Translations under genes and position numbers: made by a program
Assembly (NCBI RefSeq): GCF_041821045.1
Contig: NZ_JBGUAW010000004.1
Span: 1 to 64,000 of the forward strand
Reading direction: 5' to 3'
DNA: 64,000 nucleotides
Source: Thiohalorhabdus sp. Cl-TMA
Lineage (GTDB): Bacteria; Pseudomonadota; Gammaproteobacteria; Thiohalorhabdales; Thiohalorhabdaceae
The notes under the pieces: generated by a model
What the model was told of the DNA's origin: nothing
Database searches by the model: none
What the model saw: the letters and a program-made list of their open reading frames with translations, nothing else
Shown here: piece after piece, positions 1-64,000 of the stretch
How positions within the stretch are numbered: the stretch's first letter is position 1
How the letters are laid out: each line of letters opens with the position of its first letter

Positions 1-2
1 AG

Positions 3-92
3 GCCCTCTACGCCCGGCAGGACGGCGGCGATCGGACCCCCGTGGCCAGCCGCTGCGACCTGCCCGGCCAGCCCGGCCCCGGAAGCAACTGA
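3..92 (+). CDS. C-terminal end of an unidentified upstream gene (partial)
   Basis: An open frame enters the window from the left and ends with TGA at 90-92, giving about 29 residues (ALYARQDGGDRT... PGPGSN). The strand and the short distance to the next gene fit a real gene end, but the fragment carries no recognisable motif, so no function is proposed. It could be a chance open frame in GC-rich DNA. Confidence 0.4.
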   Translation, partial: ALYARQDGGDRTPVASRCDLPGQPGPGSN

Positions 93-102
93 GTGCAACC
101 CG

Positions 103-130
103 GGCGGACCGTCCCATAGGGCGGTCCGCC
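103..130 (+). other. Intergenic inverted repeat (possible weak terminator)
   Basis: GGCGGACC (103-110) and GGTCCGCC (123-130) form a perfect 8-bp stem around a 12-base loop, between the partial upstream gene and the next start codon. No T-run follows, so it is not a classical intrinsic terminator. It could act as a transcript-stabilising hairpin. Confidence 0.35.
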
Positions 131-145
131 TCTCAGGAGACCAAT

Positions 146-2218
146 ATGGCTGCAAGCCCTTGGCGTGTCCTGGTCGGGGCCTTCCTGACCGGGTGTTTGC
201 TCTTTCCCGCCTGGGTGGCCGCCGGGGACTCCGGCGCCCAGATCAAGCCCCCCGCGCCCGGCTACACCGGGCTGGGCTTCCAACCCCCCGCCCCCGGCAC
301 CTATGATCTTTCCGTCGTCAAACCGGCCGCCGACGGCCGCGTCCTGCAAACCAACGGCGTCCCCGCCCGGCTGCACTCCCTATTCGGCGACGAGGTGGTG
401 GTCTTCAGCTTCATCTACACCCACTGCCGCATGACCAACGGCTGTCCGCTGGCGAGCTTCGTCCTCTCCCAGACCAAGCGGCGGCTGGAGGAAACCGCCC
501 CCGGCCTCGCCGAGCAGGTGCGACTGGTTTCGCTCAGCTTCGACCCGGACCGCGACACCCCTGAGGTCATGCGCGAGTACGGCGACCGCTTCCGGGAAAA
601 GGGCCGGGGCCCGGTGGAATGGCGCTTCCTGACCACCGAGGCCCGCGCATTCCTCGATCCGATCCTGGGCGGCTACGACCAGGTGGCGGAGAAGCGGTAC
701 AACGAAGCCGGGGAATGGACGGGGAAATTCAACCACATCCTCCGGGTGTTCCTGATCGACAAGCGGCAGCGCATCCGCAACATCTACAACGTTTCCTTCC
801 TGCACGCCGATATCCTGGTCAACGACATCCTGACCCTGCTCGAAGGCGAAGAAGACCGCTCCGCAGCCGTTGACCTTGGGGGGACGACCAGCCTCGAGCC
901 CCGGCCCCTGCTGGCCTCCGCGGGCGATGCGGCCGCCTCCGATGGCAACCGGGTAGTGCCGCCCTCCCGGCAGCCCCTGGCGGCGCGCATTCTGGCCAAG
1001 CGCCCGGACCGCGAGGCCGCCGCGCAGGCCTCCGACCGCCAACCGCCGGATACCGTGAAACGACTGGTGCGCCTGGTGAAGGACCCGCCGCTCGGCCTAC
1101 CCCCCGTTCCCGTGCCCGAGACCAACCCCGTTACCACCGCCAAGGTGAAGCTCGGGCGCAAGCTCTTCTTCGACCGGCGCCTCTCCCTGAATCACACCAC
1201 TTCCTGCGGCATGTGCCACCTTCCCGAACAGGGCTTCACCAACAACGAGCTGAAGACCGCCGTGGGCTTCGACGGCCGGAGCACCAAGCGCAACGCCCCC
1301 ACCATCCTCAACGTGGGCTACTACCAGCGCTTCTTCCACGACGCCCGCGAGAACCGGTTGGAGAACCAGATCTGGGGCCGGCTGCTGGCGCGCAACGAGA
1401 TGAACAACGCCTCCGTGGGGCAGGTGCTGGAGAAGATCCGCCGAATGCCGGACTACGACGGCATGTTCGAGGCGGCGTTCGGCACCGGACCCAACCTGCT
1501 GAATATGGGCCAGGCCATCGCCAGCTACGAGCGCACCCTGGTTTCCGGGAATTCCCCCTTCGACCGTTGGTACTACGGCGATGAGGAAGATGCCCTGAGC
1601 GAACCGGCCAAGCGCGGCTTCCGCCTGTTCACCGGCAAGGCGGGCTGCGCCGGCTGCCATCGTATCGGCGAGGAATACGCCCTGTTCACCGACCAGAAGG
1701 TCCACAGCACTGGACTCGGCTGGTACTACTCCCACCGCAAGGAGCCCGCCAGCCACCAGGTCACCCTCGCGCCCGGCGTCACCGTGGAAACCGACTCGGA
1801 CACCATCAACAAGTTCGGCAAGGCGCCGCCCAACGATCTCGGCCTCTACGAAGTGACCCGCAACCCCGCCGACCGCTGGCATTACCGAACGCCCATTCTA
1901 CGAAACGTGGCCCTTACCGCCCCCTATATGCATAATGGAGCCTTCGAGTCCCTGGAGGCGGTGATCCGTTTCTATAACAAGGGCGGGCACGAATACGAGC
2001 TGCAGGATCCGCGGATCCGCCCCCTGGGCCTGGACGATCGGGAGGTGCGGGACCTGGTGGCCTTCCTGAAAAGCCTTACGGGCTCCAACGTCGCGTTCCT
2101 TCGACGGGCCGCCCGGGAAGCACCGATCGGGGACCTGGGCCCCGAGGATCCGCACTGGTCCCATCCCAACCATATCCCCTACGGGCGGCCAGGCACCCCC
2201 GACGCCGGGGATCGTTGA
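146..2218 (+). CDS. SCO1/SenC-like domain fused to di-heme cytochrome c peroxidase (CcpA/MauG family), secreted
   Basis: 690 residues. An N-terminal hydrophobic signal (about 8-26) targets it to the periplasm. Residues about 55-235 are a SCO/SenC thioredoxin-like domain: the metal-site cysteines are C94 and C100 (THCRMTNGCP, a CX5C spacing rather than the usual CX3C) and the distal histidine is H197 (NHILRVFLID). A low-complexity linker leads to a di-heme peroxidase domain (about 325-665) with two heme-binding motifs, CGMCH at 354-358 and CAGCH at 501-505. SCO proteins handle copper or thiol redox for cytochrome oxidase assembly; CcpA/MauG proteins reduce peroxide or oxidise protein substrates. 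The fusion implies one periplasmic protein combining both roles, but the substrate is unknown. The start is set by AGGAGA at 135-140. Confidence 0.88.
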   Translation: MAASPWRVLVGAFLTGCLLFPAWVAAGDSGAQIKPPAPGYTGLGFQPPAPGTYDLSVVKPAADGRVLQTNGVPARLHSLFGDEVVVFSFIYTHCRMTNGCPLASFVLSQTKRRLEETAPGLAEQVRLVSLSFDPDRDTPEVMREYGDRFREKGRGPVEWRFLTTEARAFLDPILGGYDQVAEKRYNEAGEWTGKFNHILRVFLIDKRQRIRNIYNVSFLHADILVNDILTLLEGEEDRSAAVDLGGTTSLEPRPLLASAGDAAASDGNRVVPPSRQPLAARILAKRPDREAAAQASDRQPPDTVKRLVRLVKDPPLGLPPVPVPETNPVTTAKVKLGRKLFFDRRLSLNHTTSCGMCHLPEQGFTNNELKTAVGFDGRSTKRNAPTILNVGYYQRFFHDARENRLENQIWGRLLARNEMNNASVGQVLEKIRRMPDYDGMFEAAFGTGPNLLNMGQAIASYERTLVSGNSPFDRWYYGDEEDALSEPAKRGFRLFTGKAGCAGCHRIGEEYALFTDQKVHSTGLGWYYSHRKEPASHQVTLAPGVTVETDSDTINKFGKAPPNDLGLYEVTRNPADRWHYRTPILRNVALTAPYMHNGAFESLEAVIRFYNKGGHEYELQDPRIRPLGLDDREVRDLVAFLKSLTGSNVAFLRRAAREAPIGDLGPEDPHWSHPNHIPYGRPGTPDAGDR

Positions 2219-2279
2219 ACGCGAGTTCAGCGGACTCAACGGGGAGAACGGCCGGATGGGCTGTGGAAGGAGGGCGTGA

Positions 2280-3632
<1,353 letters not shown>

Positions 3633-3662
3633 GAAGGCTTACCCCGTACCGGACCCGTCCGG

Positions 3663-5021
3663 TCAGCCGTTCTCCCGGATCAGACGGCTCAGCTCCTCCA
3701 CCTTTTCCCGCAGCAGGGCCTCGTCGGCCCGCGTTTCCACGTTGAGGCGAAGCAGCGGCTCGGTGTTGGAGGGGCGCAGGTTGAACCGCCACCGGTCCAG
3801 CTCCACGCTAACCCCGTCCGTACGGTCCACGGCGGGGTATTCGTCCTCGTAGGCGGTAACCAGCGCCTCCATGACCGCGTGGGGGTCACCCACCTCGAAG
3901 TTGATCTCGCCGCTGCACGGATAGGCCGCCTGCTGCTCCGCCACCAGCTGGGAGAGCGGCTTGCCCGCCACGCTCATGAGCTCGGTGACCAGCAGCCAGG
4001 GGATCATGCCGCTGTCGCAGTAGCCGAACCGTCGGAAGAAGTGGTGCCCCGACATCTCGCCGCCGTACACGGCATCCACTCGGCGCATGCTCTCCTTCAT
4101 GAAGGCGTGGCCGGTCTTGCTCTGCACCGGCGTTCCGCCGCCCCGCCGCACCGTCTCGATGGTGTTCCAGGTGAGGCGCGGCTCGTGGATGATTCGCTCG
4201 CCGGCCTGCTTGCGGAGGAAGGACTGGGCCAGCAGGCCGATGAGATAGTAGCCCTCCACGAAGGTGCCGTCCTCGGTGAACAGGAAGCAGCGGTCGAAGT
4301 CGCCGTCCCAGGCGATGCCCAGGTCGGCGCCGTACTCACGCACCGCCCGGGCGGTGGCCTCGCGGTTCTCGGGCAGCAGCGGGTTGGGGATACCGTTGGG
4401 GAAGTGCCCGTCGGGCTCATGGTGGATCTTGATGAGCTGGAAGGGCAGATGCGGCTCCAGGGCGTCGATCACGGGCCCCGCGCCGCCGTTGCCGGCGTCG
4501 GTGACGATGCGCAGGGGCCGTAGGGCGTCGGCGTTGTCCAGATAGCCCAGGAGGTGCGCCACGTAGTCGGGGAGCACATTCAGCGTCCGCGGCTCCGGCT
4601 CGAAAGTGGTGGGGGCCGTTAAGGCGTCGGCCCGTTCCTGGATCTCCCGGAGCCCCGAATCGCCGCTGATGGGCCTGGCTTCCTCCCGAACCAGCTTCAG
4701 GCCGTTGTAATCCATGGGATTGTGGCTGGCCGTGACCATGATTCCGCCGTCCATGCCGTAATGGAAGGTGGCGAAATAGATCATCTCCGTACCGCCGAGG
4801 CCGATGTCGTGCACCTCGGCGCCGCCGTCCTCCAGCCCGGCCGCCAGCCCCTGGATCAGCTCCGGGCTGGTCAGGCGCACGTCGCGGCCCACTGCCACCC
4901 GGCGGGCATCCAGCTCCTCGGCGAAGGCCCGGCCGATACGGTAGGCCACTCCCGGATTCAGATCCCCGGGTACTCGCCCGCGTACATCATAGGCCTTGAA
5001 GCAGGTGATCGGTTCGCCCAT
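3663..5021 (-). CDS. Phosphomannomutase/phosphoglucomutase (AlgC/ManB type)
   Basis: 452 residues from the ATG at 5021, which is preceded by AGGAGG on the minus strand; an upstream in-frame ATG at 5126 lacks this support. It interconverts hexose 1- and 6-phosphates in the cytoplasm, supplying mannose-1-P or glucose-1-P for exopolysaccharide, LPS or GDP-sugars. The alpha-D-phosphohexomutase signatures are all present: phosphoserine loop TASHNP with S99, magnesium loop DGDFDR (D239, D241, D243), sugar loop GEMSGHHFF and C-terminal phosphate loop RPSNTEPLLR. It is convergent with the PAS activator, whose stop lies 30 bp away. AlgC-type enzymes often accept both glucose and mannose, and which one dominates cannot be read here. 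Confidence 0.93.
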   Translation of the reverse strand: MGEPITCFKAYDVRGRVPGDLNPGVAYRIGRAFAEELDARRVAVGRDVRLTSPELIQGLAAGLEDGGAEVHDIGLGGTEMIYFATFHYGMDGGIMVTASHNPMDYNGLKLVREEARPISGDSGLREIQERADALTAPTTFEPEPRTLNVLPDYVAHLLGYLDNADALRPLRIVTDAGNGGAGPVIDALEPHLPFQLIKIHHEPDGHFPNGIPNPLLPENREATARAVREYGADLGIAWDGDFDRCFLFTEDGTFVEGYYLIGLLAQSFLRKQAGERIIHEPRLTWNTIETVRRGGGTPVQSKTGHAFMKESMRRVDAVYGGEMSGHHFFRRFGYCDSGMIPWLLVTELMSVAGKPLSQLVAEQQAAYPCSGEINFEVGDPHAVMEALVTAYEDEYPAVDRTDGVSVELDRWRFNLRPSNTEPLLRLNVETRADEALLREKVEELSRLIRENG

Positions 5022-5161
5022 GGCTCCTCCTCGTAGACGATTGAACGAAAAGTGCGGGACCGCGTCCCGGACCGCATAACCATAATGCCCGCCCGGCAGG
5101 CCCGCAACGAGGCGCCCGGGCGACATCGATCAATTGTTCGCGGAAGCCGGAATGGTGCCGA

Positions 5162-6118
5162 TCAGCCCTGGATGGCGTATTTCTTGAGCCGATAGAGAAG
5201 CGTGTCCCGGGTCAAGCCGAGGAGCCGCGCCGCCCGGCTGCGGTTACCGGCGGTCTTCGCCAGGGCTTGCCGGATCAGGTCGGCCTCCAGCGCATCCAGG
5301 CGCAAGCCCCCCTCCGGAAGGGTGAAGGGCCCTTCTCCCGCGGCCCCTGCCCGCTGCAGATCGGCGGGAAGGTTCGCCGGGCCGATCTCGCGGCCCGGCA
5401 GCAGGATTACCAGCCGCTCGCAGAGATTGCGCAGCTCGCGGACGTTGCCCGGCCAAGGGTGGGCCTCCAGGAGGGCGCGGGCGGCCCGGTTGAAGGTGGG
5501 CGCCGCCACGCCGTGGCGCGCCGCCAGGTCGGCCGTCAGCCGCTCCAGAAGCAGGGGGAGGTCCCCTTGCCGCTCGCGCAGCGGCGGGAGCTCCACGGGA
5601 ACCACGTGCAGGCGGTAGTAGAGATCCTCCCGGAAGCGACCGGCGCGCACCTCGCCGGGCAAGTCCCGGTTGGTGGCGGCCACCACGCGGGCGTCGGCCC
5701 GTTCCGGCGCGGTGGCGCCCACCGGCTGATACTCCCCGGCCTCCAGGAAGCGCAGCAGCTTGGCCTGCACCGCGGCGGAGAGCTCGCCCACCTCGTCCAG
5801 GAACAAGGTTCCGCCCGCGGCGGAGGCCGCCAAGCCGGGGCGGTGGTCAACGGCCCCGGTGAACGCCCCCTTGCGGTGCCCGAACAGCTGGGCCTCGGCG
5901 AGCCCGTCCGGCAGGGTGGCGCAATTCACCGAGACGAACGGCCCCCGGGAGCGGGGGCTCTCCGCATGCAGCGCCCGGGCCAGCAGCTCCTTGCCCGTCC
6001 CCGTCTCCCCCAGCACCAGCACCGAGACATCCGTGGCCGCCGCAACGGCGGCGGTGCGCAGGGCGGCCTGAAAGGAAGGCGCCGCGCCGGGGAGGGTCCG
6101 CTCGAAGGCATTGCGCAT
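5162..6118 (-). CDS. Sigma-54-dependent activator lacking a receiver/sensor domain
   Basis: 318 residues: an AAA+ sigma-54 interaction domain from near residue 18 and a Fis-type HTH at the C-terminus ([22 protein letters not shown]). Walker A GETGTGKE, a canonical GAFTGA loop ([13 protein letters not shown]) and Walker [11 protein letters not shown] are intact. No N-terminal regulatory domain exists: the AAA+ module begins almost at the first residue, as in PspF-like activators that are controlled by a partner protein or by expression level. It lies 44 bp downstream of the UreH-like membrane gene on the same strand, so the two may form an operon. Target promoters are not identifiable. Confidence 0.88.
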
Positions 6119-6162
6119 ATCCGATACCTTTCGCCCGTGGAGCCGGTCCCGCCCCGGACCGG

Positions 6163-7014
6163 CTAAGTCCCCAATGGGTTTGGGTGATTCGTACTATACC
6201 AGAAGCCCCCGAGGGCCAGAACGACCAGGAGCAGGCCGAGGACCCGGTTCAGATGCGGAATCCGGCGCAGCCGCGTCATCAGCCCCGTGGCGGCCCCCGC
6301 TCCGGCGACGGCGGGAAGGGTGCCGAGCCCGAAGACCAGCATGAACAGCCCTCCCGGAAGGGCCCCGCCCTGCCCGGCCGCCACCAGAAGGGCCGAGTAC
6401 ACCATGCCGCAGGGCAGCCACCCCCAGATCATGCCGAAAATAATTGCGGAAGAGGCCCGGGTAATGGGGAACAGGCGGCGCCCCAGCGGCTCCAGCCGCC
6501 GCCACAGGGGCGCCCCGAGGCGCTCTACCACGGCGAAGCGCGGGAACCACCCGGCCAGATAGAGACCGACCGCCCCCACCATGAGCGCCGCCAGCGCCCG
6601 CAGCACCACCAAGCCCCGTTCGGGGTCCAATAAGGCGAACAGACCGCCCCCCAATCCCCCCACCAGGGCGCCTATGAGGGCATAGCTAGCGATCCGTCCG
6701 AGGTTGTATCCCGCCACGTACAGGAGCAGACGGCGGCGATCGTCCCGCACTTCCGGGGATAGGCCCATGGTCAGGGCACCCATGATGCCCCCGCACATGC
6801 CCACGCAGTGCAGAGAGCTGAACAGGCCGAGAACGAGGGCGGCGGGCAAGGCGTACAGCAAGGGGCGATCCAGGGCTACGGAATTCCCCGATAGGATACG
6901 GCATCCGGCATGGGGCCGCCCATCTTCCCCTTTCGGCGCAGTTTTCCCGCTCGGGGGAGCATGGGGAGGCTTGCCCTTTGGAGGTGCTCCGGCTAGGCTT
7001 CCTTTTTGAACCAT
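6163..7014 (-). CDS. UreH-like / TauE-SafE family integral membrane protein
   Basis: About 283 residues if the ATG at 7014 is used; a GTG at 7050 is also open and neither has a convincing ribosome site. The hydrophobic core starts about 50 residues later, so a non-ATG start inside may be the real one. Six or so transmembrane segments are evident, beginning with [18 protein letters not shown] and the family motif HCVGMCGG. Members of this group (sulfite exporter TauE/SafE, UreH/CcoS-neighbour type) are linked to metal or sulfur export and to cytochrome biogenesis. The HCxxMC motif suggests metal handling, which is an inference. It is divergent from the XRE-cupin regulator. Confidence 0.75.
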
Positions 7015-7121
7015 TTTGGTGCAAACGTGGGCGCGAGGGACCTTCCGCACCGGAAAAACAGCTCACCGGCGCCGCGCCGGTCCCTCCAGGTTTTTCACGC
7101 TACCGACAAAAGGCCTCGGCC

Positions 7122-7793
7122 ATGGGCCGCAACGATGAGCAAAGTGGCTCCCGGAAGGGGGCCCTTCGGGAGAACCAGGCGGAGACCGTCCGCGAGCCCC
7201 GAGAGGACAGCGACCGCCTGGACGAGCTGATCGGGCATACCTTGCGGGAACGGCGTACCGCCCTGTCCCTGACCCTGTCCGAGCTTTCCGAATCCTCGGG
7301 AGTCAGCAACGCCATGCTGAGCCGCATCGAGACCGGGCAAGTTTCCCCCAGCCTCAGCACCCTGGTCCGCATCACCCGCGTCCTGGGCCTGTCCCTATCC
7401 GAGCTTTTCCTCGATTACGAGAGCCCAGAGGGCGGGGCCCTGCACGTGGAGGCGGGACAGGGTCTGGAGGTGGTGCGAACGGGAACCAGCCGCGGCCACA
7501 CCTACCACCTGCTCTCCTACGAGCGCGGCCCCAAACAGAGCTTCGAGGCCTTCCTGGTCAGCATGGACGATGAAAGCGAGGTGTTTCCCCGGTTCAAGCA
7601 TCCCGGCGTGGAATTCCTCTACATGATCCGAGGCGAGATGCAGTACCGGCACGGCCAGAACCTCTACCACGTCAAGCCGGGGGACGCACTGACCTTCGAC
7701 GGCACTGTCATGCACGGCCCGGAAACCCTCCTGCGCATCCCCATCCGGTTCATCTCCATCATCGAATACGCGTCGGGCGAAGAGGCGGAGTAG
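7122..7793 (+). CDS. XRE-family transcriptional regulator with C-terminal cupin sensor
   Basis: 223 residues. An N-terminal helix-turn-helix (about 36-92; SLTLSELSESSGVSNAMLSRIE) binds DNA, and a cupin_2 beta-barrel (about 110-215; KHPGVEFLYMIRGEM...YHVKPGDALTFDG..MHGPE) senses a small ligand, commonly with a metal. Regulators of this architecture control amine, polyamine and glutamine metabolism genes. It sits next to the glutamine-synthetase cluster and is the obvious candidate to control it through the palindrome at 8172-8186. ATG 7122 is chosen because the open frame upstream (from 6978) is unlike any regulator and overlaps the divergent gene. Confidence 0.87.
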   Translation: MGRNDEQSGSRKGALRENQAETVREPREDSDRLDELIGHTLRERRTALSLTLSELSESSGVSNAMLSRIETGQVSPSLSTLVRITRVLGLSLSELFLDYESPEGGALHVEAGQGLEVVRTGTSRGHTYHLLSYERGPKQSFEAFLVSMDDESEVFPRFKHPGVEFLYMIRGEMQYRHGQNLYHVKPGDALTFDGTVMHGPETLLRIPIRFISIIEYASGEEAE

Positions 7794-8031
7794 TCGAGCC
7801 CGCCCGTCCATTCCACCGGAGATAAAAATTACCTATAAAGGAGTAGCATTTTATTGCTACCCCATTCCTCCCCGAATCCCCCGCCAAAAACTTCAAGCAG
7901 GCTTCCCCCCTTACGGGCCAGTACCGATTCACGCGTACCCTTTTTGAGATAAACCCCGTACCTACGATCGGCTATCCCACCTTTCCCCCCTCCTTTCCGA
8001 TCCAATTCTTTATTAAAAATCAACAAATAGA

Positions 8032-8049
8032 AAATAATAATTATTATTT
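8032..8049. repeat. Perfect 18-bp AT-only palindrome
   Basis: The sequence AAATAATAATTATTATTT is a perfect palindrome made only of A and T, about 75 bp upstream of the -35 candidate of the glutamine-synthetase promoter. It may be a protein-binding or cruciform site; no function is demonstrable. Confidence 0.6.
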
Positions 8050-8124
8050 AATGTAATTATCTTTTCTGAAATAAAAAGTATCCATATACCTCTAAAGTGC
8101 TATACGGGATTACCCCAATATGGG

Positions 8125-8153
8125 TTGACCTATTGCTTACGCCACCGCATAAA
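8125..8153 (+). promoter_or_regulatory. Candidate promoter of the glnT-like operon
   Basis: TTGACC (8125-8130), a 17-bp spacer and CATAAA (8148-8153) resemble a sigma-70 promoter. The same stretch also shows GG (8123-8124), ten bases, then GC (8135-8136) with flanking TT and T, the minimal -24/-12 pattern of sigma-54, but the CAC part of that consensus is missing. The sigma-70 reading is preferred. Confidence 0.45.
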
Positions 8154-8171
8154 TTTGTTTAAGAAAAAGAT

Positions 8172-8186
8172 TTGCACTACGTGCAA
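8172..8186. promoter_or_regulatory. Operator-like palindrome TTGCAC-N3-GTGCAA
   Basis: A perfect 6+6 inverted repeat with a 3-base spacer lies about 20 bp downstream of the -10 candidate and 77 bp before the glnT-like start codon. Its size and position fit a dimeric XRE repressor site. No second copy was seen upstream of the regulator itself. Confidence 0.5.
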
Positions 8187-8262
8187 TGCCCGCTCGGCTA
8201 GCCGCCGCGGGGCGGGGGTTTTCCGAGGGGGCCACCCATTCCAACGGGAAGAGGGAACAACC

Positions 8263-9654
8263 ATGGTGCAAAGCGGTGCGTTTCAGGTTCAGCCCGGGGC
8301 CCTGGCCACACCTCCCGACATGTCGGTGGAGCAGGCGCGGGCCTTCCTGCGCGAGCACGGGGTGCGCAATGTTCTCGCCCAATTCGTGGACATCCACGGC
8401 GCCCCGAAGACCAAATCCGTCCCCATCGCCCACCTGGAGGACGTGATCACCAACGGTGCCGGATTCGCCGGCTTCGCCGCCTGGGGCCTGGGCATGGAGC
8501 CACAGGACCCGGACTTCGAGGCCATCGGGGACCTCTCCACCCTCTGCCTACTGCCCTGGCAGCCCGGCTATGCACGGATCATCTGCTCCGGCCACGTGCA
8601 GGGCAGGCCCTGGCCCTATGACACCCGCAACATTCTCCAGACCCAGCTAAAGCGCCTGCACGACCGGGGCATGGACCTCAACACCGGCATCGAGCCCGAA
8701 TTCATGCTCCTGCGGCGCACCGAGGACGGTGGGGTGGCGCCGGCCGATCCAACCGACCAGCTCATGAAGCCCTGCTACGACTACCGTTCCCTCAGCCGCA
8801 ACCGCGAATTCCTGGACCGCTTCGTCGACGCCATGGAAGCGGTGGGAATCGACGTGGTGCAGGCCGACCACGAAGACGGCAACGGCCAGTTCGAGGTGAA
8901 CACCATGTACGCCGACGCCCTGGAGAGCGCGGACCGACTGGTGTTCATCAAGATGGCCGTCACCGAGATCGCCCACGAGCTGGGCATGATCGGAACCTTC
9001 ATGCCCAAGCCCATGACCGACCGCACCGGCAACGGCCTCCATTTCCATCTGTCGCTTTGCGATGAGCGAGGAACCAACCTGTTCGAGGACACCGGCGACG
9101 AGCGCGGCATGGACCTCTCCCGGATGGCCTACAACTTCCTGGGCGGGCTCATGCACCACGCACCGGCCCTGTGCGCCCTGAGCGCCCCCACCGTGAATTC
9201 CTACAAGCGGCTGGTGATCGGCCAGTCCCTGTCCGGCGCCCCGTGGGCCCCCGCCTATGTCTCCTTCGGCGCCGACAACCGCTCGGCCATGGTGCGGGTG
9301 CCCGGCGGCCGCCTGGAGAACCGCATCGCCGATGGGGCCGCCAATCCCTACCTGGTTACCGCCGCCCACATCGTCGCCGGTATGGACGGCGTGGAGCGGG
9401 AGCTCGATCCGGGTGATCCCCAGCAGCTCAATTTCTACAACGAAAAGCCGGCGGACATGGAGGCCAAGGGGATTCCCACCCTGCCCCAGAACCTATCCGA
9501 CGCCGTGGACGCCCTGGAGGCGGACACCCTCTTCGCCGAGCAGCTTGGCCAGGACTTCATCCGGGAGTACATCAACCTCAAGCGCCAGGAGTGGGTGGAG
9601 TACCACCGCCAAGTCTCCCACTGGGAGCTCGATCAGTACCTCCAGTACCCCTAA
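8263..9654 (+). CDS. glnT: Type III glutamine synthetase-like enzyme (GlnT / gamma-glutamylmethylamide synthetase GmaS family)
   Basis: 463 residues. It ligates ammonia or an amine to glutamate using ATP. Glutamine-synthetase landmarks are present: beta-grasp start FVDIHGAPKTKSVP, GIEPEFMLL, DHEDGNGQFEVN, the GNGLHFHLSL glutamate/ATP site and RVPGGRLENRIADGAANPYL. The absence of the adenylylation tyrosine region and the gene context place it with GlnT/GmaS, not GlnA. It is followed after 17 bp by three split glutamate-synthase-like genes, the layout of both the rhizobial glnT-glxBCD locus and the N-methylglutamate pathway (gmaS-mgsABC). Whether the amine is ammonium or methylamine cannot be decided. 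ATG 8263 has GAAGAGGGA upstream; the open frame from 8125 overlaps the promoter. Confidence 0.88.
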   Translation: MVQSGAFQVQPGALATPPDMSVEQARAFLREHGVRNVLAQFVDIHGAPKTKSVPIAHLEDVITNGAGFAGFAAWGLGMEPQDPDFEAIGDLSTLCLLPWQPGYARIICSGHVQGRPWPYDTRNILQTQLKRLHDRGMDLNTGIEPEFMLLRRTEDGGVAPADPTDQLMKPCYDYRSLSRNREFLDRFVDAMEAVGIDVVQADHEDGNGQFEVNTMYADALESADRLVFIKMAVTEIAHELGMIGTFMPKPMTDRTGNGLHFHLSLCDERGTNLFEDTGDERGMDLSRMAYNFLGGLMHHAPALCALSAPTVNSYKRLVIGQSLSGAPWAPAYVSFGADNRSAMVRVPGGRLENRIADGAANPYLVTAAHIVAGMDGVERELDPGDPQQLNFYNEKPADMEAKGIPTLPQNLSDAVDALEADTLFAEQLGQDFIREYINLKRQEWVEYHRQVSHWELDQYLQYP

Positions 9655-9671
9655 CTGCCAGGAGCGTTCCC

Positions 9672-10565
9672 ATGTGCGGAATCGTCGGCTTTCTGGCCAA
9701 GCGGCCGGAACTGCGCGACCAGCTCGGCGCCTATACGAGTCCCATGCTGGATGCCATGGCTACCCGTGGCCCGGACTCGGCGGGCTTCGCGGTGTTCGGC
9801 GAGGCGCAGGACGAGCTGTGGCGCATCAACCTGTTCGCCCTCACCCCCGACTACGACTGGCGCCCGCTTACGGACGCCCTAGCGCACGCCGAAGGACCCT
9901 CCGGAGAGGTCCGATCGCTCGGCCGCCACGGCATCCTGGTTACCCCGGACCCTCCGGCCCGGGCGCGGACCTGGCTGCACCACCACCATCCCGAGCTGGT
10001 AGAGCTGTCCACCGGCCGCGCCATGGACGTCTTCAAGGACGTGGGCCATCCCCGCGCCGTGGCGGAGCAGTACGGCCTGGAGGCCATGCAAGGCACCCAC
10101 GCGGTGGCCCACACCCGCATGGCCACCGAATCGGCCGTGACGCCGCTCCACGCCCACCCGTTCGTGGCGGGGGACGACTTCTGCCTGGTTCACAACGGCT
10201 CACTCTCCAATCCCAACAGCCTGCGGCGGAAGCTGGAGCGCAAGGGGGTCGGGTTCCTCACCGACAACGACACCGAGGCGGCTGCTCGCCTGATCCAGTG
10301 GCGGCTGTCGGAGGGCGATGACCTCCACGCGGCCCTCGAATACGGATTCGGCGAGATGGACGGCTTCTACACCCTGCTCATGGCCAATGACCACGAGCTG
10401 GCCTTGGTACGCGACTCCTTCGCCTGCAAGCCGGCCGTGGCTGCGGAGACCGACGACTACGTGGCCGTGGCCTCGGAATTCCACTCCCTGGCCCGGCTGC
10501 CGGGTATCGCCGACGCCGAGATCTTCGAGCCAGCCCCCGAGGAGATCTACGTATGGCAGGTATAA
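9672..10565 (+). CDS. glxB: Class II glutamine amidotransferase subunit (GlxB / MgsA-like)
   Basis: 297 residues starting MCGIVGFL, so C2 becomes the N-terminal nucleophile after Met removal. The Ntn-hydrolase signature continues with ATRGPDSAGFA, HTRMATESAVTPLHAHPF and VHNGSLSNPNSLRRKL, including the conserved HNGS. It corresponds to the glutaminase domain of glutamate synthase, releasing ammonia (or methylamine from gamma-glutamylmethylamide) for the FMN subunit two genes on. CAGGAG at 9659-9664 sets the start. It overlaps the next gene by 13 bases. Confidence 0.88.
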   Translation: MCGIVGFLAKRPELRDQLGAYTSPMLDAMATRGPDSAGFAVFGEAQDELWRINLFALTPDYDWRPLTDALAHAEGPSGEVRSLGRHGILVTPDPPARARTWLHHHHPELVELSTGRAMDVFKDVGHPRAVAEQYGLEAMQGTHAVAHTRMATESAVTPLHAHPFVAGDDFCLVHNGSLSNPNSLRRKLERKGVGFLTDNDTEAAARLIQWRLSEGDDLHAALEYGFGEMDGFYTLLMANDHELALVRDSFACKPAVAAETDDYVAVASEFHSLARLPGIADAEIFEPAPEEIYVWQV

Positions 10566-11278
10566 GCGAAGGCAAAGCCCCGGAATCGAACGGCGAGTCG
10601 GACCTCCGCTTCGATCTGCGCGAGCACTCCGTCCGCCATATCAATGGGCGCTTGCACGGGGACCTTTCCGGGATACGGCACGTGGCCATCGACCATCCCG
10701 ACGGCGCCCACAACCTGGCTGTGGGGGTGGACGCCCCGGTAAACATCGACATCCAAGGCCACGCCGGCTACTTCATCGGCGGCATGAACCAGCAGGCGGA
10801 GATCACGGTGCACGGCAACGTGGGCTGGAGCGTCGGCGAGAACATCATGTCCGGCACGGTCCGGGTGAAAGGCTTTGCCTCGGAGTGCGCCGCGGCCTCC
10901 GGCCACGGCGGCTTGGTGGTGATCGAGAAAGACGCCTCCTCGCGCTGCGGCATCTCCATGAAGGGGGTGGATATCGTAGTCGGGGGCAGTGTCGGCCACA
11001 TGTCGGGCTTCATGGCCCAGCTGGGCACCATGGTGATCTGCGGCGATGCCGGTCACGGCCTGGGGGATTCCTTGTACGAGGCGGTGATTTATATCCGCGG
11101 CAAGGACCACGGCCTGGGCGCGGATGCCCGCGAGGAGCCCATGGAGGAAACCGATCGCCGCAAGGTGGCCGGGCTCCTGGAGAAGGCGGGGTTGGACTAT
11201 GCCCCTAGCGAGTTCCGGCGCATCGCTTCCGGCCGGACCCTGTACCACTGGAATGCCGATGCCGAGCAGGAGTACTGA
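10553..11278 (+). CDS. glxC: GltB C-terminal beta-helix-like subunit (GlxC / MgsB-like)
   Basis: 241 residues with the glycine-rich right-handed beta-helix repeats of the glutamate synthase GXGXG domain (GHAGYFIGGMNQQAEITVHG, GSVGHMSGFMAQLGTMVICGDAGHGLGDSLYEA). In glutamate synthase this domain is structural and links amidotransferase and synthase sites; here it is a free-standing subunit. It overlaps glxB by 13 bases and directly abuts glxD, consistent with a fixed-ratio three-subunit complex. Confidence 0.87.
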   Translation: MAGISEGKAPESNGESDLRFDLREHSVRHINGRLHGDLSGIRHVAIDHPDGAHNLAVGVDAPVNIDIQGHAGYFIGGMNQQAEITVHGNVGWSVGENIMSGTVRVKGFASECAAASGHGGLVVIEKDASSRCGISMKGVDIVVGGSVGHMSGFMAQLGTMVICGDAGHGLGDSLYEAVIYIRGKDHGLGADAREEPMEETDRRKVAGLLEKAGLDYAPSEFRRIASGRTLYHWNADAEQEY

Positions 11279-12655
11279 ATGAGCCCCAGTGATCAAGACA
11301 TGGCTGATCGCCTGGAAGGGCTGGCCCTGGAGGAGAACGCCACCTACGACCAGGAGGCCCTCAACTACATCCAGCGGGCCGCCCGCTACGGCATGTACGA
11401 CATCCGGGGACTCGGCGCCAAGCGCAGCCTTCCCGGGTTCGAGGACCTGACGTTCCTGACCGGATCCATGTCCCGCTACCCCCTCGAAGGCTACCGTGAG
11501 AAGTGCGTCACCAGGACCGCCATCGGCACCCGCCACGCCGAGAACCCCATCGAGCTCGACATCCCCATCACCATCGCCGGGATGAGCTTCGGCGCCCTGT
11601 CGGCCACGGTGAAGGACGCCCTCGGCCATGCCGCCTCGGAGATGGGCACTTCCACCACCACCGGCGACGGCGGCATGACGCCGGAAGAACGGGCCTCCTC
11701 CGAGACCCTCGTGTACCAGTGCCTGCCGTCGCGCTACGGGTTCAACCCCGACGACGTGCGCAAGGCGGATGCCATCGAGGTGGTGGTTGGCCAGGGCGCC
11801 AAGCCCGGCGGTGGCGGCATGCTGCTGGGCCTGAAGATGGGCGAGCGGGTGGCCCGCATGCGGACCCTGCCGCCGGGGATCGACCAGCGCTCCGCCTGCC
11901 GCCACCCGGATTGGACCGGCCCGGACGACCTCACCATCAAGATCCGGGAGCTGCGCGAGATCACCGACTGGCGGGTGCCCATCTATATCAAGTTCGGTGC
12001 CACGCGGGTATTCAACGACGTCAAGCTGGCCGTGCATGCCGGTGCGGACGCCATTGTCGTCGACGGCATGCAGGGCGGCACCGCCGCCACCCAGCAGGTA
12101 TTCATCGAGGACACCGGCATCCCGACGCTGGCCGCCGTGCGCCAAGCCCGCGAGGCCCTGGAGGACCTCGACATGCGGGGCACGGTCCAGCTCATCGCTT
12201 CCGGGGGCATCCGCACCGGAGCCGATGTGGCCAAGGCCATCGCCCTGGGGGCCGACGCCGTCTCCATCGGCCAGGGGGTCATGATGGCGCTCGGCTGCAA
12301 CAGCCCCCACTACTGGCAGAACGGCGAGGCGGTCTCCGCCCTGGAGGACTACAAGGCCCTGGGCACCAAACCCGGCTACTGCCACCACTGCCAGTCCGGC
12401 AAATGCCCGGTGGGCATCACCACCCAGGATCCCGAGCTGGAGCAGCGGGTGGACCTCGAGGAGGGCGCCAAGCGGGTCCGCCGCTACCTGCAGACGCTGA
12501 ACATGGAGCTCACCACCCTGGCCCGGGCCTGCGGCAAGTCCGATGTCCACCACCTGGAGCCCGAGGACCTCGTCGCCCTGACCGTGGAAGCCGCGGCCAT
12601 GGCCAAGGTCCCACTGGCGGGCACCGACTGGATCCCTGGAGGAGCCGGGCAATGA
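11279..12655 (+). CDS. glxD: FMN/Fe-S glutamate synthase-like subunit (GlxD / MgsC-like)
   Basis: 458 residues of TIM-barrel glutamate-synthase domain. FMN-barrel motifs are visible (ITIAGMSFGALS, GQGAKPGGGGMLLG, FGATRVFNDVKLAVHAGADAIVVDGMQGGTAA, IASGGIRTGADVAKAIALGADAVSIG) and a cysteine cluster CHHCQSGKCPVGITTQDP for an iron-sulfur centre. It would transfer the amino or methylamino group onto 2-oxoglutarate, giving glutamate or N-methylglutamate. The start codon follows the glxC stop with no gap. No methylglutamate dehydrogenase (mgdABCD) genes follow, which weakens a full methylamine-oxidation role. Confidence 0.88.
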   Translation: MSPSDQDMADRLEGLALEENATYDQEALNYIQRAARYGMYDIRGLGAKRSLPGFEDLTFLTGSMSRYPLEGYREKCVTRTAIGTRHAENPIELDIPITIAGMSFGALSATVKDALGHAASEMGTSTTTGDGGMTPEERASSETLVYQCLPSRYGFNPDDVRKADAIEVVVGQGAKPGGGGMLLGLKMGERVARMRTLPPGIDQRSACRHPDWTGPDDLTIKIRELREITDWRVPIYIKFGATRVFNDVKLAVHAGADAIVVDGMQGGTAATQQVFIEDTGIPTLAAVRQAREALEDLDMRGTVQLIASGGIRTGADVAKAIALGADAVSIGQGVMMALGCNSPHYWQNGEAVSALEDYKALGTKPGYCHHCQSGKCPVGITTQDPELEQRVDLEEGAKRVRRYLQTLNMELTTLARACGKSDVHHLEPEDLVALTVEAAAMAKVPLAGTDWIPGGAGQ

Positions 12656-12901
12656 CCATTCACCCGGCGCCAAGTCCCGTGGCGTCCGGCGCGTGCCGGG
12701 CAGCCCGCAATGCTTCCAGAGGAGGAGCCCTGTACGGAACAGAACGAAGGAGTCCAGCGCATCGTTTATCGGACCTACGCCACGATCCCTACGCCCCGGA
12801 ACCTTGATACCGCTCATGGAGGACGCAACCAAACGAGATCGCGCAAAGCCCCGTAAACCCGAGTAACCAAACAACCATTTCCCGAACAAGGTGAAGGAAT
12901 T

Positions 12902-14335
12902 ATGGAAGATAAGCTCGGTGCTTTAACGGTAGTTTTCACGGAGTTCTACTACTGGGCCACCGTCCCCCTGATGTTTCTGATCCACGTAGGGTTCTGTGTC
13001 TACGAGGTGGGTGCATCCCGGGAAAAGAACATGATGCACACCCTCATGAAGAACACCATGGCCATCCCCCTCATTACCGTCGGATTCTTCCTGTTCGGCT
13101 GGTGGATCTATTTCGCCTTCCCCAACGGTCCCTTCATCTACGAGGGGAAAGGCCTCATCGATGCGCCCTGGGCGGTTCCCTGGAGCGAGATGATGGGCAC
13201 CCACCTGGGCGGCTCCGCCTCCACGCAGGCCATGGAGGACTCCAGCCTCGGCGTGGGCTACTGGGCGCGGCTGAATGGCGTCTTCTGGGCGGCCTTCCTG
13301 CTGTTCTCCTGGACCACGGCCTCCATCATCTCCGGCGCGGTCATCGAGCGCATCCGGAACTTCGCCTTCTGGGTGATCGCCACCATGGTGGGAACCGTGA
13401 CCTGGATCACCGACGCCGCCTGGGGCTGGCACTATGACGGCTGGATGGTGAAGCTGCTCGGCTACCATGACGCCTACGCCTCGGGCGTGGTGCACGCCAT
13501 CGCCGGCGGTGCCGCCCTGGCCGTGCTGCTCAAACTGGGCCCGCGCATCGGTAAGTTCCGCGAGGACGGCACCCCCCGCGACATCGTCCCCCACAACCCG
13601 TGGATGGTGACCGTGGGGCTATTCCTCATCTACACGGGCTTCTGGGGCTTCTACGTCGCCTGCAACGTGCCGATCATCAATGCCAGCGGCATCGGCATGG
13701 AGGGCGACTCCTTCACCGCCACCAACATCTATCTGACGCCGACCACCCTGTCCGCCATCGTATTCAACTTCCTCATGTCCCTGTCCGGGGGCCTGCTGGC
13801 GGGCTACGCGGTCTCCAAGGGCGACGCCTTCTGGACCTACTCCGGCGGCCTTGCCGGGGTCATCGCGGCCTCCGCGGGCAACGACCTCTACAACCCGCTG
13901 CAGGCCTGCCTGCTGGGCGCCCTGGGCACGGTGGTGGCCTACAAGCTGCATTTCTGGGTGGAGCGCAAGTTCAAGGTGGACGACGCCGTGGGCGCCGTAG
14001 CGGTGCACGGCTACGCGGGCGTATTCGGGCTGATCGCCTGCGGCTTCATGCTGTGGGGGCACCCCGCCTCCGCCTTCGAGGGCTACGCCAACATCACGCC
14101 CTGGGGCCAATTCCTGGGTGCGGTGATCATGTTCGGCGTTCTCGGCTTCCTGCCCGCCTACATCGTGGCCTCCATCATGCAGGCCTTCGGGGTGCTTCGT
14201 ATCCCGCGGTCCGTGGAGCTGGTGGGTCTGGATCTGGAGGAATACGACTACCGGTACCAGACCGACTCCGAGGTGGCCCTGGCCGAGGTGGAGCAGGCAC
14301 GCCGGGAAGGCTACCTCCCCCGATCCACCCCGTAA
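12902..14335 (+). CDS. amt: Ammonium/methylammonium transporter (Amt family)
   Basis: 477 residues with about 11 transmembrane helices. The pore-lining histidines are recognisable in ASGVVHAIAGGAA and in DDAVGAVAVHGYAGVFG, and gate aromatics are frequent. The protein imports NH4+ (and CH3NH3+) across the inner membrane. It has a 45-residue soluble acidic tail (LDLEEYDYRYQTDSEVALAEVEQA). It lies 246 bp after glxD on the same strand; no GlnK gene is adjacent. An AAGGTGAAGG ribosome site precedes the ATG. Confidence 0.93.
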   Translation: MEDKLGALTVVFTEFYYWATVPLMFLIHVGFCVYEVGASREKNMMHTLMKNTMAIPLITVGFFLFGWWIYFAFPNGPFIYEGKGLIDAPWAVPWSEMMGTHLGGSASTQAMEDSSLGVGYWARLNGVFWAAFLLFSWTTASIISGAVIERIRNFAFWVIATMVGTVTWITDAAWGWHYDGWMVKLLGYHDAYASGVVHAIAGGAALAVLLKLGPRIGKFREDGTPRDIVPHNPWMVTVGLFLIYTGFWGFYVACNVPIINASGIGMEGDSFTATNIYLTPTTLSAIVFNFLMSLSGGLLAGYAVSKGDAFWTYSGGLAGVIAASAGNDLYNPLQACLLGALGTVVAYKLHFWVERKFKVDDAVGAVAVHGYAGVFGLIACGFMLWGHPASAFEGYANITPWGQFLGAVIMFGVLGFLPAYIVASIMQAFGVLRIPRSVELVGLDLEEYDYRYQTDSEVALAEVEQARREGYLPRSTP

Positions 14336-14359
14336 CCACTTGAACGCGAGGAAGAAGCA

Positions 14360-14680
14360 ATGAGCACGACATCCGTTGAACAATGGGGCAACCTGGACAA
14401 CCTCGGACCCATCTACCCCTTCGTCGGTACCGAGATGTTCTGGACGATCCTGGTCTTTGCCGGCTTCATCCTGTGGTTCGTCTGGCAGGCCCGGTTCGAG
14501 GCAAGGACCCACCGGAATGGCACAAAGCGCCTCTCCGATCCCAAGGTCCTGGAAAAGGTGCTTAGCGAGAACATCACTCCCCTGGGCCATCCGGCGACTT
14601 CCCTGAACCAGGTCCAGAACAACAACCACGAAGCCCCGGCGAAGGAAAAGGAAAAACCGGAAGAAACCTCCTCGCAGTAG
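14360..14680 (+). CDS. Small single-pass membrane protein downstream of amt
   Basis: 106 residues. One transmembrane helix (about 27-45; FWTILVFAGFILWFVWQA) is followed by a basic, then Glu/Lys/Pro-rich tail (HEAPAKEKEKPEETSS). It starts 24 bp after the amt stop and ends just before a strong terminator, so it is part of the ammonium-transport transcript. No family is recognised; an accessory subunit of the transporter is possible but speculative. Confidence 0.72.
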   Translation: MSTTSVEQWGNLDNLGPIYPFVGTEMFWTILVFAGFILWFVWQARFEARTHRNGTKRLSDPKVLEKVLSENITPLGHPATSLNQVQNNNHEAPAKEKEKPEETSSQ

Positions 14681-14693
14681 CCGGGAAAAGGAA

Positions 14694-14718
14694 GGGGGCA
14701 CGCCCTGTGCCCCCTTTT
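14694..14718 (+). terminator. Intrinsic terminator of the amt operon
   Basis: GGGGGCAC (14694-14701), a 5-base loop and GTGCCCCC (14707-14714) form a perfect 8-bp GC stem followed by TTTTATTTGTT. Confidence 0.88.
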
Positions 14719-14819
14719 ATTTGTTCCCGCCCAGGAAGGCCATTACCCTGCCCGCGACGCACACCCCATAGTCAACGAACCGGGCATTCCCCGCTCACAG
14801 CGCTCGAAGAGGGCGGTTC

Positions 14820-15245
14820 ATGAACTGGATCTTCCTGGCCGTGCTGACGGCCTTTTTTTATGGCGCCTACAACGTCTTCATCAAGGTGGCCTCCGGCCAC
14901 ATCAACCAGATCGTCGGCGCGCTGGTCCTCCAGATAGTCGCGGCCCTGGTGGGCGGCGTCATACTGGGCTACCTGCGCTTTACCCACGCCTCCCTGGAGG
15001 TTTCCTCGAAGGGCTTTCTGTTCGCCGTGCTGGCCGGCCTGTTCGTGGGCCTCGCGGAGATCACCTCCTTTTTCGTCTTCTCCCGGGGCGTCCCCGCCGC
15101 CATCGGCATCCCCATTATCATCGGCGGCTCCGTGGCCTTCGGCGCCCTAATGGGGGTCTTCTTCCTGAAAGAGCACTTCCAGTGGGTCCACGTGCTGGGA
15201 CTGCTGATGGTCACCGGCGGCGTGGTGCTGCTGACCAGCCAGTAG
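14820..15245 (+). CDS. Half-size EamA/DMT-family membrane protein, copy A
   Basis: 141 residues, four or five transmembrane helices, one EamA domain (MNWIFLAVLTAFFYGAYNVF... VLGLLMVTGGVVLLTSQ). Full-length EamA carriers have two such domains; single-domain proteins work as dimers. The substrate is unknown. Copy B at 18988-19413 is 96% identical at DNA level (17 of 426 bases differ by hand count) with one amino-acid change (F5 here, L5 there). The gene directly follows the amt terminator and faces the small membrane gene at 15326. Confidence 0.87.
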   Translation: MNWIFLAVLTAFFYGAYNVFIKVASGHINQIVGALVLQIVAALVGGVILGYLRFTHASLEVSSKGFLFAVLAGLFVGLAEITSFFVFSRGVPAAIGIPIIIGGSVAFGALMGVFFLKEHFQWVHVLGLLMVTGGVVLLTSQ

Positions 15246-15249
15246 AGGA

Positions 15250-15271
15250 GACACGGCGGAAGGGCCGTGTC
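15250..15271. terminator. Hairpin between convergent genes
   Basis: GACACGGC (15250-15257), a 6-base loop and GCCGTGTC (15264-15271) form a perfect 8-bp stem just after EamA copy A and before the end of the convergent membrane gene. No T-run flanks it on either side, so termination strength is uncertain. Confidence 0.45.
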
Positions 15272-15325
15272 AGCGAAAAGTCCGCCGACACGTTCGTATG
15301 CCTACCGCTGGGAAGCCTGGCCCGC

Positions 15326-15664
15326 CTAGGCCGAGGCGGCGGTGGCCGCGTAGCCGATGGCGAGGGTCCGGAGCAACCACAGGACCAGCCCAATGGCCAG
15401 GGATACGTCCGCGAGCCGCAGCAACGGAGTCCCCCGCCAAGCGGAGAACAGCTTGCTCCCGCCCCAGATAGCCAGGAACACGGCCGCCAGCGGCACGAGG
15501 AGGACCACTTCGTGGACGAGGAAATCGGCGGCCACCGCCTTGTACGGATTGTCGTAGAAGCGGTGCGGGGGAAGGAGGTAATGATTGGCCGTGGCGAAGA
15601 CGCCCGAGGCGATGATGAGCCGGGCGAGCAGCTCCCGCCAGGAAGACGACCATAGCCTGGACAA
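15326..15664 (-). CDS. Small integral membrane protein of unknown function
   Basis: About 112 residues from a TTG at 15664 preceded by AAGGAG; an ATG at 15802 is also open but adds a segment with no coding character. Three hydrophobic segments are visible (ARLIIASGVFATANHYL, FLVHEVVLLVPLAAVFLAIW, VSLAIGLVLWLLRTLAIGYA). It lies 187 bp downstream of the histidine kinase on the same strand and could be the last gene of that operon. Two other open frames overlap on this strand, but only this one gives membrane-protein-like sequence. Confidence 0.55.
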   Translation of the reverse strand: MSRLWSSSWRELLARLIIASGVFATANHYLLPPHRFYDNPYKAVAADFLVHEVVLLVPLAAVFLAIWGGSKLFSAWRGTPLLRLADVSLAIGLVLWLLRTLAIGYAATAASA

Positions 15665-15851
15665 TGGAACACACTCCTTGAAGGAAACTGCGACAATCCT
15701 CGCCAAGATTCGCCGGTCCGTAAACCCTGCCTCCCCCTGGACCGACCGGCACCGACCCGTCGCTGTCCAGTCGACCGCTGAGTTGCAGCACGAGGCCAGC
15801 AACTGGAGGGAAATGGCTCCTGTGCCCAGTCCAGCAATTGACGGCCATTCT

Positions 15852-17189
15852 TCATCCGGCGGGTAACGCGACTTCAGCCGCGAGCCCTCCCAATCCGCTC
15901 CGCGTAAGGGTCAACTGACCGCTGTAGAGCTCGACCAGCTCTTGCACGATCCCCAGACCGAAGCCGGAACCGGGGCTGGTCTCATCCAGCTTCACCCCGC
16001 GCCCCATGGCGGTTCGGGCTTCTTGATCGGTCATACTCGGCCCGTCGTCAAGCACCCGGATAAGAACGTTCCCCGCCTCCTGGGAAGCGGTCAGCTCGAA
16101 GCGGCGCTCCGCCCATTTCGTGGCGTTGTCCAACAGATTGCCCACTATCTCTTCCAGGTCCTGCGGGTCGGCACGGACGGCGAGATCCCCGGGAATGTCA
16201 TGCCGGAATTCCAAACCACGACGCCGGGCGAGCTGGCCGAACCCCTCCACCAGAGGACCCAGGGCCGCGTGCAGGGACGTGGAAGCCCCCATGGGTGCCG
16301 GGCCGGCCGCGGACGCCCGGGCGAGGTGATTCCTTATGGCGCCATCCATCCGCTGCACCTGTTGAACGAGGGTATCGCGGTGCGCTTCGGGCAACCGATC
16401 CGCTAGGGTCCGAAGTACGGCCATGGGGGTCTTCAGCGCATGGGCGAGGTTACCGGCGGCCTGGCGTCCCCGCTCGATCAGGGCTCGATCGCGGCGCAGC
16501 ACCGCATTCATGGCCTCGGCGAGCTGCGCCAGCTCGGCGGGGAGATCGGTATCCAGTTCCTCCTTGCGGCCGCTTTCGACGGCGTTCAGTTCGGCCCGCA
16601 CCCGTCGCAGCGGGGCCAGGCCCCAGCGCACCTGAAGGGTGATTCCGGCGAGCAGGATCAGGGCCAGGATGCCCAGGGAGAGCCAGAGCAGCCGGTTAAA
16701 GCGCCGGATCTCGGCTTGGATGGGCTGATAGGTGGCGGCCACCATGACGGTGGTGGGGCCGTTCATCTTCGGGAGCTGAACCCGCCGTTGGACCAGACGC
16801 AGCGGCGCTCCGGAAGGGCCGGTTATATCGCGTTTAACCAGGCCCCCGGAGGCGGTTTCCGGGAGCCGTTCGTCCCAGAGCGACCGGGAGGAAAGCACCG
16901 CTTTGGGCCCGCTAACCTGCCAGTACCAGCCCGAGAACACCCGCGTGAACCGGGGCTCCCCCAGGTTGCCGGTCACGGTGACCCGGTCCCGGCGGGGATC
17001 GTACTCGATGTTGGCGAGGACGACGCTCAACAAGGATTCGAGGCGCTGATCCAGGGCGGACTGGACGGACTGCCGGAAATTGTAGGAAAGGAGCGCGCCC
17101 GCAGCCGGGAGCACCAGGACGATCACCGCCACCGAGGCGACAAGCATCCGGGCGTGAATGGAGCGGGGCATGCGCGGAAGTCGGCTCAA
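15852..17189 (-). CDS. Sensor histidine kinase (PhoQ-like)
   Basis: 445 residues. Transmembrane helices at about 15-37 and 167-187 bracket a periplasmic sensor of roughly 130 residues; a HAMP-like linker leads to the phosphoacceptor H250 in AGNLAHALKTPMAVL. The ATP-binding N-box (LLDNATKWAERRF), G1 (VLDDGPSM) and G2 (SGFGLGIVQEL) follow. The TTG start at 17189 overlaps the response-regulator stop (TTGA); an ATG at 17171 is the alternative. With the regulator and the PepSY gene it forms a three-gene operon. The ALKTP signature is shared with PhoQ and related PepSY-associated kinases; the signal is not known. Confidence 0.9.
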   Translation of the reverse strand: MSRLPRMPRSIHARMLVASVAVIVLVLPAAGALLSYNFRQSVQSALDQRLESLLSVVLANIEYDPRRDRVTVTGNLGEPRFTRVFSGWYWQVSGPKAVLSSRSLWDERLPETASGGLVKRDITGPSGAPLRLVQRRVQLPKMNGPTTVMVAATYQPIQAEIRRFNRLLWLSLGILALILLAGITLQVRWGLAPLRRVRAELNAVESGRKEELDTDLPAELAQLAEAMNAVLRRDRALIERGRQAAGNLAHALKTPMAVLRTLADRLPEAHRDTLVQQVQRMDGAIRNHLARASAAGPAPMGASTSLHAALGPLVEGFGQLARRRGLEFRHDIPGDLAVRADPQDLEEIVGNLLDNATKWAERRFELTASQEAGNVLIRVLDDGPSMTDQEARTAMGRGVKLDETSPGSGFGLGIVQELVELYSGQLTLTRSGLGGLAAEVALPAG

Positions 17190-17857
17190 GCTTCCGCATC
17201 CGCATCGATCATCCGATAGCCGCGCCCCCGGACCGTTTCGATGGCCTCCGACCCCAGCTTGCGCCGCAACCGGCTGATCTGGACATCGATGACGTTGGAA
17301 TCCGGCTCCCCGTCGCTCTCGTAGGTATATTCGGCGAGCTCCTGGCGCGTGACGATGCGCGGCGCGGCGTGCATCAGACGCGATACCAGCCGGAATTCCT
17401 GCGCCGTCAGGGCGACGGGCAATCCGGCCTGGCTGAGCTGGCCGCTGTGTGTGTCCAGAACCAGCCGGCCCACCTGGATCTGGGGATGGGAATGCTGATG
17501 GCTCCGCCGGACCAGGGCCCGCAGCCGGAACAGGATTTCCGCGGTTTCGAAGGGTTTGGTGACGTAATCGTCCGCGCCGGCGGAGAATCCGGCGGCCTTG
17601 TCCGACCAGCGCTCGCGGGCCGTCAGGATCAGGACGGGAAGGGCCAGGCCCTGTTCGCGCCAGGATTCGAGCCAGCCCACCGCATTCCCATCCGGCAGTC
17701 CTAGATCGAGGATCACCGCGTCATAGCATTGGGTCATGACCTGGAAATCCGCCTCGCCCCCGGTTGCCACCCGTTCGACGATGAGGCCCGCCTGCTGCAG
17801 GTCCTCCCCGAGGACCCGCGCCAGCGCGTCATCATCCTCGACCAAGAGAACCTTCAT
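17186..17857 (-). CDS. OmpR/PhoP-family response regulator
   Basis: 223 residues. The receiver domain carries the acidic pocket (VEDDD), phosphoacceptor D51 (ILDLGLPDGN), T79 and K101 (VTKPFE). The C-terminal winged helix (LTAQEFRLVSRLM...EYTYESDGEPDSNVIDVQISRLRRKLG...IETVRGRGYRM) binds direct-repeat DNA. A GATGAA-N5-GATGAA repeat at 18242-18258, upstream of the operon, is a likely target. ATGA overlaps join it to the PepSY gene before it, and a TTGA overlap joins it to the kinase after it. Confidence 0.92.
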   Translation of the reverse strand: MKVLLVEDDDALARVLGEDLQQAGLIVERVATGGEADFQVMTQCYDAVILDLGLPDGNAVGWLESWREQGLALPVLILTARERWSDKAAGFSAGADDYVTKPFETAEILFRLRALVRRSHQHSHPQIQVGRLVLDTHSGQLSQAGLPVALTAQEFRLVSRLMHAAPRIVTRQELAEYTYESDGEPDSNVIDVQISRLRRKLGSEAIETVRGRGYRMIDADAEA

Positions 17858-18216
17858 TCCTCGATCCGCATATCATCGATGTCGGTACCCTCGATGCCGA
17901 GGATCTCACCGTTTCGTCCATCCACCTCGAATTCGACCACCTGGCCGTCGGCGCCCAGCAGCTCGATCTCATAGACGCGGTCCCCTTCGCCGCCCTCCAG
18001 CTCCACATCGATAACCTGGCCGCGGTAACGCTTCTTCAGTTCGCCGATGATGTCGCTCAGGGGACGGAGCTCTCCGGATTCCACCTGCTCGTGCAGCTCG
18101 CGCCATTCCGTTTCGTCGGCAAGCAGCGGGAGGCTCACAAGCAGCAGGCATACCAGGCCGGCCAGCCCGAGGAGTGCAAAACCGCGAATAGATGGAGGGA
18201 ATCGTGTCTTCATCAT
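17854..18216 (-). CDS. Secreted PepSY-domain protein, first gene of the two-component operon
   Basis: 120 residues with an N-terminal signal or anchor (about 12-32; FALLGLAGLVCLLLVSLPLLA) and one PepSY domain (LSDIIGELKKRYRGQVIDVELEGGEGDRVYEIELLG..G). PepSY proteins in such operons are periplasmic and are thought to modulate the partner kinase. Stop and next start overlap as ATGA. A TATATT -10 candidate lies only 9 bp before the start codon, so the transcript may be nearly leaderless. Confidence 0.85.
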   Translation of the reverse strand: MMKTRFPPSIRGFALLGLAGLVCLLLVSLPLLADETEWRELHEQVESGELRPLSDIIGELKKRYRGQVIDVELEGGEGDRVYEIELLGADGQVVEFEVDGRNGEILGIEGTDIDDMRIEE

Positions 18217-18224
18217 GGGCCTTC

Positions 18225-18258
18225 AATATAGCCCGGCTGCAGATGAACAAAGGATGAA
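18225..18258 (-). promoter_or_regulatory. Promoter with direct-repeat response-regulator box
   Basis: On the minus strand, TTCATC-N5-TTCATC (18253-18258 and 18242-18247, period 11 bp) lies 11 bp upstream of the -10-like TATATT (18225-18230). This is the spacing used by PhoP/PmrA-type activators that replace the -35 contact. The operon-encoded OmpR-family regulator is the natural candidate (autoregulation). Confidence 0.55.
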
Positions 18259-18367
18259 TGGCGGCTTAATCCCGTCGTCAGTCGCTTCCCGCTAGGCTGC
18301 GGAAACCGTCGGGCACACATTCCGATTCGACGGCCCATAACCAGAATCGATCATAAAGGAGGCGATC

Positions 18368-18796
18368 ATGAAAGTAATCACGGGCCTGGCCTTCGCCGCG
18401 GCACTTAGCCTGCCGGCTGGCGCGCACGCCGCCGGCAGCATGGAGGATCTGGACCGAAACCTCGCGAGCGCGCAGGAGTATGGCATCACGCAGTTCACGG
18501 AGCTGGATTTCGAAGACAACGGAGCCGTGGAGGTGGAAGGCTGGCTGGACGATCAATGGCACGCGGAAGTGCGCATCGAAAACTCCGGCGAGGTGGGCCA
18601 CGAAGAGCGGGAGAAGCGGGTTGACGGTCCCTGGGGCATGACCGCCGAACAGGTGCGCCAGTTGGCCGAAAAGGCTACCCAGAAGGGCGTGACGAAGCTT
18701 GAGGAGATCCAGATGACCCCCAACGGCTACGTGGAGGTCGAGGGGGACGACGATCGCGGTGAGGAGCTTGACCTGCGCTTCCGGGCGGCCGAATAG
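18368..18796 (+). CDS. Secreted acidic protein with two PepSY-like half repeats
   Basis: 142 residues. A signal peptide (MKVITGLAFAAALSLPAGAHA) precedes two similar halves: YGITQFTELDFEDNGAVEVEG and KGVTKLEEIQMTPNGYVEVEG, each followed by an acidic strand. The repeat resembles PepSY-like (DUF2874-type) folds. It is divergent from the PepSY-regulator-kinase operon, with 151 bp between the starts, and is a plausible regulon member. AAAGGAGG precedes the start. Function unknown. Confidence 0.78.
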   Translation: MKVITGLAFAAALSLPAGAHAAGSMEDLDRNLASAQEYGITQFTELDFEDNGAVEVEGWLDDQWHAEVRIENSGEVGHEEREKRVDGPWGMTAEQVRQLAEKATQKGVTKLEEIQMTPNGYVEVEGDDDRGEELDLRFRAAE

Positions 18797-18808
18797 CCCG
18801 CCTTTCAA

Positions 18809-18840
18809 GTGCCCGCGCCCCCGGGGAGGGGGTCGGGCAC
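18809..18840 (+). terminator. Terminator-like hairpin after the secreted PepSY-like gene
   Basis: GTGCCCG (18809-18815) pairs with CGGGCAC (18834-18840), with an inner run of C facing a run of G. The following bases CCTTCTCCCT are pyrimidine-rich but not a clean T-run. Confidence 0.5.
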
Positions 18841-18987
18841 CCTTCTCCCTCCGGCCCGGCCGCCTCGTGGCCTACCCCGGGTCCCGTTGGTTTGTGCCCG
18901 CCAGGAGGGCCGGGCACCCTGCCCCTCGACCTCCGGTTGATTCCCGAACCGATCCCTCGAGACGCTCCATCCCGGGAAGGGCGGCCC

Positions 18988-19413
18988 ATGAACTGGATCC
19001 TCCTGGCCGTGCTTACGGCCTTTTTCTATGGCGCCTACAACGTCTTCATCAAGGTGGCCTCCGGCCACATCAACCAGATCGTCGGCGCGCTGGTCCTCCA
19101 GATAGTCGCGGCCCTAGTGGGCGGCGTCATACTGGGCTACCTGCGCTTTACCCACGCCTCCCTGGAGGTCTCCTCGAAGGGCTTTCTGTTCGCCGTGCTG
19201 GCCGGCCTGTTCGTGGGCCTCGCGGAGATCACCTCCTTTTTCGTCTTCTCCCGGGGCGTCCCCGCCGCCATCGGCATCCCCATCATCATCGGCGGCTCCG
19301 TGGCCTTCGGCGCCCTCATGGGGGTCTTCTTCCTCAAGGAGCATTTCCAGTGGGTCCATGTTCTGGGGCTGCTCATGGTCACCGGCGGCGTGGTGCTGCT
19401 AACCAGCCAATAA
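18988..19413 (+). CDS. Half-size EamA/DMT-family membrane protein, copy B
   Basis: 141 residues, identical to copy A (14820-15245) except L5 for F5. Fifteen of the other 16 base differences are synonymous codon changes and one changes the stop codon (TAA here, TAG in A), so the protein is under selection in both places. The region just upstream also resembles that of copy A in patches (CCCGCC-AGGA-GGCC...ACCCTGCCC). ATG 18988 matches the start of copy A; the frame extending to 18892 is not conserved in A. Confidence 0.87.
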   Translation: MNWILLAVLTAFFYGAYNVFIKVASGHINQIVGALVLQIVAALVGGVILGYLRFTHASLEVSSKGFLFAVLAGLFVGLAEITSFFVFSRGVPAAIGIPIIIGGSVAFGALMGVFFLKEHFQWVHVLGLLMVTGGVVLLTSQ

Positions 19414-19435
19414 TCGAGCAGGCGCCCGACGACCT

Positions 19436-20410
19436 TTACATGCCCAGGGACGCACGCAGGCGGACCCAACCTTTCGCTTCCCCGGGCAGCCCGATGCGCA
19501 GCCCGGCGGGCTCCGCGAACAGGCGGGTCCAGAGTCCCCGTTCGACCAGTAGGCGATGGCGCTCCGCGGAAGCCCCTCCGGGCAGCCACTGGAACAGCGG
19601 CGTCCCGCCCGCGGGGCTCCAACCGGCCTCCGCCAGCAGCGCGGAAAGCGCTTGCCCTTCCTCCGCCAATCGTTGCCGGGCCGCCGCCTGCCAGGCCCCG
19701 TCCGCCAGGGCCTCTCGGACCACCGTACGGGCCGGTCCGGAAACGGGCCAGGGTCCAAGCTCTTCGGCCAGGGCCTGCCGCACCGCGGCCTCGGCGGCCA
19801 GGAAGCCCACCCGGCCCCCCGGCAGCCCGAAGAACTTGCCCGGCGAGCGCAGCACCAGCAGACCCGGCCTTCCCGCCTCCGCGGCCAGGCTGTGCTCGGG
19901 GGCCACGTCGGCGAAGGCCTCGTCCACGATCAGCCACCCGTCGCGGCCCGACAGGTTGCGGTGCCAGCGCAGCAGCTCCTCGCGGCGAAACCGCTGTCCG
20001 TCGGGATTGTTGGGATTGGTGACCACCAGCACGTCGGCGCTCCGGGACGCCGCCTCCAGGTCCGCGGCGCGGGGCCGCTCCACGCGATGACCGGCCCGCG
20101 CCCAGCGCCAGGCGTGCTCCCCGTAGGTGGGCCAGAGCACCGCCGCGCTGCCGGGCCGGCGCAGGCGGGGCAGCAGCTGGATGGCGGCTTCGGATCCGGG
20201 CACGGTAAGCAGCTCCGCCGTACCGTAGTAGGCGGCCGCCGCCTCCAGGAGGCCGTCGTCGCCCTCCGGAAGGCGGTGCCAGGCGTGCTCGTCCACCGCC
20301 GGAACCGGATAGCCGCGGGGATTGATGCCGGTGGACAGGTCCACCCAACCGCCTCGCGGCTCGCCGTGGCGACGCCGGGCCTCTTTGAGATCGCCGCCGT
20401 GCTCAATCAA
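19436..20410 (-). CDS. cobD: Threonine-phosphate decarboxylase (CobD/CobC), PLP enzyme
   Basis: 324 residues. It decarboxylates L-threonine-O-3-phosphate to (R)-1-aminopropan-2-ol phosphate, the linker of the cobalamin nucleotide loop. Class II aminotransferase motifs are visible: HGGDL..A near the N-terminus, [21 protein letters not shown] and the PLP lysine in [14 protein letters not shown]. The start is a TTG at 20410 overlapping the cbiB stop by eight bases (TTGATTGA), which gives the expected N-terminus [10 protein letters not shown]; the open frame further upstream is a shadow of cbiB. Confidence 0.9.
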
Positions 20411-21308
20411 GGACCAGCACTCCCGCGGCGAGGAGCCCCACCCACAGCGCCACGCCCCGCCGCACCAGGGCCACCGCGGCATGGATGGTCGTCGCGTCCG
20501 GCTCGCCGCCCTCTCCGAGCGGGGGACGCGCCTCCGCGGCGCCATGATAGGCGGCCGCGCCGCCCAGGCGCACCCCGAGGGCCCCGGCACCCGCCGCCAT
20601 AACCATGCCGGCGTTCCAGCTCTTCCAGGTCCCCGCCTGCGTCCACCAGCTCCGCAGGGCGGCACCCGTGCGGCCCAGCAGGCTGTAGGTCAGGGCCGTG
20701 AGCAGCGCCGGCGGGGCGTTCAACAGATCGTCCAGGCGCGCCGCCGCCCAGCCGAAGCCCCGGAACCGCGCCGTGCGATAGCCCCACATGGCGTCCAGCG
20801 TGTTCACCAGTCGGTGCAGCACCACCCCGCCGGGTCCCAGGACCAGCAGCCAGAACAGGCTCGCGAACACCGCGTCGCTGCCGTTCTCCAGCACCGATTC
20901 CACCGTCGCCCGGGCCGCTTCCGCGCCGCTCATCCGCTCCGTGTCGCGGCTCACCAGAAGGCCTACGGACCGCCGGGCGGCCTCCAGATCGCCGGCGGCG
21001 AGCGGTCCTGCCACCGCCCGGGCGTGCTCGGCCAGGCTCCGCCCCCCGAAGGCGAGATAGAACAGAACGACGGCCAGCAGCGGACCCGCCACCGGGAGCC
21101 GTCCCAGCCACCAGGCCACCAGCACGAAGGGCAGCACCAGCAGGAGCAGGGCCACCAGGCCGCGAAAGCGACGCCCGGCGCCCCGGTTCAGACGCCGCTC
21201 TACCCTGGCCGCCAGCGCGCCGAAAGCGGCCAGCGGATGCCGGCGCCGCGGATCGCCGAGCAGGGCATCCAGCAGGAGCCCGGCCAGCACCACCGCCAGC
21301 AGGGTCAT
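20403..21308 (-). CDS. cbiB: Adenosylcobinamide-phosphate synthase (CbiB)
   Basis: 301 residues, multi-pass membrane protein. It joins adenosylcobyric acid to aminopropanol phosphate, the product of the CobD enzyme encoded immediately downstream. The family motif near the N-terminus is [18 protein letters not shown], and [27 protein letters not shown] is also characteristic. ATG 21308 is chosen because it precedes the conserved first helix ([20 protein letters not shown]). It is divergent from cobQ with 54 bp between the starts. Confidence 0.92.
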
Positions 21309-21362
21309 CCCCTCGGCCTCCCGGCCCGCGAAGCGCGGCGAGATGTATGCGACAATCCGTCC

Positions 21363-22820
21363 ATGCCAGCCACAACCCTCATGATTCAGGGGACCACCTC
21401 CGACGCCGGCAAGAGCGCCCTGGTGACCGGTCTTTGCCGGGCACTCCAGCGCCGCGGCGTGCGCGTGGCCCCCTTCAAGCCCCAGAACATGGCCCTCAAC
21501 AGCGCGGTTACCGCCGACGGCGGCGAGATCGGCCGGGCCCAGGCGGTGCAGGCCCAGGCCGCCGGTCTCGAGCCCGCCACGGACATGAACCCGGTGCTGC
21601 TCAAGCCCAACACCGACACCGGGGCCCAGGTGATCGTCAACGGCCACGCCGTGGGCACAATGGAGGCCCTCGACTACCACCGCTACAAGCGGACCGCCCG
21701 CGAGGCGGTGCTCGCCGCCCACGCCCGGCTCGCCGAGCGATTCGACGTGGTGGTGGTGGAAGGCGCCGGCAGTCCTGCCGAGATCAATCTCCGCGAGCAC
21801 GATATCGCCAACATGGGCTTCGCCGAGGCGGTGGACTGCCCGGTGCTGCTCATGGCGGACATCGACCGGGGCGGGGTCTTCGCCCAGCTGGTGGGCACCG
21901 ACGAGCTGCTGTCGGCCTCCGAGCGCGCCCGTCTGGCGGGCTTCGTCATCAACCAGTTCCGGGGCGACAAGGGCCTGCTTGATCCCGGCCTGGACTGGCT
22001 GGAGGACCACACCGGCATTCCGGTGGTGGGGGTCCTACCCTATCTGGAAGGCCTCTACCTGGAGGCCGAGGACCGAATGGCCGGCGCTCCCGCACCCAGC
22101 GCGGCGGCTGACGCGCTCCGCGTCCACGTGCCCGCCCTGCCACGGATCAGCAACCACACCGACCTCGACCCCCTGCGCCACCATCCGCAGGTGGATCTGC
22201 GGGTCATCGGGCCCGGCCAGAAGCTGGAGGGGGCCGACCTGATCCTCCTGCCCGGCTCCAAGTGCGTGCGGGACGACCTGGAATGGCTGCGCGAACAGGG
22301 CTGGGAGCCGCAGATCCAGCGCCATCTGCGCTACGGCGGCCGGGTGCTCGGTATCTGCGGCGGCTTCCAGATGCTCGGCCGGACCCTCCACGACCCGGAC
22401 GGCCTCGAAGGGGCACCCGGTTCCGCGCCGGGCCTCGGCGTCCTGGACCTGGAGAGCACCCTCGCACCGGAGAAGCACCTCACCCGCGTCCGGGGCCGTC
22501 TGGCGCTGGAGGAGGCACCGGTAGCCGGCTACGAGATCCACATGGGCATTTCCCGGGGACCGGACCTGGAGCGGCCCCTGGCGGAATGGGCCGACGGCAC
22601 GGACGGCGCCCGATCCAAAGACGACCGGGTGCGGGGCACCTACCTGCACGGCCTCTTCGACGACAGCGCCGCCTGCGCCGCCCTGCTGCGCTGGGCCGGG
22701 CTGACCGACCCGGAAACGGTGGACTACGACGCCCTGCGCGAGGGCGGCATCGAGCGCCTGGCCGACGCCGTGGACGCTCACCTGTGGACCGAACCGCTGC
22801 GGCGCTGCTTGGGCCTATAG
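21363..22820 (+). CDS. cobQ: Adenosylcobyric acid synthase, glutamine-hydrolysing (CobQ/CbiP)
   Basis: 485 residues. It amidates carboxylates b, d, e and g of adenosylcobyrinic acid a,c-diamide. The N-terminal ATPase domain has a P-loop-like [14 protein letters not shown] and [12 protein letters not shown]; the C-terminal type-1 glutaminase domain has the nucleophile cysteine in [11 protein letters not shown] and a late histidine in [10 protein letters not shown]. This is the only plus-strand gene in the early cob block. A far longer open frame (from 20322) exists because of high GC; the family N-terminus fixes the ATG at 21363. Confidence 0.94.
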
Positions 22821-22826
22821 GAGACC

Positions 22827-23567
22827 CTAGCCCACCGCGTAGACCAGGCCCACCAGGAATGCCGCCTCGACCACCTCGATGGCGGCACCGATGGTATCCC
22901 CTGTCAGGCCGCCCAGGCGGCGCTCCATCATCCAGCGTAGGAAGATCAGTACGATCGCCCCGGTCACCAGACCGGCGAAGCCGATGCCCCCGGTGAGGAG
23001 CAGGCCCACCAGCAGCGCGGCGACGAAGACCCCCCAGCCCCAGCGAACGGACAGGTGCTCGGCCGGGCCGGCACCGAGGCCCTGGGAGCGCACGTAGGGC
23101 AGCGTCAGGAGCAGCCAGACGCTCCCGGCCCGGGCCAGCAGCGGAGCCGCCACCAAGCCGATGGTGCCGCCGGTCCGGATCAGGGCCGCCACCGCCGCCA
23201 CCTTGACGGCCAGCATCAGGACCAACACCGCCACGCCCGCGGGACCGGTGGTGGGATCCTTCATGAGCGCGAGCGTGCGCTCCCGGTCGCCGTGGCCGCC
23301 GAGCCAGGCATCGGCGCTGTCCGCGAGCCCGTCCACGTGCAGGAGCCCTGTAACCAGCAGCCACAGCGCCACCACCAGTGCGGCGGTGAGCCCCGGGTGG
23401 TCCGCGCCCAGGAGCGCCGCAGCGCCGAGCAGCAGGAGGCCGATGAGAAGGCCCACCACGGGATAGAACAGGACGGAGCGGCCCCAGTCCTCCGGCGCGA
23501 CCTCCTCGGGCACGATCACCGGGATCCGGGTCAGAAGCTGAATGGCGATCCGCAGCGGTACCAGCAT
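22827..23567 (-). CDS. cobS: Adenosylcobinamide-GDP ribazoletransferase (cobalamin synthase CobS)
   Basis: 246 residues with five or more membrane helices. It condenses adenosylcobinamide-GDP with alpha-ribazole(-phosphate) in the inner membrane. Motifs include LTRIPV, FYPVVGLLIG and VDGLADSADAWLGG..RERTLALMKDPTTGPAGV, whose acidic residues bind magnesium. Its ATG overlaps the upstream phosphatase stop by one base (TGATG). Confidence 0.94.
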   Translation of the reverse strand: MLVPLRIAIQLLTRIPVIVPEEVAPEDWGRSVLFYPVVGLLIGLLLLGAAALLGADHPGLTAALVVALWLLVTGLLHVDGLADSADAWLGGHGDRERTLALMKDPTTGPAGVAVLVLMLAVKVAAVAALIRTGGTIGLVAAPLLARAGSVWLLLTLPYVRSQGLGAGPAEHLSVRWGWGVFVAALLVGLLLTGGIGFAGLVTGAIVLIFLRWMMERRLGGLTGDTIGAAIEVVEAAFLVGLVYAVG

Positions 23568-24175
23568 CAGACGATCACTCCGTGCGCCACCAGTCGGGCG
23601 GTGATCTGTTCGCCGTCGGCATGGGCCCGGATGCGGGTCCGGCAGGCGTAGCCCACCTCCATGCGGAACAGGTTCTCCAGCGGCATGCCCAGGACATGGG
23701 CGATCAGCACCCGCATGACGCCACCGTGTCCCACCACCAGGACGTGCTGGCCGGTGTATGTCCGGACGATGTCCTCCCAGCCGGCCAGGACGCGCTCGGC
23801 GAAATCCGTTAGCGCCTCGCCGCCCGGGGCCTGGGCGTTGGGCGGATCCGCCCAGAAGGCGCTCAGGTCGCCCGGACCGTTGGCGAGCACATCCTCGGCG
23901 GTTCGCCCGTCCCATTCGCCGAAGTCCATCTCGCGCAGGCGGGGCTCGTATTGCAGGTGGAGACCGCGGGCATGGGCGAGGTCCCGGGCGAACTCGCTGC
24001 AGCGCAGCAGCGGCGAGGAGACCACCGCTTCCCAGCCCTCCTCCCCCGCCGAGGCCAGCCGCATCTGGCCCCAGCCCTTGTCGCTCAATGGATGATCGGT
24101 ACGGCCGCGGAACATGCGGCCGCCCTCGGGCTCTCCGTGGCGGATCAGGTCAACAACCGTTCCGGACTGATTCAT
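23567..24175 (-). CDS. cobC: Histidine phosphatase, probable alpha-ribazole phosphatase (CobC)
   Basis: 202 residues from the ATG at 24175, which has GAGGGAG upstream; an earlier in-frame ATG (24235) would overlap cobT. The phosphoglycerate-mutase-like signature LIRHGEPEGG holds the phosphorylated histidine, and the second catalytic histidine is in VVGHGGVMRVL. Between cobT and cobS it most likely dephosphorylates alpha-ribazole-5-phosphate or cobalamin-5-phosphate. Paralogues act on other phosphates, so the assignment rests on context. Confidence 0.88.
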   Translation of the reverse strand: MNQSGTVVDLIRHGEPEGGRMFRGRTDHPLSDKGWGQMRLASAGEEGWEAVVSSPLLRCSEFARDLAHARGLHLQYEPRLREMDFGEWDGRTAEDVLANGPGDLSAFWADPPNAQAPGGEALTDFAERVLAGWEDIVRTYTGQHVLVVGHGGVMRVLIAHVLGMPLENLFRMEVGYACRTRIRAHADGEQITARLVAHGVIV

Positions 24176-24209
24176 GGCTCCCTCTGGGCTAATGGCGATT
24201 CCTCGGTCC

Positions 24210-25256
24210 TCAGGAGGAGATACCGGCTTCTTCAAAGGTAGCCATTCGATTGTGCAGGGACACGGCCTGTCGTAAAAGCGGTACGGCCGTGGCCGCGCCG
24301 CTGCCCTCGCCCAGCCGCATGTCCAGGGCGAGCAGGGGCTCGGCGCCGAGCGCCTCCAGGACCGCCGCGTGGCCCGGCTCCGCGGAGCAGTGGCCGAACA
24401 GCAGCCAATCGGCCACCCCCGGACTCAGGCGGATTGCGGCCAGCGCCGCGGTGCTGGCGATGAAGCCGTCCACCAGCGCCGGTGTGCCGGCCTGCGCGGC
24501 GGCAATGTAGGCCCCCGCCAGGGCGGCAACCTCGAAGCCGCCGAGCCTGCGCAGGACCTCGGCGGGATCGGCGCCGTCCGGAATCTGCAGCGCCAGCGCC
24601 TCGCGGATCACCCCGGCCTTGCGGTCCACGGCCTCGGTGTCCAGCCCGGTGCCGGGCCCGGTCAGGGATTCCGGATCCCGCCCCGTGAGGGCGCAGGCCA
24701 CAGCCGTTGCGGCGGTGGTGTTGGCGATGCCCATCTCGCCGCCGACGAACAGGTGCGCGCCCTCAGCAACTGCCCGGTCCACGGCGGCATGGCCGGCGGC
24801 CAGCGCGGCCTCCAGCCCCTCCGCCGTCATGGCGGGCTCACGGCGCAGATTGGCGGTTCCCGCGGCGATCCGCGCGGAATGGACCCCGGGCAGCGGCCCC
24901 GGCGCCTCCACGGCACCGAGGTCCACCACCTCCATATGGGCGCCCGCCTCCCGCGCCAGCACGCTGACCGCGGCGCCGCCCCGGCTGAAGTTGCGGATCA
25001 TCTCGGTGGTCACCGCCTGCGGGAAGGCCGAAACCCCCTCCTCGGCCACGCCGTGATCGGCGGCGAATACGGTGATCCAGACCGTATCGAGCACCGGCTG
25101 CGCGACCCCCTGCCAGCCCGCCAGGCGCACGGCCAGCTCCTCCAGGCGGCCCAGGGATCCGGGCGGCTTGGTGAGCTGTGCCTGACGCTCGAGCGCTGCC
25201 CGAGCGGCCTGGTCGTCGATCGCGGCCACGGGCCGGTGGTACCAGGAATCGATCAT
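24210..25256 (-). CDS. cobT: Nicotinate-nucleotide:dimethylbenzimidazole phosphoribosyltransferase (CobT)
   Basis: 348 residues, the usual family length. It makes alpha-ribazole-5-phosphate from DMB and nicotinate mononucleotide. Seen motifs: [48 protein letters not shown] and [15 protein letters not shown] with the catalytic glutamate. It follows cobU after 131 bp and precedes the phosphatase by 34 bp, so a single lower-ligand operon is likely. DMB would come from BluB at 46.8-47.4 kb. Confidence 0.95.
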
Positions 25257-25333
25257 GGAAATCCTTGCTGTCGTGCCATTCCCTCGCGGCCGGGACCGCT
25301 CCCCTACCGGCCTTACACGGGTAAGAGGTGTTT

Positions 25334-25358
25334 AGGGGGAGCGGCCTCCGGCCACGAC
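25334..25358 (+). repeat. REP-type palindromic element
   Basis: TAGGGGGAGCGGCCTCCGG continues into a GGCC-matching arm, in the cobU-cobT gap. It matches the element at 32751-32772 and the widespread REP pattern GGAGCGGC..GCCGCGA. Confidence 0.6.
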
Positions 25359-25387
25359 ATGTCGAAAAGGACTGTGCGGCCGGTAGT

Positions 25388-25906
25388 CTACGCCGGCCCC
25401 TTCAAGGCCCAGGGCAGCCCCGCCACCACGAAGGTCACGCGCTCGCAGCGGGCCGCCACGGCCTGATGGAGGCGGCCCGCCTCGTCCACGAACCGCCGGG
25501 ACAGCGGATCCGCCGGTACCACGCCCTGCCCCACCTCGTTGCTCACCAGCAGGACGTCGCCGGTAACCACCTCCAGGGCTGCCAGGAAATCGGCCCGCTC
25601 CCGCGCCAGGGTCTCCTCGCCCGCAGTCAGGAGGTTGCTGAGCCACAGGGTCAGGCAGTCCACCAGCAGGCAGCGGCCATGCCGAGCTTCCTCCCGCAGC
25701 ACTCGCCCCAGGGAAACCGGCTCCTCCACCAGGCCCCACTCGGGCGGTCGATCGGCCTGATGCCGGGCGATGCGCTCCGCCATCTCGCCATCCCCCGCCG
25801 TCGCCGTGGCCACGTAGACTACCCCGCCGGCGCCCACAGCCGCGGCCCGCTCCTCGGCCAGCCGGCTCTTGCCGCTCCGGGCGCCGCCCAGGATGAGGTG
25901 ATTCAT
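25388..25906 (-). CDS. cobU: Bifunctional adenosylcobinamide kinase / guanylyltransferase (CobU/CobP)
   Basis: 172 residues. It phosphorylates adenosylcobinamide and transfers GMP from GTP. The P-loop is GGARSGKS at residues 7-14, and VDCLTLWLSNLL and VSNEVGQGVVPADPLSRRFVDEAG are family hallmarks. The ATG overlaps the stop of a small ribbon-helix-helix-like gene as ATGA, so the two are translationally coupled. Confidence 0.94.
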   Translation of the reverse strand: MNHLILGGARSGKSRLAEERAAAVGAGGVVYVATATAGDGEMAERIARHQADRPPEWGLVEEPVSLGRVLREEARHGRCLLVDCLTLWLSNLLTAGEETLARERADFLAALEVVTGDVLLVSNEVGQGVVPADPLSRRFVDEAGRLHQAVAARCERVTFVVAGLPWALKGPA

Positions 25907-26163
25907 CGTCCTAGACGCTTTCCGGGCCTTGGACGCAGGGGTTCACGACCCGGATTCCCATCAGCTCCTGCCCTTCTTGAGCGCATTTTGCGGGGCTCGC
26001 GGGTAAGAAAACGCTCCATGATCCCCCGGTATTCGGCGTCCTCCTGCATGCGCTCCTGCAACAGGTCCCCCACGAGCTTGGAAACGCTCGTGTCGTGCTC
26101 CGTCGCCCAGACCTTGGCCCAATGTGCCGTTTCCTCGTCCAGGGAGATGGTTACGTTTTTCAT
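25903..26163 (-). CDS. Ribbon-helix-helix-like (antitoxin-type) small protein coupled to cobU
   Basis: 86 residues (MKNVTISLDEETAHWAKVWATEHDTSVSKLVGDLLQERM...). The short N-terminal strand and two helices match ribbon-helix-helix antitoxins of VapB/DUF6364 type. The C-terminus (RKMRSRRAGADGNPGREPLRPRPGKR) is unusually basic. No toxin gene lies next to it: the neighbours are cobU (ATGA overlap) and, 80 bp upstream, the end of btuD. It may be an orphan antitoxin or a local regulator. Two further in-frame starts (26193, 26262) exist; the chosen one gives the family N-terminus and has GAGGG upstream. Confidence 0.72.
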   Translation of the reverse strand: MKNVTISLDEETAHWAKVWATEHDTSVSKLVGDLLQERMQEDAEYRGIMERFLTREPRKMRSRRAGADGNPGREPLRPRPGKRLGR

Positions 26164-26243
26164 GGCACGGCCCTCATGCTGCACGATTTTCATCGTTCTA
26201 CCAGCTTCGTGCATATTGGAGCACGAGTTAAGGTTCCAATTTT

Positions 26244-27017
26244 CTACAAAGCGCGTCCCCACGGCACCACGTAGGGCTCGCCGTCCTGCTCGCCGTACAC
26301 CGCCCGGATGCCGAAGACCTCGCCGAGGTGGCGCGGGTCCAGCACCTCCCGGGGCGTCCCCTGGGCCACCAGCGCGCCCTCGTCCAGCAGGTACAGCCGG
26401 TCGCAGAAGCGGGCGGCCAGGTTCAGGTCGTGCAGCACCAGGGCCACCGTGCGTCCCTGTCCGGCATAGTCCCGCACCAGCTCCATGAAGTGGACCTGGT
26501 GGTAGGGATCGAGGCCGGCCACCGGCTCGTCCGCCAGCAGCGTGGAGGGCTCCCCCGCCAGCACCCGGGCCAGCAGGACGCGGGCGCGCTCGCCGCCCGA
26601 CAGCTGCGTGACCGGGCGATGACGGAGCCCCTCGACTCCGGTGGCCGCCAGCGCCCGGTCCACCGCGTAACCATCCTCCGCCCCGGGGCGCTGCCAGGGG
26701 CCGAGGTGAGGCAGACGGCCCAGGGCCACCACCCGCTCCACGGATAGCGGCCAGTGGACGGTGGCGGCCTGCGGCAGGTAGCCCAGCTCCCGGGCCCGGT
26801 CGTGGCCGCGCAGGCGACTCAGCCGCTCGCCGTTCAGGCGCACCTCGCCCCCTGCGGGGGCATGGAGGCCGGCCAGGGCCCGCAGCAGGGTGCTCTTGCC
26901 CGCCCCATTGGGCCCCAGGATGCCCGCCACCCGCCCAGGCTCCAGGTCCAGGCTCACCCCGTGCACCACCGTCCTGCTGCCCTGCTCCAGGGTCAGGTCG
27001 CGGGCCTCTAGCGTCAT
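26244..27017 (-). CDS. btuD: Vitamin B12 ABC importer ATPase (BtuD)
   Basis: 257 residues. Walker A GPNGAGKST, Q-loop LPQAATVHW, signature LSGGERARVLLARVLA, Walker B TLLADEP and H-loop VLHDLNLA are all present. FecCD/BtuCD-type import ATPases energise the BtuC channel. The ATG overlaps the btuC stop as ATGA. The Walker-B region reads LLADEP where LLLDEP is usual; the key D and E are retained. Confidence 0.92.
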   Translation of the reverse strand: MTLEARDLTLEQGSRTVVHGVSLDLEPGRVAGILGPNGAGKSTLLRALAGLHAPAGGEVRLNGERLSRLRGHDRARELGYLPQAATVHWPLSVERVVALGRLPHLGPWQRPGAEDGYAVDRALAATGVEGLRHRPVTQLSGGERARVLLARVLAGEPSTLLADEPVAGLDPYHQVHFMELVRDYAGQGRTVALVLHDLNLAARFCDRLYLLDEGALVAQGTPREVLDPRHLGEVFGIRAVYGEQDGEPYVVPWGRAL

Positions 27018-28018
27018 ATAGTCATCCTCCGGGTCTTGAGCACCAGGTGGAGGAAGAACGGCGCCCCCACCAGGGCCGTGACCACGCCCAGCTTGAGGTC
27101 CACCTGGCCGCTCGCCAGGCGCAGGCCCATGTCCGCGAGCAGCAGCAGGATGGCGCCGCCCAGGGCGCTCGCCGGCAGCAGCCGGGCCGGCTGATAGCCC
27201 ACCAGCGGCCGCAGCAGATGGGGCACCACCAGCCCGACGAAGCCGATGCTGCCGCTCACTGCCACGCCGGCACCCACGGCCAGGGTGGCACCGGCGATCA
27301 CCCGGAAGCGCAGGGCATTCAGGTTGAAGCCGAGGCTGCGGGCCGTCTCCTCCCCCATGCTCAGGGCGTCCAGGGCGCGGCCCGCGGAGAGCAGCAGCGC
27401 CACGCCGGCCGCCATGAACGGCAGACCCCACTGCACGTGGTTCATGCCGCGATCGGCCAGCGAGCCGAGCAGCCAGAACAGGATTTCCGTGGTGGCGTGG
27501 GCGCTCGGCGCCAGGTTGAGCGCCACGGAGATCAACGCGCCGGCCAGGCTGGAGATGGCCACGCCCGCCAGGATCAGGGTCTGGACGTTGGCCTCGCGGC
27601 CGGCCAGGCCGTAGAGCACCAGCATGCTCAGCAGCGCTCCGGCCATGGCCGCGGCCGGCAGGGCAAGGGGCACCGAGGCGGCGATCCCCGTGTAGATGGT
27701 GGCCACGGCGCCCAGCGCCGCCGTATTGGAAATGCCGAGCACGCCGGGCTCCGCCAGGGGGTTGCGCAGCAGCCCCTGCAGGCCGGCCCCGGCGATGCCG
27801 AGGCTCGCCCCCACAGCCACCCCGAGCAGGGTGCGAGGCAGGCGCAGCTCCTGGACGATGAGGGAATGCGGAGTGCTCTCTTGCGCGAACAGGGCCGCCC
27901 ACACCTGCGTAAGCGGTATGGCCACGTAGCCCAGCATGAGGCTGCCCGCCACCAGCACCGCCAGGACCGCGCCAAGCGTCGCCAACAGCCAGGAGCGGCC
28001 CGCTGCCTGAATCGTCAT
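27014..28018 (-). CDS. btuC: Vitamin B12 ABC importer permease (BtuC)
   Basis: 334 residues with about ten helices, FecCD family (PRTLLGVAVGASLGIAGAGLQGLLRNPLAEPGVLGISNTAALGA; GSIGFVGLVVPHLLRPLVGYQ). It forms the inner-membrane channel for cobalamin. Start and stop overlap btuF and btuD by four bases each, so B, F, C and D form one operon. ATG 28018 begins at the first helix; the longer open frame is a shadow. Confidence 0.93.
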   Translation of the reverse strand: MTIQAAGRSWLLATLGAVLAVLVAGSLMLGYVAIPLTQVWAALFAQESTPHSLIVQELRLPRTLLGVAVGASLGIAGAGLQGLLRNPLAEPGVLGISNTAALGAVATIYTGIAASVPLALPAAAMAGALLSMLVLYGLAGREANVQTLILAGVAISSLAGALISVALNLAPSAHATTEILFWLLGSLADRGMNHVQWGLPFMAAGVALLLSAGRALDALSMGEETARSLGFNLNALRFRVIAGATLAVGAGVAVSGSIGFVGLVVPHLLRPLVGYQPARLLPASALGGAILLLLADMGLRLASGQVDLKLGVVTALVGAPFFLHLVLKTRRMTI

Positions 28019-28893
28019 TGAACCGTCCTCTCCTCGGGATCCGGCACCCGGATGCCGTAGGCGTGCTCCGCGAGGCGGGCGACCGCCTCCGCGTTGAACC
28101 AGCCACCGCAGGTCCACAGCCGTCCCGGCAGCCAGACCGGCTGCCGCTCCGTCTCCAGCGCGTCGAATACGGGGTGGTGCAGGATCCCCTGCGCCAGGGA
28201 GGGCTGACCGTCGGCGAAGGCCGCGAGAATGAGCATGTCCGGCCGGGTGCGCACCAGATGCTCCAGGGGCACCTCACGGTAGGAGCCGGCGCCCAGCGCC
28301 CGGCCCAGGTTCTTCAGGCCCGCCTTGTGCATGATGGTGTCCAGCAGGGAGCCCTTCCCCACCGTCACCCCGTTGGGACGCAGCGCGAGCGTCCGGAGTC
28401 GGCGCTCCTCCGGGGGCAGCCGCTCGGCCACCGCCGCCAGGGTGCGGTCCATCCGCTCGATGAGGCGCCCCCCCCGCTCCGGGTGGCCCAGCAGCCCGGC
28501 CAGCTTGCGGATATTGGCCCGGATGCCCGGAAAGGTATCGGGGCTCTGCAGGGTTACCACCGAATAGCCGAAGGTCGCCAAGCGCCGGGAGGTCTCCCGG
28601 TTGGTGTAGGGACCGGAGATCACCAGATCCGGATCGTGGGCCAGCACCTCCTCGGCGTGGCCGTGGTTCACGGGGTAGCGGGCCGCCGCCTCGGCCATGT
28701 AGGAAAAGGAGGGACTGCGGCCGTACTCGGAGACGGTGAGCACCTGCTCGGGGTCCGCCAGCTTGAGCACCAGCTGGTCGGTACAGGCGTTGATGGAGGC
28801 GACGGTGGGATGCTCGGGCGCCGCCCGGGCCGTCCCCGCAAGGCAGCCCAGAAGTACCGCGAGGATCGCCAAGCCCTTCCGGCCACCCGACAT
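28015..28893 (-). CDS. btuF: Periplasmic cobalamin-binding protein (BtuF)
   Basis: 292 residues with signal peptide (LAILAVLLGCLAGTARAA). The class III binding-protein fold is recognised from SINACTDQLVLKLADPEQVLTVS, HGHAEEVLAHDPDLVISGPY and LALRPNGVTVGKGSLLDTIMHKAGL. The ATG at 28893 is preceded by AGGGAG. A GTG at 28908 overlapping the btuB stop (GTGA) is an alternative start. It hands B12 from BtuB to BtuC. Confidence 0.9.
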   Translation of the reverse strand: MSGGRKGLAILAVLLGCLAGTARAAPEHPTVASINACTDQLVLKLADPEQVLTVSEYGRSPSFSYMAEAAARYPVNHGHAEEVLAHDPDLVISGPYTNRETSRRLATFGYSVVTLQSPDTFPGIRANIRKLAGLLGHPERGGRLIERMDRTLAAVAERLPPEERRLRTLALRPNGVTVGKGSLLDTIMHKAGLKNLGRALGAGSYREVPLEHLVRTRPDMLILAAFADGQPSLAQGILHHPVFDALETERQPVWLPGRLWTCGGWFNAEAVARLAEHAYGIRVPDPEERTVQ

Positions 28894-28904
28894 CCCGCGC
28901 TCCC

Positions 28905-30734
28905 TCACACCCCGCCCGCGGGCGCGTAGCTCAGCTCCACCACCCCGTAACGGCCCCGGGTGCGGTAGTCGGCGATCTCCTGGTAGTCCTTGTCGAACAG
29001 GTTCTCCACGCGGGCGTTCACCTTCCAGGAATCGCCCAGGGCCACCGAGCCGTAGAGGTTGATCAGGCCGTAGCCGGGAAGCCGGGTGTCATTGCTCGCA
29101 TCATCGTAGCGATAGCCCTGGGCGATCCACTGGGCGCCGGCGGTGACCGGCCCGAAGGTGCGCCGGGCATCGATCCGGGCCGAACTGCGGCTGCGTCGCG
29201 GCAGGAGGTTGCCGGTCTCCTCGTCGATGGGATCGAGCAGGGTAACATCGGTGCTTACCCGCCAGGGGCCCAGATCGGTGCGCACCGCCACCTCCGCCCC
29301 GGTGATCCGAGCCTCGTCCAGGTTCTGCATCCGGGTGCCGCTGAATACGAGGATATCGTCGATATCGGTGCGGAAGGCGTGCAGCTCCACCCGGCCCCAG
29401 TCCGGCGTGGCGACCAGCCCGATGTCCGCGCTGCGCGATTTCTCGGGCTCCAGGTCGGGGTTGCCCTCGAAATAGCCCACATCGGGATAGTACAGGTCGT
29501 TGAAGGTGGGCTCCCGGAAACCGGTGCCGTAGCTGGCGGTGGCCCGCCAGACGGCATCGATCTGGTAGCCCCAGGCGGCGTTCCAGGTGGTATGCGCGCC
29601 GAAGGCCTCGTTCTCGTCCCGCCGGACACTGGCGGTCAGGTCGTGGCTGCCGAACCGGGCCTGGTGCTGGGCGAACACCCCGTAGTTCCAGCGGGCGTCC
29701 TCGGTGAAATCATTGGTGCTGTCCACCAGGTCCCGCTGATAGTCGGCACCGAGGGTCAACAGCTGGTCCGCGCCGAGCGCCAGGTCGTTCTGCAGGCTGG
29801 CCTGCCGGCGAATGGTGTCGAAGGTGTCCCCCGCCACGCCGTCGGAGAAATTGTCCTGCAGGTCCCGGCTTTCGGCCAGCTTGAGGCGGGCCGTCCAGAT
29901 ATGGGCGGGACGCAGGGTAAAGGTGGTATTCGCCGCCTGCTCCACGAACTCCGTCTCGTTGGGACCGCCGAATCCTGCAGCCCGATCGTACTCGCTCTCG
30001 CCCTCGGCGCGCAGGAAGGAGGCGTCCACGCCGAGCAACCCGCCCGGATCGTACCCGATCCGAAGGCTCCCGCTGGCATTGCGGTAGCCGTCGTCGTCCG
30101 GCTCATTGCCGATTAAGGAATCGAACCCCTCCGTACGGAAATAGCCGCCGTTCAGGGCATAGTGGAAGTCCCCGGCGGCACCGGAAACGCCCGCCCGGGC
30201 CTTGCGGGTCCGGTTGGAGCCCGCCCCCGCCGATACATACGGATGGATGCCCGGCTCCCCCTCCTTGGTGAAGATCTGCACGATGCCGCCGATGGCGTCG
30301 GACCCGTACAGGCTGGAGCGCGGTCCGCGGACCACCTCCACCCGCTCCACCTGAGACAGGGGCAGGTACTCCCAGGCCGGACGCCCGGCGGTGGCGGAGC
30401 CCATTTCCACGCCGTCCACCAGCACCTGCACATGCTCCGGGTTGGTACCGCGCAGGTAGACGTTGGTCTGCTTGCCGTATCCGCCCTGGTTGCTCGTGCC
30501 GACGCCGACCCGGCCACGGAGCAGGTCCTGGAAATCCTGCGCCTGGGACTGCTCGATATCCTCGCGGTCGATGATGGTGACCGGAGCCAGGGCATCGTCC
30601 ACGGTCTGGGCGGTCCGGGTGGCGGTGACGGTGATCTCGTCCAGGGCGGCCACGGTCTGTCCGGCTGCGGGCGTACCCGTCAGGGCCAGCAGGGATCCGG
30701 TACAGGCCGCGAGGCCGGGGGTGAGCTTGCGCAT
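28905..30734 (-). CDS. btuB: TonB-dependent vitamin B12 receptor (BtuB)
   Basis: 609 residues, first gene of the uptake operon. A signal peptide (about 1-25, ending TPAAGQ) is followed by a TonB box (DEITVTATRTAQ), plug domain (QDLLRGRVGVGTSNQGGYGKQTNVYLRGTNPEHVQVLVDGVEM; VERVEVVRGPRSSLYGSDAIGGIVQI) and a 22-strand barrel ending in aromatic VVELSYAP rather than a terminal F. It imports cobalamin or cobinamide through the outer membrane. The riboswitch at 30855-31062 lies in its leader. ATG 30734 has GGGAGG upstream. Confidence 0.93.
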   Translation of the reverse strand: MRKLTPGLAACTGSLLALTGTPAAGQTVAALDEITVTATRTAQTVDDALAPVTIIDREDIEQSQAQDFQDLLRGRVGVGTSNQGGYGKQTNVYLRGTNPEHVQVLVDGVEMGSATAGRPAWEYLPLSQVERVEVVRGPRSSLYGSDAIGGIVQIFTKEGEPGIHPYVSAGAGSNRTRKARAGVSGAAGDFHYALNGGYFRTEGFDSLIGNEPDDDGYRNASGSLRIGYDPGGLLGVDASFLRAEGESEYDRAAGFGGPNETEFVEQAANTTFTLRPAHIWTARLKLAESRDLQDNFSDGVAGDTFDTIRRQASLQNDLALGADQLLTLGADYQRDLVDSTNDFTEDARWNYGVFAQHQARFGSHDLTASVRRDENEAFGAHTTWNAAWGYQIDAVWRATASYGTGFREPTFNDLYYPDVGYFEGNPDLEPEKSRSADIGLVATPDWGRVELHAFRTDIDDILVFSGTRMQNLDEARITGAEVAVRTDLGPWRVSTDVTLLDPIDEETGNLLPRRSRSSARIDARRTFGPVTAGAQWIAQGYRYDDASNDTRLPGYGLINLYGSVALGDSWKVNARVENLFDKDYQEIADYRTRGRYGVVELSYAPAGGV

Positions 30735-30854
30735 GATGCCTCCCAATGTGCGCACCCGCACTTGGCGACGGAGCGGTGGGAGGACGAAAGGGCGGGACGG
30801 AAGGATACGGAAGGTCCACGCCGGCGCCGCCCTCCGCAGTGCCGTAGCCAAAAC

Positions 30855-31062
30855 CTCAGGCCGGTCTCCGGGCTGGCGAGCTGGCGGATTCGATGCGGAA
30901 CCGCCGGGACCACCGCCTTCCCGCGCTGTCGCGCAGTGGCTTGGGGGCGTCCCGTCACTCGCCTACCGTTGCGGGGGCAGCGCCGGCTTTGGCCGACTTG
31001 GCCATACCGGACTTCCCGTTTCATTCCGCGAGCCTGCCAAGCTCGCGGAACACCTGAGGCGG
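30855..31062 (-). ncRNA. Cobalamin riboswitch in the btuB leader
   Basis: Read on the minus strand: paired arm GGCAGGCTCGCGG, ACGGGAAGTCCGGT, the highly conserved GCGCTGCCCCCGCAACGGTA (about 30967-30986), GGGAAGGCGG and the B12 box GCCAGCCCGGAGACCGGC. Order and spacing match the Rfam cobalamin class. It should repress btuBFCD when adenosylcobalamin is plentiful. Sequence is closely similar to the element at 52746-52936. Confidence 0.93.
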
Positions 31063-31081
31063 GGTAAAACCGTAATGTGCA

Positions 31082-31103
31082 TATCCGGACATTGGTCCGG
31101 ATA
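31082..31103. promoter_or_regulatory. Perfect palindrome upstream of the btuB riboswitch
   Basis: TATCCGGAC (31082-31090), a 4-base centre and GTCCGGATA (31095-31103) form a 9+9 inverted repeat, just upstream of the riboswitch start and within the probable btuB promoter region. A dimeric repressor site or an RNA hairpin are both possible. Confidence 0.5.
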
Positions 31104-31217
31104 GAAAGGGAACTATAAGCTACACCCCCTACCGGAGGAGGTCAAAATCGTTTTCTCCCGCTTGGCAATAGCCCCCGTGAGCTTAAGGCGAGAGAACGGG
31201 CACAAGGGCCGGGAACA

Positions 31218-31282
31218 TTGACCCTTCCGGTTCCGTCGAATAATCTTACCAAGATGTAAGGAAATCCGGCAAAAGTAAGATT
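31218..31282 (+). promoter_or_regulatory. vapBC promoter with inverted-repeat operator
   Basis: TTGACC (31218-31223), 17 bp, TAATCT (31241-31246) form a sigma-70-like promoter. AATCTTAC (31242-31249), overlapping the -10, is the reverse complement of GTAAGATT (31275-31282) just before the vapB start; GTAAG also occurs at 31256-31260. The VapB-VapC complex probably binds here. Confidence 0.55.
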
Positions 31283-31284
31283 CC

Positions 31285-31521
31285 ATGGACGCCATCATCA
31301 GCAGCAAGGGGCAAATCACCCTCCCCAAGGTCCTCCGGGACCAGCTTCATTTGACCACAGGCGACCGGGTCACCTTCCTGATGGAGGAAGATGGCTCCAT
31401 CAGGTTGATCCCAAAGCAGGTTTCCATAAAGGACCTCAAGGGAAGCCTGCCCAAACCGGAACGGCCGGTCAGCATCGAAGAGATGGAACGGGCCATCGAG
31501 CAGGGCGGCTCCGGCCAATGA
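31285..31521 (+). CDS. vapB: AbrB/SpoVT-type antitoxin (VapB)
   Basis: 78 residues. The swapped-hairpin AbrB domain spans about 1-45 (DAIISSKGQITLPKVLRDQLHLTTGDRVTFLMEEDGSI); the C-terminal tail (PVSIEEMERAIEQGG) would wrap the toxin. It overlaps vapC as ATGA. A decayed paralogue with the same tail is at 44222-44467. It neutralises VapC and probably autoregulates through the upstream inverted repeat. Confidence 0.9.
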   Translation: MDAIISSKGQITLPKVLRDQLHLTTGDRVTFLMEEDGSIRLIPKQVSIKDLKGSLPKPERPVSIEEMERAIEQGGSGQ

Positions 31522-31919
31522 TCGGCCTGGATACCAACATCCTCGTTCGCTATCTGGTTGCGGATGCCCCGGAGCAATCCGAGGCAGCCGCTCAGGTGCT
31601 CGAGCGGGAATGCTCCACCGAGAAGCCCGGCTATATTGCTCAGGTAGTTCTTTGCGAGCTTGTATGGGTGCTTAGAGGAGCCTACGGCTACGGCAAGGAA
31701 CAGATTGCCGCCACCCTGGAGCGCATCCTCACTGTCGCAGAGCTGACCGTGGAGAAAGAGGAGATCGCCTGGCGTGCCCTGATGGCCTACCGAAACGGGC
31801 CGGCCGATTTCGCCGACTACTGCATTTTGTTCTCCAGCCGGGAAGCTGGCTGCGAAACGGTCTATTCCTTTGATCGCAAGCTGGCCCGCAGCCCAGGAGT
31901 AGCGACGCCCGGGGATTAA
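31518..31919 (+). CDS. vapC: PIN-domain ribonuclease toxin (VapC)
   Basis: 133 residues, PIN fold. Acidic metal-binding residues are D5 ([10 protein letters not shown]), E47 (LCELVWVL), D97 or D100 ([10 protein letters not shown]) and D119 (YSFDRKL). VapC toxins cleave tRNA or rRNA when the antitoxin is lost. The stop overlaps the convergent cobM stop by a few bases. Confidence 0.9.
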
Positions 31920-32674
31920 TCCTGTCCCCGGAAACGCCGGACATGATCCGGATCGTACAGGGCGCTGTCCCGGAAATCGCCCGGACTCAGGGCGGGCCCG
32001 ACCAGGATCAGCGCGGTGCGGCGTACCGGCAACCCTTCCGCCTCGGCCGCGATGCGCTCTAGGGGCGCGGTCAGGACGGTCTCGTCGGGCCAACTGGCGC
32101 GCAGCACCACCGCCGCGGGGCACTGGGCGCCGTAATACGGAAGCAGCCGCGCCACCACGTCCTCGATGTTGTGCAGGGAGAGGTGGATGGCCAGGGTGGA
32201 GCCAGTGGCGGCGAACGCCTCCAGGGTCTCGGTGCAGGGCATGGAGGAGGCCCGCCCCTGGGTGCGGGTCAGGACCACGGACTGCGCCACCTCGGGAACG
32301 GTGAGCTCCCGCCCCAGGGAGGCGGCCGCCGCCGAGAAAGCGGGCACCCCGGGGGTGATGGTGTAGTCGATCCCGGCCGCCTCCAGGCGGCGGACCTGCT
32401 CGCCCACGGCGCTGTAAACGGAGAGATCCCCGGAATGCAGCCGGGCCACGTCCTGCCCCGCCGCATTCGCCTCCTCGATCTCCGCCATGATCTGGTCGAG
32501 GGTCATGGGGGCCGTATTGACCACCCGCGCCCCTTCGGGGGCGTGATCCAGCACCGCCTCGGGCACCAGCGAGCCCGCATACAGGCACACCGGGCAGGCC
32601 GCGATGCGGTCGCGGCCGCGCAGGGTCAGGAGATCGGGGGCGCCGGGGCCGGCGCCGACGAAATGGACGGTCAT
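31916..32674 (-). CDS. cobM: Precorrin-4 C11-methyltransferase (CobM)
   Basis: 252 residues, SAM-dependent tetrapyrrole methylase fold ([45 protein letters not shown]). It methylates C11 of precorrin-4. GGAGG precedes the ATG. It is separated from cobE by about 270 bp filled by a long inverted repeat, and so probably has its own promoter. Confidence 0.94.
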
Positions 32675-32750
32675 GGAGCCTCCAGAAACGATTATAGCGG
32701 TTGTTCAGTGGGGCCTTGCCGGGCCAATGGGCCTCCGTACGGCACCCTAT

Positions 32751-32902
32751 GGGAGCGGCCTCCGGCCGCGATTGACGAAGGGCGGGGCGAGGTCGGAGGG
32801 CGACTGAAGGGAAGTCCGCAGGACAGGGTCCCCTTGGAGCTCGGAGGCCTTGCCCCGCCCTTCGGACCCTACCAGCACCCGGTCGCGGCCGGAGGCCTCT
32901 CC
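32751..32902. repeat. 150-bp imperfect long inverted repeat with REP-type ends
   Basis: GGGAGCGGCCTCCGGCCGCG at 32751 is mirrored by GTCGCGGCCGGAGGCCTCTC at 32882-32901. Inside, GAAGGGCGGGGC (32777-32788) is mirrored by GCCCCGCCCTTC (32852-32863). The element fills the cobM-cobE gap (32675-32944), where no gene is seen. It looks like a paired-REP (BIME-like) or small non-autonomous element. Confidence 0.7.
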
Positions 32903-32944
32903 ACCGCGCTTTCAAGCCTAGCGGGGGTTACCGTGGAGCCCGAA

Positions 32945-33334
32945 TCAGCCAGACACTCGGACCACCGAGGCCGCACAGGAAGCGCGGTGGCTGGTGGTCT
33001 TGCCCACCACCAGCCGACTCCCCGGACCGCCGGCGGCCAGGGCCGCCGCCTCGGCCACGGAATCCACCCCCACCTCGGCCCGGGCGCGGGCGGAGGGCTG
33101 CACGCCTTCCCGGACCGTGGCCAGCTCGTCTGCCGTCAGGAATCGGGGCTCCAACCCCAGGCGCTCCGCCGCAGCCTCCAGCAGCCCGTCGCCGCGTTTG
33201 CGGTCCAGCGTGGCCATGCAAACGGCCCCGGTAGCGCCTGCTTCAACGCCGGCTCGTTCCAGAACACCCTGGGCCAGGTCCACTAGCTCGCCGACATCGC
33301 ACCGGGCGCTGAACCCCACGCCGAGGACGATCAC
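32945..33334 (-). CDS. cobE: CobE / CbiG C-terminal domain protein
   Basis: 129 residues from a GTG at 33334 that overlaps the cobL stop (GTGA). The sequence ([71 protein letters not shown]) matches the CobE/CbiG C-terminal domain. CobE is needed for aerobic corrin synthesis, possibly by binding an intermediate. The N-terminal CbiG hydrolase part is absent, as expected for an aerobic route. Confidence 0.87.
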   Translation of the reverse strand: MIVLGVGFSARCDVGELVDLAQGVLERAGVEAGATGAVCMATLDRKRGDGLLEAAAERLGLEPRFLTADELATVREGVQPSARARAEVGVDSVAEAAALAAGGPGSRLVVGKTTSHRASCAASVVRVSG

Positions 33335-34578
33335 GCCACCACCAGCGACCAGACGGTCACCGGACGCAGGGGCGCCCAGCCGCTGAAGCCGCCCAGGGGC
33401 TCCGCACGGCTCACCTCCAGGCGCACGAGCTGGCCGCCGAAGCGCTCGTGGGCCGCCGCCAGGGCGGCGTCGCCCTCCAGGGTGACGCTGTTGGCCACCA
33501 GCCGCCCGCCCGGCGGGAGTGCTTCCCGGCAGCGCTCCACGAGCCCGGGACTGCTCAGCCCGCCGCCGATGAAGACCGCATCGGGCGCCAGCAGCCCCGC
33601 CAGCGCCTCGGGGGCGCGGCCTTCCACGCATTCCAGTTCCGGGACGCCCAGATCCCGGGCGTTGGCTCGGATGCGCTCCGCCCGTTCGGGCCGCGCCTCC
33701 ACGGCCACCGCCCGGTTGGACGGGTCGGCGAGCATCCACTCCACGCCGACGGCCCCGGAGCCGGCGCCGATGTCCCACAGCAGCTCGCCGCGGCCCGGAG
33801 CCAGATGGGCCAGGGTCACGGCCCTTACCTCGCGCTTGGTGATGGAGCCGTCGTGGGCGAAGTCCTCGTCCGGGCGTCCGGCCGTCCGGGCGATACCCCG
33901 CGTCCCGGGAGCGGCCCGGCAGGTGACGGCCACCGTATTCAGCGCCTCTACCTCCGCCACCCTCCAGTCCGCCGCCCGGGCCTCCATCCGATCCTCCCCG
34001 GGCCCGCCCATGCGGGCGAGGACCGTCAGGGTGGAGTCCCCGAAGCCCCGATCCTCCAGAAGCCGGGCGATGCTGGCCGGCGTCGTGCCGTCCCAGCTCA
34101 GGAGCAGCAGCCGGGCGCCGGGCTGAACCCACGGAATTACCCGCTCCAGATCGCGGCCGTGCACGGACAGGCAGCACGTCTCCTGCAGCGGCCAGCCCAT
34201 GCGCGCCGCCGCCAGGCTGAAGGCGGAAGGCGCCGGATGGGCCGCGATCTCCTCGGGAGCTATCCGGCGGCTCAGGGTGGCGCCGATGCCGAACCAGAAG
34301 GGGTCACCGCTGGCCAGCACGCATACGGGCTGACCGCGGCGCGCCTCGATCCAGGGCAGCGCCTCGGTAAGCGGTGACGGCCAGGAAATGCGCTCCTGGT
34401 CGGGAACGGTTGGGATCATCGCGAGGTGGCGGTCACCGCCGAGCACGGTCCCGGCCCGCTCCAGAGCCTCACGGGCCTGCGGGCCCAGGCCGGCCACGCC
34501 ATCCTCACCGAGGCCCACCAGCGCCAGCCAGGGTTGTTTCTCCGCCTCCGGCGCGCCACCATTAGCGGCTTCCGGCAT
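33331..34578 (-). CDS. cobL: Precorrin-6Y C5,15-methyltransferase/decarboxylase (CobL, CbiE-CbiT fusion)
   Basis: 415 residues. The N-terminal half is a CbiE-like tetrapyrrole methylase (LALVGLGEDGVAGLG; VCVLASGDPFWFGIGA), the C-terminal half a CbiT-like Rossmann methyltransferase (HDGSITKREVRAVTLAHLAPGRGELLWDIGAGSGAVGVEW). The fusion methylates C5 and C15 and removes the C12 acetate carboxyl. ATG 34578 has GGGAGGG upstream. It is divergent from cobK across 34 bp. Confidence 0.94.
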   Translation of the reverse strand: MPEAANGGAPEAEKQPWLALVGLGEDGVAGLGPQAREALERAGTVLGGDRHLAMIPTVPDQERISWPSPLTEALPWIEARRGQPVCVLASGDPFWFGIGATLSRRIAPEEIAAHPAPSAFSLAAARMGWPLQETCCLSVHGRDLERVIPWVQPGARLLLLSWDGTTPASIARLLEDRGFGDSTLTVLARMGGPGEDRMEARAADWRVAEVEALNTVAVTCRAAPGTRGIARTAGRPDEDFAHDGSITKREVRAVTLAHLAPGRGELLWDIGAGSGAVGVEWMLADPSNRAVAVEARPERAERIRANARDLGVPELECVEGRAPEALAGLLAPDAVFIGGGLSSPGLVERCREALPPGGRLVANSVTLEGDAALAAAHERFGGQLVRLEVSRAEPLGGFSGWAPLRPVTVWSLVVA

Positions 34579-34612
34579 CGTTCCCTCCCATGCGCCAGCG
34601 GAGCACGTCACT

Positions 34613-35365
34613 ATGCAGGTACTGATCCTCGCGGGCACCGCCGAGGCCACCGCCCTGGCCCGCCTTCTGGAGGGCCACCCCGTGCTCGAGGCTACCCTTT
34701 CCCTGGCCGGGCGCACCACCCGGCCGGCCCGCTCCACCCTCCCCCGCCGCAGCGGCGGCTTCGGGGGCGTGGCGGGCCTTACCGACTACCTGCGGCGTAA
34801 CCGCGTTGGTGCCCTGGTGGATGCCACTCACCCCTTTGCCGCCCGCATCTCCGCCAATGCCGAGCCGGCGGCCGCGGCGGCCGGCATCCCGCTGGTGGCG
34901 CTGACGCGCCCGCCCTGGACCCCGCAGGCGGGGGACCGGTGGGTACCCGTGGACAGCCTGGACGCTGCCGCGGAGGCCCTGCGCCCCTTGGGACACCGGG
35001 TACTGGTCACCACCGGCCGCCAGGAGCTGGCGCCCTTCGAGCGGGTACCCGAGAAGCACTACGTGGTCCGGACCGTGGACCCGCCGGAACCGCCGCCGGA
35101 CCTCCCGGATGCGGTCTTCCTGCAGGGCCGAGGCCCCTTCGATATGGACAGCGAAGCGACGCTGATGGCGGAGCACGGCATCGAGGTGCTGGTCACCAAG
35201 AACAGTGGCGGCGACGCCACGCGGGGCAAGATCGACGTGGCCCGCGAGCGCGGCGTGCCGGTAGTGATGGTGCAGCGCCCGGCCCGCCCGGAAGCGGTCC
35301 CGGCCCTCCACGACCCGGCCGCGGTGCTGCGCTGGCTGGAGGAGCGGGCCGGCGCACCGCATTAG
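34613..35365 (+). CDS. cobK: Precorrin-6A reductase (CobK)
   Basis: 250 residues. It reduces precorrin-6A with NADPH. The N-terminal ILAGTAEATALA loop and DATHPFAARISANA are typical, as are VLVTTGRQELAPF and VTKNSGGDATRGKI. The ATG at 34613 fits the conserved N-terminus (MQVLILAGTAE). It is transcribed opposite to its neighbours and its stop overlaps the cobJ stop. Confidence 0.93.
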   Translation: MQVLILAGTAEATALARLLEGHPVLEATLSLAGRTTRPARSTLPRRSGGFGGVAGLTDYLRRNRVGALVDATHPFAARISANAEPAAAAAGIPLVALTRPPWTPQAGDRWVPVDSLDAAAEALRPLGHRVLVTTGRQELAPFERVPEKHYVVRTVDPPEPPPDLPDAVFLQGRGPFDMDSEATLMAEHGIEVLVTKNSGGDATRGKIDVARERGVPVVMVQRPARPEAVPALHDPAAVLRWLEERAGAPH

Positions 35366-36129
35366 CCGCCCTCGCAGTGACGGGGCGTATAGACCAGGGA
35401 AGAGCCGTCGCCGCGCCGCAGGACCCGGGTGGCGGGCACTCCCACCAGCACCAGGGTGCGCATATCCGCCCGCGCCGAGTCGGCCTCGCCCAATGTGGTG
35501 ATGGTCAACCGCTCCTGGTCGCCCCGCCCGGCGGCGGTAGCGAAGATCACCGGCGTCTCCGCCGGGTGGACCTCGCCGATGACCTCCAGCACCCGGCCGA
35601 GCTGCCAGGGCCGCGCCCGCGAAGCGGGGTTGTACAGCGCCATGACCAGCTCCGCCTCGGCGGCCAGGCGCACCCGGCGCTCCACCAACGACCAGGGCTT
35701 GAGGTTGTCCGACAGCGAGATGGCGCAGAAGTCGTTACCCAGCGGCGCCCCCAGTCGGGCCGCTGCGGCCTGCAGGGCCGAGACCCCGGGGTGGACCGTG
35801 ACGGCCACCTCCCGCCAGCGCCCCTCGGCGTCCCTGTCCAGGGCCTCCAGCACCGCCGCGCCCATGGCGAATACGCCGGGATCGCCGCCGGAGACCACGG
35901 CCACCCGCTTGCCCGCGGCGGCCAGGTCCAGGGCGTGGCCCGCCCGATCCAGCTCCTCCCGGTTGTCCGACGCGTGCCGCCGCTGCCGGTCGCCGGCCAC
36001 ACGCTCCAGATAGGGTCCATAGCCCACCAGGTCCGTAGCTCGCTCCAGGATGTCCGCGACCTCCGGCGTCAGCCACTCGGGCCCCGCCGGTCCGGTCCCA
36101 ACCACCGCCACCCAGCCTTCGGCGCTCAT
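35362..36129 (-). CDS. cobJ: Precorrin-3B C17-methyltransferase (CobJ)
   Basis: 255 residues, tetrapyrrole methylase fold (VAVVGTGPAGPEWLTPEVADILERA; VVSGGDPGVFAMGAAV; VHPGVSALQAAAARLGAPLGNDFCAISLSDNL). It methylates C17 and drives ring contraction of precorrin-3B. The ATG overlaps the cobI stop as ATGA. Confidence 0.94.
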   Translation of the reverse strand: MSAEGWVAVVGTGPAGPEWLTPEVADILERATDLVGYGPYLERVAGDRQRRHASDNREELDRAGHALDLAAAGKRVAVVSGGDPGVFAMGAAVLEALDRDAEGRWREVAVTVHPGVSALQAAAARLGAPLGNDFCAISLSDNLKPWSLVERRVRLAAEAELVMALYNPASRARPWQLGRVLEVIGEVHPAETPVIFATAAGRGDQERLTITTLGEADSARADMRTLVLVGVPATRVLRRGDGSSLVYTPRHCEGG

Positions 36130-36869
36130 CGGCGCTCACCCCGGCCAGGCAGCACGATCATGGAGAAGTAGGGGGCCCGTTCCGGAGCTTCAGCCAGCGG
36201 CCGGACCTCCTCGGCCTCCATGCTCGCCTTGGCCACGTACCAGGCGCCCTCCCGCAGGCCGAGCTCCTCCAGGACCCGGGTGATCTGGCCCAGGTGGCTG
36301 CCCACCTTCATGATCACCGCGGCGTCCGTGTCCGCCAGGGCGTCGCGCAGGTCCGCCTCTGGCAGCGTGCCGGGGATCACGGTGAGCACATCATCGCGCA
36401 TGGTCAGCGGCGTAGGCAGCTGGGCCGCGGCGGCGGTGGCCGACAGCACCCCGGGAATCACCCGGGTGGGGAAGCGGTCCCTGAGACGCAGGTAGACGTG
36501 CATGAAGGAGCCGTAGAAGAAGGGATCGCCTTCGTTCAGCACCGCCACCGAGCGGCCGGCCGCCAGATGCTCGGCCAGGGCGTCGGCGGACTCGTCGAAG
36601 AAGGCCTCGATCCGCTCGCGGTAGGTATCGGAGCCGTGGGGCAGCTCGGTGGTTACCGGATAGGCCAGCGGCAGCTCCACTTGTTCCGCCCGCAGGTGGG
36701 CCTCGGCGATACGGCGTGCCTGGCCGCCCCCGTTGCGGCGGCAGAAATGGGCCACCACCGGACATTCGCCGATGAGGCGCGCCGCCTTCAGGGTAATAAG
36801 CTCCGGATCCCCGGGGCCGGTGCCCACGCCGTAGAGACAGCCAGGCTGGATGGGATGGTCGTTGCTCAT
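36126..36869 (-). CDS. cobI: Precorrin-2 C20-methyltransferase (CobI)
   Basis: 247 residues (LYGVGTGPGDPELITLKAARLIGECPVVAHF; VAVLNEGDPFFYGSFMHVYLRL; VIPGVLSATAAAAQLPTPLTMRDD). It adds the C20 methyl group to precorrin-2. ATGA overlaps connect it with cobH upstream and cobJ downstream. Confidence 0.94.
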   Translation of the reverse strand: MSNDHPIQPGCLYGVGTGPGDPELITLKAARLIGECPVVAHFCRRNGGGQARRIAEAHLRAEQVELPLAYPVTTELPHGSDTYRERIEAFFDESADALAEHLAAGRSVAVLNEGDPFFYGSFMHVYLRLRDRFPTRVIPGVLSATAAAAQLPTPLTMRDDVLTVIPGTLPEADLRDALADTDAAVIMKVGSHLGQITRVLEELGLREGAWYVAKASMEAEEVRPLAEAPERAPYFSMIVLPGRGERR

Positions 36870-37507
36870 ATCCGGTCACTCGCGAGGGCATTGACGGCGG
36901 CGGCGGTAATGGCGCTGCCGCCGCGGCGTCCGAAAACGGTCAGGTAATCCAGACCCAGCGGACTCGCCGCCAGGGCCTGCTTGCTCTCCACGGCTCCCAC
37001 GAAGCCCACCGGGATGCCGAGAACGGCGGCCGGCCGCGCCGCCTCCTCGCCCAGAATCTCCAGCAGGCGGAAAAGCGCCGTGGGGGCGTTGCCGATGGCC
37101 ACCACCGCCCCGTCCAGGTGGGGGCGCCAGAGCTCCAGGGCGGCGGCGGTGCGCGTGTTATCGAGCCGTTCGGCGAGGCCGGGAACACGCTCGTCCCGCA
37201 GGGTGCAGATCACGCTGTTGTCCGCCGGCAGGCGGGCCCGGGTAATGCCGTGCGCCACCATCTCGCTGTCGCAGAGGATGGGGGCACCGGCGTCGAGGGC
37301 CGTGCGGGCCGACCCGGCCACCGTGGCCGAGAAGCCGATATCCGCGGCGAGGTCGGTCATACCGCAGGCGTGGATCATGCGCACCACCGCCGGCGTAAGG
37401 TCCCCGGGGAAGCGGTCCAGATCCGCCTCCGCCCGGATGATGGCGAAGGACTCCCGATAGATCGCCCCGCCATCGCGGATGTAATCCGTAGGCTGGCTAT
37501 CCGGCAT
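36866..37507 (-). CDS. cobH: Precorrin-8X methylmutase (CobH)
   Basis: 213 residues. It moves the C11 methyl to C12, giving hydrogenobyrinic acid. The catalytic histidine is in CDSEMVAHGITRARL; other hallmarks are RMIHACGMTDLAADIGFS and AVLGIPVGFVGAVESKQAL. It overlaps cobG by 11 bases and cobI by four. Confidence 0.94.
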   Translation of the reverse strand: MPDSQPTDYIRDGGAIYRESFAIIRAEADLDRFPGDLTPAVVRMIHACGMTDLAADIGFSATVAGSARTALDAGAPILCDSEMVAHGITRARLPADNSVICTLRDERVPGLAERLDNTRTAAALELWRPHLDGAVVAIGNAPTALFRLLEILGEEAARPAAVLGIPVGFVGAVESKQALAASPLGLDYLTVFGRRGGSAITAAAVNALASDRI

Positions 37508-38894
37508 CTTTCACCTCGCTCGCCACCCGGGCGGCGAGCACCGCCTTTCCCAGTCGCTGCATGGTCTCCTCCACCTGCTCCTCCTCCTGTCGTTCCTCGG
37601 CCACCACCCGGGCCAGGGCCGCCATCCATCGCCGTGCCGCCTCGGGAGTGAGCTCCGAGCGCAGCGGCACCTCCTCCGGGCCCATGGCCACGCGCAGCGT
37701 GTAGCGGCCTTCCTCGGCCGTGAGGGTCGCCGCCGGGTGCGCCGGCTTGCCGCAGCCCTTGTCGCAACCGCTCACGTGGAGCCTCCCACCGGCACCGAGC
37801 AGCACCCCGGCGGCCTCCCCCATCGCCCGGGCGTCGGACCGGGTGGCCGTGCTGCCCGCCGCGCACCCCGGGGCGCCGACGCAGGCACTCAGGGCCAGGC
37901 GGCGGTCGCCGCCGTCGGTCACGGCCCCCAGGGCGCGCAGCGCCTCTCCGGCCCCCGATCGCGCCCCCACCAGCAGAACGGCGCGCCAAGGGGTAAGCCG
38001 CAGGGAGCCGCCTGCCTCCGGGTCCAGCAGCTCCGCCAAGCCGTCAAGCTGGTCGGCCGTGAGCGCCCCGAACGGGAAAGCGGCGCCCACCCAGCCTCCC
38101 CCGGGCTCCGGGCCCAGCAGGTCCCGATAGCGGATGGAGGGTCGGCTCGCCACCGGGTCCGATCCCGCGATCGCGTCCGCCCCGGCCGCCTCAACCAGCG
38201 GCCCGGCCCCGAAGCATGCCACCGCCTCGGCCAGCCGCCGGGGCGGCTCCGCTTGCCCTTCGCGCAGGGCCAGAAAGCGCTCCAGCACCCGTACGGCGGA
38301 CGCCACGGCCTCCGCTTCCGTAACCCAGCCCAGCACCACCGCCGTCCGCGCGGTACCCCCCGCGGCCAGGCGGTAGCGGAGGCCCTCCGGGGTAGCCACC
38401 GCCTCCAGGCGCAGGTCCGCGGCCAGGGCATCCAATCGGGCCCGTCCACCGCCGTCCACCAGCAGGCCCACCTTGGCCGGCAGCTCGCGCAGCGCCGGCC
38501 GGCCGGTGACCGCCGCCGAGAGGTCCTGAGCCACGGCACGCACGTCCGCCACCGCTTCGGTGTCCCGGTCCGCCACCGGCGCGGCCACCACGTTGCGCAC
38601 CGCTTCGCGCCGGGGATCCGCGTCCGTCAGGCCGGTCTCCTCCAACCGGCGGCGGGCGGCGGGCAGCTCCGCCGCGGTGAAGCCGCGGAGCTGCAGGTTA
38701 CCCCGGCTGGTGAGCTCCAGCTGCCCGGAGCCGTGGCGGCGGGCCACCTCGGCGACGGTCCGGGCCTGCCCGGCGTCCAGCCCGCCGATGGGATGGCGCA
38801 GGCGCAGGAGCAGTCCGTCCGCCGTCTCCATGGGCGCCGCCACGCCGGGACAGGCCTCGCGCACCCGGGGGGTCATTCCGTTCTCCGTTGCCAT
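37497..38894 (-). CDS. cobG: Precorrin-3B synthase (CobG), nitrite/sulfite reductase-like monooxygenase
   Basis: 465 residues. In the aerobic pathway CobG hydroxylates precorrin-3A with O2. Two nitrite/sulfite reductase half-domains are present (HGSGQLELTSRGNLQLRGF near the N-terminus) and the [4Fe-4S] cysteines appear as ACVGAPGC and SGCDKGCGKPAH. Its presence marks an oxygen-dependent corrin route. GGGAGG precedes ATG 38894, which lies 10 bp from the end of the ABC permease gene. Confidence 0.92.
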   Translation of the reverse strand: MATENGMTPRVREACPGVAAPMETADGLLLRLRHPIGGLDAGQARTVAEVARRHGSGQLELTSRGNLQLRGFTAAELPAARRRLEETGLTDADPRREAVRNVVAAPVADRDTEAVADVRAVAQDLSAAVTGRPALRELPAKVGLLVDGGGRARLDALAADLRLEAVATPEGLRYRLAAGGTARTAVVLGWVTEAEAVASAVRVLERFLALREGQAEPPRRLAEAVACFGAGPLVEAAGADAIAGSDPVASRPSIRYRDLLGPEPGGGWVGAAFPFGALTADQLDGLAELLDPEAGGSLRLTPWRAVLLVGARSGAGEALRALGAVTDGGDRRLALSACVGAPGCAAGSTATRSDARAMGEAAGVLLGAGGRLHVSGCDKGCGKPAHPAATLTAEEGRYTLRVAMGPEEVPLRSELTPEAARRWMAALARVVAEERQEEEQVEETMQRLGKAVLAARVASEVKDAG

Positions 38895-38904
38895 GGTGCC
38901 CTCC

Positions 38905-39678
38905 CTAGGCCCGGATGCGGACGCCCCGGGCCACCAGCCCCCAGGCCAGGATGCCCACCACCACCGTAACCACCGCCAGGACGGCGAAGGTGGCCGGGGC
39001 GGAGAAATCGCCGGTATCCAGCAAGCCGTGGCGGAAGCCGGAGATCATGTAGTGCATGGGGTTGGCCGCGGCCACGGTCCGCCACGGCTCCGCCAGCCGC
39101 TCGATGGGATAGAACAGCCCACCGAGGTAGATGAGCGGGGTAAGCACGAAATTGGAGATCACCGAGGTGTGATCGAAGCTGCGGGCGAAAAGCCCGTTCA
39201 CCAGTCCCGCCAGGGCGAACAGCAGGGCGCTCAGTCCCGCGATGCCCAGGGTGGCCGCCGGATGGTGCACCTCCAGCGTGGTGAAGGGCAGCGCCACCAG
39301 GGCCACCAGCCCTCCCGCCAGCAGGCCGCGCAGCACGCCGCCCGTGGCGAAGCCGGCCACGATCAGCCAGGCCGGCAGCGGCGCCACCAGCAGCTCCTCG
39401 ATGTGGCGCTGCAGGCGGGCCCCGTAGAAGGCCAGGGTGACGTTGCTATAGGCGTTGGTGACCACCGCCAGGATGATCAGGCCGGGCAGGATGAAGTCCG
39501 CGTAGGGCACCCCGCCCATGCCGCTCAGCTCGCGCCCCACCAGGTGTCCGAAAATGGTGAGGAAGAGCACGGCGGTGACTACCGAGGGCAGCAGGTTCTG
39601 CACCCAGGCACGCAGGAAGCGCCGGACCTGCTTCACCACCATGCCGCGGTAGGCGTACCAGTAACGGGCGCCGCGCAT
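38905..39678 (-). CDS. ABC-2 type transporter permease (YadH-like)
   Basis: 257 residues with about six transmembrane helices. The sequence follows E. coli YadH closely over its length (QRHIEELLVAPLPAWLIVAG; FVLTPLIYLGGLFYPIERL; NPMHYMISGFRHGLLD). These permeases are exporters of unknown or lipid-like substrates. It overlaps the ATPase stop by one base (TGATG) and sits 10 bp before cobG, so it is embedded in the cob operon. A role in cobalamin physiology is unproven. Confidence 0.88.
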   Translation of the reverse strand: MRGARYWYAYRGMVVKQVRRFLRAWVQNLLPSVVTAVLFLTIFGHLVGRELSGMGGVPYADFILPGLIILAVVTNAYSNVTLAFYGARLQRHIEELLVAPLPAWLIVAGFATGGVLRGLLAGGLVALVALPFTTLEVHHPAATLGIAGLSALLFALAGLVNGLFARSFDHTSVISNFVLTPLIYLGGLFYPIERLAEPWRTVAAANPMHYMISGFRHGLLDTGDFSAPATFAVLAVVTVVVGILAWGLVARGVRIRA

Positions 39679-40595
39679 CACTCCGACCCCACCAGCTGCA
39701 GGAACAGGGATTCCAGGCGGTTCTGCTTCTGCCGGAGCCCGGCCACCCGAACCTCCGCCGCACTGAGGCGGGCGAACAGGTCGTTGATGCTGTGGTCGTG
39801 CGGGATGTCCACCTCCAGGGTCCAGGCATCCGTGCGCCGCGCCACGGCCGGTGCCAGGTCGGGCACCTCCGTTATGGGCGAGCTCAGCTCCAGCACCAGG
39901 GTCTGGTAGCGCAGACCGTGGAGCATGTCGGCGGTCCCGCCCCGGGCGAGCACTTTCCCGCCGTCGAGGATGGCCAGCTCGCCGCACAGCGCCTCGGCCT
40001 CCTCCAGGTAGTGGGTAGTCAGCAGCACGGTGACGCCCTCGGCATTCAGGCCGCGCAGCAGGTCCCAGGTGGCATGGCGGGCCTCCAGGTCCACGCCGGC
40101 GGTGGGCTCGTCGAGGATCAGCAGGCGCGGCTCGTGCACCAGGGCGCGGGCGATCATCAGGCGCCGCTTGAGCCCGCCGGACAGGCCCCAGGCGGTCTGC
40201 CGACGGCGGTCACCCAGGCCCACCAGCTCCAGGACCTCGCCGGCGCGCTGCCGGGCGCGGCGTGGGGTCAGCCCGTAATAGGCCGCCTGGGTCTCGACGA
40301 TCTCGCCCACCGGCTCGAAGCTGTTGAAGTTCACCTCCTGGGGCACCACGCCCATGCATTCCTTGGCGGCGACGGCGTCGCCGTCCAGGTCGTGGCCGAA
40401 CACGCGGATCCGGCCGCCATCCGGCCGCACCAGCGAGGTGAGCAGGCCGATCAGGGTGGTCTTGCCGGCGCCGTTGGGCCCGAGCAGGCCGAAGAAGCTC
40501 CCCGCCGGCACCGTCAGATCCACCCCCGCCAAGCCCACCCGGCCGCCGGGGTAGCGCTTGGCCGCGCCCTCCAGGGCAATGGCGGCCCCGCTCAC
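39678..40595 (-). CDS. ABC exporter ATPase (YadG-like)
   Basis: 305 residues from a GTG at 40595 overlapping the cbiD stop (GTGA). Walker A GPNGAGKTT, Q-loop VVPQEVNFN, signature WGLSGGLKRRLMIARAL, Walker B LLILDEPTAGVD and H-loop LLTTHYLEEAEAL are intact. The C-terminal 80 residues after the ATPase core are typical of drug/lipid exporter subunits. Partner of the YadH-like permease. Confidence 0.9.
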   Translation of the reverse strand: MSGAAIALEGAAKRYPGGRVGLAGVDLTVPAGSFFGLLGPNGAGKTTLIGLLTSLVRPDGGRIRVFGHDLDGDAVAAKECMGVVPQEVNFNSFEPVGEIVETQAAYYGLTPRRARQRAGEVLELVGLGDRRRQTAWGLSGGLKRRLMIARALVHEPRLLILDEPTAGVDLEARHATWDLLRGLNAEGVTVLLTTHYLEEAEALCGELAILDGGKVLARGGTADMLHGLRYQTLVLELSSPITEVPDLAPAVARRTDAWTLEVDIPHDHSINDLFARLSAAEVRVAGLRQKQNRLESLFLQLVGSE

Positions 40596-41737
40596 GCCCG
40601 CGCCTCCGTGCCGCCCGCGGCGTGGCCCAGCACCCGGCCATCCCGATCCACGGCGCAGACCTCCAGCCCGCTGTGGTCGGACAGCCGCCGCCGGGCCTGG
40701 TCCCAGGCCCGGGCGCAGATGCGGTCGGCCAGGGGCACGCCGGCCTCCCGGCAGGCCTCCAGGGCCTCCATGGTGGTGTTGGCGGCGGCGATCCGTTCCG
40801 CCAGCGCGTTGTCCGCCCCCAGGTCCGCCGCCTCGGTCGCCAGCCCGGCCAGGTCGATGGCGCACTTGCGGCTATGGGTGTCCAGATGTCCGGCCGCGAA
40901 CTTACTGAGCTTGCCGAAGCCCGCCGCCAGGACCACGGTCGGAATGGGGTGCTGCCGGAGGTACTTCAGCGCCGCTCCGAACAAGTCCCCCATCTCGATG
41001 AGCGCCATGTCGTCGAGGCCGTAGCGGTCGCTGGCCGCCGCCTCGCTGGTGCCCCCGGTGCAGCAGGCCACCCGCCGAATCCCGTTGGAGCGGGCCACGT
41101 CGATGGCCTGGTGGATGGAGGCGATATAGGCGGCGCACGAGAAGGGCCGCACGATGCCGGTGGTCCCCAGAATGGAGAGGCCGCCCACGATCCCCAGACG
41201 CGGGTTCATGGTGCGCTCGGCGATGCGCTCGCCGCCGTCCACGCCCACCGTGACCGCGAAGCCGCCGGCGTGGTCCAGCTCCCCGGCCACGGCCTCCAGG
41301 TGGGCGGCGATCATCTGCCGCGGCACCGGATTGATGGCCGGCTCCCCGGCGGGAACCTGGAGACCGGGACGGGTGACCGTGCCCACCCCCGCCCCGGCGT
41401 GGAAGGCCACGCCGCTCTCCACCCGCGGCTCCACCCGGACCCATACCCGCGCCCCGTGCGTGGCGTCGGGATCGTCGCCGGCATCCTTGCGGACGCCCGC
41501 CTCACCGCCTCCGGCCACGGTTCCCGCGTCCAGGAGGGCAAGCGTCACCGCCTCGCCGCGGGGCAGCGTAACGGGCACCGGATCCGGCGCGGCCGCGCCG
41601 AGGGCCAGACGGGCCGCCGCCACCGCGGCGGCGGTGGCGCAGGTCCCGGTGGTGAGCCCGGTGCGCAGGGGCCCGGCCCCCTCCCGCGTCTCGGGCCGCA
41701 TGCCGCCCGGCTCCGCGGTGCCCTCAGGCGCCGCCAT
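40592..41737 (-). CDS. cbiD: Cobalt-precorrin-5B C1-methyltransferase (CbiD)
   Basis: 381 residues (PLRTGLTTGTCATAAAVAAARLAL; GLSILGTTGIVRPFSCAAYIASIHQAIDVA; ACCTGGTSE; LAAGFGKLSKFAAGHLDTHSRKCAIDL). CbiD performs C1 methylation and is the usual substitute for CobF in gammaproteobacteria with CobG-type pathways; no cobF is seen. It overlaps cobA by 14 bases. Confidence 0.94.
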   Translation of the reverse strand: MAAPEGTAEPGGMRPETREGAGPLRTGLTTGTCATAAAVAAARLALGAAAPDPVPVTLPRGEAVTLALLDAGTVAGGGEAGVRKDAGDDPDATHGARVWVRVEPRVESGVAFHAGAGVGTVTRPGLQVPAGEPAINPVPRQMIAAHLEAVAGELDHAGGFAVTVGVDGGERIAERTMNPRLGIVGGLSILGTTGIVRPFSCAAYIASIHQAIDVARSNGIRRVACCTGGTSEAAASDRYGLDDMALIEMGDLFGAALKYLRQHPIPTVVLAAGFGKLSKFAAGHLDTHSRKCAIDLAGLATEAADLGADNALAERIAAANTTMEALEACREAGVPLADRICARAWDQARRRLSDHSGLEVCAVDRDGRVLGHAAGGTEARA

Positions 41738-42548
41738 CCGGGCCTCCCCCGCCCGGGGCGATGGCCTCGCGCAAACGGACCACCTCGCCGACGATGAGCA
41801 GCGCGGGGGACTGGATCTCCAGCCCTGCCACCCGCTCGGGAAGGTCGCCCAGGGTCCCGGTGACCACCCGCTGCTCCGGCAGGGTCCCCTGCTCCACCAG
41901 CGCCGCGGGCATGGCCGGCGGCGCGCCGGCGTCCACCATCTCGGTACAGACCTTGTCCAGTCCGTGCAGCCCCATGTAGACCACCACGGTCTGCTGCGGC
42001 TGCACCAGGGCCGCCCAATCCAGCTCGGTGCCGCCGCTGCGGCGGTGGGCGGTGACGAACTGGCACCGGTAGGCGTGGTCGCGGTGGGTGAGCGGGATCC
42101 CCGCATAGGCGGCGCAGCCGCCCGCGGCGGTGATGCCGGGGATGACGCCCACGGGAATGTCCGCCGCCGCCAGGGCCTCCGCCTCCTCGCCGCCGCGGCC
42201 GAACACGAACGGGTCGCCGCCCTTGAGCCGGACTACGTAATGCCCCGACCGGGCCCGGTCGATCATGAGGGCGTTGAGCTCCTCCTGGCGATAGTGGTGG
42301 CGCGAGCGAGCCTTGCCCACGTAGACGCGCTCCGCGGCCGGATTGGCCAGATCCAGTACCTCCTGCGGGATCAGGCGGTCGTGGAGCACCACCTCCGCCC
42401 GCTGCAGGGCGGCCACCGCATGCACGGTCAGCAGCCCGGGGTCGCCCGGCCCGGCGCCCACCAGGTCCACCCGACCCGAGCCGCTTTCCGCCGACCCGGC
42501 GAGGAAACGAGCCGGAATCTCCACGGTCAGGGCTTCCTTCGGGCTCAT
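41724..42548 (-). CDS. cobA: Uroporphyrinogen-III C-methyltransferase (CobA)
   Basis: 274 residues. It makes precorrin-2 by methylating C2 and C7 of uroporphyrinogen III. Hallmarks: VDLVGAGPGDPGLLTVHAVAALQRAEVVLHDRL, YVVRLKGGDPFVFGRGGEEAEAL and GVIPGITAAGGCAAYAGIPLTHRD. No CysG oxidase/chelatase part is fused. The start overlaps cobB as ATGA. Confidence 0.94.
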   Translation of the reverse strand: MSPKEALTVEIPARFLAGSAESGSGRVDLVGAGPGDPGLLTVHAVAALQRAEVVLHDRLIPQEVLDLANPAAERVYVGKARSRHHYRQEELNALMIDRARSGHYVVRLKGGDPFVFGRGGEEAEALAAADIPVGVIPGITAAGGCAAYAGIPLTHRDHAYRCQFVTAHRRSGGTELDWAALVQPQQTVVVYMGLHGLDKVCTEMVDAGAPPAMPAALVEQGTLPEQRVVTGTLGDLPERVAGLEIQSPALLIVGEVVRLREAIAPGGGGPDGGA

Positions 42549-43858
42549 GGCCGGAACAGCTCCGCCACGGCTTCCGGATTGGACGGGAACCAGGCATGCA
42601 GGTAGGTGGCGGTAAGGCGACCCTCGCGGTAGATGGCCTCGGCGGCGGTCCCCCGGTCGCGGGCGCGCACGCAGTGCGCCAGGGGCTCCAGGTCCACCTC
42701 GGCGCGGGTATGGTGGAAGGTGTGGCCGCGCAGCTCGCCCTCGGGCAGGGGGGCGGCCTGCAGGCCGATGCCCTGCAGGCGCTCTTCCAGCCGCGCGCTT
42801 CCGGGGACCAGCCCCGCCATGGGGTGCCGGGGCCCGTCGATGTTGGCGAGACCGTCCAGGAGGTAGAGGAAGCCGCCGCACTCGGCCAGGACCGGCTTGT
42901 CGGTGCGGTGGTGCTCGTGCAGGTCGGCCTTGAGGTCGGTGTTGGCGGCCAGGGTCTCCAGGTGGAGCTCCGGATAGCCGCCGGGAAGCCAGACGGCATC
43001 CGCCTCGGGCAGGCCCTCCCCGGCGAGGGGGGAGAAGAAGCGCAGCTCCGCGCCCAGGGCCTCCAGCAGCCGCAGGTTGCCGGGGTACAGGAAGGCGAAG
43101 GCCGCATCGCGGGCAACGGCGATCCGGACACCGGTCAGCCGCGGCTCGGGGGCCGGCAGGGCTTGCGGCTCGAAGGCCACCGGCTCCGGGAGCCCGGTCA
43201 CCCCGGCCTCGGCCACGGTGGCGGCGGCCTTCGCCAGGCGCTGCTCCAGATCGTCGATCTCCGCGGCCTGCACCAGGCCCAGATGCCGGTCGGGCAGGCC
43301 CACCTCGGCGTCCCGGGGAATCGCGCCGAAGTAGCGCATTCCCTCCGGCAGGGCGGCGCCCAGCATGCGGCCGTGGCCCGGGCTGCCCACGCGGTTGGCG
43401 ATGACGCCGGCGAAGGGCAGGTCCGCCCGCCAGGTGGCCAGCCCGTTGGCCACGGCGCCGAAGGTCTGGGCCATGCCGCTGCCGTCGAGCAGCGCTAGCA
43501 CCGGCAGTCCGAAGCGCACCGCCAGATCGGCGCCCGACGGATCGCCGTCGAAGAGCCCCATGGAGCCCTCCACCAGGATCAGGTCGGCCGTCTCCGCGGC
43601 GGCGCGCAGCATGGCCCGGCAGTCCTCCTCGCCCACCATCCACAGGTGGAGCGGGTCCACCGGATGGTCGCAGGCCCGCTCCAGGATCATGGGATCGAGG
43701 AAGTCCGGTCCCATCTTGAAGACGCGCACCGTGCGGCCCTGGTCGCGGTGGTAACGCGCCAGGGCGGCGGTGACGGTGGTCTTGCCCTGGCCGGAGGCCG
43801 GGGCGGCGATGAATACCGCCGGACAGGTGGCGGTTCCTTGATGCATATCCGATTTCAT
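42545..43858 (-). CDS. cobB: (Hydrogeno)cobyrinic acid a,c-diamide synthase (CobB/CbiA)
   Basis: 437 residues from ATG 43858 (ATG 43846 is an alternative). ATP-binding loop [24 protein letters not shown] and the C-terminal glutaminase cysteine in [14 protein letters not shown] with [10 protein letters not shown] are present. First gene of the long minus-strand operon cobB-cobA-cbiD-yadG/yadH-like-cobG-cobH-cobI-cobJ. Confidence 0.93.
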
Positions 43859-44221
43859 CCTTGTCGGGTGAGGAGGCAAGGAACGTACAAGTACTAAGAG
43901 GATCAAAAGCAGAGCTTCACCGACACCGACCCAAAACACCCAAGAAAACGCCAAACCGCCAAAAACGGCGTTCTATCTGTGGGCATCTGTGGATCGTCTC
44001 GGGGCTTTACCTCTCGTCTGGTAAGTACAACTTTGTCACCGGAGCCCGTGGCGCACCCTCGGGGTCCAAGACAAGACCTCGGGACAACCTAGCTTCGGAG
44101 CCCGGCTTTGCCGGGCGACCTGGATAAAGCCCCTCGCCGACCCAAGGAATCTCCCGTTAAAGCGGGCTCCTACAGGAGTCGGGGCCCATCCAGCAGAGTA
44201 GTATTAGTAAAGAGCACCGAA
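43859..44221. other. Intergenic region with paired REP elements
   Basis: About 360 bp without a convincing gene. An 88-residue open frame at 43861-44127 has no protein-like composition. It holds a hairpin AACGCC...GGCGTT near 43934-43977 and a REP pair listed separately, and leads to the decayed antitoxin gene. The cobB promoter should lie at its left end. Confidence 0.6.
44097..44178. repeat. Inverted pair of REP elements
   Basis: GGAGCCCGGCTTTGCCGGGC (from 44097) is a self-complementary REP; about 30 bp on, the minus strand of 44149-44178 reads TGTAGGAGCCCGCTTTAACG, the classical gammaproteobacterial REP pattern. Opposite orientation makes it a BIME-like unit. Confidence 0.72.
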
Positions 44222-44467
44222 GTGAATAAGACCCTGGAAGCCTCGATCACCAGCAAGGGGCGGGTCACCCTGCCCAAAGATTTGTGGTAGCAACTGCACC
44301 TTGCCGCCGGCAACCGGCTCATCTTCCTCATGAAGCAGGACAGCTCCGTTCACCCGATCCCCAAGCACGCCTCCCTAAAAGCACTTAAAGGGACCGTTCC
44401 CAAGCCGGAACAACCGGTGAGCATCAAGGAAATGGAGCGAGCCCTCGGGCGAGGTGGCTCAGAATGA
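44222..44467 (+). pseudogene. Decayed AbrB-type vapB antitoxin gene with internal TAG
   Basis: From GTG 44222 the frame reads LEASITSKGRVTLPKDLW, then TAG (44288-44290), then continues QLHLAAGNRLIFLMKQD...PVSIKEMERALGRGGSE to TGA at 44465-44467. It aligns along its whole length with intact VapB at 31285-31521, including the tail. The ATGA junction to the lost toxin is still present at 44464-44467, but the vapC coding sequence is not recognisable after a few codons. Confidence 0.85.
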
Positions 44468-44504
44468 TTGCCAGCCCGACCTCCCATGGAGGGAGGGGAA
44501 CCTC

Positions 44505-44870
44505 TTACAATTGGTACGGTATGCGAATACCGGGGCCGTCCACCGGAAAATCCTTACTATCCCGCGTTACCAGCAAAGCCTGCCGGCATTCCGCCGTGGC
44601 CAAAATCACAGCATCCGGTAGCTTGAGCCGGTTACCCCGTCGCAACATCACCGCCGATTCCGCAACCTTCGCTTCCAGCGGGATGACATCAAAGGTTTCC
44701 AGGAATCCCCGGACTATATTTTCCTCTTCGACGGTCCGGCAGCCCACCATGACTTCCATCCAGGTAATTTGGCTGATTAGGCGCTGGCTGTAGTGCTGTA
44801 GCTCTTCAGCGGCTTGGTGAACACCGTTTAAGTAATCCACAAGGATGTTGGTATCGAATACCGCGTTCAT
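44505..44870 (-). CDS. PIN-domain ribonuclease toxin (VapC family), second system
   Basis: 121 residues. PIN acidic residues: D6 (FDTNILVDYL), E39 (WMEVMVG), D86 (LPDAVILATA) and D104 (TRDSKDF). The ATG at 44870 overlaps the stop of the ribbon-helix-helix antitoxin as ATGA, favouring it over the ATG at 44879. It belongs to a different PIN subgroup from the toxin at 31518, and occupies the place where the decayed vapB would have had its partner. Confidence 0.88.
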   Translation of the reverse strand: MNAVFDTNILVDYLNGVHQAAEELQHYSQRLISQITWMEVMVGCRTVEEENIVRGFLETFDVIPLEAKVAESAVMLRRGNRLKLPDAVILATAECRQALLVTRDSKDFPVDGPGIRIPYQL

Positions 44871-45088
44871 TCGGTCCATTCATCCCGGAGGGCCCGCTGA
44901 TGGGCCACCCCTTCTTGCCGGTCCGTCCACAGCCCGAAGGCAGGGGACTCACGGTCCGGTGCCGGCCGAGCGGCAAGATAGGCCCGGATTGCACGCCGTA
45001 TGGCTTCGGCTTGGGAGACCTCATCCCGCTTGGCGGCGGCTTTAAGGGCTCGAAGCTCTTCTTCTGGAAGATCCACGATCGTACGCAT
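44867..45088 (-). CDS. Ribbon-helix-helix (CopG-like) antitoxin
   Basis: 73 residues. MRTIVDLPEEELRALKAAAKRDEVSQAEAIRRAIRAYL is a standard ribbon-helix-helix dimer domain; the acidic/aromatic tail (FGLWTDRQEGVAHQRALRDEWTE) would bind the toxin. AGGGGGG precedes the ATG. First gene of the second VapBC-type operon. Confidence 0.87.
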   Translation of the reverse strand: MRTIVDLPEEELRALKAAAKRDEVSQAEAIRRAIRAYLAARPAPDRESPAFGLWTDRQEGVAHQRALRDEWTE

Positions 45089-45170
45089 TATGCCCCCCTA
45101 GGTGATATCTGATGACGGCATCATGCATCATTTGGGCGGAAGCTACAAGCGCACCCTTGGTGACAGCCTC

Positions 45171-45776
45171 CTACATCTCCACTCCCTGCTGCGCCTTCAC
45201 TCCCGCTTCGAAGGCATGCTTTTCCTTGCGCATGTCGGTGACCGTGTCCGCCACGTCCATGAGGTCCTGAGGCGCGCCGCGGCCGGTGATGACCACGTGC
45301 TGCATGGGCGGCCGGCTGGCCAAGTCTTCCAGCACCGTGGGCAGGTCCAGGAATTCCTTCTTGAGCGCTATGTTGAGCTCGTCGAGCAGCACCAGGTTTA
45401 CCGACTCGTCCCGCAGCAGCGCCCGCGCCCGCTCCCAGGCCGCCTGCGCCATCTCCGTGTCCCGTTCACGGTCCTGGGTCTCCCAGGTGTAGCCCTCGCC
45501 CATGACGTGGTAGGTCACCTCGTCGAAGCGGCGAAAGAAGGCCTCCTCGCCGGTGGCGAACTTGCCCTTGATGAACTGGACCACGCCCACGCGCTGGCCG
45601 TGCCCCAGGGCACGGGCCGCCATGCCGAAGCCGGCGCTGCTCTTGCCCTTGCCGGTGCCGGTATTGACGATGACCACGCCCCGCTCCTCGCTGGACTCCC
45701 GGATGCGGGCGTCCATGATCTCCTTCTTCTTCTGCATGCGCTCGCGATAGCGGACGTCGGATTGCTGTTCGCTCAT
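45171..45776 (-). CDS. cobO: Cob(I)yrinic acid a,c-diamide adenosyltransferase (CobO/BtuR)
   Basis: 201 residues. It attaches the 5'-deoxyadenosyl ligand to Co(I). The P-loop is NTGTGKGKSSAGFG; VVQFIKGKFATGEE, LLDELNIALKK and VVITGRGAPQDLMDVADTVTDM are conserved. It lies between the second toxin-antitoxin pair and the low-GC HEPN-like gene, cut off from the other cob operons. Confidence 0.94.
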   Translation of the reverse strand: MSEQQSDVRYRERMQKKKEIMDARIRESSEERGVVIVNTGTGKGKSSAGFGMAARALGHGQRVGVVQFIKGKFATGEEAFFRRFDEVTYHVMGEGYTWETQDRERDTEMAQAAWERARALLRDESVNLVLLDELNIALKKEFLDLPTVLEDLASRPPMQHVVITGRGAPQDLMDVADTVTDMRKEKHAFEAGVKAQQGVEM

Positions 45777-45805
45777 TTATTGGCCTTTACGATCAAAGAA
45801 GAAAT

Positions 45806-46711
45806 TCAATTTCCAGGCACGCCATCTCCAAAATCCCACGCCCCTAAGCCACCACGGTCTCCTAGGGGCACCTGCTTATACGGCGTTTCCAAACCGAGAA
45901 GTGCGCAAATCAACTTCAGGTTAAAAGCCGAAAATTCAAGCCGGAAATTTTCTTCAGGGAGGGCATACCCAAGCGGAGCATCCGCGAATCGAGCTTCATG
46001 TACCAAATCGTTGCGCAATTTTGAAAGCCGAGACTCTGTCTTTCCCTTATCACTTTCATAAGTCTGGGCCCATCCAGGAACAGAAACGCCAAAATGCTCT
46101 GCAAGTTTTTCGGGCCTTTTTGAGTGAGGAACATTTTCTAATCGGGAAAATTTCCATATGGCATCAAGAACCTTGTATTGGGCATCAAAATAATCCCACA
46201 AGAACTGGCAGGCCTGCCCTACCAAGAACCAATGAATAATACCGAATAACTGACAACTTTCATCAATTCCTTGGGAATCATATATATAGGATATCTGTTC
46301 AAGGCCATCTTCATAATCTTTTCCTAAAGGAATCAGGCCAGTCAGTTTTCCAGGTTTGTACGGGACTTGCCAAAGGTATATATGACTCTCTGGCAGCAAG
46401 TACAACCCTTGCAAAAACCCGTAGGCAAGGATGAGGAATTTTTCTTTTTCAGGATCGGCCGACTCAGTTTGAATGTCATGAGTAAGCGGAAGATCAAAAG
46501 GGAATCTGGGCTTTAGTCCATCCTTCTTCTTAAATCGTTTCCGTTCCTCGGGCTCCATCGGAGCAGGCTCCAAGTGCGGTAGGACCCACCCACGGCTCAC
46601 TCGAAAATTTGCATAAAACTCCTCAATAGCGCCTTCGTATTGAGGGAGCGGGCGAACTTCGACATCTCTAACCGTTACTACCCTTTCATCAATCAAAAAT
46701 CCAAACTTCAC
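45806..46711 (-). CDS. Low-GC HEPN-like protein of unknown function
   Basis: About 301 residues from GTG 46711, preceded by AAGGGGGT; a TTG at 46732 is also open. Its base composition is far below its neighbours (46141-46200 is 23 G/C of 60 by hand count), suggesting recent acquisition. The C-terminal half is helical and carries RNDLVHEARF (about residues 242-251), matching the R-x4-6-H motif of HEPN ribonucleases and ApeA-type defence proteins. The N-terminal half has no family I recognise. It starts 31 bp after the ancestral bluB stop, so it may depend on the B12-controlled transcript. Confidence 0.75.
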   Translation of the reverse strand: MKFGFLIDERVVTVRDVEVRPLPQYEGAIEEFYANFRVSRGWVLPHLEPAPMEPEERKRFKKKDGLKPRFPFDLPLTHDIQTESADPEKEKFLILAYGFLQGLYLLPESHIYLWQVPYKPGKLTGLIPLGKDYEDGLEQISYIYDSQGIDESCQLFGIIHWFLVGQACQFLWDYFDAQYKVLDAIWKFSRLENVPHSKRPEKLAEHFGVSVPGWAQTYESDKGKTESRLSKLRNDLVHEARFADAPLGYALPEENFRLEFSAFNLKLICALLGLETPYKQVPLGDRGGLGAWDFGDGVPGN

Positions 46712-46741
46712 GACCACCCCCTTAGGAGGCAAGATAATTCG

Positions 46742-46819
46742 TCAAGGCCAACCGGGTTTGCCCCACCCATCGGCGTAGACCAGGTCTTCCAGCGACTCGC
46801 GCTCGGCCCACCCCTCCTG
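46742..46819 (-). other. Stranded 3' end of bluB after an in-frame amber codon
   Basis: Reading on past the TAG at 46820-46822 in the same frame gives 25 residues with clear BluB C-terminal character (ESLEDLVYADGWG) before TGA at 46742-46744. The conservation shows that the stop codon is a recent change. Confidence 0.85.
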
Positions 46820-47392
46820 CTAGAGCATGGGCTCGTCGTAGAAGTCCTGCACATGCCCAAGGCACAGCACCGCCACCGGATGACCGCCCTCGGGCATGGC
46901 CAGGAGGCGGGCCAGCGCCTCCGGGTCGAAGAAGGAGACCCAGCCCATGCCGAGCCCCTCCGCGCGGGCGGCCAGCCACAGGTTCTGGATGGCGCAGGAC
47001 ACGGAGGCGAGATCCATCTCCGGAAGCGTACGCCGGCCGAAGACGAATTGCTCCCGGCCGTCGGCGAGGGCCGCCACCAGCAGCTCGCCCGCCTCCCGCA
47101 CGCCCTCCACCTTGAGGCGCAGGAACTCGGCCTTGCGGTCATCCATGGCCTCGGCGGTGCGCTTGCGCTCCGCCTCCACCAAACCGGCGATCCGTTCCCG
47201 TACCGCCGGATCGGTGACGCGGATGGAGCGCCACGGCTGCATGAAGCCCACGCTCGGGGCCCGGTGGGCGGCCTCCAGCAGCCGGCGCAGCACGGCCGGA
47301 TCCACCGGGTCGGGCCGGAAGTGGCGCATGTCGCGTCGCTGCTCGATGGCGCGGTAGACGGCGGCGATCTCCGCCGAGGAAAAGCCGCTCAT
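46820..47392 (-). CDS. bluB: 5,6-dimethylbenzimidazole synthase (BluB), truncated by an amber codon
   Basis: 190 residues as encoded; 216 are expected. BluB converts FMNH2 with O2 into DMB, the lower ligand used by CobT. The nitroreductase-like fold is intact: RRDMRHFRPDPVDP, AAHRAPSVGFMQPWRSIRV, FGRRTLPEMDLASVSCAIQNLWLAARAEGLGMGWVSFF and VLCLGH. Codon 191 is TAG where homologous proteins continue (...DEPML then GW..); 25 further codons remain in frame. Loss may reduce or abolish activity, or readthrough may occur. The ATG overlaps the DUF2149 gene as ATGA. Confidence 0.9.
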   Translation of the reverse strand: MSGFSSAEIAAVYRAIEQRRDMRHFRPDPVDPAVLRRLLEAAHRAPSVGFMQPWRSIRVTDPAVRERIAGLVEAERKRTAEAMDDRKAEFLRLKVEGVREAGELLVAALADGREQFVFGRRTLPEMDLASVSCAIQNLWLAARAEGLGMGWVSFFDPEALARLLAMPEGGHPVAVLCLGHVQDFYDEPML

Positions 47393-47730
47393 TCCGCCGC
47401 TCCCGCGGCTCCGGAGCCGCCCTGCCCGCCGCCGCTCTGGATCATGATGAGCTTCCCGGTCTCCGGGTCGCGGTAGACCTCGCCCATGGGCTCGTAGCCG
47501 GATCCCGCGCCGCCCACGCCCTCGGGCACCTCGGGGAGCTCGCGTCCTTCGGTCACCTCCCGGGGCGACAGCTCCTTCAGGGGCGACTCCTTGCCGCCCT
47601 GGCTGGCGGCCAGGGCCGCGATCAGGCCCACGGCGAACACCAGCATGATGTCCACCAGATTGGCCATGGGCCCCATGGGCTCGGCGTCGGCCTCGTCGAA
47701 GCGCCCCTTGGCCCAGTCACGCCCGGCCAT
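47389..47730 (-). CDS. DUF2149 protein, membrane-anchored partner of an ExbB-like protein
   Basis: 113 residues with one N-terminal helix (MANLVDIMLVFAVGLIAALAASQ) and a periplasmic Gly/Glu-rich tail (YEPMGEVYRDPETGKLIMIQ). The helix with an early aspartate resembles ExbD/TolR. DUF2149 proteins occur beside MotA/TolQ/ExbB-like proteins and CobN homologues. It overlaps exbB-like by 14 bases and bluB by four. It may supply proton-driven energy to the CobN-like protein; this is inference. Confidence 0.82.
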   Translation of the reverse strand: MAGRDWAKGRFDEADAEPMGPMANLVDIMLVFAVGLIAALAASQGGKESPLKELSPREVTEGRELPEVPEGVGGAGSGYEPMGEVYRDPETGKLIMIQSGGGQGGSGAAGAAE

Positions 47731-48169
47731 GGGCCCCCTCCAGCGTATCGAGCAGGTGATCGTACCAGCGGCGGCGCACCCGGCCGAGAATGAAGCCCAC
47801 GATGCCCACCAGCAGGCCGAGCACCGTGGTGTCGAAGGCCACCGTCACCGCCTGGGCCAAGGCCTGCAGCTCGCCGCGGCCCAGGGCCGCCAGACCGGGC
47901 CCCAGCGGTATCAGCGTACCCATGAGGCCGAGCATGGGGCCCACGCGGGCGATGAGATCGGCCCGCTCGATGCGGCTCCGGCCCAGCCGGCCCACCGCGT
48001 CGCGGTCGCCGGTGCGGCGGAGACGGGCCAGGCCACCCAGGCCCTCCCCGAGGGCCTGCCCCACCTCCCACACCGCCAGGGCCACCAATACGGCCAGGGC
48101 GGCGAGCACCGGCTCCAGGAGCCAGCTCACCCCGGCGTGGATCCACTGCACCAGTACGCCATCAAACAT
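47717..48169 (-). CDS. MotA/TolQ/ExbB-family proton channel protein
   Basis: 150 residues with three transmembrane segments (about 15-37, 75-98, 112-135). ARVGPMLGLMGTLIPLGPGL and AVTVAFDTTVLGLLVGIVGFILGRVRRRW are characteristic. Its start lies inside the 3' end of the cobN-like gene (8-base overlap). With DUF2149 it forms a minimal ExbB/ExbD-like motor pair dedicated to this operon. Confidence 0.87.
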   Translation of the reverse strand: MFDGVLVQWIHAGVSWLLEPVLAALAVLVALAVWEVGQALGEGLGGLARLRRTGDRDAVGRLGRSRIERADLIARVGPMLGLMGTLIPLGPGLAALGRGELQALAQAVTVAFDTTVLGLLVGIVGFILGRVRRRWYDHLLDTLEGAHGRA

Positions 48170-51100
48170 TTCCGCCTCCGCTGCGCAGTCCGTTGGCGAA
48201 ACCGCCGATCAGCACCAGGCCGGCCAGGCCACCCATCACCCACAGGAACCAGGGGATATGGCTGTCCCGCGTGGGCTTGTCCGGGCTGCGGGTCTGTTTC
48301 TGCGCATCCGTTCGGTTCTTCTGATCCGGCTTCTTGGCGCTGGCGGGCTTCCCGGCTGTGGCCTGATCCGGCGCCCGCGCCTCCTTTTGCTGCGCCGATG
48401 GTGCCTTCTCCGAGGCTTTCTGCGCCTGCTTGACCTCGGTCACCGAGCGCACGGCCGAGCCCTGGTCCTGCGGCTGCTTGCCGCCGGCGGCCCGTAGCTT
48501 CCGGTCCAGGGCCTTGGTCAGCCCGTCACCGATCCGAGCCTTCACATGGTCGAACACCGGATGCTTCGGCCGGGTATGCCCCGATCCAGGCAGCCCGTTT
48601 GCCACGACGGCTTCGGCCAGCTTCCGGGCCAGCGCCTTCTGCGTCGACTGGGAAGCGTCCCAAAAGCCCTTGGCGATGGCCACGTTCATGATGGCGAGCA
48701 TGTTGGTGCGCACGTGCGCCCGGTTGCCCTCGGCCAGGAATTCGTCGAGCTGGAGGTCGTGCTTGTCATCGATGTAGACCGACTTCACCTCCCCCCACAC
48801 CCAGTCGTTGATGATCCCGGGATTGGTGACCTGCCAGCCCCACAGGTACTCCATGAACTTGGAGCCCATGGTGCGGGCACCGCTGTAGCCGTGCGCCATC
48901 TGGCCCTTGAGCCAGGCCGGGTTCAAATAGCGGCCGCGCAGCTCCTGCAGCAGGGCGCTTTGCAGGGGCTGCATCTGCGGATTGTCCGGATCCGAATGGT
49001 CGATGATGCGGTTGTCCGGAGCCGTGCCGGAGACCTTCTCCACCGCCATGGACAGCCCGCCCAGGTAGTCGAAGGCGTCGTTGTTGTCCAGCAGGCCGTA
49101 GAGATTGGAGGCCCGGCCCAGGTAGGTGCGCTGCACCCGGCCCAGGTTGCGCGTCAGCCCCTCGTGGGCGGAGTCGCCGCCCGCCTTGGCACCGTAGACA
49201 TGGCCCATGCGGTGCATGTAGGCGTCGGCGATCTGGCCCCGCTTCTTCCACGATCCGGAACGCTCCGCCATGCGGTTGACCCCGGCGCCGTAGCTGCCCG
49301 GGGCGTCCCCGTAGATGCGGTAAATGGCGTCCTGGCCGGCCGCCGCCGGTTCGGCACCGGATTCCACGGCACGCCGGGCGTCGGCCACCCAATGGGCGGC
49401 CACCAGATTGCGCTTCAGCGACTCGGTGCCGGAATTGCGCAGCTCGCCCAAAGGATTGAGCGCCGCTTCCAGGGCCGGGGTCAGCTCGGGGTATTTCTCG
49501 CGGATGGTCTGGCTGGCGCCGTCCAGGGCCAGACGCACGGATTTGTCCAGCCAACCGTTGAGCTGGCCGTAGAGGTCCCGGAACAGGCCGGAGGTGGTGA
49601 ACATGACATCGCGGCGGTAGCGGCCTTTCTCGAGCGACTGCCGCTCGATGCCCTCCACGATACCGCGGCTGTTCCAGACGGGCTTCACGCCCAGCATGTC
49701 CATGCCGAAGGCCACCATGGCGCCCTCGTCGCGCACCGTGTCCGAGGCCCACAGCACCACCGCCTCGCTGCCCTGCGGCGCGCCACTGCCCTTGGCCCGG
49801 GCATTTTCCGCCATGCGCACGCCCATCTCCCAGCCAACGCGAGAGGGTAGCAGGTTGCCGTTGAGGCCGAAGAAGTTGCGGCCGGTGGGCAGAACCTCCG
49901 GGGTGCGGATGGGGTCGTTGCCTTTGCCGGGGGCGACGAATTCACCGTCGAGGCCGGCAAGCAGGGCCTCCATCTCCCGTTCGGGCGACCGCCGCAGCTC
50001 TTGCCGCCATTCGTCGCGGATCTCGCCGGCCCCGGCCATGGATTTGAGCATCATCCGTCGCTCCTCGGCGGACCAGTCCGCACCGAAGACGTGCAGGCCG
50101 CGCGGCATGAAGTCCTCCTGCATCTCGGTGAGATGGTGTCCCACCTCGTGCACCAGGAGGTCGCCGCCCACCTCGTCCAGACTGAGCCCCGGATTGCCGT
50201 GCTCGGCGCGCAGCTCGGACTCCAGCTCGGAGACCATGTTGAGCTCGGCGATCTTGTCGCGGATGCGGTCCAGGGCCCGCCCGCGGGCGGGGGTATTGCC
50301 CTGCCCCTCGGCCGACTCGAAGCTCTCCACCAGCCCGCGGAGCTGCAGCAGCTCGTCGTACAGCGGCGTGGTGGAAAGCGGCGGGGTGAGATGGTCCACC
50401 ATCACCGCCAATCCCCGTCGCTTGGCCTGCAATCCTTCGCCAACGCCATCGACGATGTAGGGGTAGACGCCCGGCAGGGTGCCGGCGATGAGGCGCGAGT
50501 AGTCGGTGTCGGTGAGTCCCACCCGCCGGCGCGGAAGGAACTCGTAGGTGGAATGGCGCCCCAGGTGCACCAGGGCGTCGGCGCCGAACTCGTCCTTGAG
50601 CCAGTGGTAGTAGCCCAGGTACTGGTGTGGCGGCGGCACGGCCAGATTGGCGTGCAGCAGCTCCTCGTTCACCTCCCAGCCGCGGGGCGGCTGGGGGCCG
50701 ATCCAGATGTTGCCGAAGCGCAGCCCCGGAAGGAGCATATCGCCATCGTGAACCATGACCCGGCCGGGCCCCTCGCCCCAGCCCTTGAGGCCCTCGATGC
50801 CGGTATCGCGCAGGCCGGCCACCAGCTTTTGCGCTTGCTCCCAGCTGGCGTCCACTTTTTCAGCCAGCAGGGCCTCATACTCGGCGCGCAGCTGATCCAG
50901 CAGGTCGCGGGCCCGCTCGGTTGCCGGGTGGTCGGCACCCTCCAGCAGGTGGCGCAGGTCGCCGTGCATGCGCGCCAGCAGGCCCCGACCCAGGTCCGGC
51001 CGCCCCGCTTCTTCCGCCTCCCGTAGCGTCTCGTGCAGATACCCTAGCGGCCCGTCCGTCATCTCGGCACGAATGGCCCGGGGCAGGGTCTCGAACCACC

Positions 51101-52619
51101 CCCGGTAATCCGCCGCCGACAGCGTGGGCACCTTGCCATGGATGCGCGCCAGCTCGGCGCGGTTCTCGGGCAGATTCACACCCCGGTCCTGCATGCGATC
51201 GAGCAGGGCTTGGTGGGACTCGGGCAGCGGACCAGTGGTGTAGCCGGCCCGCTTGAGATTGCGCAGGATGCGCATGAGCGAGCGCGGCACGTCCAGGTTG
51301 TCGGCGCCGATGTTGTGCCGGCCCGGCGGATGGTTGTAATACAGGACGGCGACGCGCTTTTCGGCGTTGGGCTTGCTCCGGAGGGCGATCCAGTTGGCGG
51401 CCCGCTCGGCCATTGCCGCCACCTCCCGATCCACCGGCCGGGTGGTTGCGAAGCGCAGGCCCGTACGCGGGTCGGTGTGCTCCGGCTCGGCGGCAGCGAG
51501 CACCAGCGGTTGGCTGACGCCCTGCAGCTCGGGCATGCCCACCCGGTAGTGGATGGAATCCTGGGGCAGACCGTCCGCGGACACCCGCCACTCCTGGCGG
51601 GTGCGGTCGGTGAGGCGGATGCCCTTGAGTACGGGCACATCCAGCCCCTTCAAGCGCTCCGTCACCGCCTTGCGCCCGTCGCTGCCGCCCACCACGAAGT
51701 TCTGCAGGCTGATCACCGCCCCCAGCTCGGCGGGGGCGGTGACCCGTTCCAACCGCTGCACGGCCTGCTTGCTGGCCTCGCCCCAGCGGGCCAGAACGGC
51801 GAAGCAGGCGGGACCCTGATCCTCCACGGCGCTGCACAGGCTATCCAGCAGGGCGCGCTTGCCCGCTTGGTCGCCGTCGTCATAGGCCAGCACCGCCACC
51901 GCCGAGTCGCCTTCGGACAGATCCAGCCCTCCGGCGGACACCACCTGTCCATCCCGATAGTAGCGCAGCGGCGCCGCCGGTCGGGGTGGGTCGGCGGTTA
52001 CATCCGCGCCCCCCCTGCCCAGGAGCCAGGCGATGAGGTTGGCGGCGTTCTCCGCTCCCCGGCCCCGCCAGTAGGCCCGACCGCGCAGCCATTCGGACTG
52101 CTCCGGATGCTCGGCGGCCAGCTTTTCCATGAAGGCCTTGGGATCCGCATCGGCGGAAGGATCGGCGCTGATGACCTCCAGATCGTCCCCGGAGAGGCCG
52201 ATCAGTGGCCGCTCACCTTCGAAGCGGGACATCCGCACCACCGAGCGGGTGCTGCTGACGATCAGCACCGGTGCCCCGTCCGGCGGCGGGGTCTGCCGCA
52301 TCAGGCGGCGCAGGCGCGGGGCCGCGTCGCCGAACACCCCGGCCATGAACACCGCATCGGCGTCGCGCCACAACCGCGTCACCTGGGCGTCGGTCAGATC
52401 GGCGAGCTGGGCCCGGGTGCGCAGCACCACCTCGTGGGCGGGATGCCGGTCCAGATAGCGATGCGCCCCGGCGGCGAGCGTGGCCGCCGAGCGCTCCGAT
52501 ACCACGCCCACCAGCTTGGCGGCGTGTGCCGACCCTGGTACCAGCAGGGCCAACAACAGCAGAATCGTAGACAGATACGGGATCGGGACAGCGCAGCGCG
52601 CCGCGAAACGGGTAAACAT
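48162..52619 (-). CDS. CobN/Mg-chelatase H-like protein with signal peptide and C-terminal membrane anchor
   Basis: 1485 residues. An N-terminal signal (IPYLSTILLLLALLVPGSAHA), the CobN/BchH domain through about residue 1390, a charged Lys/Gln/Ala-rich linker (about 1400-1450) and a C-terminal helix (FLWVMGGLAGLVLIGGF) indicate a periplasm-facing, membrane-tethered protein. Ordinary CobN works in the cytoplasm with the CobS/CobT AAA+ chelatase subunits, which are not in this window. With ExbB-like, DUF2149 and bluB it forms an overlapping operon behind a B12 riboswitch. Metal or corrinoid handling at the inner membrane is more likely than standard chelation. GGAGG precedes the ATG. Confidence 0.88.
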   Translation of the reverse strand: MFTRFAARCAVPIPYLSTILLLLALLVPGSAHAAKLVGVVSERSAATLAAGAHRYLDRHPAHEVVLRTRAQLADLTDAQVTRLWRDADAVFMAGVFGDAAPRLRRLMRQTPPPDGAPVLIVSSTRSVVRMSRFEGERPLIGLSGDDLEVISADPSADADPKAFMEKLAAEHPEQSEWLRGRAYWRGRGAENAANLIAWLLGRGGADVTADPPRPAAPLRYYRDGQVVSAGGLDLSEGDSAVAVLAYDDGDQAGKRALLDSLCSAVEDQGPACFAVLARWGEASKQAVQRLERVTAPAELGAVISLQNFVVGGSDGRKAVTERLKGLDVPVLKGIRLTDRTRQEWRVSADGLPQDSIHYRVGMPELQGVSQPLVLAAAEPEHTDPRTGLRFATTRPVDREVAAMAERAANWIALRSKPNAEKRVAVLYYNHPPGRHNIGADNLDVPRSLMRILRNLKRAGYTTGPLPESHQALLDRMQDRGVNLPENRAELARIHGKVPTLSAADYRGWFETLPRAIRAEMTDGPLGYLHETLREAEEAGRPDLGRGLLARMHGDLRHLLEGADHPATERARDLLDQLRAEYEALLAEKVDASWEQAQKLVAGLRDTGIEGLKGWGEGPGRVMVHDGDMLLPGLRFGNIWIGPQPPRGWEVNEELLHANLAVPPPHQYLGYYHWLKDEFGADALVHLGRHSTYEFLPRRRVGLTDTDYSRLIAGTLPGVYPYIVDGVGEGLQAKRRGLAVMVDHLTPPLSTTPLYDELLQLRGLVESFESAEGQGNTPARGRALDRIRDKIAELNMVSELESELRAEHGNPGLSLDEVGGDLLVHEVGHHLTEMQEDFMPRGLHVFGADWSAEERRMMLKSMAGAGEIRDEWRQELRRSPEREMEALLAGLDGEFVAPGKGNDPIRTPEVLPTGRNFFGLNGNLLPSRVGWEMGVRMAENARAKGSGAPQGSEAVVLWASDTVRDEGAMVAFGMDMLGVKPVWNSRGIVEGIERQSLEKGRYRRDVMFTTSGLFRDLYGQLNGWLDKSVRLALDGASQTIREKYPELTPALEAALNPLGELRNSGTESLKRNLVAAHWVADARRAVESGAEPAAAGQDAIYRIYGDAPGSYGAGVNRMAERSGSWKKRGQIADAYMHRMGHVYGAKAGGDSAHEGLTRNLGRVQRTYLGRASNLYGLLDNNDAFDYLGGLSMAVEKVSGTAPDNRIIDHSDPDNPQMQPLQSALLQELRGRYLNPAWLKGQMAHGYSGARTMGSKFMEYLWGWQVTNPGIINDWVWGEVKSVYIDDKHDLQLDEFLAEGNRAHVRTNMLAIMNVAIAKGFWDASQSTQKALARKLAEAVVANGLPGSGHTRPKHPVFDHVKARIGDGLTKALDRKLRAAGGKQPQDQGSAVRSVTEVKQAQKASEKAPSAQQKEARAPDQATAGKPASAKKPDQKNRTDAQKQTRSPDKPTRDSHIPWFLWVMGGLAGLVLIGGFANGLRSGGGNV

Positions 52620-52745
52620 GGAGCCTCCGCTGCACCGGTTTCAGGTATGGGCGATTCCGGGCAGCGCGGGGAAAATAAACAGGCGGGACGGCCGGAGGGA
52701 CCGGACCCGCACGTCGCACCCCGCGACGCCGTTGGGGGTCGGCAC

Positions 52746-52936
52746 TCCAGGCCGGTCTCCGGGCTGACGAGCTGGCGGCGGAGCCGCCGGTCGGTCGCCT
52801 TCCCGCGTCCCGGGGACGCAGTGGCATCGGACCGTCCTTCACTCGCTTACCGTTGCGGGGGCAGCGCCGGTTCGGCCCTCGGGCCGTCCGGACTTCCCGT
52901 TTCACCCCGGCCACGAAGGCGCGGGGCACCTGGAGC
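52746..52936 (-). ncRNA. Cobalamin riboswitch in the cobN-like leader
   Basis: Minus-strand sequence contains ACGGGAAGTCCGGACGG, GGCGCTGCCCCCGCAACGGT (about 52848-52867), GGGAAGGCG and the B12 box CAGCCCGGAGACCGGCCTGG. Core blocks are nearly identical to the btuB riboswitch at 30855-31062, suggesting duplication. The start codon follows after about 125 bp. Confidence 0.92.
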
Positions 52937-52939
52937 GAA

Positions 52940-52974
52940 AAATACAAAATGTTCCCGGCGTCTTACGCCGGGAA
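52940..52974 (-). terminator. Intrinsic terminator after purEK
   Basis: TTCCCGGCGT (52952-52961), three bases and ACGCCGGGAA (52965-52974) make a perfect 10-bp stem. On the minus strand it is followed by CATTTTGTATTTTT. It separates purK from the cobN-like riboswitch. Confidence 0.82.
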
Positions 52975-53037
52975 GCGTGACTAGCCTACGGACCGGGATC
53001 GAGCGGGTCAACCTGCTCATCCCCGTCAGGGGCCGCC

Positions 53038-54123
53038 TCAATCGGCGGGCAGCACCCGGCGCATCTGCTCGAGCCGCTCTTCCAATAGGGATTCGGTCTC
53101 GGCGCGGAGCGTGATGTGCCCCACCTTGCGGCCCGGGCGCACGGCCTTGCCGTAGTAATGGGGATGGGCGCCGGGTACGGCGAGGACGCTGGCCGGATCC
53201 GGCAAGTGGCCGACCAGGTTGAACATGAAGCAAGAGCCCACCGGCTCGGTGGAGCCAAGCGGCAGCCCGAATACGGCGCGCAGGTGGTTCTCGAACTGGC
53301 TGGCCTCGGCGCCCTCGATGGTCCAGTGCCCGGAGTTATGCACCCGCGGGGCCATCTCGTTGGCCAGCAGGCGGTCGCCCTCCTGGAACATCTCCAGGGC
53401 AATGGTGCCCACGTAGCCCAGCCGGTCCAGCAACCGTCCCGCGTAGTCCACGGCGGTGCCGTGGAGCGGATCGCCGAACCGGGGCCGGGATTCCTTCAGG
53501 ATGCCCTCGCGATGGAGGTTCTCCACCAGCGGATAGAAGCGCTTCTCGCCGTCCGTACCCCGCACGGCCACCATGGACACCTCGCGCCCGAAGGGCACCA
53601 CGGCCTCCAGGATCAGCGGCACGCCGCCGATCTGGTTCCAGGCGGGCTCGATGTCCCCGCTCTCCCGGAGTACCGCCTGACCTTTGCCGTCGTAGCCCAG
53701 GGTCCGGGTCTTGAGCACGGCGGGGAGGCCGATGTCGGCCACCGCGGCTTCGAGCGCCTCGTAGGAATCCACGGCGGCGAAGCGGGCGGTGGGTATCCCC
53801 AGCTCCTGGAAGAGCCGCTTCTCGTTCAGACGGTCGCGGCCGGTGGCCAGGGCCTGCGGCGCGGGGTGCACGGTATTGTGCCTGGCCAGCTCCGTGGTGG
53901 CGGTCTCCGGCACCTGCTCGAACTCGTAGGTCACCACGTCCGCGGCGGCGGACAGCCGCCCCAGTTGGTCCGCGTCCTCGTAGCCGCCGACCAGGTGCGT
54001 GGCCACGGCCCCGGCGCAGACCCCCTCCCCGGGGTCCAGCACGGTGGATTCGATGCCGAGGGGATGGCCGGCGAGGGCCAGCATGCGGGCAAGCTGGCCG
54101 CCTCCGAGGATTCCCACCCGCAT
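53038..54123 (-). CDS. purK: N5-carboxyaminoimidazole ribonucleotide synthase (PurK)
   Basis: 361 residues, ATP-grasp enzyme of purine synthesis: AIR + ATP + bicarbonate to N5-CAIR. Motifs: VGILGGGQLARMLALAGHPLG, VLKTRTLGYDGKGQAVL, AVVPFGREVSMVAVRG and EMAPRVHNSGHWTIEGAEASQFENHLRAV. One base separates it from purE upstream. A terminator follows. Confidence 0.96.
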   Translation of the reverse strand: MRVGILGGGQLARMLALAGHPLGIESTVLDPGEGVCAGAVATHLVGGYEDADQLGRLSAAADVVTYEFEQVPETATTELARHNTVHPAPQALATGRDRLNEKRLFQELGIPTARFAAVDSYEALEAAVADIGLPAVLKTRTLGYDGKGQAVLRESGDIEPAWNQIGGVPLILEAVVPFGREVSMVAVRGTDGEKRFYPLVENLHREGILKESRPRFGDPLHGTAVDYAGRLLDRLGYVGTIALEMFQEGDRLLANEMAPRVHNSGHWTIEGAEASQFENHLRAVFGLPLGSTEPVGSCFMFNLVGHLPDPASVLAVPGAHPHYYGKAVRPGRKVGHITLRAETESLLEERLEQMRRVLPAD

Positions 54124-54124
54124 C

Positions 54125-54619
54125 TCAGGTTTCCTCCCGCGGATCGGGCCGCGACAGTACGTTGTCGGTCTGCTCCTGGCGGTACGCCTGCAGGGCCTCG
54201 CGGAACTGCGGGTGCTTGTTGCCGAGGATGCTCGCCGCCAGCAGCGCGGCGTTGATGGCCCCGGAGCGGCCGATGGCGAGGGTGCCGGTGGGCACCCCGG
54301 CCGGCATCTGCACGATGGACAGCAGCGAATCCATGCCGTTCAGGGCCTTGGACTGGACCGGCACGCCGAGCACCGGAAGAACCGTCTTGGCGGCGGCCAT
54401 ACCGGGCAGGTGCGCGGCGCCGCCGGCCCCGGCGATGAGCACCTCCAGGCCCCGTTCCTCGGCCCCGCTGGCGTACTCGAACAGCAGGTCCGGGGTGCGA
54501 TGGGCGGAGACCACCCGCACCTCGTGGGGAACGCCGAGCGCCTCCAGCGTCTCCGCCGTGTGCTGCAGCGTTTCCCAATCGGAGGCCGAGCCCATGATGA
54601 GGCCTACCAACGGTTGCAT
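54125..54619 (-). CDS. purE: N5-carboxyaminoimidazole ribonucleotide mutase (PurE)
   Basis: 164 residues ([82 protein letters not shown]). The SAHRTP histidine is catalytic. It converts N5-CAIR to CAIR. It is divergent from the carbonic anhydrase gene across 275 bp, in which no further feature stands out. Confidence 0.96.
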
Positions 54620-54894
54620 TGCGCTCTCCCGAATCGCATAGGGGGTACTTTCCTGCCCAGCCCTGCCGGGCCTTGGGGATTATAACCAGGGTGACCGGGT
54701 GAGGGTAACGAAACCGGCAGCCGCATATTCTCCACAAAATGATAACCTTTCCGGCTCCTGAAGTGCCCCGCCGCCCTCACGCAACGCCTCTTCAGGGGGC
54801 GCATAGGCGACCCCGTTTGACGGGCGTCATGGACGGCCGGGGGCTGGCCGGTACCCTCATATTTCACGACATCCCTGCAAAGTGGGCCTATCCC

Positions 54895-55515
54895 ATGGGT
54901 GACATCCGCAACCTGCTCGAGCACAACCACCGCTGGGCGGAGGGCGTGCAAGCCGAGCATCCGGACTTCTTCTCTGAGCTGGCCCGTCAGCAGTCTCCGG
55001 CATACTTCTGGATCGGCTGCGCGGACAGCCGCGTCCCGGCCAACCAGATCGTCGACCGCAAGCCCGGTGAAATCTTCGTCCACCGCAACGTGGCCAACCT
55101 TGCCCCCCATAACGACTTCAATTACCTCTCCGTACTCCAGTACGCGGTGGAGGTCCTCAAGGTGCGCCACGTGATCGTCACCGGCCACTACGGCTGCGGC
55201 GGTATACGCGCTGCTCTCGAAGGCAAGGGGTCGGGCTTCATTACCGGCTGGCTGGAGATGATCCGGGACGTGGCGGACCAGCACCGCGAAGAGCTGGATC
55301 CCTTGGATTTTGAAGCCCGGGTGGATCGCCTCTGCGAGATCAACGTGCAGCACCAGGTAGCCAACGTCTGCCGCACGCAGGTGGTGCGGGAAGCCTGGGA
55401 GCGCGGCCAGCCCCTGGAGGTGCACGGTTGGATCTACAGCCTGCATGACGGGAAGCTGCGCGATCTGGAGGTGACCCGGAAGCGCCCCCGGCCCCAGAGC
55501 GCCTGTTACCCGTAA
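54895..55515 (+). CDS. can: Beta-class carbonic anhydrase (Can type)
   Basis: 206 residues from ATG 54895. Zinc ligands C42, H98 and C101 and the D44/R46 dyad (GCADSR, GHYGCGG) sit at exactly the E. coli Can positions. It hydrates CO2 to bicarbonate, the substrate of PurK encoded divergently. The open frame extends 52 codons upstream but without family similarity. Homologous length and ending (RDLEVT) are normal. Confidence 0.94.
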   Translation: MGDIRNLLEHNHRWAEGVQAEHPDFFSELARQQSPAYFWIGCADSRVPANQIVDRKPGEIFVHRNVANLAPHNDFNYLSVLQYAVEVLKVRHVIVTGHYGCGGIRAALEGKGSGFITGWLEMIRDVADQHREELDPLDFEARVDRLCEINVQHQVANVCRTQVVREAWERGQPLEVHGWIYSLHDGKLRDLEVTRKRPRPQSACYP

Positions 55516-55583
55516 CCCCGGTTCCCCCTGACGGGTCGGAGGGTACAGACTGGCCATGAGGCATCCAAAAGAAAGGGCGCCCC

Positions 55584-56771
55584 ATGGAACCGGTATACCA
55601 GCCCCTTCTACGGCGGCGGGCCCTTCCCTATCTGCTCGCCGCCCTCGTGCTGCTTCTCGGCTTCTCCACCCACGGGTGCGCCGTGGAGGTGGGCCCCGAG
55701 CCGCAGTCGGTGGACGATGTCTACGTGCCCGAGCCGGAGGATGTCCGGGTATCCACCTGGGTAGCCAACCTGGAGGTGCCCTGGAGCCTGGCCTTCCTTC
55801 CAGGCGGCCAGGGGGACGCCCTGGTCACCGAGCGCCCCGGCCGGGTCCGGCTGATCCGCGGCGGCACCCTCCAGGAGGCGCCCTACGCGGAGCTGGAGGT
55901 GTACTCCGCCGGGGAAGCCGGCCTCATGGGCATCGCCCTCCATCCCGATTTTCCCGGGCGCCCCTACGTCTACCTCATGCACACCTACGAGGGCCCCAGC
56001 GGACTCACCAACCGGGTGGTGCGCCTCCGCCACCGCGGCGACCACGGCGAGCTCGACCGGGTGATCCTGGACGGCATTCCCGGCGGGCGCTTCCACGACG
56101 GCGGCCGCATCGCCTTCGGCCCGGACGGCATGCTCTATGTAACCGCCGGGGAGACCTTCGAGCGCCAGCTGGCACAGCAGCGGAGCTCGCTGGCCGGCAA
56201 GATCCTGCGGGTGACCCCCGAGGGGAAGATCCCGCCGGACAACCCCATTCCCGGCTCTCCGGTCTACTCCCTGGGCCACCGCAACCCGCAGGGCCTGGCC
56301 TGGGATCCGCGCACCGGCGCCCTGCTCGCCTCGGAGCACGGCCCCTCCGGGGAAATGGGCCTGCAGGCCCATGACGAGCTCAACGTGCTCCGCAAGGGCG
56401 GCAACTACGGCTGGCCGGAGGTGGTGGGCGCCCCCGAGGAGACGCCCTTCATCAACCCCATTACCGCCTGGCCCGAGAACACCACGCCTCCGGCCGGAAT
56501 GACCTTCCACAAGGGCGACCTGTTCGTGGCCACCCTGGGCAGCGAGGCGCTGCTCCATCTCCGTCTGCGCCGTGACGGGGACTACCGGATCGAGCGCATC
56601 GAGCGCTGGTTCCGGGCCGAGGACGGCGCCAGCCGCTTCGGCCGCCTGCGCGCCGCCGTGGAGGGTCCGGACGGCGCCCTCTACGTGCTCACCAGCAACC
56701 GGGACGGCCGGGGACGGCCCCGCCAGTCCGACGACCGCATCCTGCGCATGGATATCCCCGGCCGCCCGTGA
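55584..56771 (+). CDS. PQQ-dependent sugar (soluble glucose/sorbosone-type) dehydrogenase, secreted
   Basis: 395 residues. Signal sequence (about 12-32) ends at STHGCAV, a possible lipobox. The six-bladed propeller is recognised from VPWSLAFLPGG..LVTERPGRVRLI, GLMGIALHPDF, GGRIAFGPDGMLYVTAGE, YSLGHRNPQGLAWDP, LLASEHGPSGEMGLQAHDELNVLRKGGNYGWPEVVG. It oxidises aldose sugars in the periplasm if PQQ is available; no PQQ synthesis genes are seen. The B12 riboswitch and receptor begin downstream. Confidence 0.9.
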   Translation: MEPVYQPLLRRRALPYLLAALVLLLGFSTHGCAVEVGPEPQSVDDVYVPEPEDVRVSTWVANLEVPWSLAFLPGGQGDALVTERPGRVRLIRGGTLQEAPYAELEVYSAGEAGLMGIALHPDFPGRPYVYLMHTYEGPSGLTNRVVRLRHRGDHGELDRVILDGIPGGRFHDGGRIAFGPDGMLYVTAGETFERQLAQQRSSLAGKILRVTPEGKIPPDNPIPGSPVYSLGHRNPQGLAWDPRTGALLASEHGPSGEMGLQAHDELNVLRKGGNYGWPEVVGAPEETPFINPITAWPENTTPPAGMTFHKGDLFVATLGSEALLHLRLRRDGDYRIERIERWFRAEDGASRFGRLRAAVEGPDGALYVLTSNRDGRGRPRQSDDRILRMDIPGRP

Positions 56772-56904
56772 GTGCCCATCCCGGCGGGACTTCCCCGTCC
56801 GCGCCGGGCGAGTCGTCCCCGCCCCTTCCGACACCGCCTTGCCCCTACGAGGGATTTGCTCCGGTTGCCTCCCCGGCCCTGGTCCGATAATCTTGCCGAC
56901 CTCT

Positions 56905-57128
56905 CGGTTCGGACAGTCCGCAAGGGCTGTCCGTGAAAAGGGAACCCGGTGCGAATCCGGGACTGACGCGCAGCGGTGTTGGGGAACGAGGACCGCCCGG
57001 GCGCAAGCGCCCAGGCACTGTCCCTCCTCCCTCGGTCCGCCCTCCGGGCCGAGCGGTAGGGGATGGGAAGCCGCGGTCCAAGGCCAGCCGAATGATTCGG
57101 CCCGCCCCTCAGTCCGAAGACCTGCCGA
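56905..57128 (+). ncRNA. Cobalamin riboswitch upstream of a second TonB receptor
   Basis: Contains GGGAACCCGGTGCGAATCC, GACGCGCAGCGGT, a variable GC hairpin, GGATGGGAAGCCGCGG and the B12 box CAGTCCGAAGACCTGCCG (57111-57128), in the standard order. It lacks the GCCCCCGCAAC block of the other two elements and has instead ACTGACGCGCAGCGGT, so it belongs to a different sub-type. Confidence 0.93.
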
Positions 57129-57294
57129 AGGGGAGCGCCACCCGGCGCTCGACAACCCGAGCCTTCGCGTCTAGGGCTTGGGGGGCGACTCGTTGCCGTG
57201 CGCCCACCCTTCGCAGCCCCCGGGTGGCCCCTTCGCCCCCTGAGCTTTCACGCAGGCTCCAATTTTCCCCTTTCGACCAAGGGATTGGAGACCT

Positions 57295-59274
57295 ATGCAC
57301 CCCGTATTCCCGAAGCAGCGGGCTGCTGCCCCCCTTTTCCTGGCCATCACAGCCCTCGTCCCCGCAGCGGCATCGGCGCAGGGATCGGAATCCGCCAGCC
57401 TGGATGCCATATCGGTAGAGGCCGCCCGCCCGAGTCTCATGTTCGAGCTGGAGGAGCACGGCCACGCCGTGGAGGTGATCAGCCGGGCGGACCTGGACCG
57501 GGCCAACGTGGACGATCTCGGCCAGGCCCTCCAGATGTTCGCTCCCGGCCTGTACGTGGCACCCCGGAGCGGGCGGGCGGACTACGTCAATGTTTCCCTC
57601 CAGGGCTCCCGGGCCAAGGACATCCTGTGGCTGGTGGACGGGGTCCGGGTCAACAACCGCCTGTACGGCTCCACCACACCCCTGGACACCCTGAGCACCC
57701 ACATGGTGAAGCGCATCGAGGTGATCAAGGGCGCCGAGAGCCTCTTCTACGGCACCCAGGCGGTGGCCGGGGTAGTGAACGTGATCACCCGCGACCCGCG
57801 ATCCCGAGCTTCCGGCCAGGTAAGCGCTTCCGCCGGCACCCTGAAGGAGGGCGCCCTGAGCGCCTGGGGCGCCGGCGGCAGCGAGAACCACCAGGTGCTG
57901 GCCTTTGCCCGCCGGGACGGGAGCAAGGGATTCCAGCCCTTCCCGGACGGCGCCTACGAGCCCAATGCCCGCAAGGACGACCGCGGATACGACCGCCTTA
58001 CCGCAGGCCTGAAATCCCGGCACGACCTGGGAGCCGCCGGCAATGTCCAGCTCTTCCTCCAGCGCAACGAGGCCGACCTGGACTACGCGCGGCCCTACAA
58101 TCAGCACCACGCCAGCAACGACCGGACGGAGCATCTGGCCTACGTCAACTGGGACCGGCAGTGGGGTCGGCGCTTCGCCCTGGAGGCCCAGGCCTACTGG
58201 CACGAGTGGTGGACCGATTTCACGCGGGTGGGCCTGGACGGCAGCGGCAACAAGCAGACCCTCTACAAGGACGAGGAGTGGGGCTTCGAGGAGTACGGCG
58301 CCCGCGCAACAGCGCGCTTCTTCCAGGCGGACGGCTCCACCTGGGTCCTCGGCGCCGATTACCACGAGTACTACGGCGAGGACTACGTCCTGCGCATCGA
58401 CCAGGAGCGCGAGGCCGTGGCGGCGGTCTACGGCCAATACCGGCCCCACCTCTCCTTCGCGCCCCGCACCGACCTGGCCCTCGGGGTGCGCTATCACGAC
58501 GCCGAGAAGGGCGGCGAGAAAACGGTGTGGAACCTGAGCGGCCGGCGCCCGCTGCCGGGCGGCACCCATTTCCGGGCCTCCACGGGAACGGCCTTTCGTC
58601 TGCCCACGGCCTACGAACAGTTCGTGGACGACCCCTGCTGCGCGGCCGGCAACCCGGACCTGGACGCCGAGGAGAGCTTCAGCGTGAACGGCGGATTCGG
58701 CGGCAGCCACCGGCTGGGCGGCGGGAATTCCCTAACCTGGGAGGCATCCGGCTTCTACCGCCGCATCAAGGACCTGGTCCAGGTGGAGGGGGATACCTTC
58801 GTCAACGCCGATAACCGGGTGATCAGCAAGGGGGCCGAGGGCAAGCTGGGACTGCGGCTGGGGCGCCGCTGGCGGGGCCAGGTGGCGGCCACCTACACCG
58901 AGGCCACCGAGCGCGGCAGCTCGGAGCAGATCGACGAGATCCCCCGCAGCTTCCTCAAGGCTCTGCTGGGCTACGACACCCCCGGCGGGGTGACCGGCGG
59001 CCAACTCACGGCCCTCTACGTGGGCAAGGTGGCCAACACCGTGGCCGGCAGCCGCGAAACCTACGGCCGCTACTGGGTCTTCGACCTCTCCGCCTACCGC
59101 CACCTGGACGCCGCCAGGCGCCACCGGCTGGGTCTGCGGCTGGAGAACCTCCTCGATCGCCGGTACGCCTCCCAGCTGGGGAGCGGGGTCCGAGCCGCCA
59201 GCGGCGATGACTACGCGTACAGGTATCTCGGTACGCCGCGCAATCTCCAGGCCACCTACACCTACAGCTTCTAG
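57295..59274 (+). CDS. TonB-dependent receptor under B12 control (BtuB/FepA-like)
   Basis: 659 residues. Signal peptide (AITALVPAAASAQG), TonB-box-like LDAISVEAA, plug (DDLGQALQMFAPGLYV; ILWLVDGVRVNNRLYG; VKRIEVIKGAESLFYGTQAVAGVVNVIT) and a barrel ending LQATYTYSF with the canonical terminal phenylalanine. An extracellular-loop Cys pair, C448-C449 (DDPCCAAGNPDL), is unusual. The riboswitch suggests a corrinoid or cobalt-compound substrate. It differs clearly from BtuB at 28905-30734. Confidence 0.9.
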   Translation: MHPVFPKQRAAAPLFLAITALVPAAASAQGSESASLDAISVEAARPSLMFELEEHGHAVEVISRADLDRANVDDLGQALQMFAPGLYVAPRSGRADYVNVSLQGSRAKDILWLVDGVRVNNRLYGSTTPLDTLSTHMVKRIEVIKGAESLFYGTQAVAGVVNVITRDPRSRASGQVSASAGTLKEGALSAWGAGGSENHQVLAFARRDGSKGFQPFPDGAYEPNARKDDRGYDRLTAGLKSRHDLGAAGNVQLFLQRNEADLDYARPYNQHHASNDRTEHLAYVNWDRQWGRRFALEAQAYWHEWWTDFTRVGLDGSGNKQTLYKDEEWGFEEYGARATARFFQADGSTWVLGADYHEYYGEDYVLRIDQEREAVAAVYGQYRPHLSFAPRTDLALGVRYHDAEKGGEKTVWNLSGRRPLPGGTHFRASTGTAFRLPTAYEQFVDDPCCAAGNPDLDAEESFSVNGGFGGSHRLGGGNSLTWEASGFYRRIKDLVQVEGDTFVNADNRVISKGAEGKLGLRLGRRWRGQVAATYTEATERGSSEQIDEIPRSFLKALLGYDTPGGVTGGQLTALYVGKVANTVAGSRETYGRYWVFDLSAYRHLDAARRHRLGLRLENLLDRRYASQLGSGVRAASGDDYAYRYLGTPRNLQATYTYSF

Positions 59275-59286
59275 CGGGGAACGGCC

Positions 59287-60834
59287 ATGCCCATGTCCCG
59301 TTTCACGCGACGGAGCTGGTGGCTGCGCGGCCTTCTTCCCGTGCACCGCTACCTGGGGCTGGTCCTGAGCCTGCTCCTCCTGGCCTGGTTCGCCTCCGGT
59401 GTGGTGATGATGTTCGTTTCCTATCCGGACCTGGCCGCCCCGGAACGCCGTGCCCGGCTTCCGGCCCTGCCCTCCGGGGCGGGACTGCTCTCCCCGGCCA
59501 CGGTGTGGTCGCGGGCCGGGATGGACGCCCCTCCGGAAGCCGTGCGCCTGAGCACCTTCCGGGACCGGCCGGCCTATCACGTCCTCGCGGCTGGCCGATG
59601 GCATGCCTACTATGCCGATACGGGCACGCCCGTCGGCCGGGTGGACACGGATCGGGCGGCGCGGGCGGCCCGCTCCTGGGCCGACGGGGAGGCCCCGGTC
59701 CGCCTCACCGGGCGCCTCACCGAGCCGGACCAGTGGACCTTCGGCGGCCAGTACGCGCCGCACCGCCCTCTATACCGGTATGCCCTGGGGGACGCCGCGG
59801 ATACCCGGGTCTACGTCTCCAGCCGCACCGGCCAGGTGGTCCAGTCCGTGACCGCTTCCGAGCGGCTTTGGGCCTATGCCGGCCCCGTCACCCACTGGCT
59901 CTACCCCACCAGCCTGCGGCGCCACCCGGAGCTTTGGCGCTGGCTGGTGATCGGCCTGGCGGGTCTGGGCAGCGTCATGGTGCTGGGCGGGCTGATTCCG
60001 GGCCTGCTGGTGCTGCGGCGCCCCGGGGACCGGCGCGGCACTTCCCCGTACCGGGGGATGCGGGCGTGGCACCACTGGTCCGGCCTGCTCGCGGGCGCCC
60101 TCGTCCTTGGCTGGTCGGTGAGCGGCATGCTCTCCCTGGACCCCTTGGGATGGCCGCCCGGCACCGGGACGCGCTTCGACGCCGAAGGCGTCCTGGCCGG
60201 GGGGCCGCTGCGGCCGGCGGCCTTCCGGCGCTCCCCGGACGGGGCGCTAGCGGCCCTGGGGCGGGAATCCGGCCCCGTGCGCGCGCTGTCCCTGGTCCAG
60301 GTGGACGGACAGCCCTACTTCCTGGCGCACAGGGAAACCGGCCAATCGGCCCTGGTGGCGGCGGACGTCCCCGATCCGGAACCGTTCCGCGCCTTCGGCC
60401 GGGAAGCCCTGCTCGGCCCGTTCCGGGATCGCCGGGGGATTCCGGCCATCCGCGATGCGGTCTGGCTCGACGAACCGGACGGCTACTATTACCGGGATCG
60501 GCGGCACCGCTTGGGACGGCGGGCGCGCAGCTGGCCGGTGCTGCGGGTGCGCTTCGCGGACCCGGCCCGCACCTGGCTGTACCTCGATCCCCGGCGCGGC
60601 GTGGTGGCGCTCCGGGAGAGCGCCGCCAGCCGCCGGGACCGGTGGCTCTACAACGGCCTGCACAGCTGGGACTTCACCACGGGGATGCGGCGCGAGGGCG
60701 TCTGGTATCCCCTGGTCCTGCTCCTGATGGGCGGCGGCACGCTCCTGTCGGCCACCGGCGTGGTCCTCACGTGGCGCTGGCTTCGCGGGCGGAAGCGCCA
60801 CGGAGGCCCGGCTAGAGCGACTCCCAGAGCTTGA
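59287..60834 (+). CDS. PepSY-associated transmembrane protein (putative reductase)
   Basis: 515 residues. Four transmembrane helices (about 22-45, 219-240, 265-290, 480-502) flank periplasmic PepSY domains; HRYLGLVLSLLLLAWFASGVVMM and HHWSGLLAGALVLGWSVSGML are typical. Such proteins pair with TonB receptors and act in reduction of imported siderophores or metals. It starts 12 bp after the receptor and shares its riboswitch. The 3' end overlaps the convergent reductase gene by 23 bases. Confidence 0.87.
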   Translation: MPMSRFTRRSWWLRGLLPVHRYLGLVLSLLLLAWFASGVVMMFVSYPDLAAPERRARLPALPSGAGLLSPATVWSRAGMDAPPEAVRLSTFRDRPAYHVLAAGRWHAYYADTGTPVGRVDTDRAARAARSWADGEAPVRLTGRLTEPDQWTFGGQYAPHRPLYRYALGDAADTRVYVSSRTGQVVQSVTASERLWAYAGPVTHWLYPTSLRRHPELWRWLVIGLAGLGSVMVLGGLIPGLLVLRRPGDRRGTSPYRGMRAWHHWSGLLAGALVLGWSVSGMLSLDPLGWPPGTGTRFDAEGVLAGGPLRPAAFRRSPDGALAALGRESGPVRALSLVQVDGQPYFLAHRETGQSALVAADVPDPEPFRAFGREALLGPFRDRRGIPAIRDAVWLDEPDGYYYRDRRHRLGRRARSWPVLRVRFADPARTWLYLDPRRGVVALRESAASRRDRWLYNGLHSWDFTTGMRREGVWYPLVLLLMGGGTLLSATGVVLTWRWLRGRKRHGGPARATPRA

Positions 60835-61744
60835 CCATGCGCTCCTGCTGCTGCGCGTCGGGGAGCGCGCCCATCCCCGCCCGCATGTCGTCGGCCATGT
60901 GCTGCGGGTCGCTGGTGGCCGGGATGACGCAGGTGACCTCCGGCCGGGCGAGGATGAACTTGAGGAAGAACTGCGCCCAGGTCTCGGCGCCGAATTCCCG
61001 GGCCCAGGGCGGCACTTCCATGTCGCCCACCTGGCCGAACAGGGCGCCGGTCTCGAAGGGCTCGTTCACCAGCACGGCGATCCCGCGGTCCGCCGCCAGC
61101 GGCAGGAGCCGGTCCGCCGCCTCCCGGTTGGCCAGGTTATAGGGGAGCTGGACGAAATCCAGGTCCCGCTGCTTCATGATCCGGGCCAGCTCGTCGAAGG
61201 CGGAATTCACGTAGTGGGTGATGCCCAGGTAGCGGATCCGGCCCTCCGCCTTCCAGCGCTCCAGGGTCTCCAGGTGGGTCCGCCAGTCCACCAGGTTGTG
61301 CACCTGCATGAGGTCGATGACCTCCGTGCGCATGCGCTCCGCGGAGCGCTCCATCTGCCTGATCCCGGACCGCTCGCCCCGGGTCCAGACCTTGGTGGCG
61401 TAGAAGACCTCCGGATGCTTCATCTCCGTCAGCAGATCGCCCACCACGGTCTCCGCAGTGCCGTACATGGGCGAGGTGTCGATGACCCGCCCGCCCGCCG
61501 CGAAGAATTCCTCCAGAACCCGGTACAGGGGAGCCCGCTCCGCCTCCCCCGGCCCGACATCGAAGGTGCGCGCCGTGCCCAGCCCCACCACCGGGATGGA
61601 CTCGCCGCTGGCGGGGATCTCCCGGGTCCGCAGGGACTTCTCGGCGCGGACCGCCGGCGCCCCGCCCGACAGGGCCAATCCGCCCGCGGCGGCCATCAGC
61701 TTCAGCGCCGTGCGCCGGGTTATGCCGGAAAGGGTGTGCCTCAT
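60812..61744 (-). CDS. Tat-exported aldo/keto reductase
   Basis: 310 residues. A twin-arginine signal (ITRRTALKLMAAAGGLALSGG) precedes an aldo-keto reductase barrel. The catalytic tetrad is visible: D and Y in VIDTSPMYG, K in ATKVWT, H in DLMQVHNL. It probably reduces or oxidises a periplasmic carbonyl compound; the substrate is unknown. The ATG overlaps the MFS gene stop as ATGA. Confidence 0.9.
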   Translation of the reverse strand: MRHTLSGITRRTALKLMAAAGGLALSGGAPAVRAEKSLRTREIPASGESIPVVGLGTARTFDVGPGEAERAPLYRVLEEFFAAGGRVIDTSPMYGTAETVVGDLLTEMKHPEVFYATKVWTRGERSGIRQMERSAERMRTEVIDLMQVHNLVDWRTHLETLERWKAEGRIRYLGITHYVNSAFDELARIMKQRDLDFVQLPYNLANREAADRLLPLAADRGIAVLVNEPFETGALFGQVGDMEVPPWAREFGAETWAQFFLKFILARPEVTCVIPATSDPQHMADDMRAGMGALPDAQQQERMVKLWESL

Positions 61745-63090
61745 CCTCGGTCTCCTTGTTGTGCCGCCGCATCGGTTCCGCGGCTCAGGGCCTCCTGACG
61801 CCGGCCCAGGCCCACGCCGAGGGCCAGCCATCCCACCGCCAGGGGAACAGCCACCGCGGCCATGGCCGCCAGCCCCAGGCCGAGGCCGGTGAGTCCGGCG
61901 AACACCCAGCCGGTGGCCGCATCGCCCCCCCTATAAACCACTGTATCGATTACGTTCTTCGCTTTGTACCGTTCCTCCCGACCCACCACCGTGAACAGCA
62001 CCTCCCGGGCCGGCCGGGCCAGGGCGTAGCTCGCCGCCCGCCGCAGCACCTGGAACACCACCAGCACCCCAAGCACCGGGGCGAGAGCCAGCACCCCGAA
62101 GCCTAGGGCCACCAGGGCCGGGAGCAGTCCCAGCGCCACGCCCACGCCCAGCCGGCTCACCACCCGGCCGGTGACGAATAGCTGCACGCCGAGCGTCAGG
62201 ATGTTGACCGCCAGGTCCATGGCGGCAAACAGCGCGGTGCGGTCGGCGGCCTGGGCTAAGCTGTCCTCCACGATATGGGCCTGCTCGAAGTACAGGAAAG
62301 TGGAGGTGGCCGTGTACAGCAGGATGTAGCCGGCGATGCCGAGCAGGTAGGGGCTACGCGCCAGGAGCCGGATACCGCTCCAAGCGCCGCCACCGAGCCC
62401 CCGAGTCGCGGCCCCTTCGTCGCCGGAACCCGGGGACGCCGGCTCGCCGGCACCGGATCCGCGCAGCCGCGCCGCCTGGGCGAGCAGCCGGCTGATGCAC
62501 AGCAAGGTGAACGTCAGCAGCGTCGCGGACACCAGCAGCAGCTCCGCGATCCCCACTAGCTGCACCAGACCGGTGGTGAGCGCCGGCCCGGCGATGGCCC
62601 CCGCGCTGCCGCCGGCGGCCACGGCGCCGAACAGCCGGCGGCCCTGCTCGTTGCTGAACAGATCCGCCATGAAGGTCCAGAACACCGAGACCACGAACAG
62701 GTTGAAGACGCTCACCCAGACGAAGAACACCCGCGCCACCCAGGCCGGGTCCTCCACCACCCGGAAGGCGCCGTAGAACAGCAGGAGGTTGACCAGGAAG
62801 AAGAGGTACACGCCGGGGATCAGGCGGCGGCGGGGGAAGCGGGCGGAAGCCGCGCCGTACAGGGGGATGGCCGCCAGCATGGCCACGAAGGTGGCGGTGA
62901 ACATCCAGGGCAGGTTCTCCACACCGCCCTGGATACCCATCTCGTCCCGAATGGGCCGCAGGACGTAGTAGCCCGCGAGAAGGCTGAAGAAGTAGAGAAA
63001 GGCCCAGACCAGGGCCCGGACCTCCGTCTCCCGCACCCCCACCCAGCGGTTCAGGAGCGCCAGGAGGCGATGCGACAGGGCGCCTTGCAT
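61741..63090 (-). CDS. MFS/NTP-transporter-like membrane protein
   Basis: 449 residues with about 12 transmembrane helices. YFFSLLAGYYVLRPIRDEMG and FWTFMADLFSNEQGRRLFGAVAAGGSAGAIAGP mark a bacterial group related to ADP/ATP (Npt) carriers. NTP transport itself is not established for free-living members. It is the first gene of a two-gene unit with the Tat aldo-keto reductase. Confidence 0.87.
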   Translation of the reverse strand: MQGALSHRLLALLNRWVGVRETEVRALVWAFLYFFSLLAGYYVLRPIRDEMGIQGGVENLPWMFTATFVAMLAAIPLYGAASARFPRRRLIPGVYLFFLVNLLLFYGAFRVVEDPAWVARVFFVWVSVFNLFVVSVFWTFMADLFSNEQGRRLFGAVAAGGSAGAIAGPALTTGLVQLVGIAELLLVSATLLTFTLLCISRLLAQAARLRGSGAGEPASPGSGDEGAATRGLGGGAWSGIRLLARSPYLLGIAGYILLYTATSTFLYFEQAHIVEDSLAQAADRTALFAAMDLAVNILTLGVQLFVTGRVVSRLGVGVALGLLPALVALGFGVLALAPVLGVLVVFQVLRRAASYALARPAREVLFTVVGREERYKAKNVIDTVVYRGGDAATGWVFAGLTGLGLGLAAMAAVAVPLAVGWLALGVGLGRRQEALSRGTDAAAQQGDRG

Positions 63091-63159
63091 ATGCCGATCC
63101 TTACTCGTTTCCGGGGCTGTCCGCCGATGGACCGGGGACAGCCGGGAAAGGCCGATCCG

Positions 63160-64000
63160 TCAGCCGGGCTCTTCCCCCTGCTCGCCGCCAGTGAAGGCCT
63201 CCTCGCCGGACTGGAAGGCCTCCAGCTCCGCGGCCACCTCGTCGGCGGCCTCGAAGCGGGCGATGTGGAACAGGCCGTCCCCCTCGTTGACCAGGGGGAG
63301 GTGCGTCCGCCCCACCACGATGCCGTCGCCCAGAGCGGTCACGGCCTCTTCCTGCTCGCCGAAGGGGTCGGAGACCACGCCCAGCCGGTCCCCTTTCTTC
63401 ACCAGGGCGCCGAGCTCGGTGGTGGTGCGCAGGAAGCCGCTCTGCGGCGCCCGCACCCAGGTGCTGGAGCGGGCCACGTAGGGCTCCGGCAGCGGACGCT
63501 TGCGACGGCTAGGACGCAGCATGCCCAGCGCCCGGAGCACGTTGAGCACGCCGCGCACGCCGACGCGGATAGAGAACTCGTCGAAGCGCAGGGCCTCTCC
63601 GGCCTCGTAGAGCAGGACGGGCACGTTGCGGTCGCTGGCGGACTGGCGTAGCGAGCCGTCCCGCAGGCTGGAATTAAGAATGACGGGCACGCCGAACAGC
63701 TTGGCCAACCGGGCGGCCTCGGGGTCGTCCAGATCGGCGCGGATCTGCGGCAGATTGCCGCGATGGATGGCGCCGGTGTGCAAGTCGATGCCGTAGGTGC
63801 AGTTGTCCACCACCTCGCTCATGAACAGGTGTGCCAGCCGCGCGGCCAGCGAGCCCCGCTCGGACCCCGGGAAGGAGCGGTTGAGGTCGCGGCGGTCAGG
63901 GAGATATCGGGAGTGGTGGAGCACCCCGTGGACGTTGACGATGGGCACCGCCACCAGCGTGCCGCGCATGCGCTTGAGGGCCCGGTGCCGGAGCAGGCGG
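63160..64000 (-). CDS. Succinylglutamate desuccinylase/aspartoacylase family protein (partial, N-terminus outside window)
   Basis: At least 279 residues; the frame stays open to the window edge (RLLRHRALKRMRGTLVAVPIVNVHG), so an ATG at 63969 is internal. Visible family features: GTLVAVPIVNVHGV, DRRDLNRSFPG, and GIDLHTGAIHRGNLPQIRA with the third zinc-ligand histidine. The first zinc ligands lie beyond 64000. The last 70 residues form a biotinyl-lipoyl-like beta-rich tail (GALVKKGDRLGVVSDPFGEQ). It hydrolyses an N-acyl amino acid or related amide. Confidence 0.88.
   Translation of the reverse strand, partial: RLLRHRALKRMRGTLVAVPIVNVHGVLHHSRYLPDRRDLNRSFPGSERGSLAARLAHLFMSEVVDNCTYGIDLHTGAIHRGNLPQIRADLDDPEAARLAKLFGVPVILNSSLRDGSLRQSASDRNVPVLLYEAGEALRFDEFSIRVGVRGVLNVLRALGMLRPSRRKRPLPEPYVARSSTWVRAPQSGFLRTTTELGALVKKGDRLGVVSDPFGEQEEAVTALGDGIVVGRTHLPLVNEGDGLFHIARFEAADEVAAELEAFQSGEEAFTGGEQGEEPG

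Follow-up and report, generated by a model that had tools for sequence, protein, structure and literature searches.

An in-frame amber codon ahead of the conserved C-terminal tail of BluB in Thiohalorhabdus sp. Cl-TMA

The gene discussed here belongs with BluB, 5,6-dimethylbenzimidazole (DMB) synthase, which converts reduced FMN to DMB, the lower ligand of vitamin B12. BluB of Sinorhizobium meliloti (PDB 2isj) is the sole BluB with a solved structure that was found by sequence. The active site of BluB lies between the two subunits of a dimer (PMC3573010). Benzimidazoles present in media partially rescue an S. meliloti bluB mutant, and such compounds have also been found in environmental samples (PMC4230183), so that salvage could bridge a bluB defect. 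The second point of reference is the amber codon. In E. coli, misreading of amber codons yields reporter means that vary with temperature and medium between about 0.01 and 0.8% of the wild-type level, and mass spectrometry identified mainly Gln or Tyr at the misread position, with an ambiguous codon label in the legend (PMC11126739).

The window (the whole stretch of 64,000 nucleotides analysed here) carries a bluB gene that starts at 47392 on the minus strand. Its codon 191 is TAG, and 25 further codons follow in the same frame before a TGA, an arrangement that the original prediction had described and that is present in the sequence:

46820..47392, minus strand: bluB as it stands, 190 aa + TAG
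46820..46822, minus strand: in-frame TAG at bluB codon 191, where both congeneric species have CAG (Gln)
46745..46819, minus strand: 25 in-frame codons after the TAG, the BluB C-terminal tail, with the invariant W195 and W210 and the nearly invariant R198
46742..46744, minus strand: TGA closing the bluB tail, on the boundary of an insertion of ~960 bp

The 190-residue product scores 253.1 bits against TIGR02476, the BluB equivalog model, whose curated cut-off is 150 bits. Adding the tail raises the score to 271.3 bits and extends the match to model position 204 of 205, which indicates that the tail is BluB sequence and not a chance open frame. Thirteen of the first 15 residues past the TAG are identical to those of the congener G001, in further agreement with the proposal that these codons are a genuine BluB C-terminus. 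The body is therefore BluB by score, but the conserved residues of the tail (W195, R198 and W210) lie behind the TAG, which makes the gene a truncated allele rather than an intact bluB. No second bluB was found in the genome, where the next nitroreductase-like match reaches 33.9 bits.

Comparison with relatives sets this gene apart. The idea that most BluB proteins simply end at this point finds no example among the 81 relatives readable beyond it, and all those readable past it share the pattern E-x-E-x-W-A-x-R-x-x-L-x-x-L-V-F-E-N-x-W. In an alignment of 80 relatives (79 fetched loci plus G001), W195 and W210 occur in every sequence and R198 in 96%; even the S. meliloti enzyme, at 46% identity, has a recognisable tail. 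A class-wide profile search recovered 50 BluB genes in 369 genomes, with an internal stop solely in the present genome (1/50), so the truncation is unique among these relatives, and a family-wide short form of BluB is rejected. In the second congener, G002, bluB is split by contig ends; both pieces were read, and they join at the tail region. In a genome of another family (G030, C207:7836-8086, L006) there is a 91%-identical piece of bluB split across two frames; it may be either a frameshifted copy or an error in the sequence.

The surroundings of bluB also differ from those in the congeners. In both of these, cobO comes immediately after bluB and cobB after cobO, whereas here cobO is flanked by two insertions with a GC content of 46% and 57%, against 69% for the window:

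45781..46744, unstranded: insertion, ~960 bp, 46% GC, not in either congener, separating bluB from cobO; boundaries approximate
45806..46732, minus strand: ORF of at most 308 aa that occupies the first insertion and has no match in Pfam, NCBIfam or PADLOC
45171..45776, minus strand: cobO (corrinoid adenosyltransferase), intact
43836..45169, unstranded: second insertion, ~1.3 kb, 57% GC, between cobO and cobB
44505-44879: PIN-domain VapC-like gene within the second insertion
52733..52948, minus strand: cobalamin riboswitch, located upstream of cobN, with which the gene string containing bluB starts

The position of this riboswitch argues for the B12-repressed operon in which bluB had been placed. 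The status of the TGA is less simple. It does close the frame at 46742-46744, but it may not be the ancestral stop that it was taken for, because it lies on the boundary of the insertion and the bluB products of the congeners end at 217 (G002) and 229 (G001) residues. The first insertion leaves every conserved tail residue untouched, so that the insertion alone need not have harmed BluB. Relatives of its 308-aa ORF are 23-26% identical hypothetical proteins on five plasmids; the ORF contains RNDLVH, which by eye is like the R-x4-H motif of HEPN ribonucleases. In the second insertion, a small ORF ahead of the VapC-like gene resembles, by eye, an antitoxin for it, and a 570-bp stretch is 74.7% identical to sequence elsewhere on a congener contig (G001 C14).

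The codons around the site read CTC-TAG-CAG-GAG-GGG-TGG in this genome, CTG-CAG-CAG-GAG-GGC-TGG in G001 and CTC-CAG-CAA-CAG-GGC-TGG in G002. Since the close relatives both have a sense codon, CAG (Gln), at codon 191, the change is a single C-to-T transition. The G-to-T change from GAG suggested in the original prediction fits the wider family, where Glu is the commonest residue at this position (82%), but not the genus. The rest of the gene is in good order. With G002 as outgroup, the branch leading to the present bluB carries 7 amino-acid changes (stop counted) against 9 for G001, and 24 synonymous changes against 25; dN is 0.075, compared with a contig median of 0.092; and in the 97 columns common to at least 90% of relatives, the protein deviates only where that of G001 does. 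An older decay of bluB is rejected, there being no excess of amino-acid change and no further lesion. The stop is therefore either recent or a sequence error.

We favour the first of these, with a probability of roughly 60%: a recent nonsense allele, in which a C-to-T change made CAG 191 a TAG, DMB synthesis is reduced or lost, and salvage bridges the defect. A transition in the sequenced lineage would have created the stop, and ordinary release at the TAG would then yield a 190-residue BluB without the conserved C-terminal tail. Judged from conservation, such a protein would be inactive or weak, and DMB synthesis would be impaired. Lower-ligand bases or whole cobamides would have to come from outside, imported via BtuB-like receptors and attached by CobT and CobS, to which trace natural amber misreading would perhaps add a little. 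The genetic event itself is ordinary, probably a recent nonsense allele or a base error, and calls for no new category or reading of the code.

Is the TAG present in the organism at all? It could be a base error in a draft assembly of 45 contigs, or a minority variant that entered the consensus, with the organism itself having CAG. Such an error would account for a bluB in which a single base is the only lesion and whose body retains every highly conserved residue that G001 retains. The site lies outside any homopolymer, however, and no clustering of errors was seen: across the 350-kb contig, comparable internal stops turned up in very few orthologous genes. We regard an error as unlikely, though it is the first alternative to be weighed.

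Accepting the TAG as real, the 190-residue protein might be active enough, the tail being dispensable in this species. The Pfam PF00881 nitroreductase domain is complete without the tail, ending at residue 180; the bluB body gives no sign of relaxed selection; and several nitroreductases, 4g8s for example, align over the body only. The structural comparison bears on what the tail contributes. A model of full-length BluB, with the TAG read as Gln, is confident over its whole length, the tail included: mean pLDDT is 87.4 overall, 85 for residues 191-200 and 92 for residues 201-210. It matches 2isj with a Z of 22.2 and an rmsd of 2.2 over 209 residues at 45% identity, and because model residues 1 to 213 align with chain residues 12 to 227 of 2isj, the tail is ordered in the crystal. 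Its removal would be expected to harm folding or the active site. Our literature search found no mutational data on the BluB C-terminus, and the present allele offers a direct test of the role of the conserved tail. With the two tryptophans invariant, the tail recognisable as far away as S. meliloti and no examined BluB relative lacking it, a dispensable tail seems rather improbable.

Could the TAG instead be read through? In ARAGORN scans, none of 49 tRNA genes had the anticodon CUA, and the best match to PylS reached 19 bits against a cut-off of 178. The 350-kb contig was aligned with the orthologous contig of G001. In 121 gene pairs, third-position changes support the reading frame, and TAG is the stop of 46 of these 121 genes in the present genome. 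Internal stops as first listed were mostly antisense shadow frames, upstream extensions and shifted C-termini, and the third-position filter leaves some shadows; on this one contig, bluB is the sole clear case in which a TAG interrupts a well-aligned frame and a long conserved tail follows. Another gene (G000 C4:108859) ends at a TAG at position 211 of 219, its G001 orthologue being about 8 residues longer, which is ordinary end variation. Pyrrolysine insertion and a general reassignment of amber are rejected: there is no CUA tRNA and no PylS, and TAG is a common normal stop on the 350-kb contig. The same observations tell against readthrough as a special mechanism, one of the two outcomes that the original prediction had left open.

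There is still the chance that natural misreading, or an unrecognised suppressor, yields sufficient functional full-length BluB. The product of BluB is required in small amounts only, the tail carries no further lesions, and low-level misreading of amber codons is known from E. coli. Beyond the missing tRNA and the frequent use of TAG as a terminator, TAG is absent at this position in all relatives, so there is no sign that it is kept, and we consider sufficient readthrough doubtful. Most improbable of all is a leaky nonsense allele in which low readthrough supplies just enough of a flavin-consuming full-length enzyme; if true, it would mean that an FMN-destroying reaction is held down where DMB is needed in trace amounts only.

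On the reading we prefer, a recent nonsense allele, the cell would rely on lower ligands or cobamides from outside. The window encodes the activating enzyme:

24210..25256, minus strand: cobT, lower-ligand activating enzyme, intact

CobS is likewise present and intact, and two BtuB-like TonB receptors (28905-30851 and 57295-59274) each lie behind a further cobalamin riboswitch of their own. Against the TonB-B12 model (cut-off 599.7), the first receptor scores 554 bits and the second 147, and the latter may on that account carry another corrinoid or metal complex. Dependence on salvaged lower ligands, proposed at the outset as the alternative to readthrough, is with these genes possible in principle.

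The demand for cobamides counts against the favoured reading. MetH and MetE are both present, MetH being encoded as two separate genes (L195 and L196; G000 C7:186978-190533); the split was considered as a second lesion in B12 use and rejected, as it is common to G001. Two B12-dependent NrdJ genes were found, and in this search, which covered class I and NrdJ, no class I ribonucleotide reductase was found, its model matching only at these two NrdJ loci, below cut-off. Cobamide is thus probably needed for DNA synthesis under air, and with only B12-dependent ribonucleotide reductases found, loss of its supply should be costly. If the TAG is real, the strain is a candidate natural lower-ligand auxotroph that keeps the corrin pathway and perhaps obtains DMB from neighbours, and its need for DMB would bear on growth, as the ribonucleotide reductases found, class III aside, are all B12-dependent.

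How does the locus compare with known systems? It shares with amber recoding an in-frame TAG within a conserved reading frame. Unlike in recoding, there is here neither a CUA tRNA nor PylS, TAG is widely a normal stop, and on the 350-kb contig no other conserved gene was found that a TAG interrupts in this way. With BluB proper, as defined by TIGR02476 and the S. meliloti enzyme of 2isj, it shares a body whose score of 253 bits exceeds the cut-off of 150 and, in the model with the tail, a fold matching at a Z of 22.2, but the present protein ends with residue 190 and lacks the conserved C-terminal tail. As in natural nonsense alleles, or young pseudogenes, of bacterial genomes, one transition has made a stop, there is no second lesion, and the gene is intact in both congeners. 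Nothing notable separates it from them, with one exception: the product should be of consequence where no ribonucleotide reductases other than B12-dependent ones were found.
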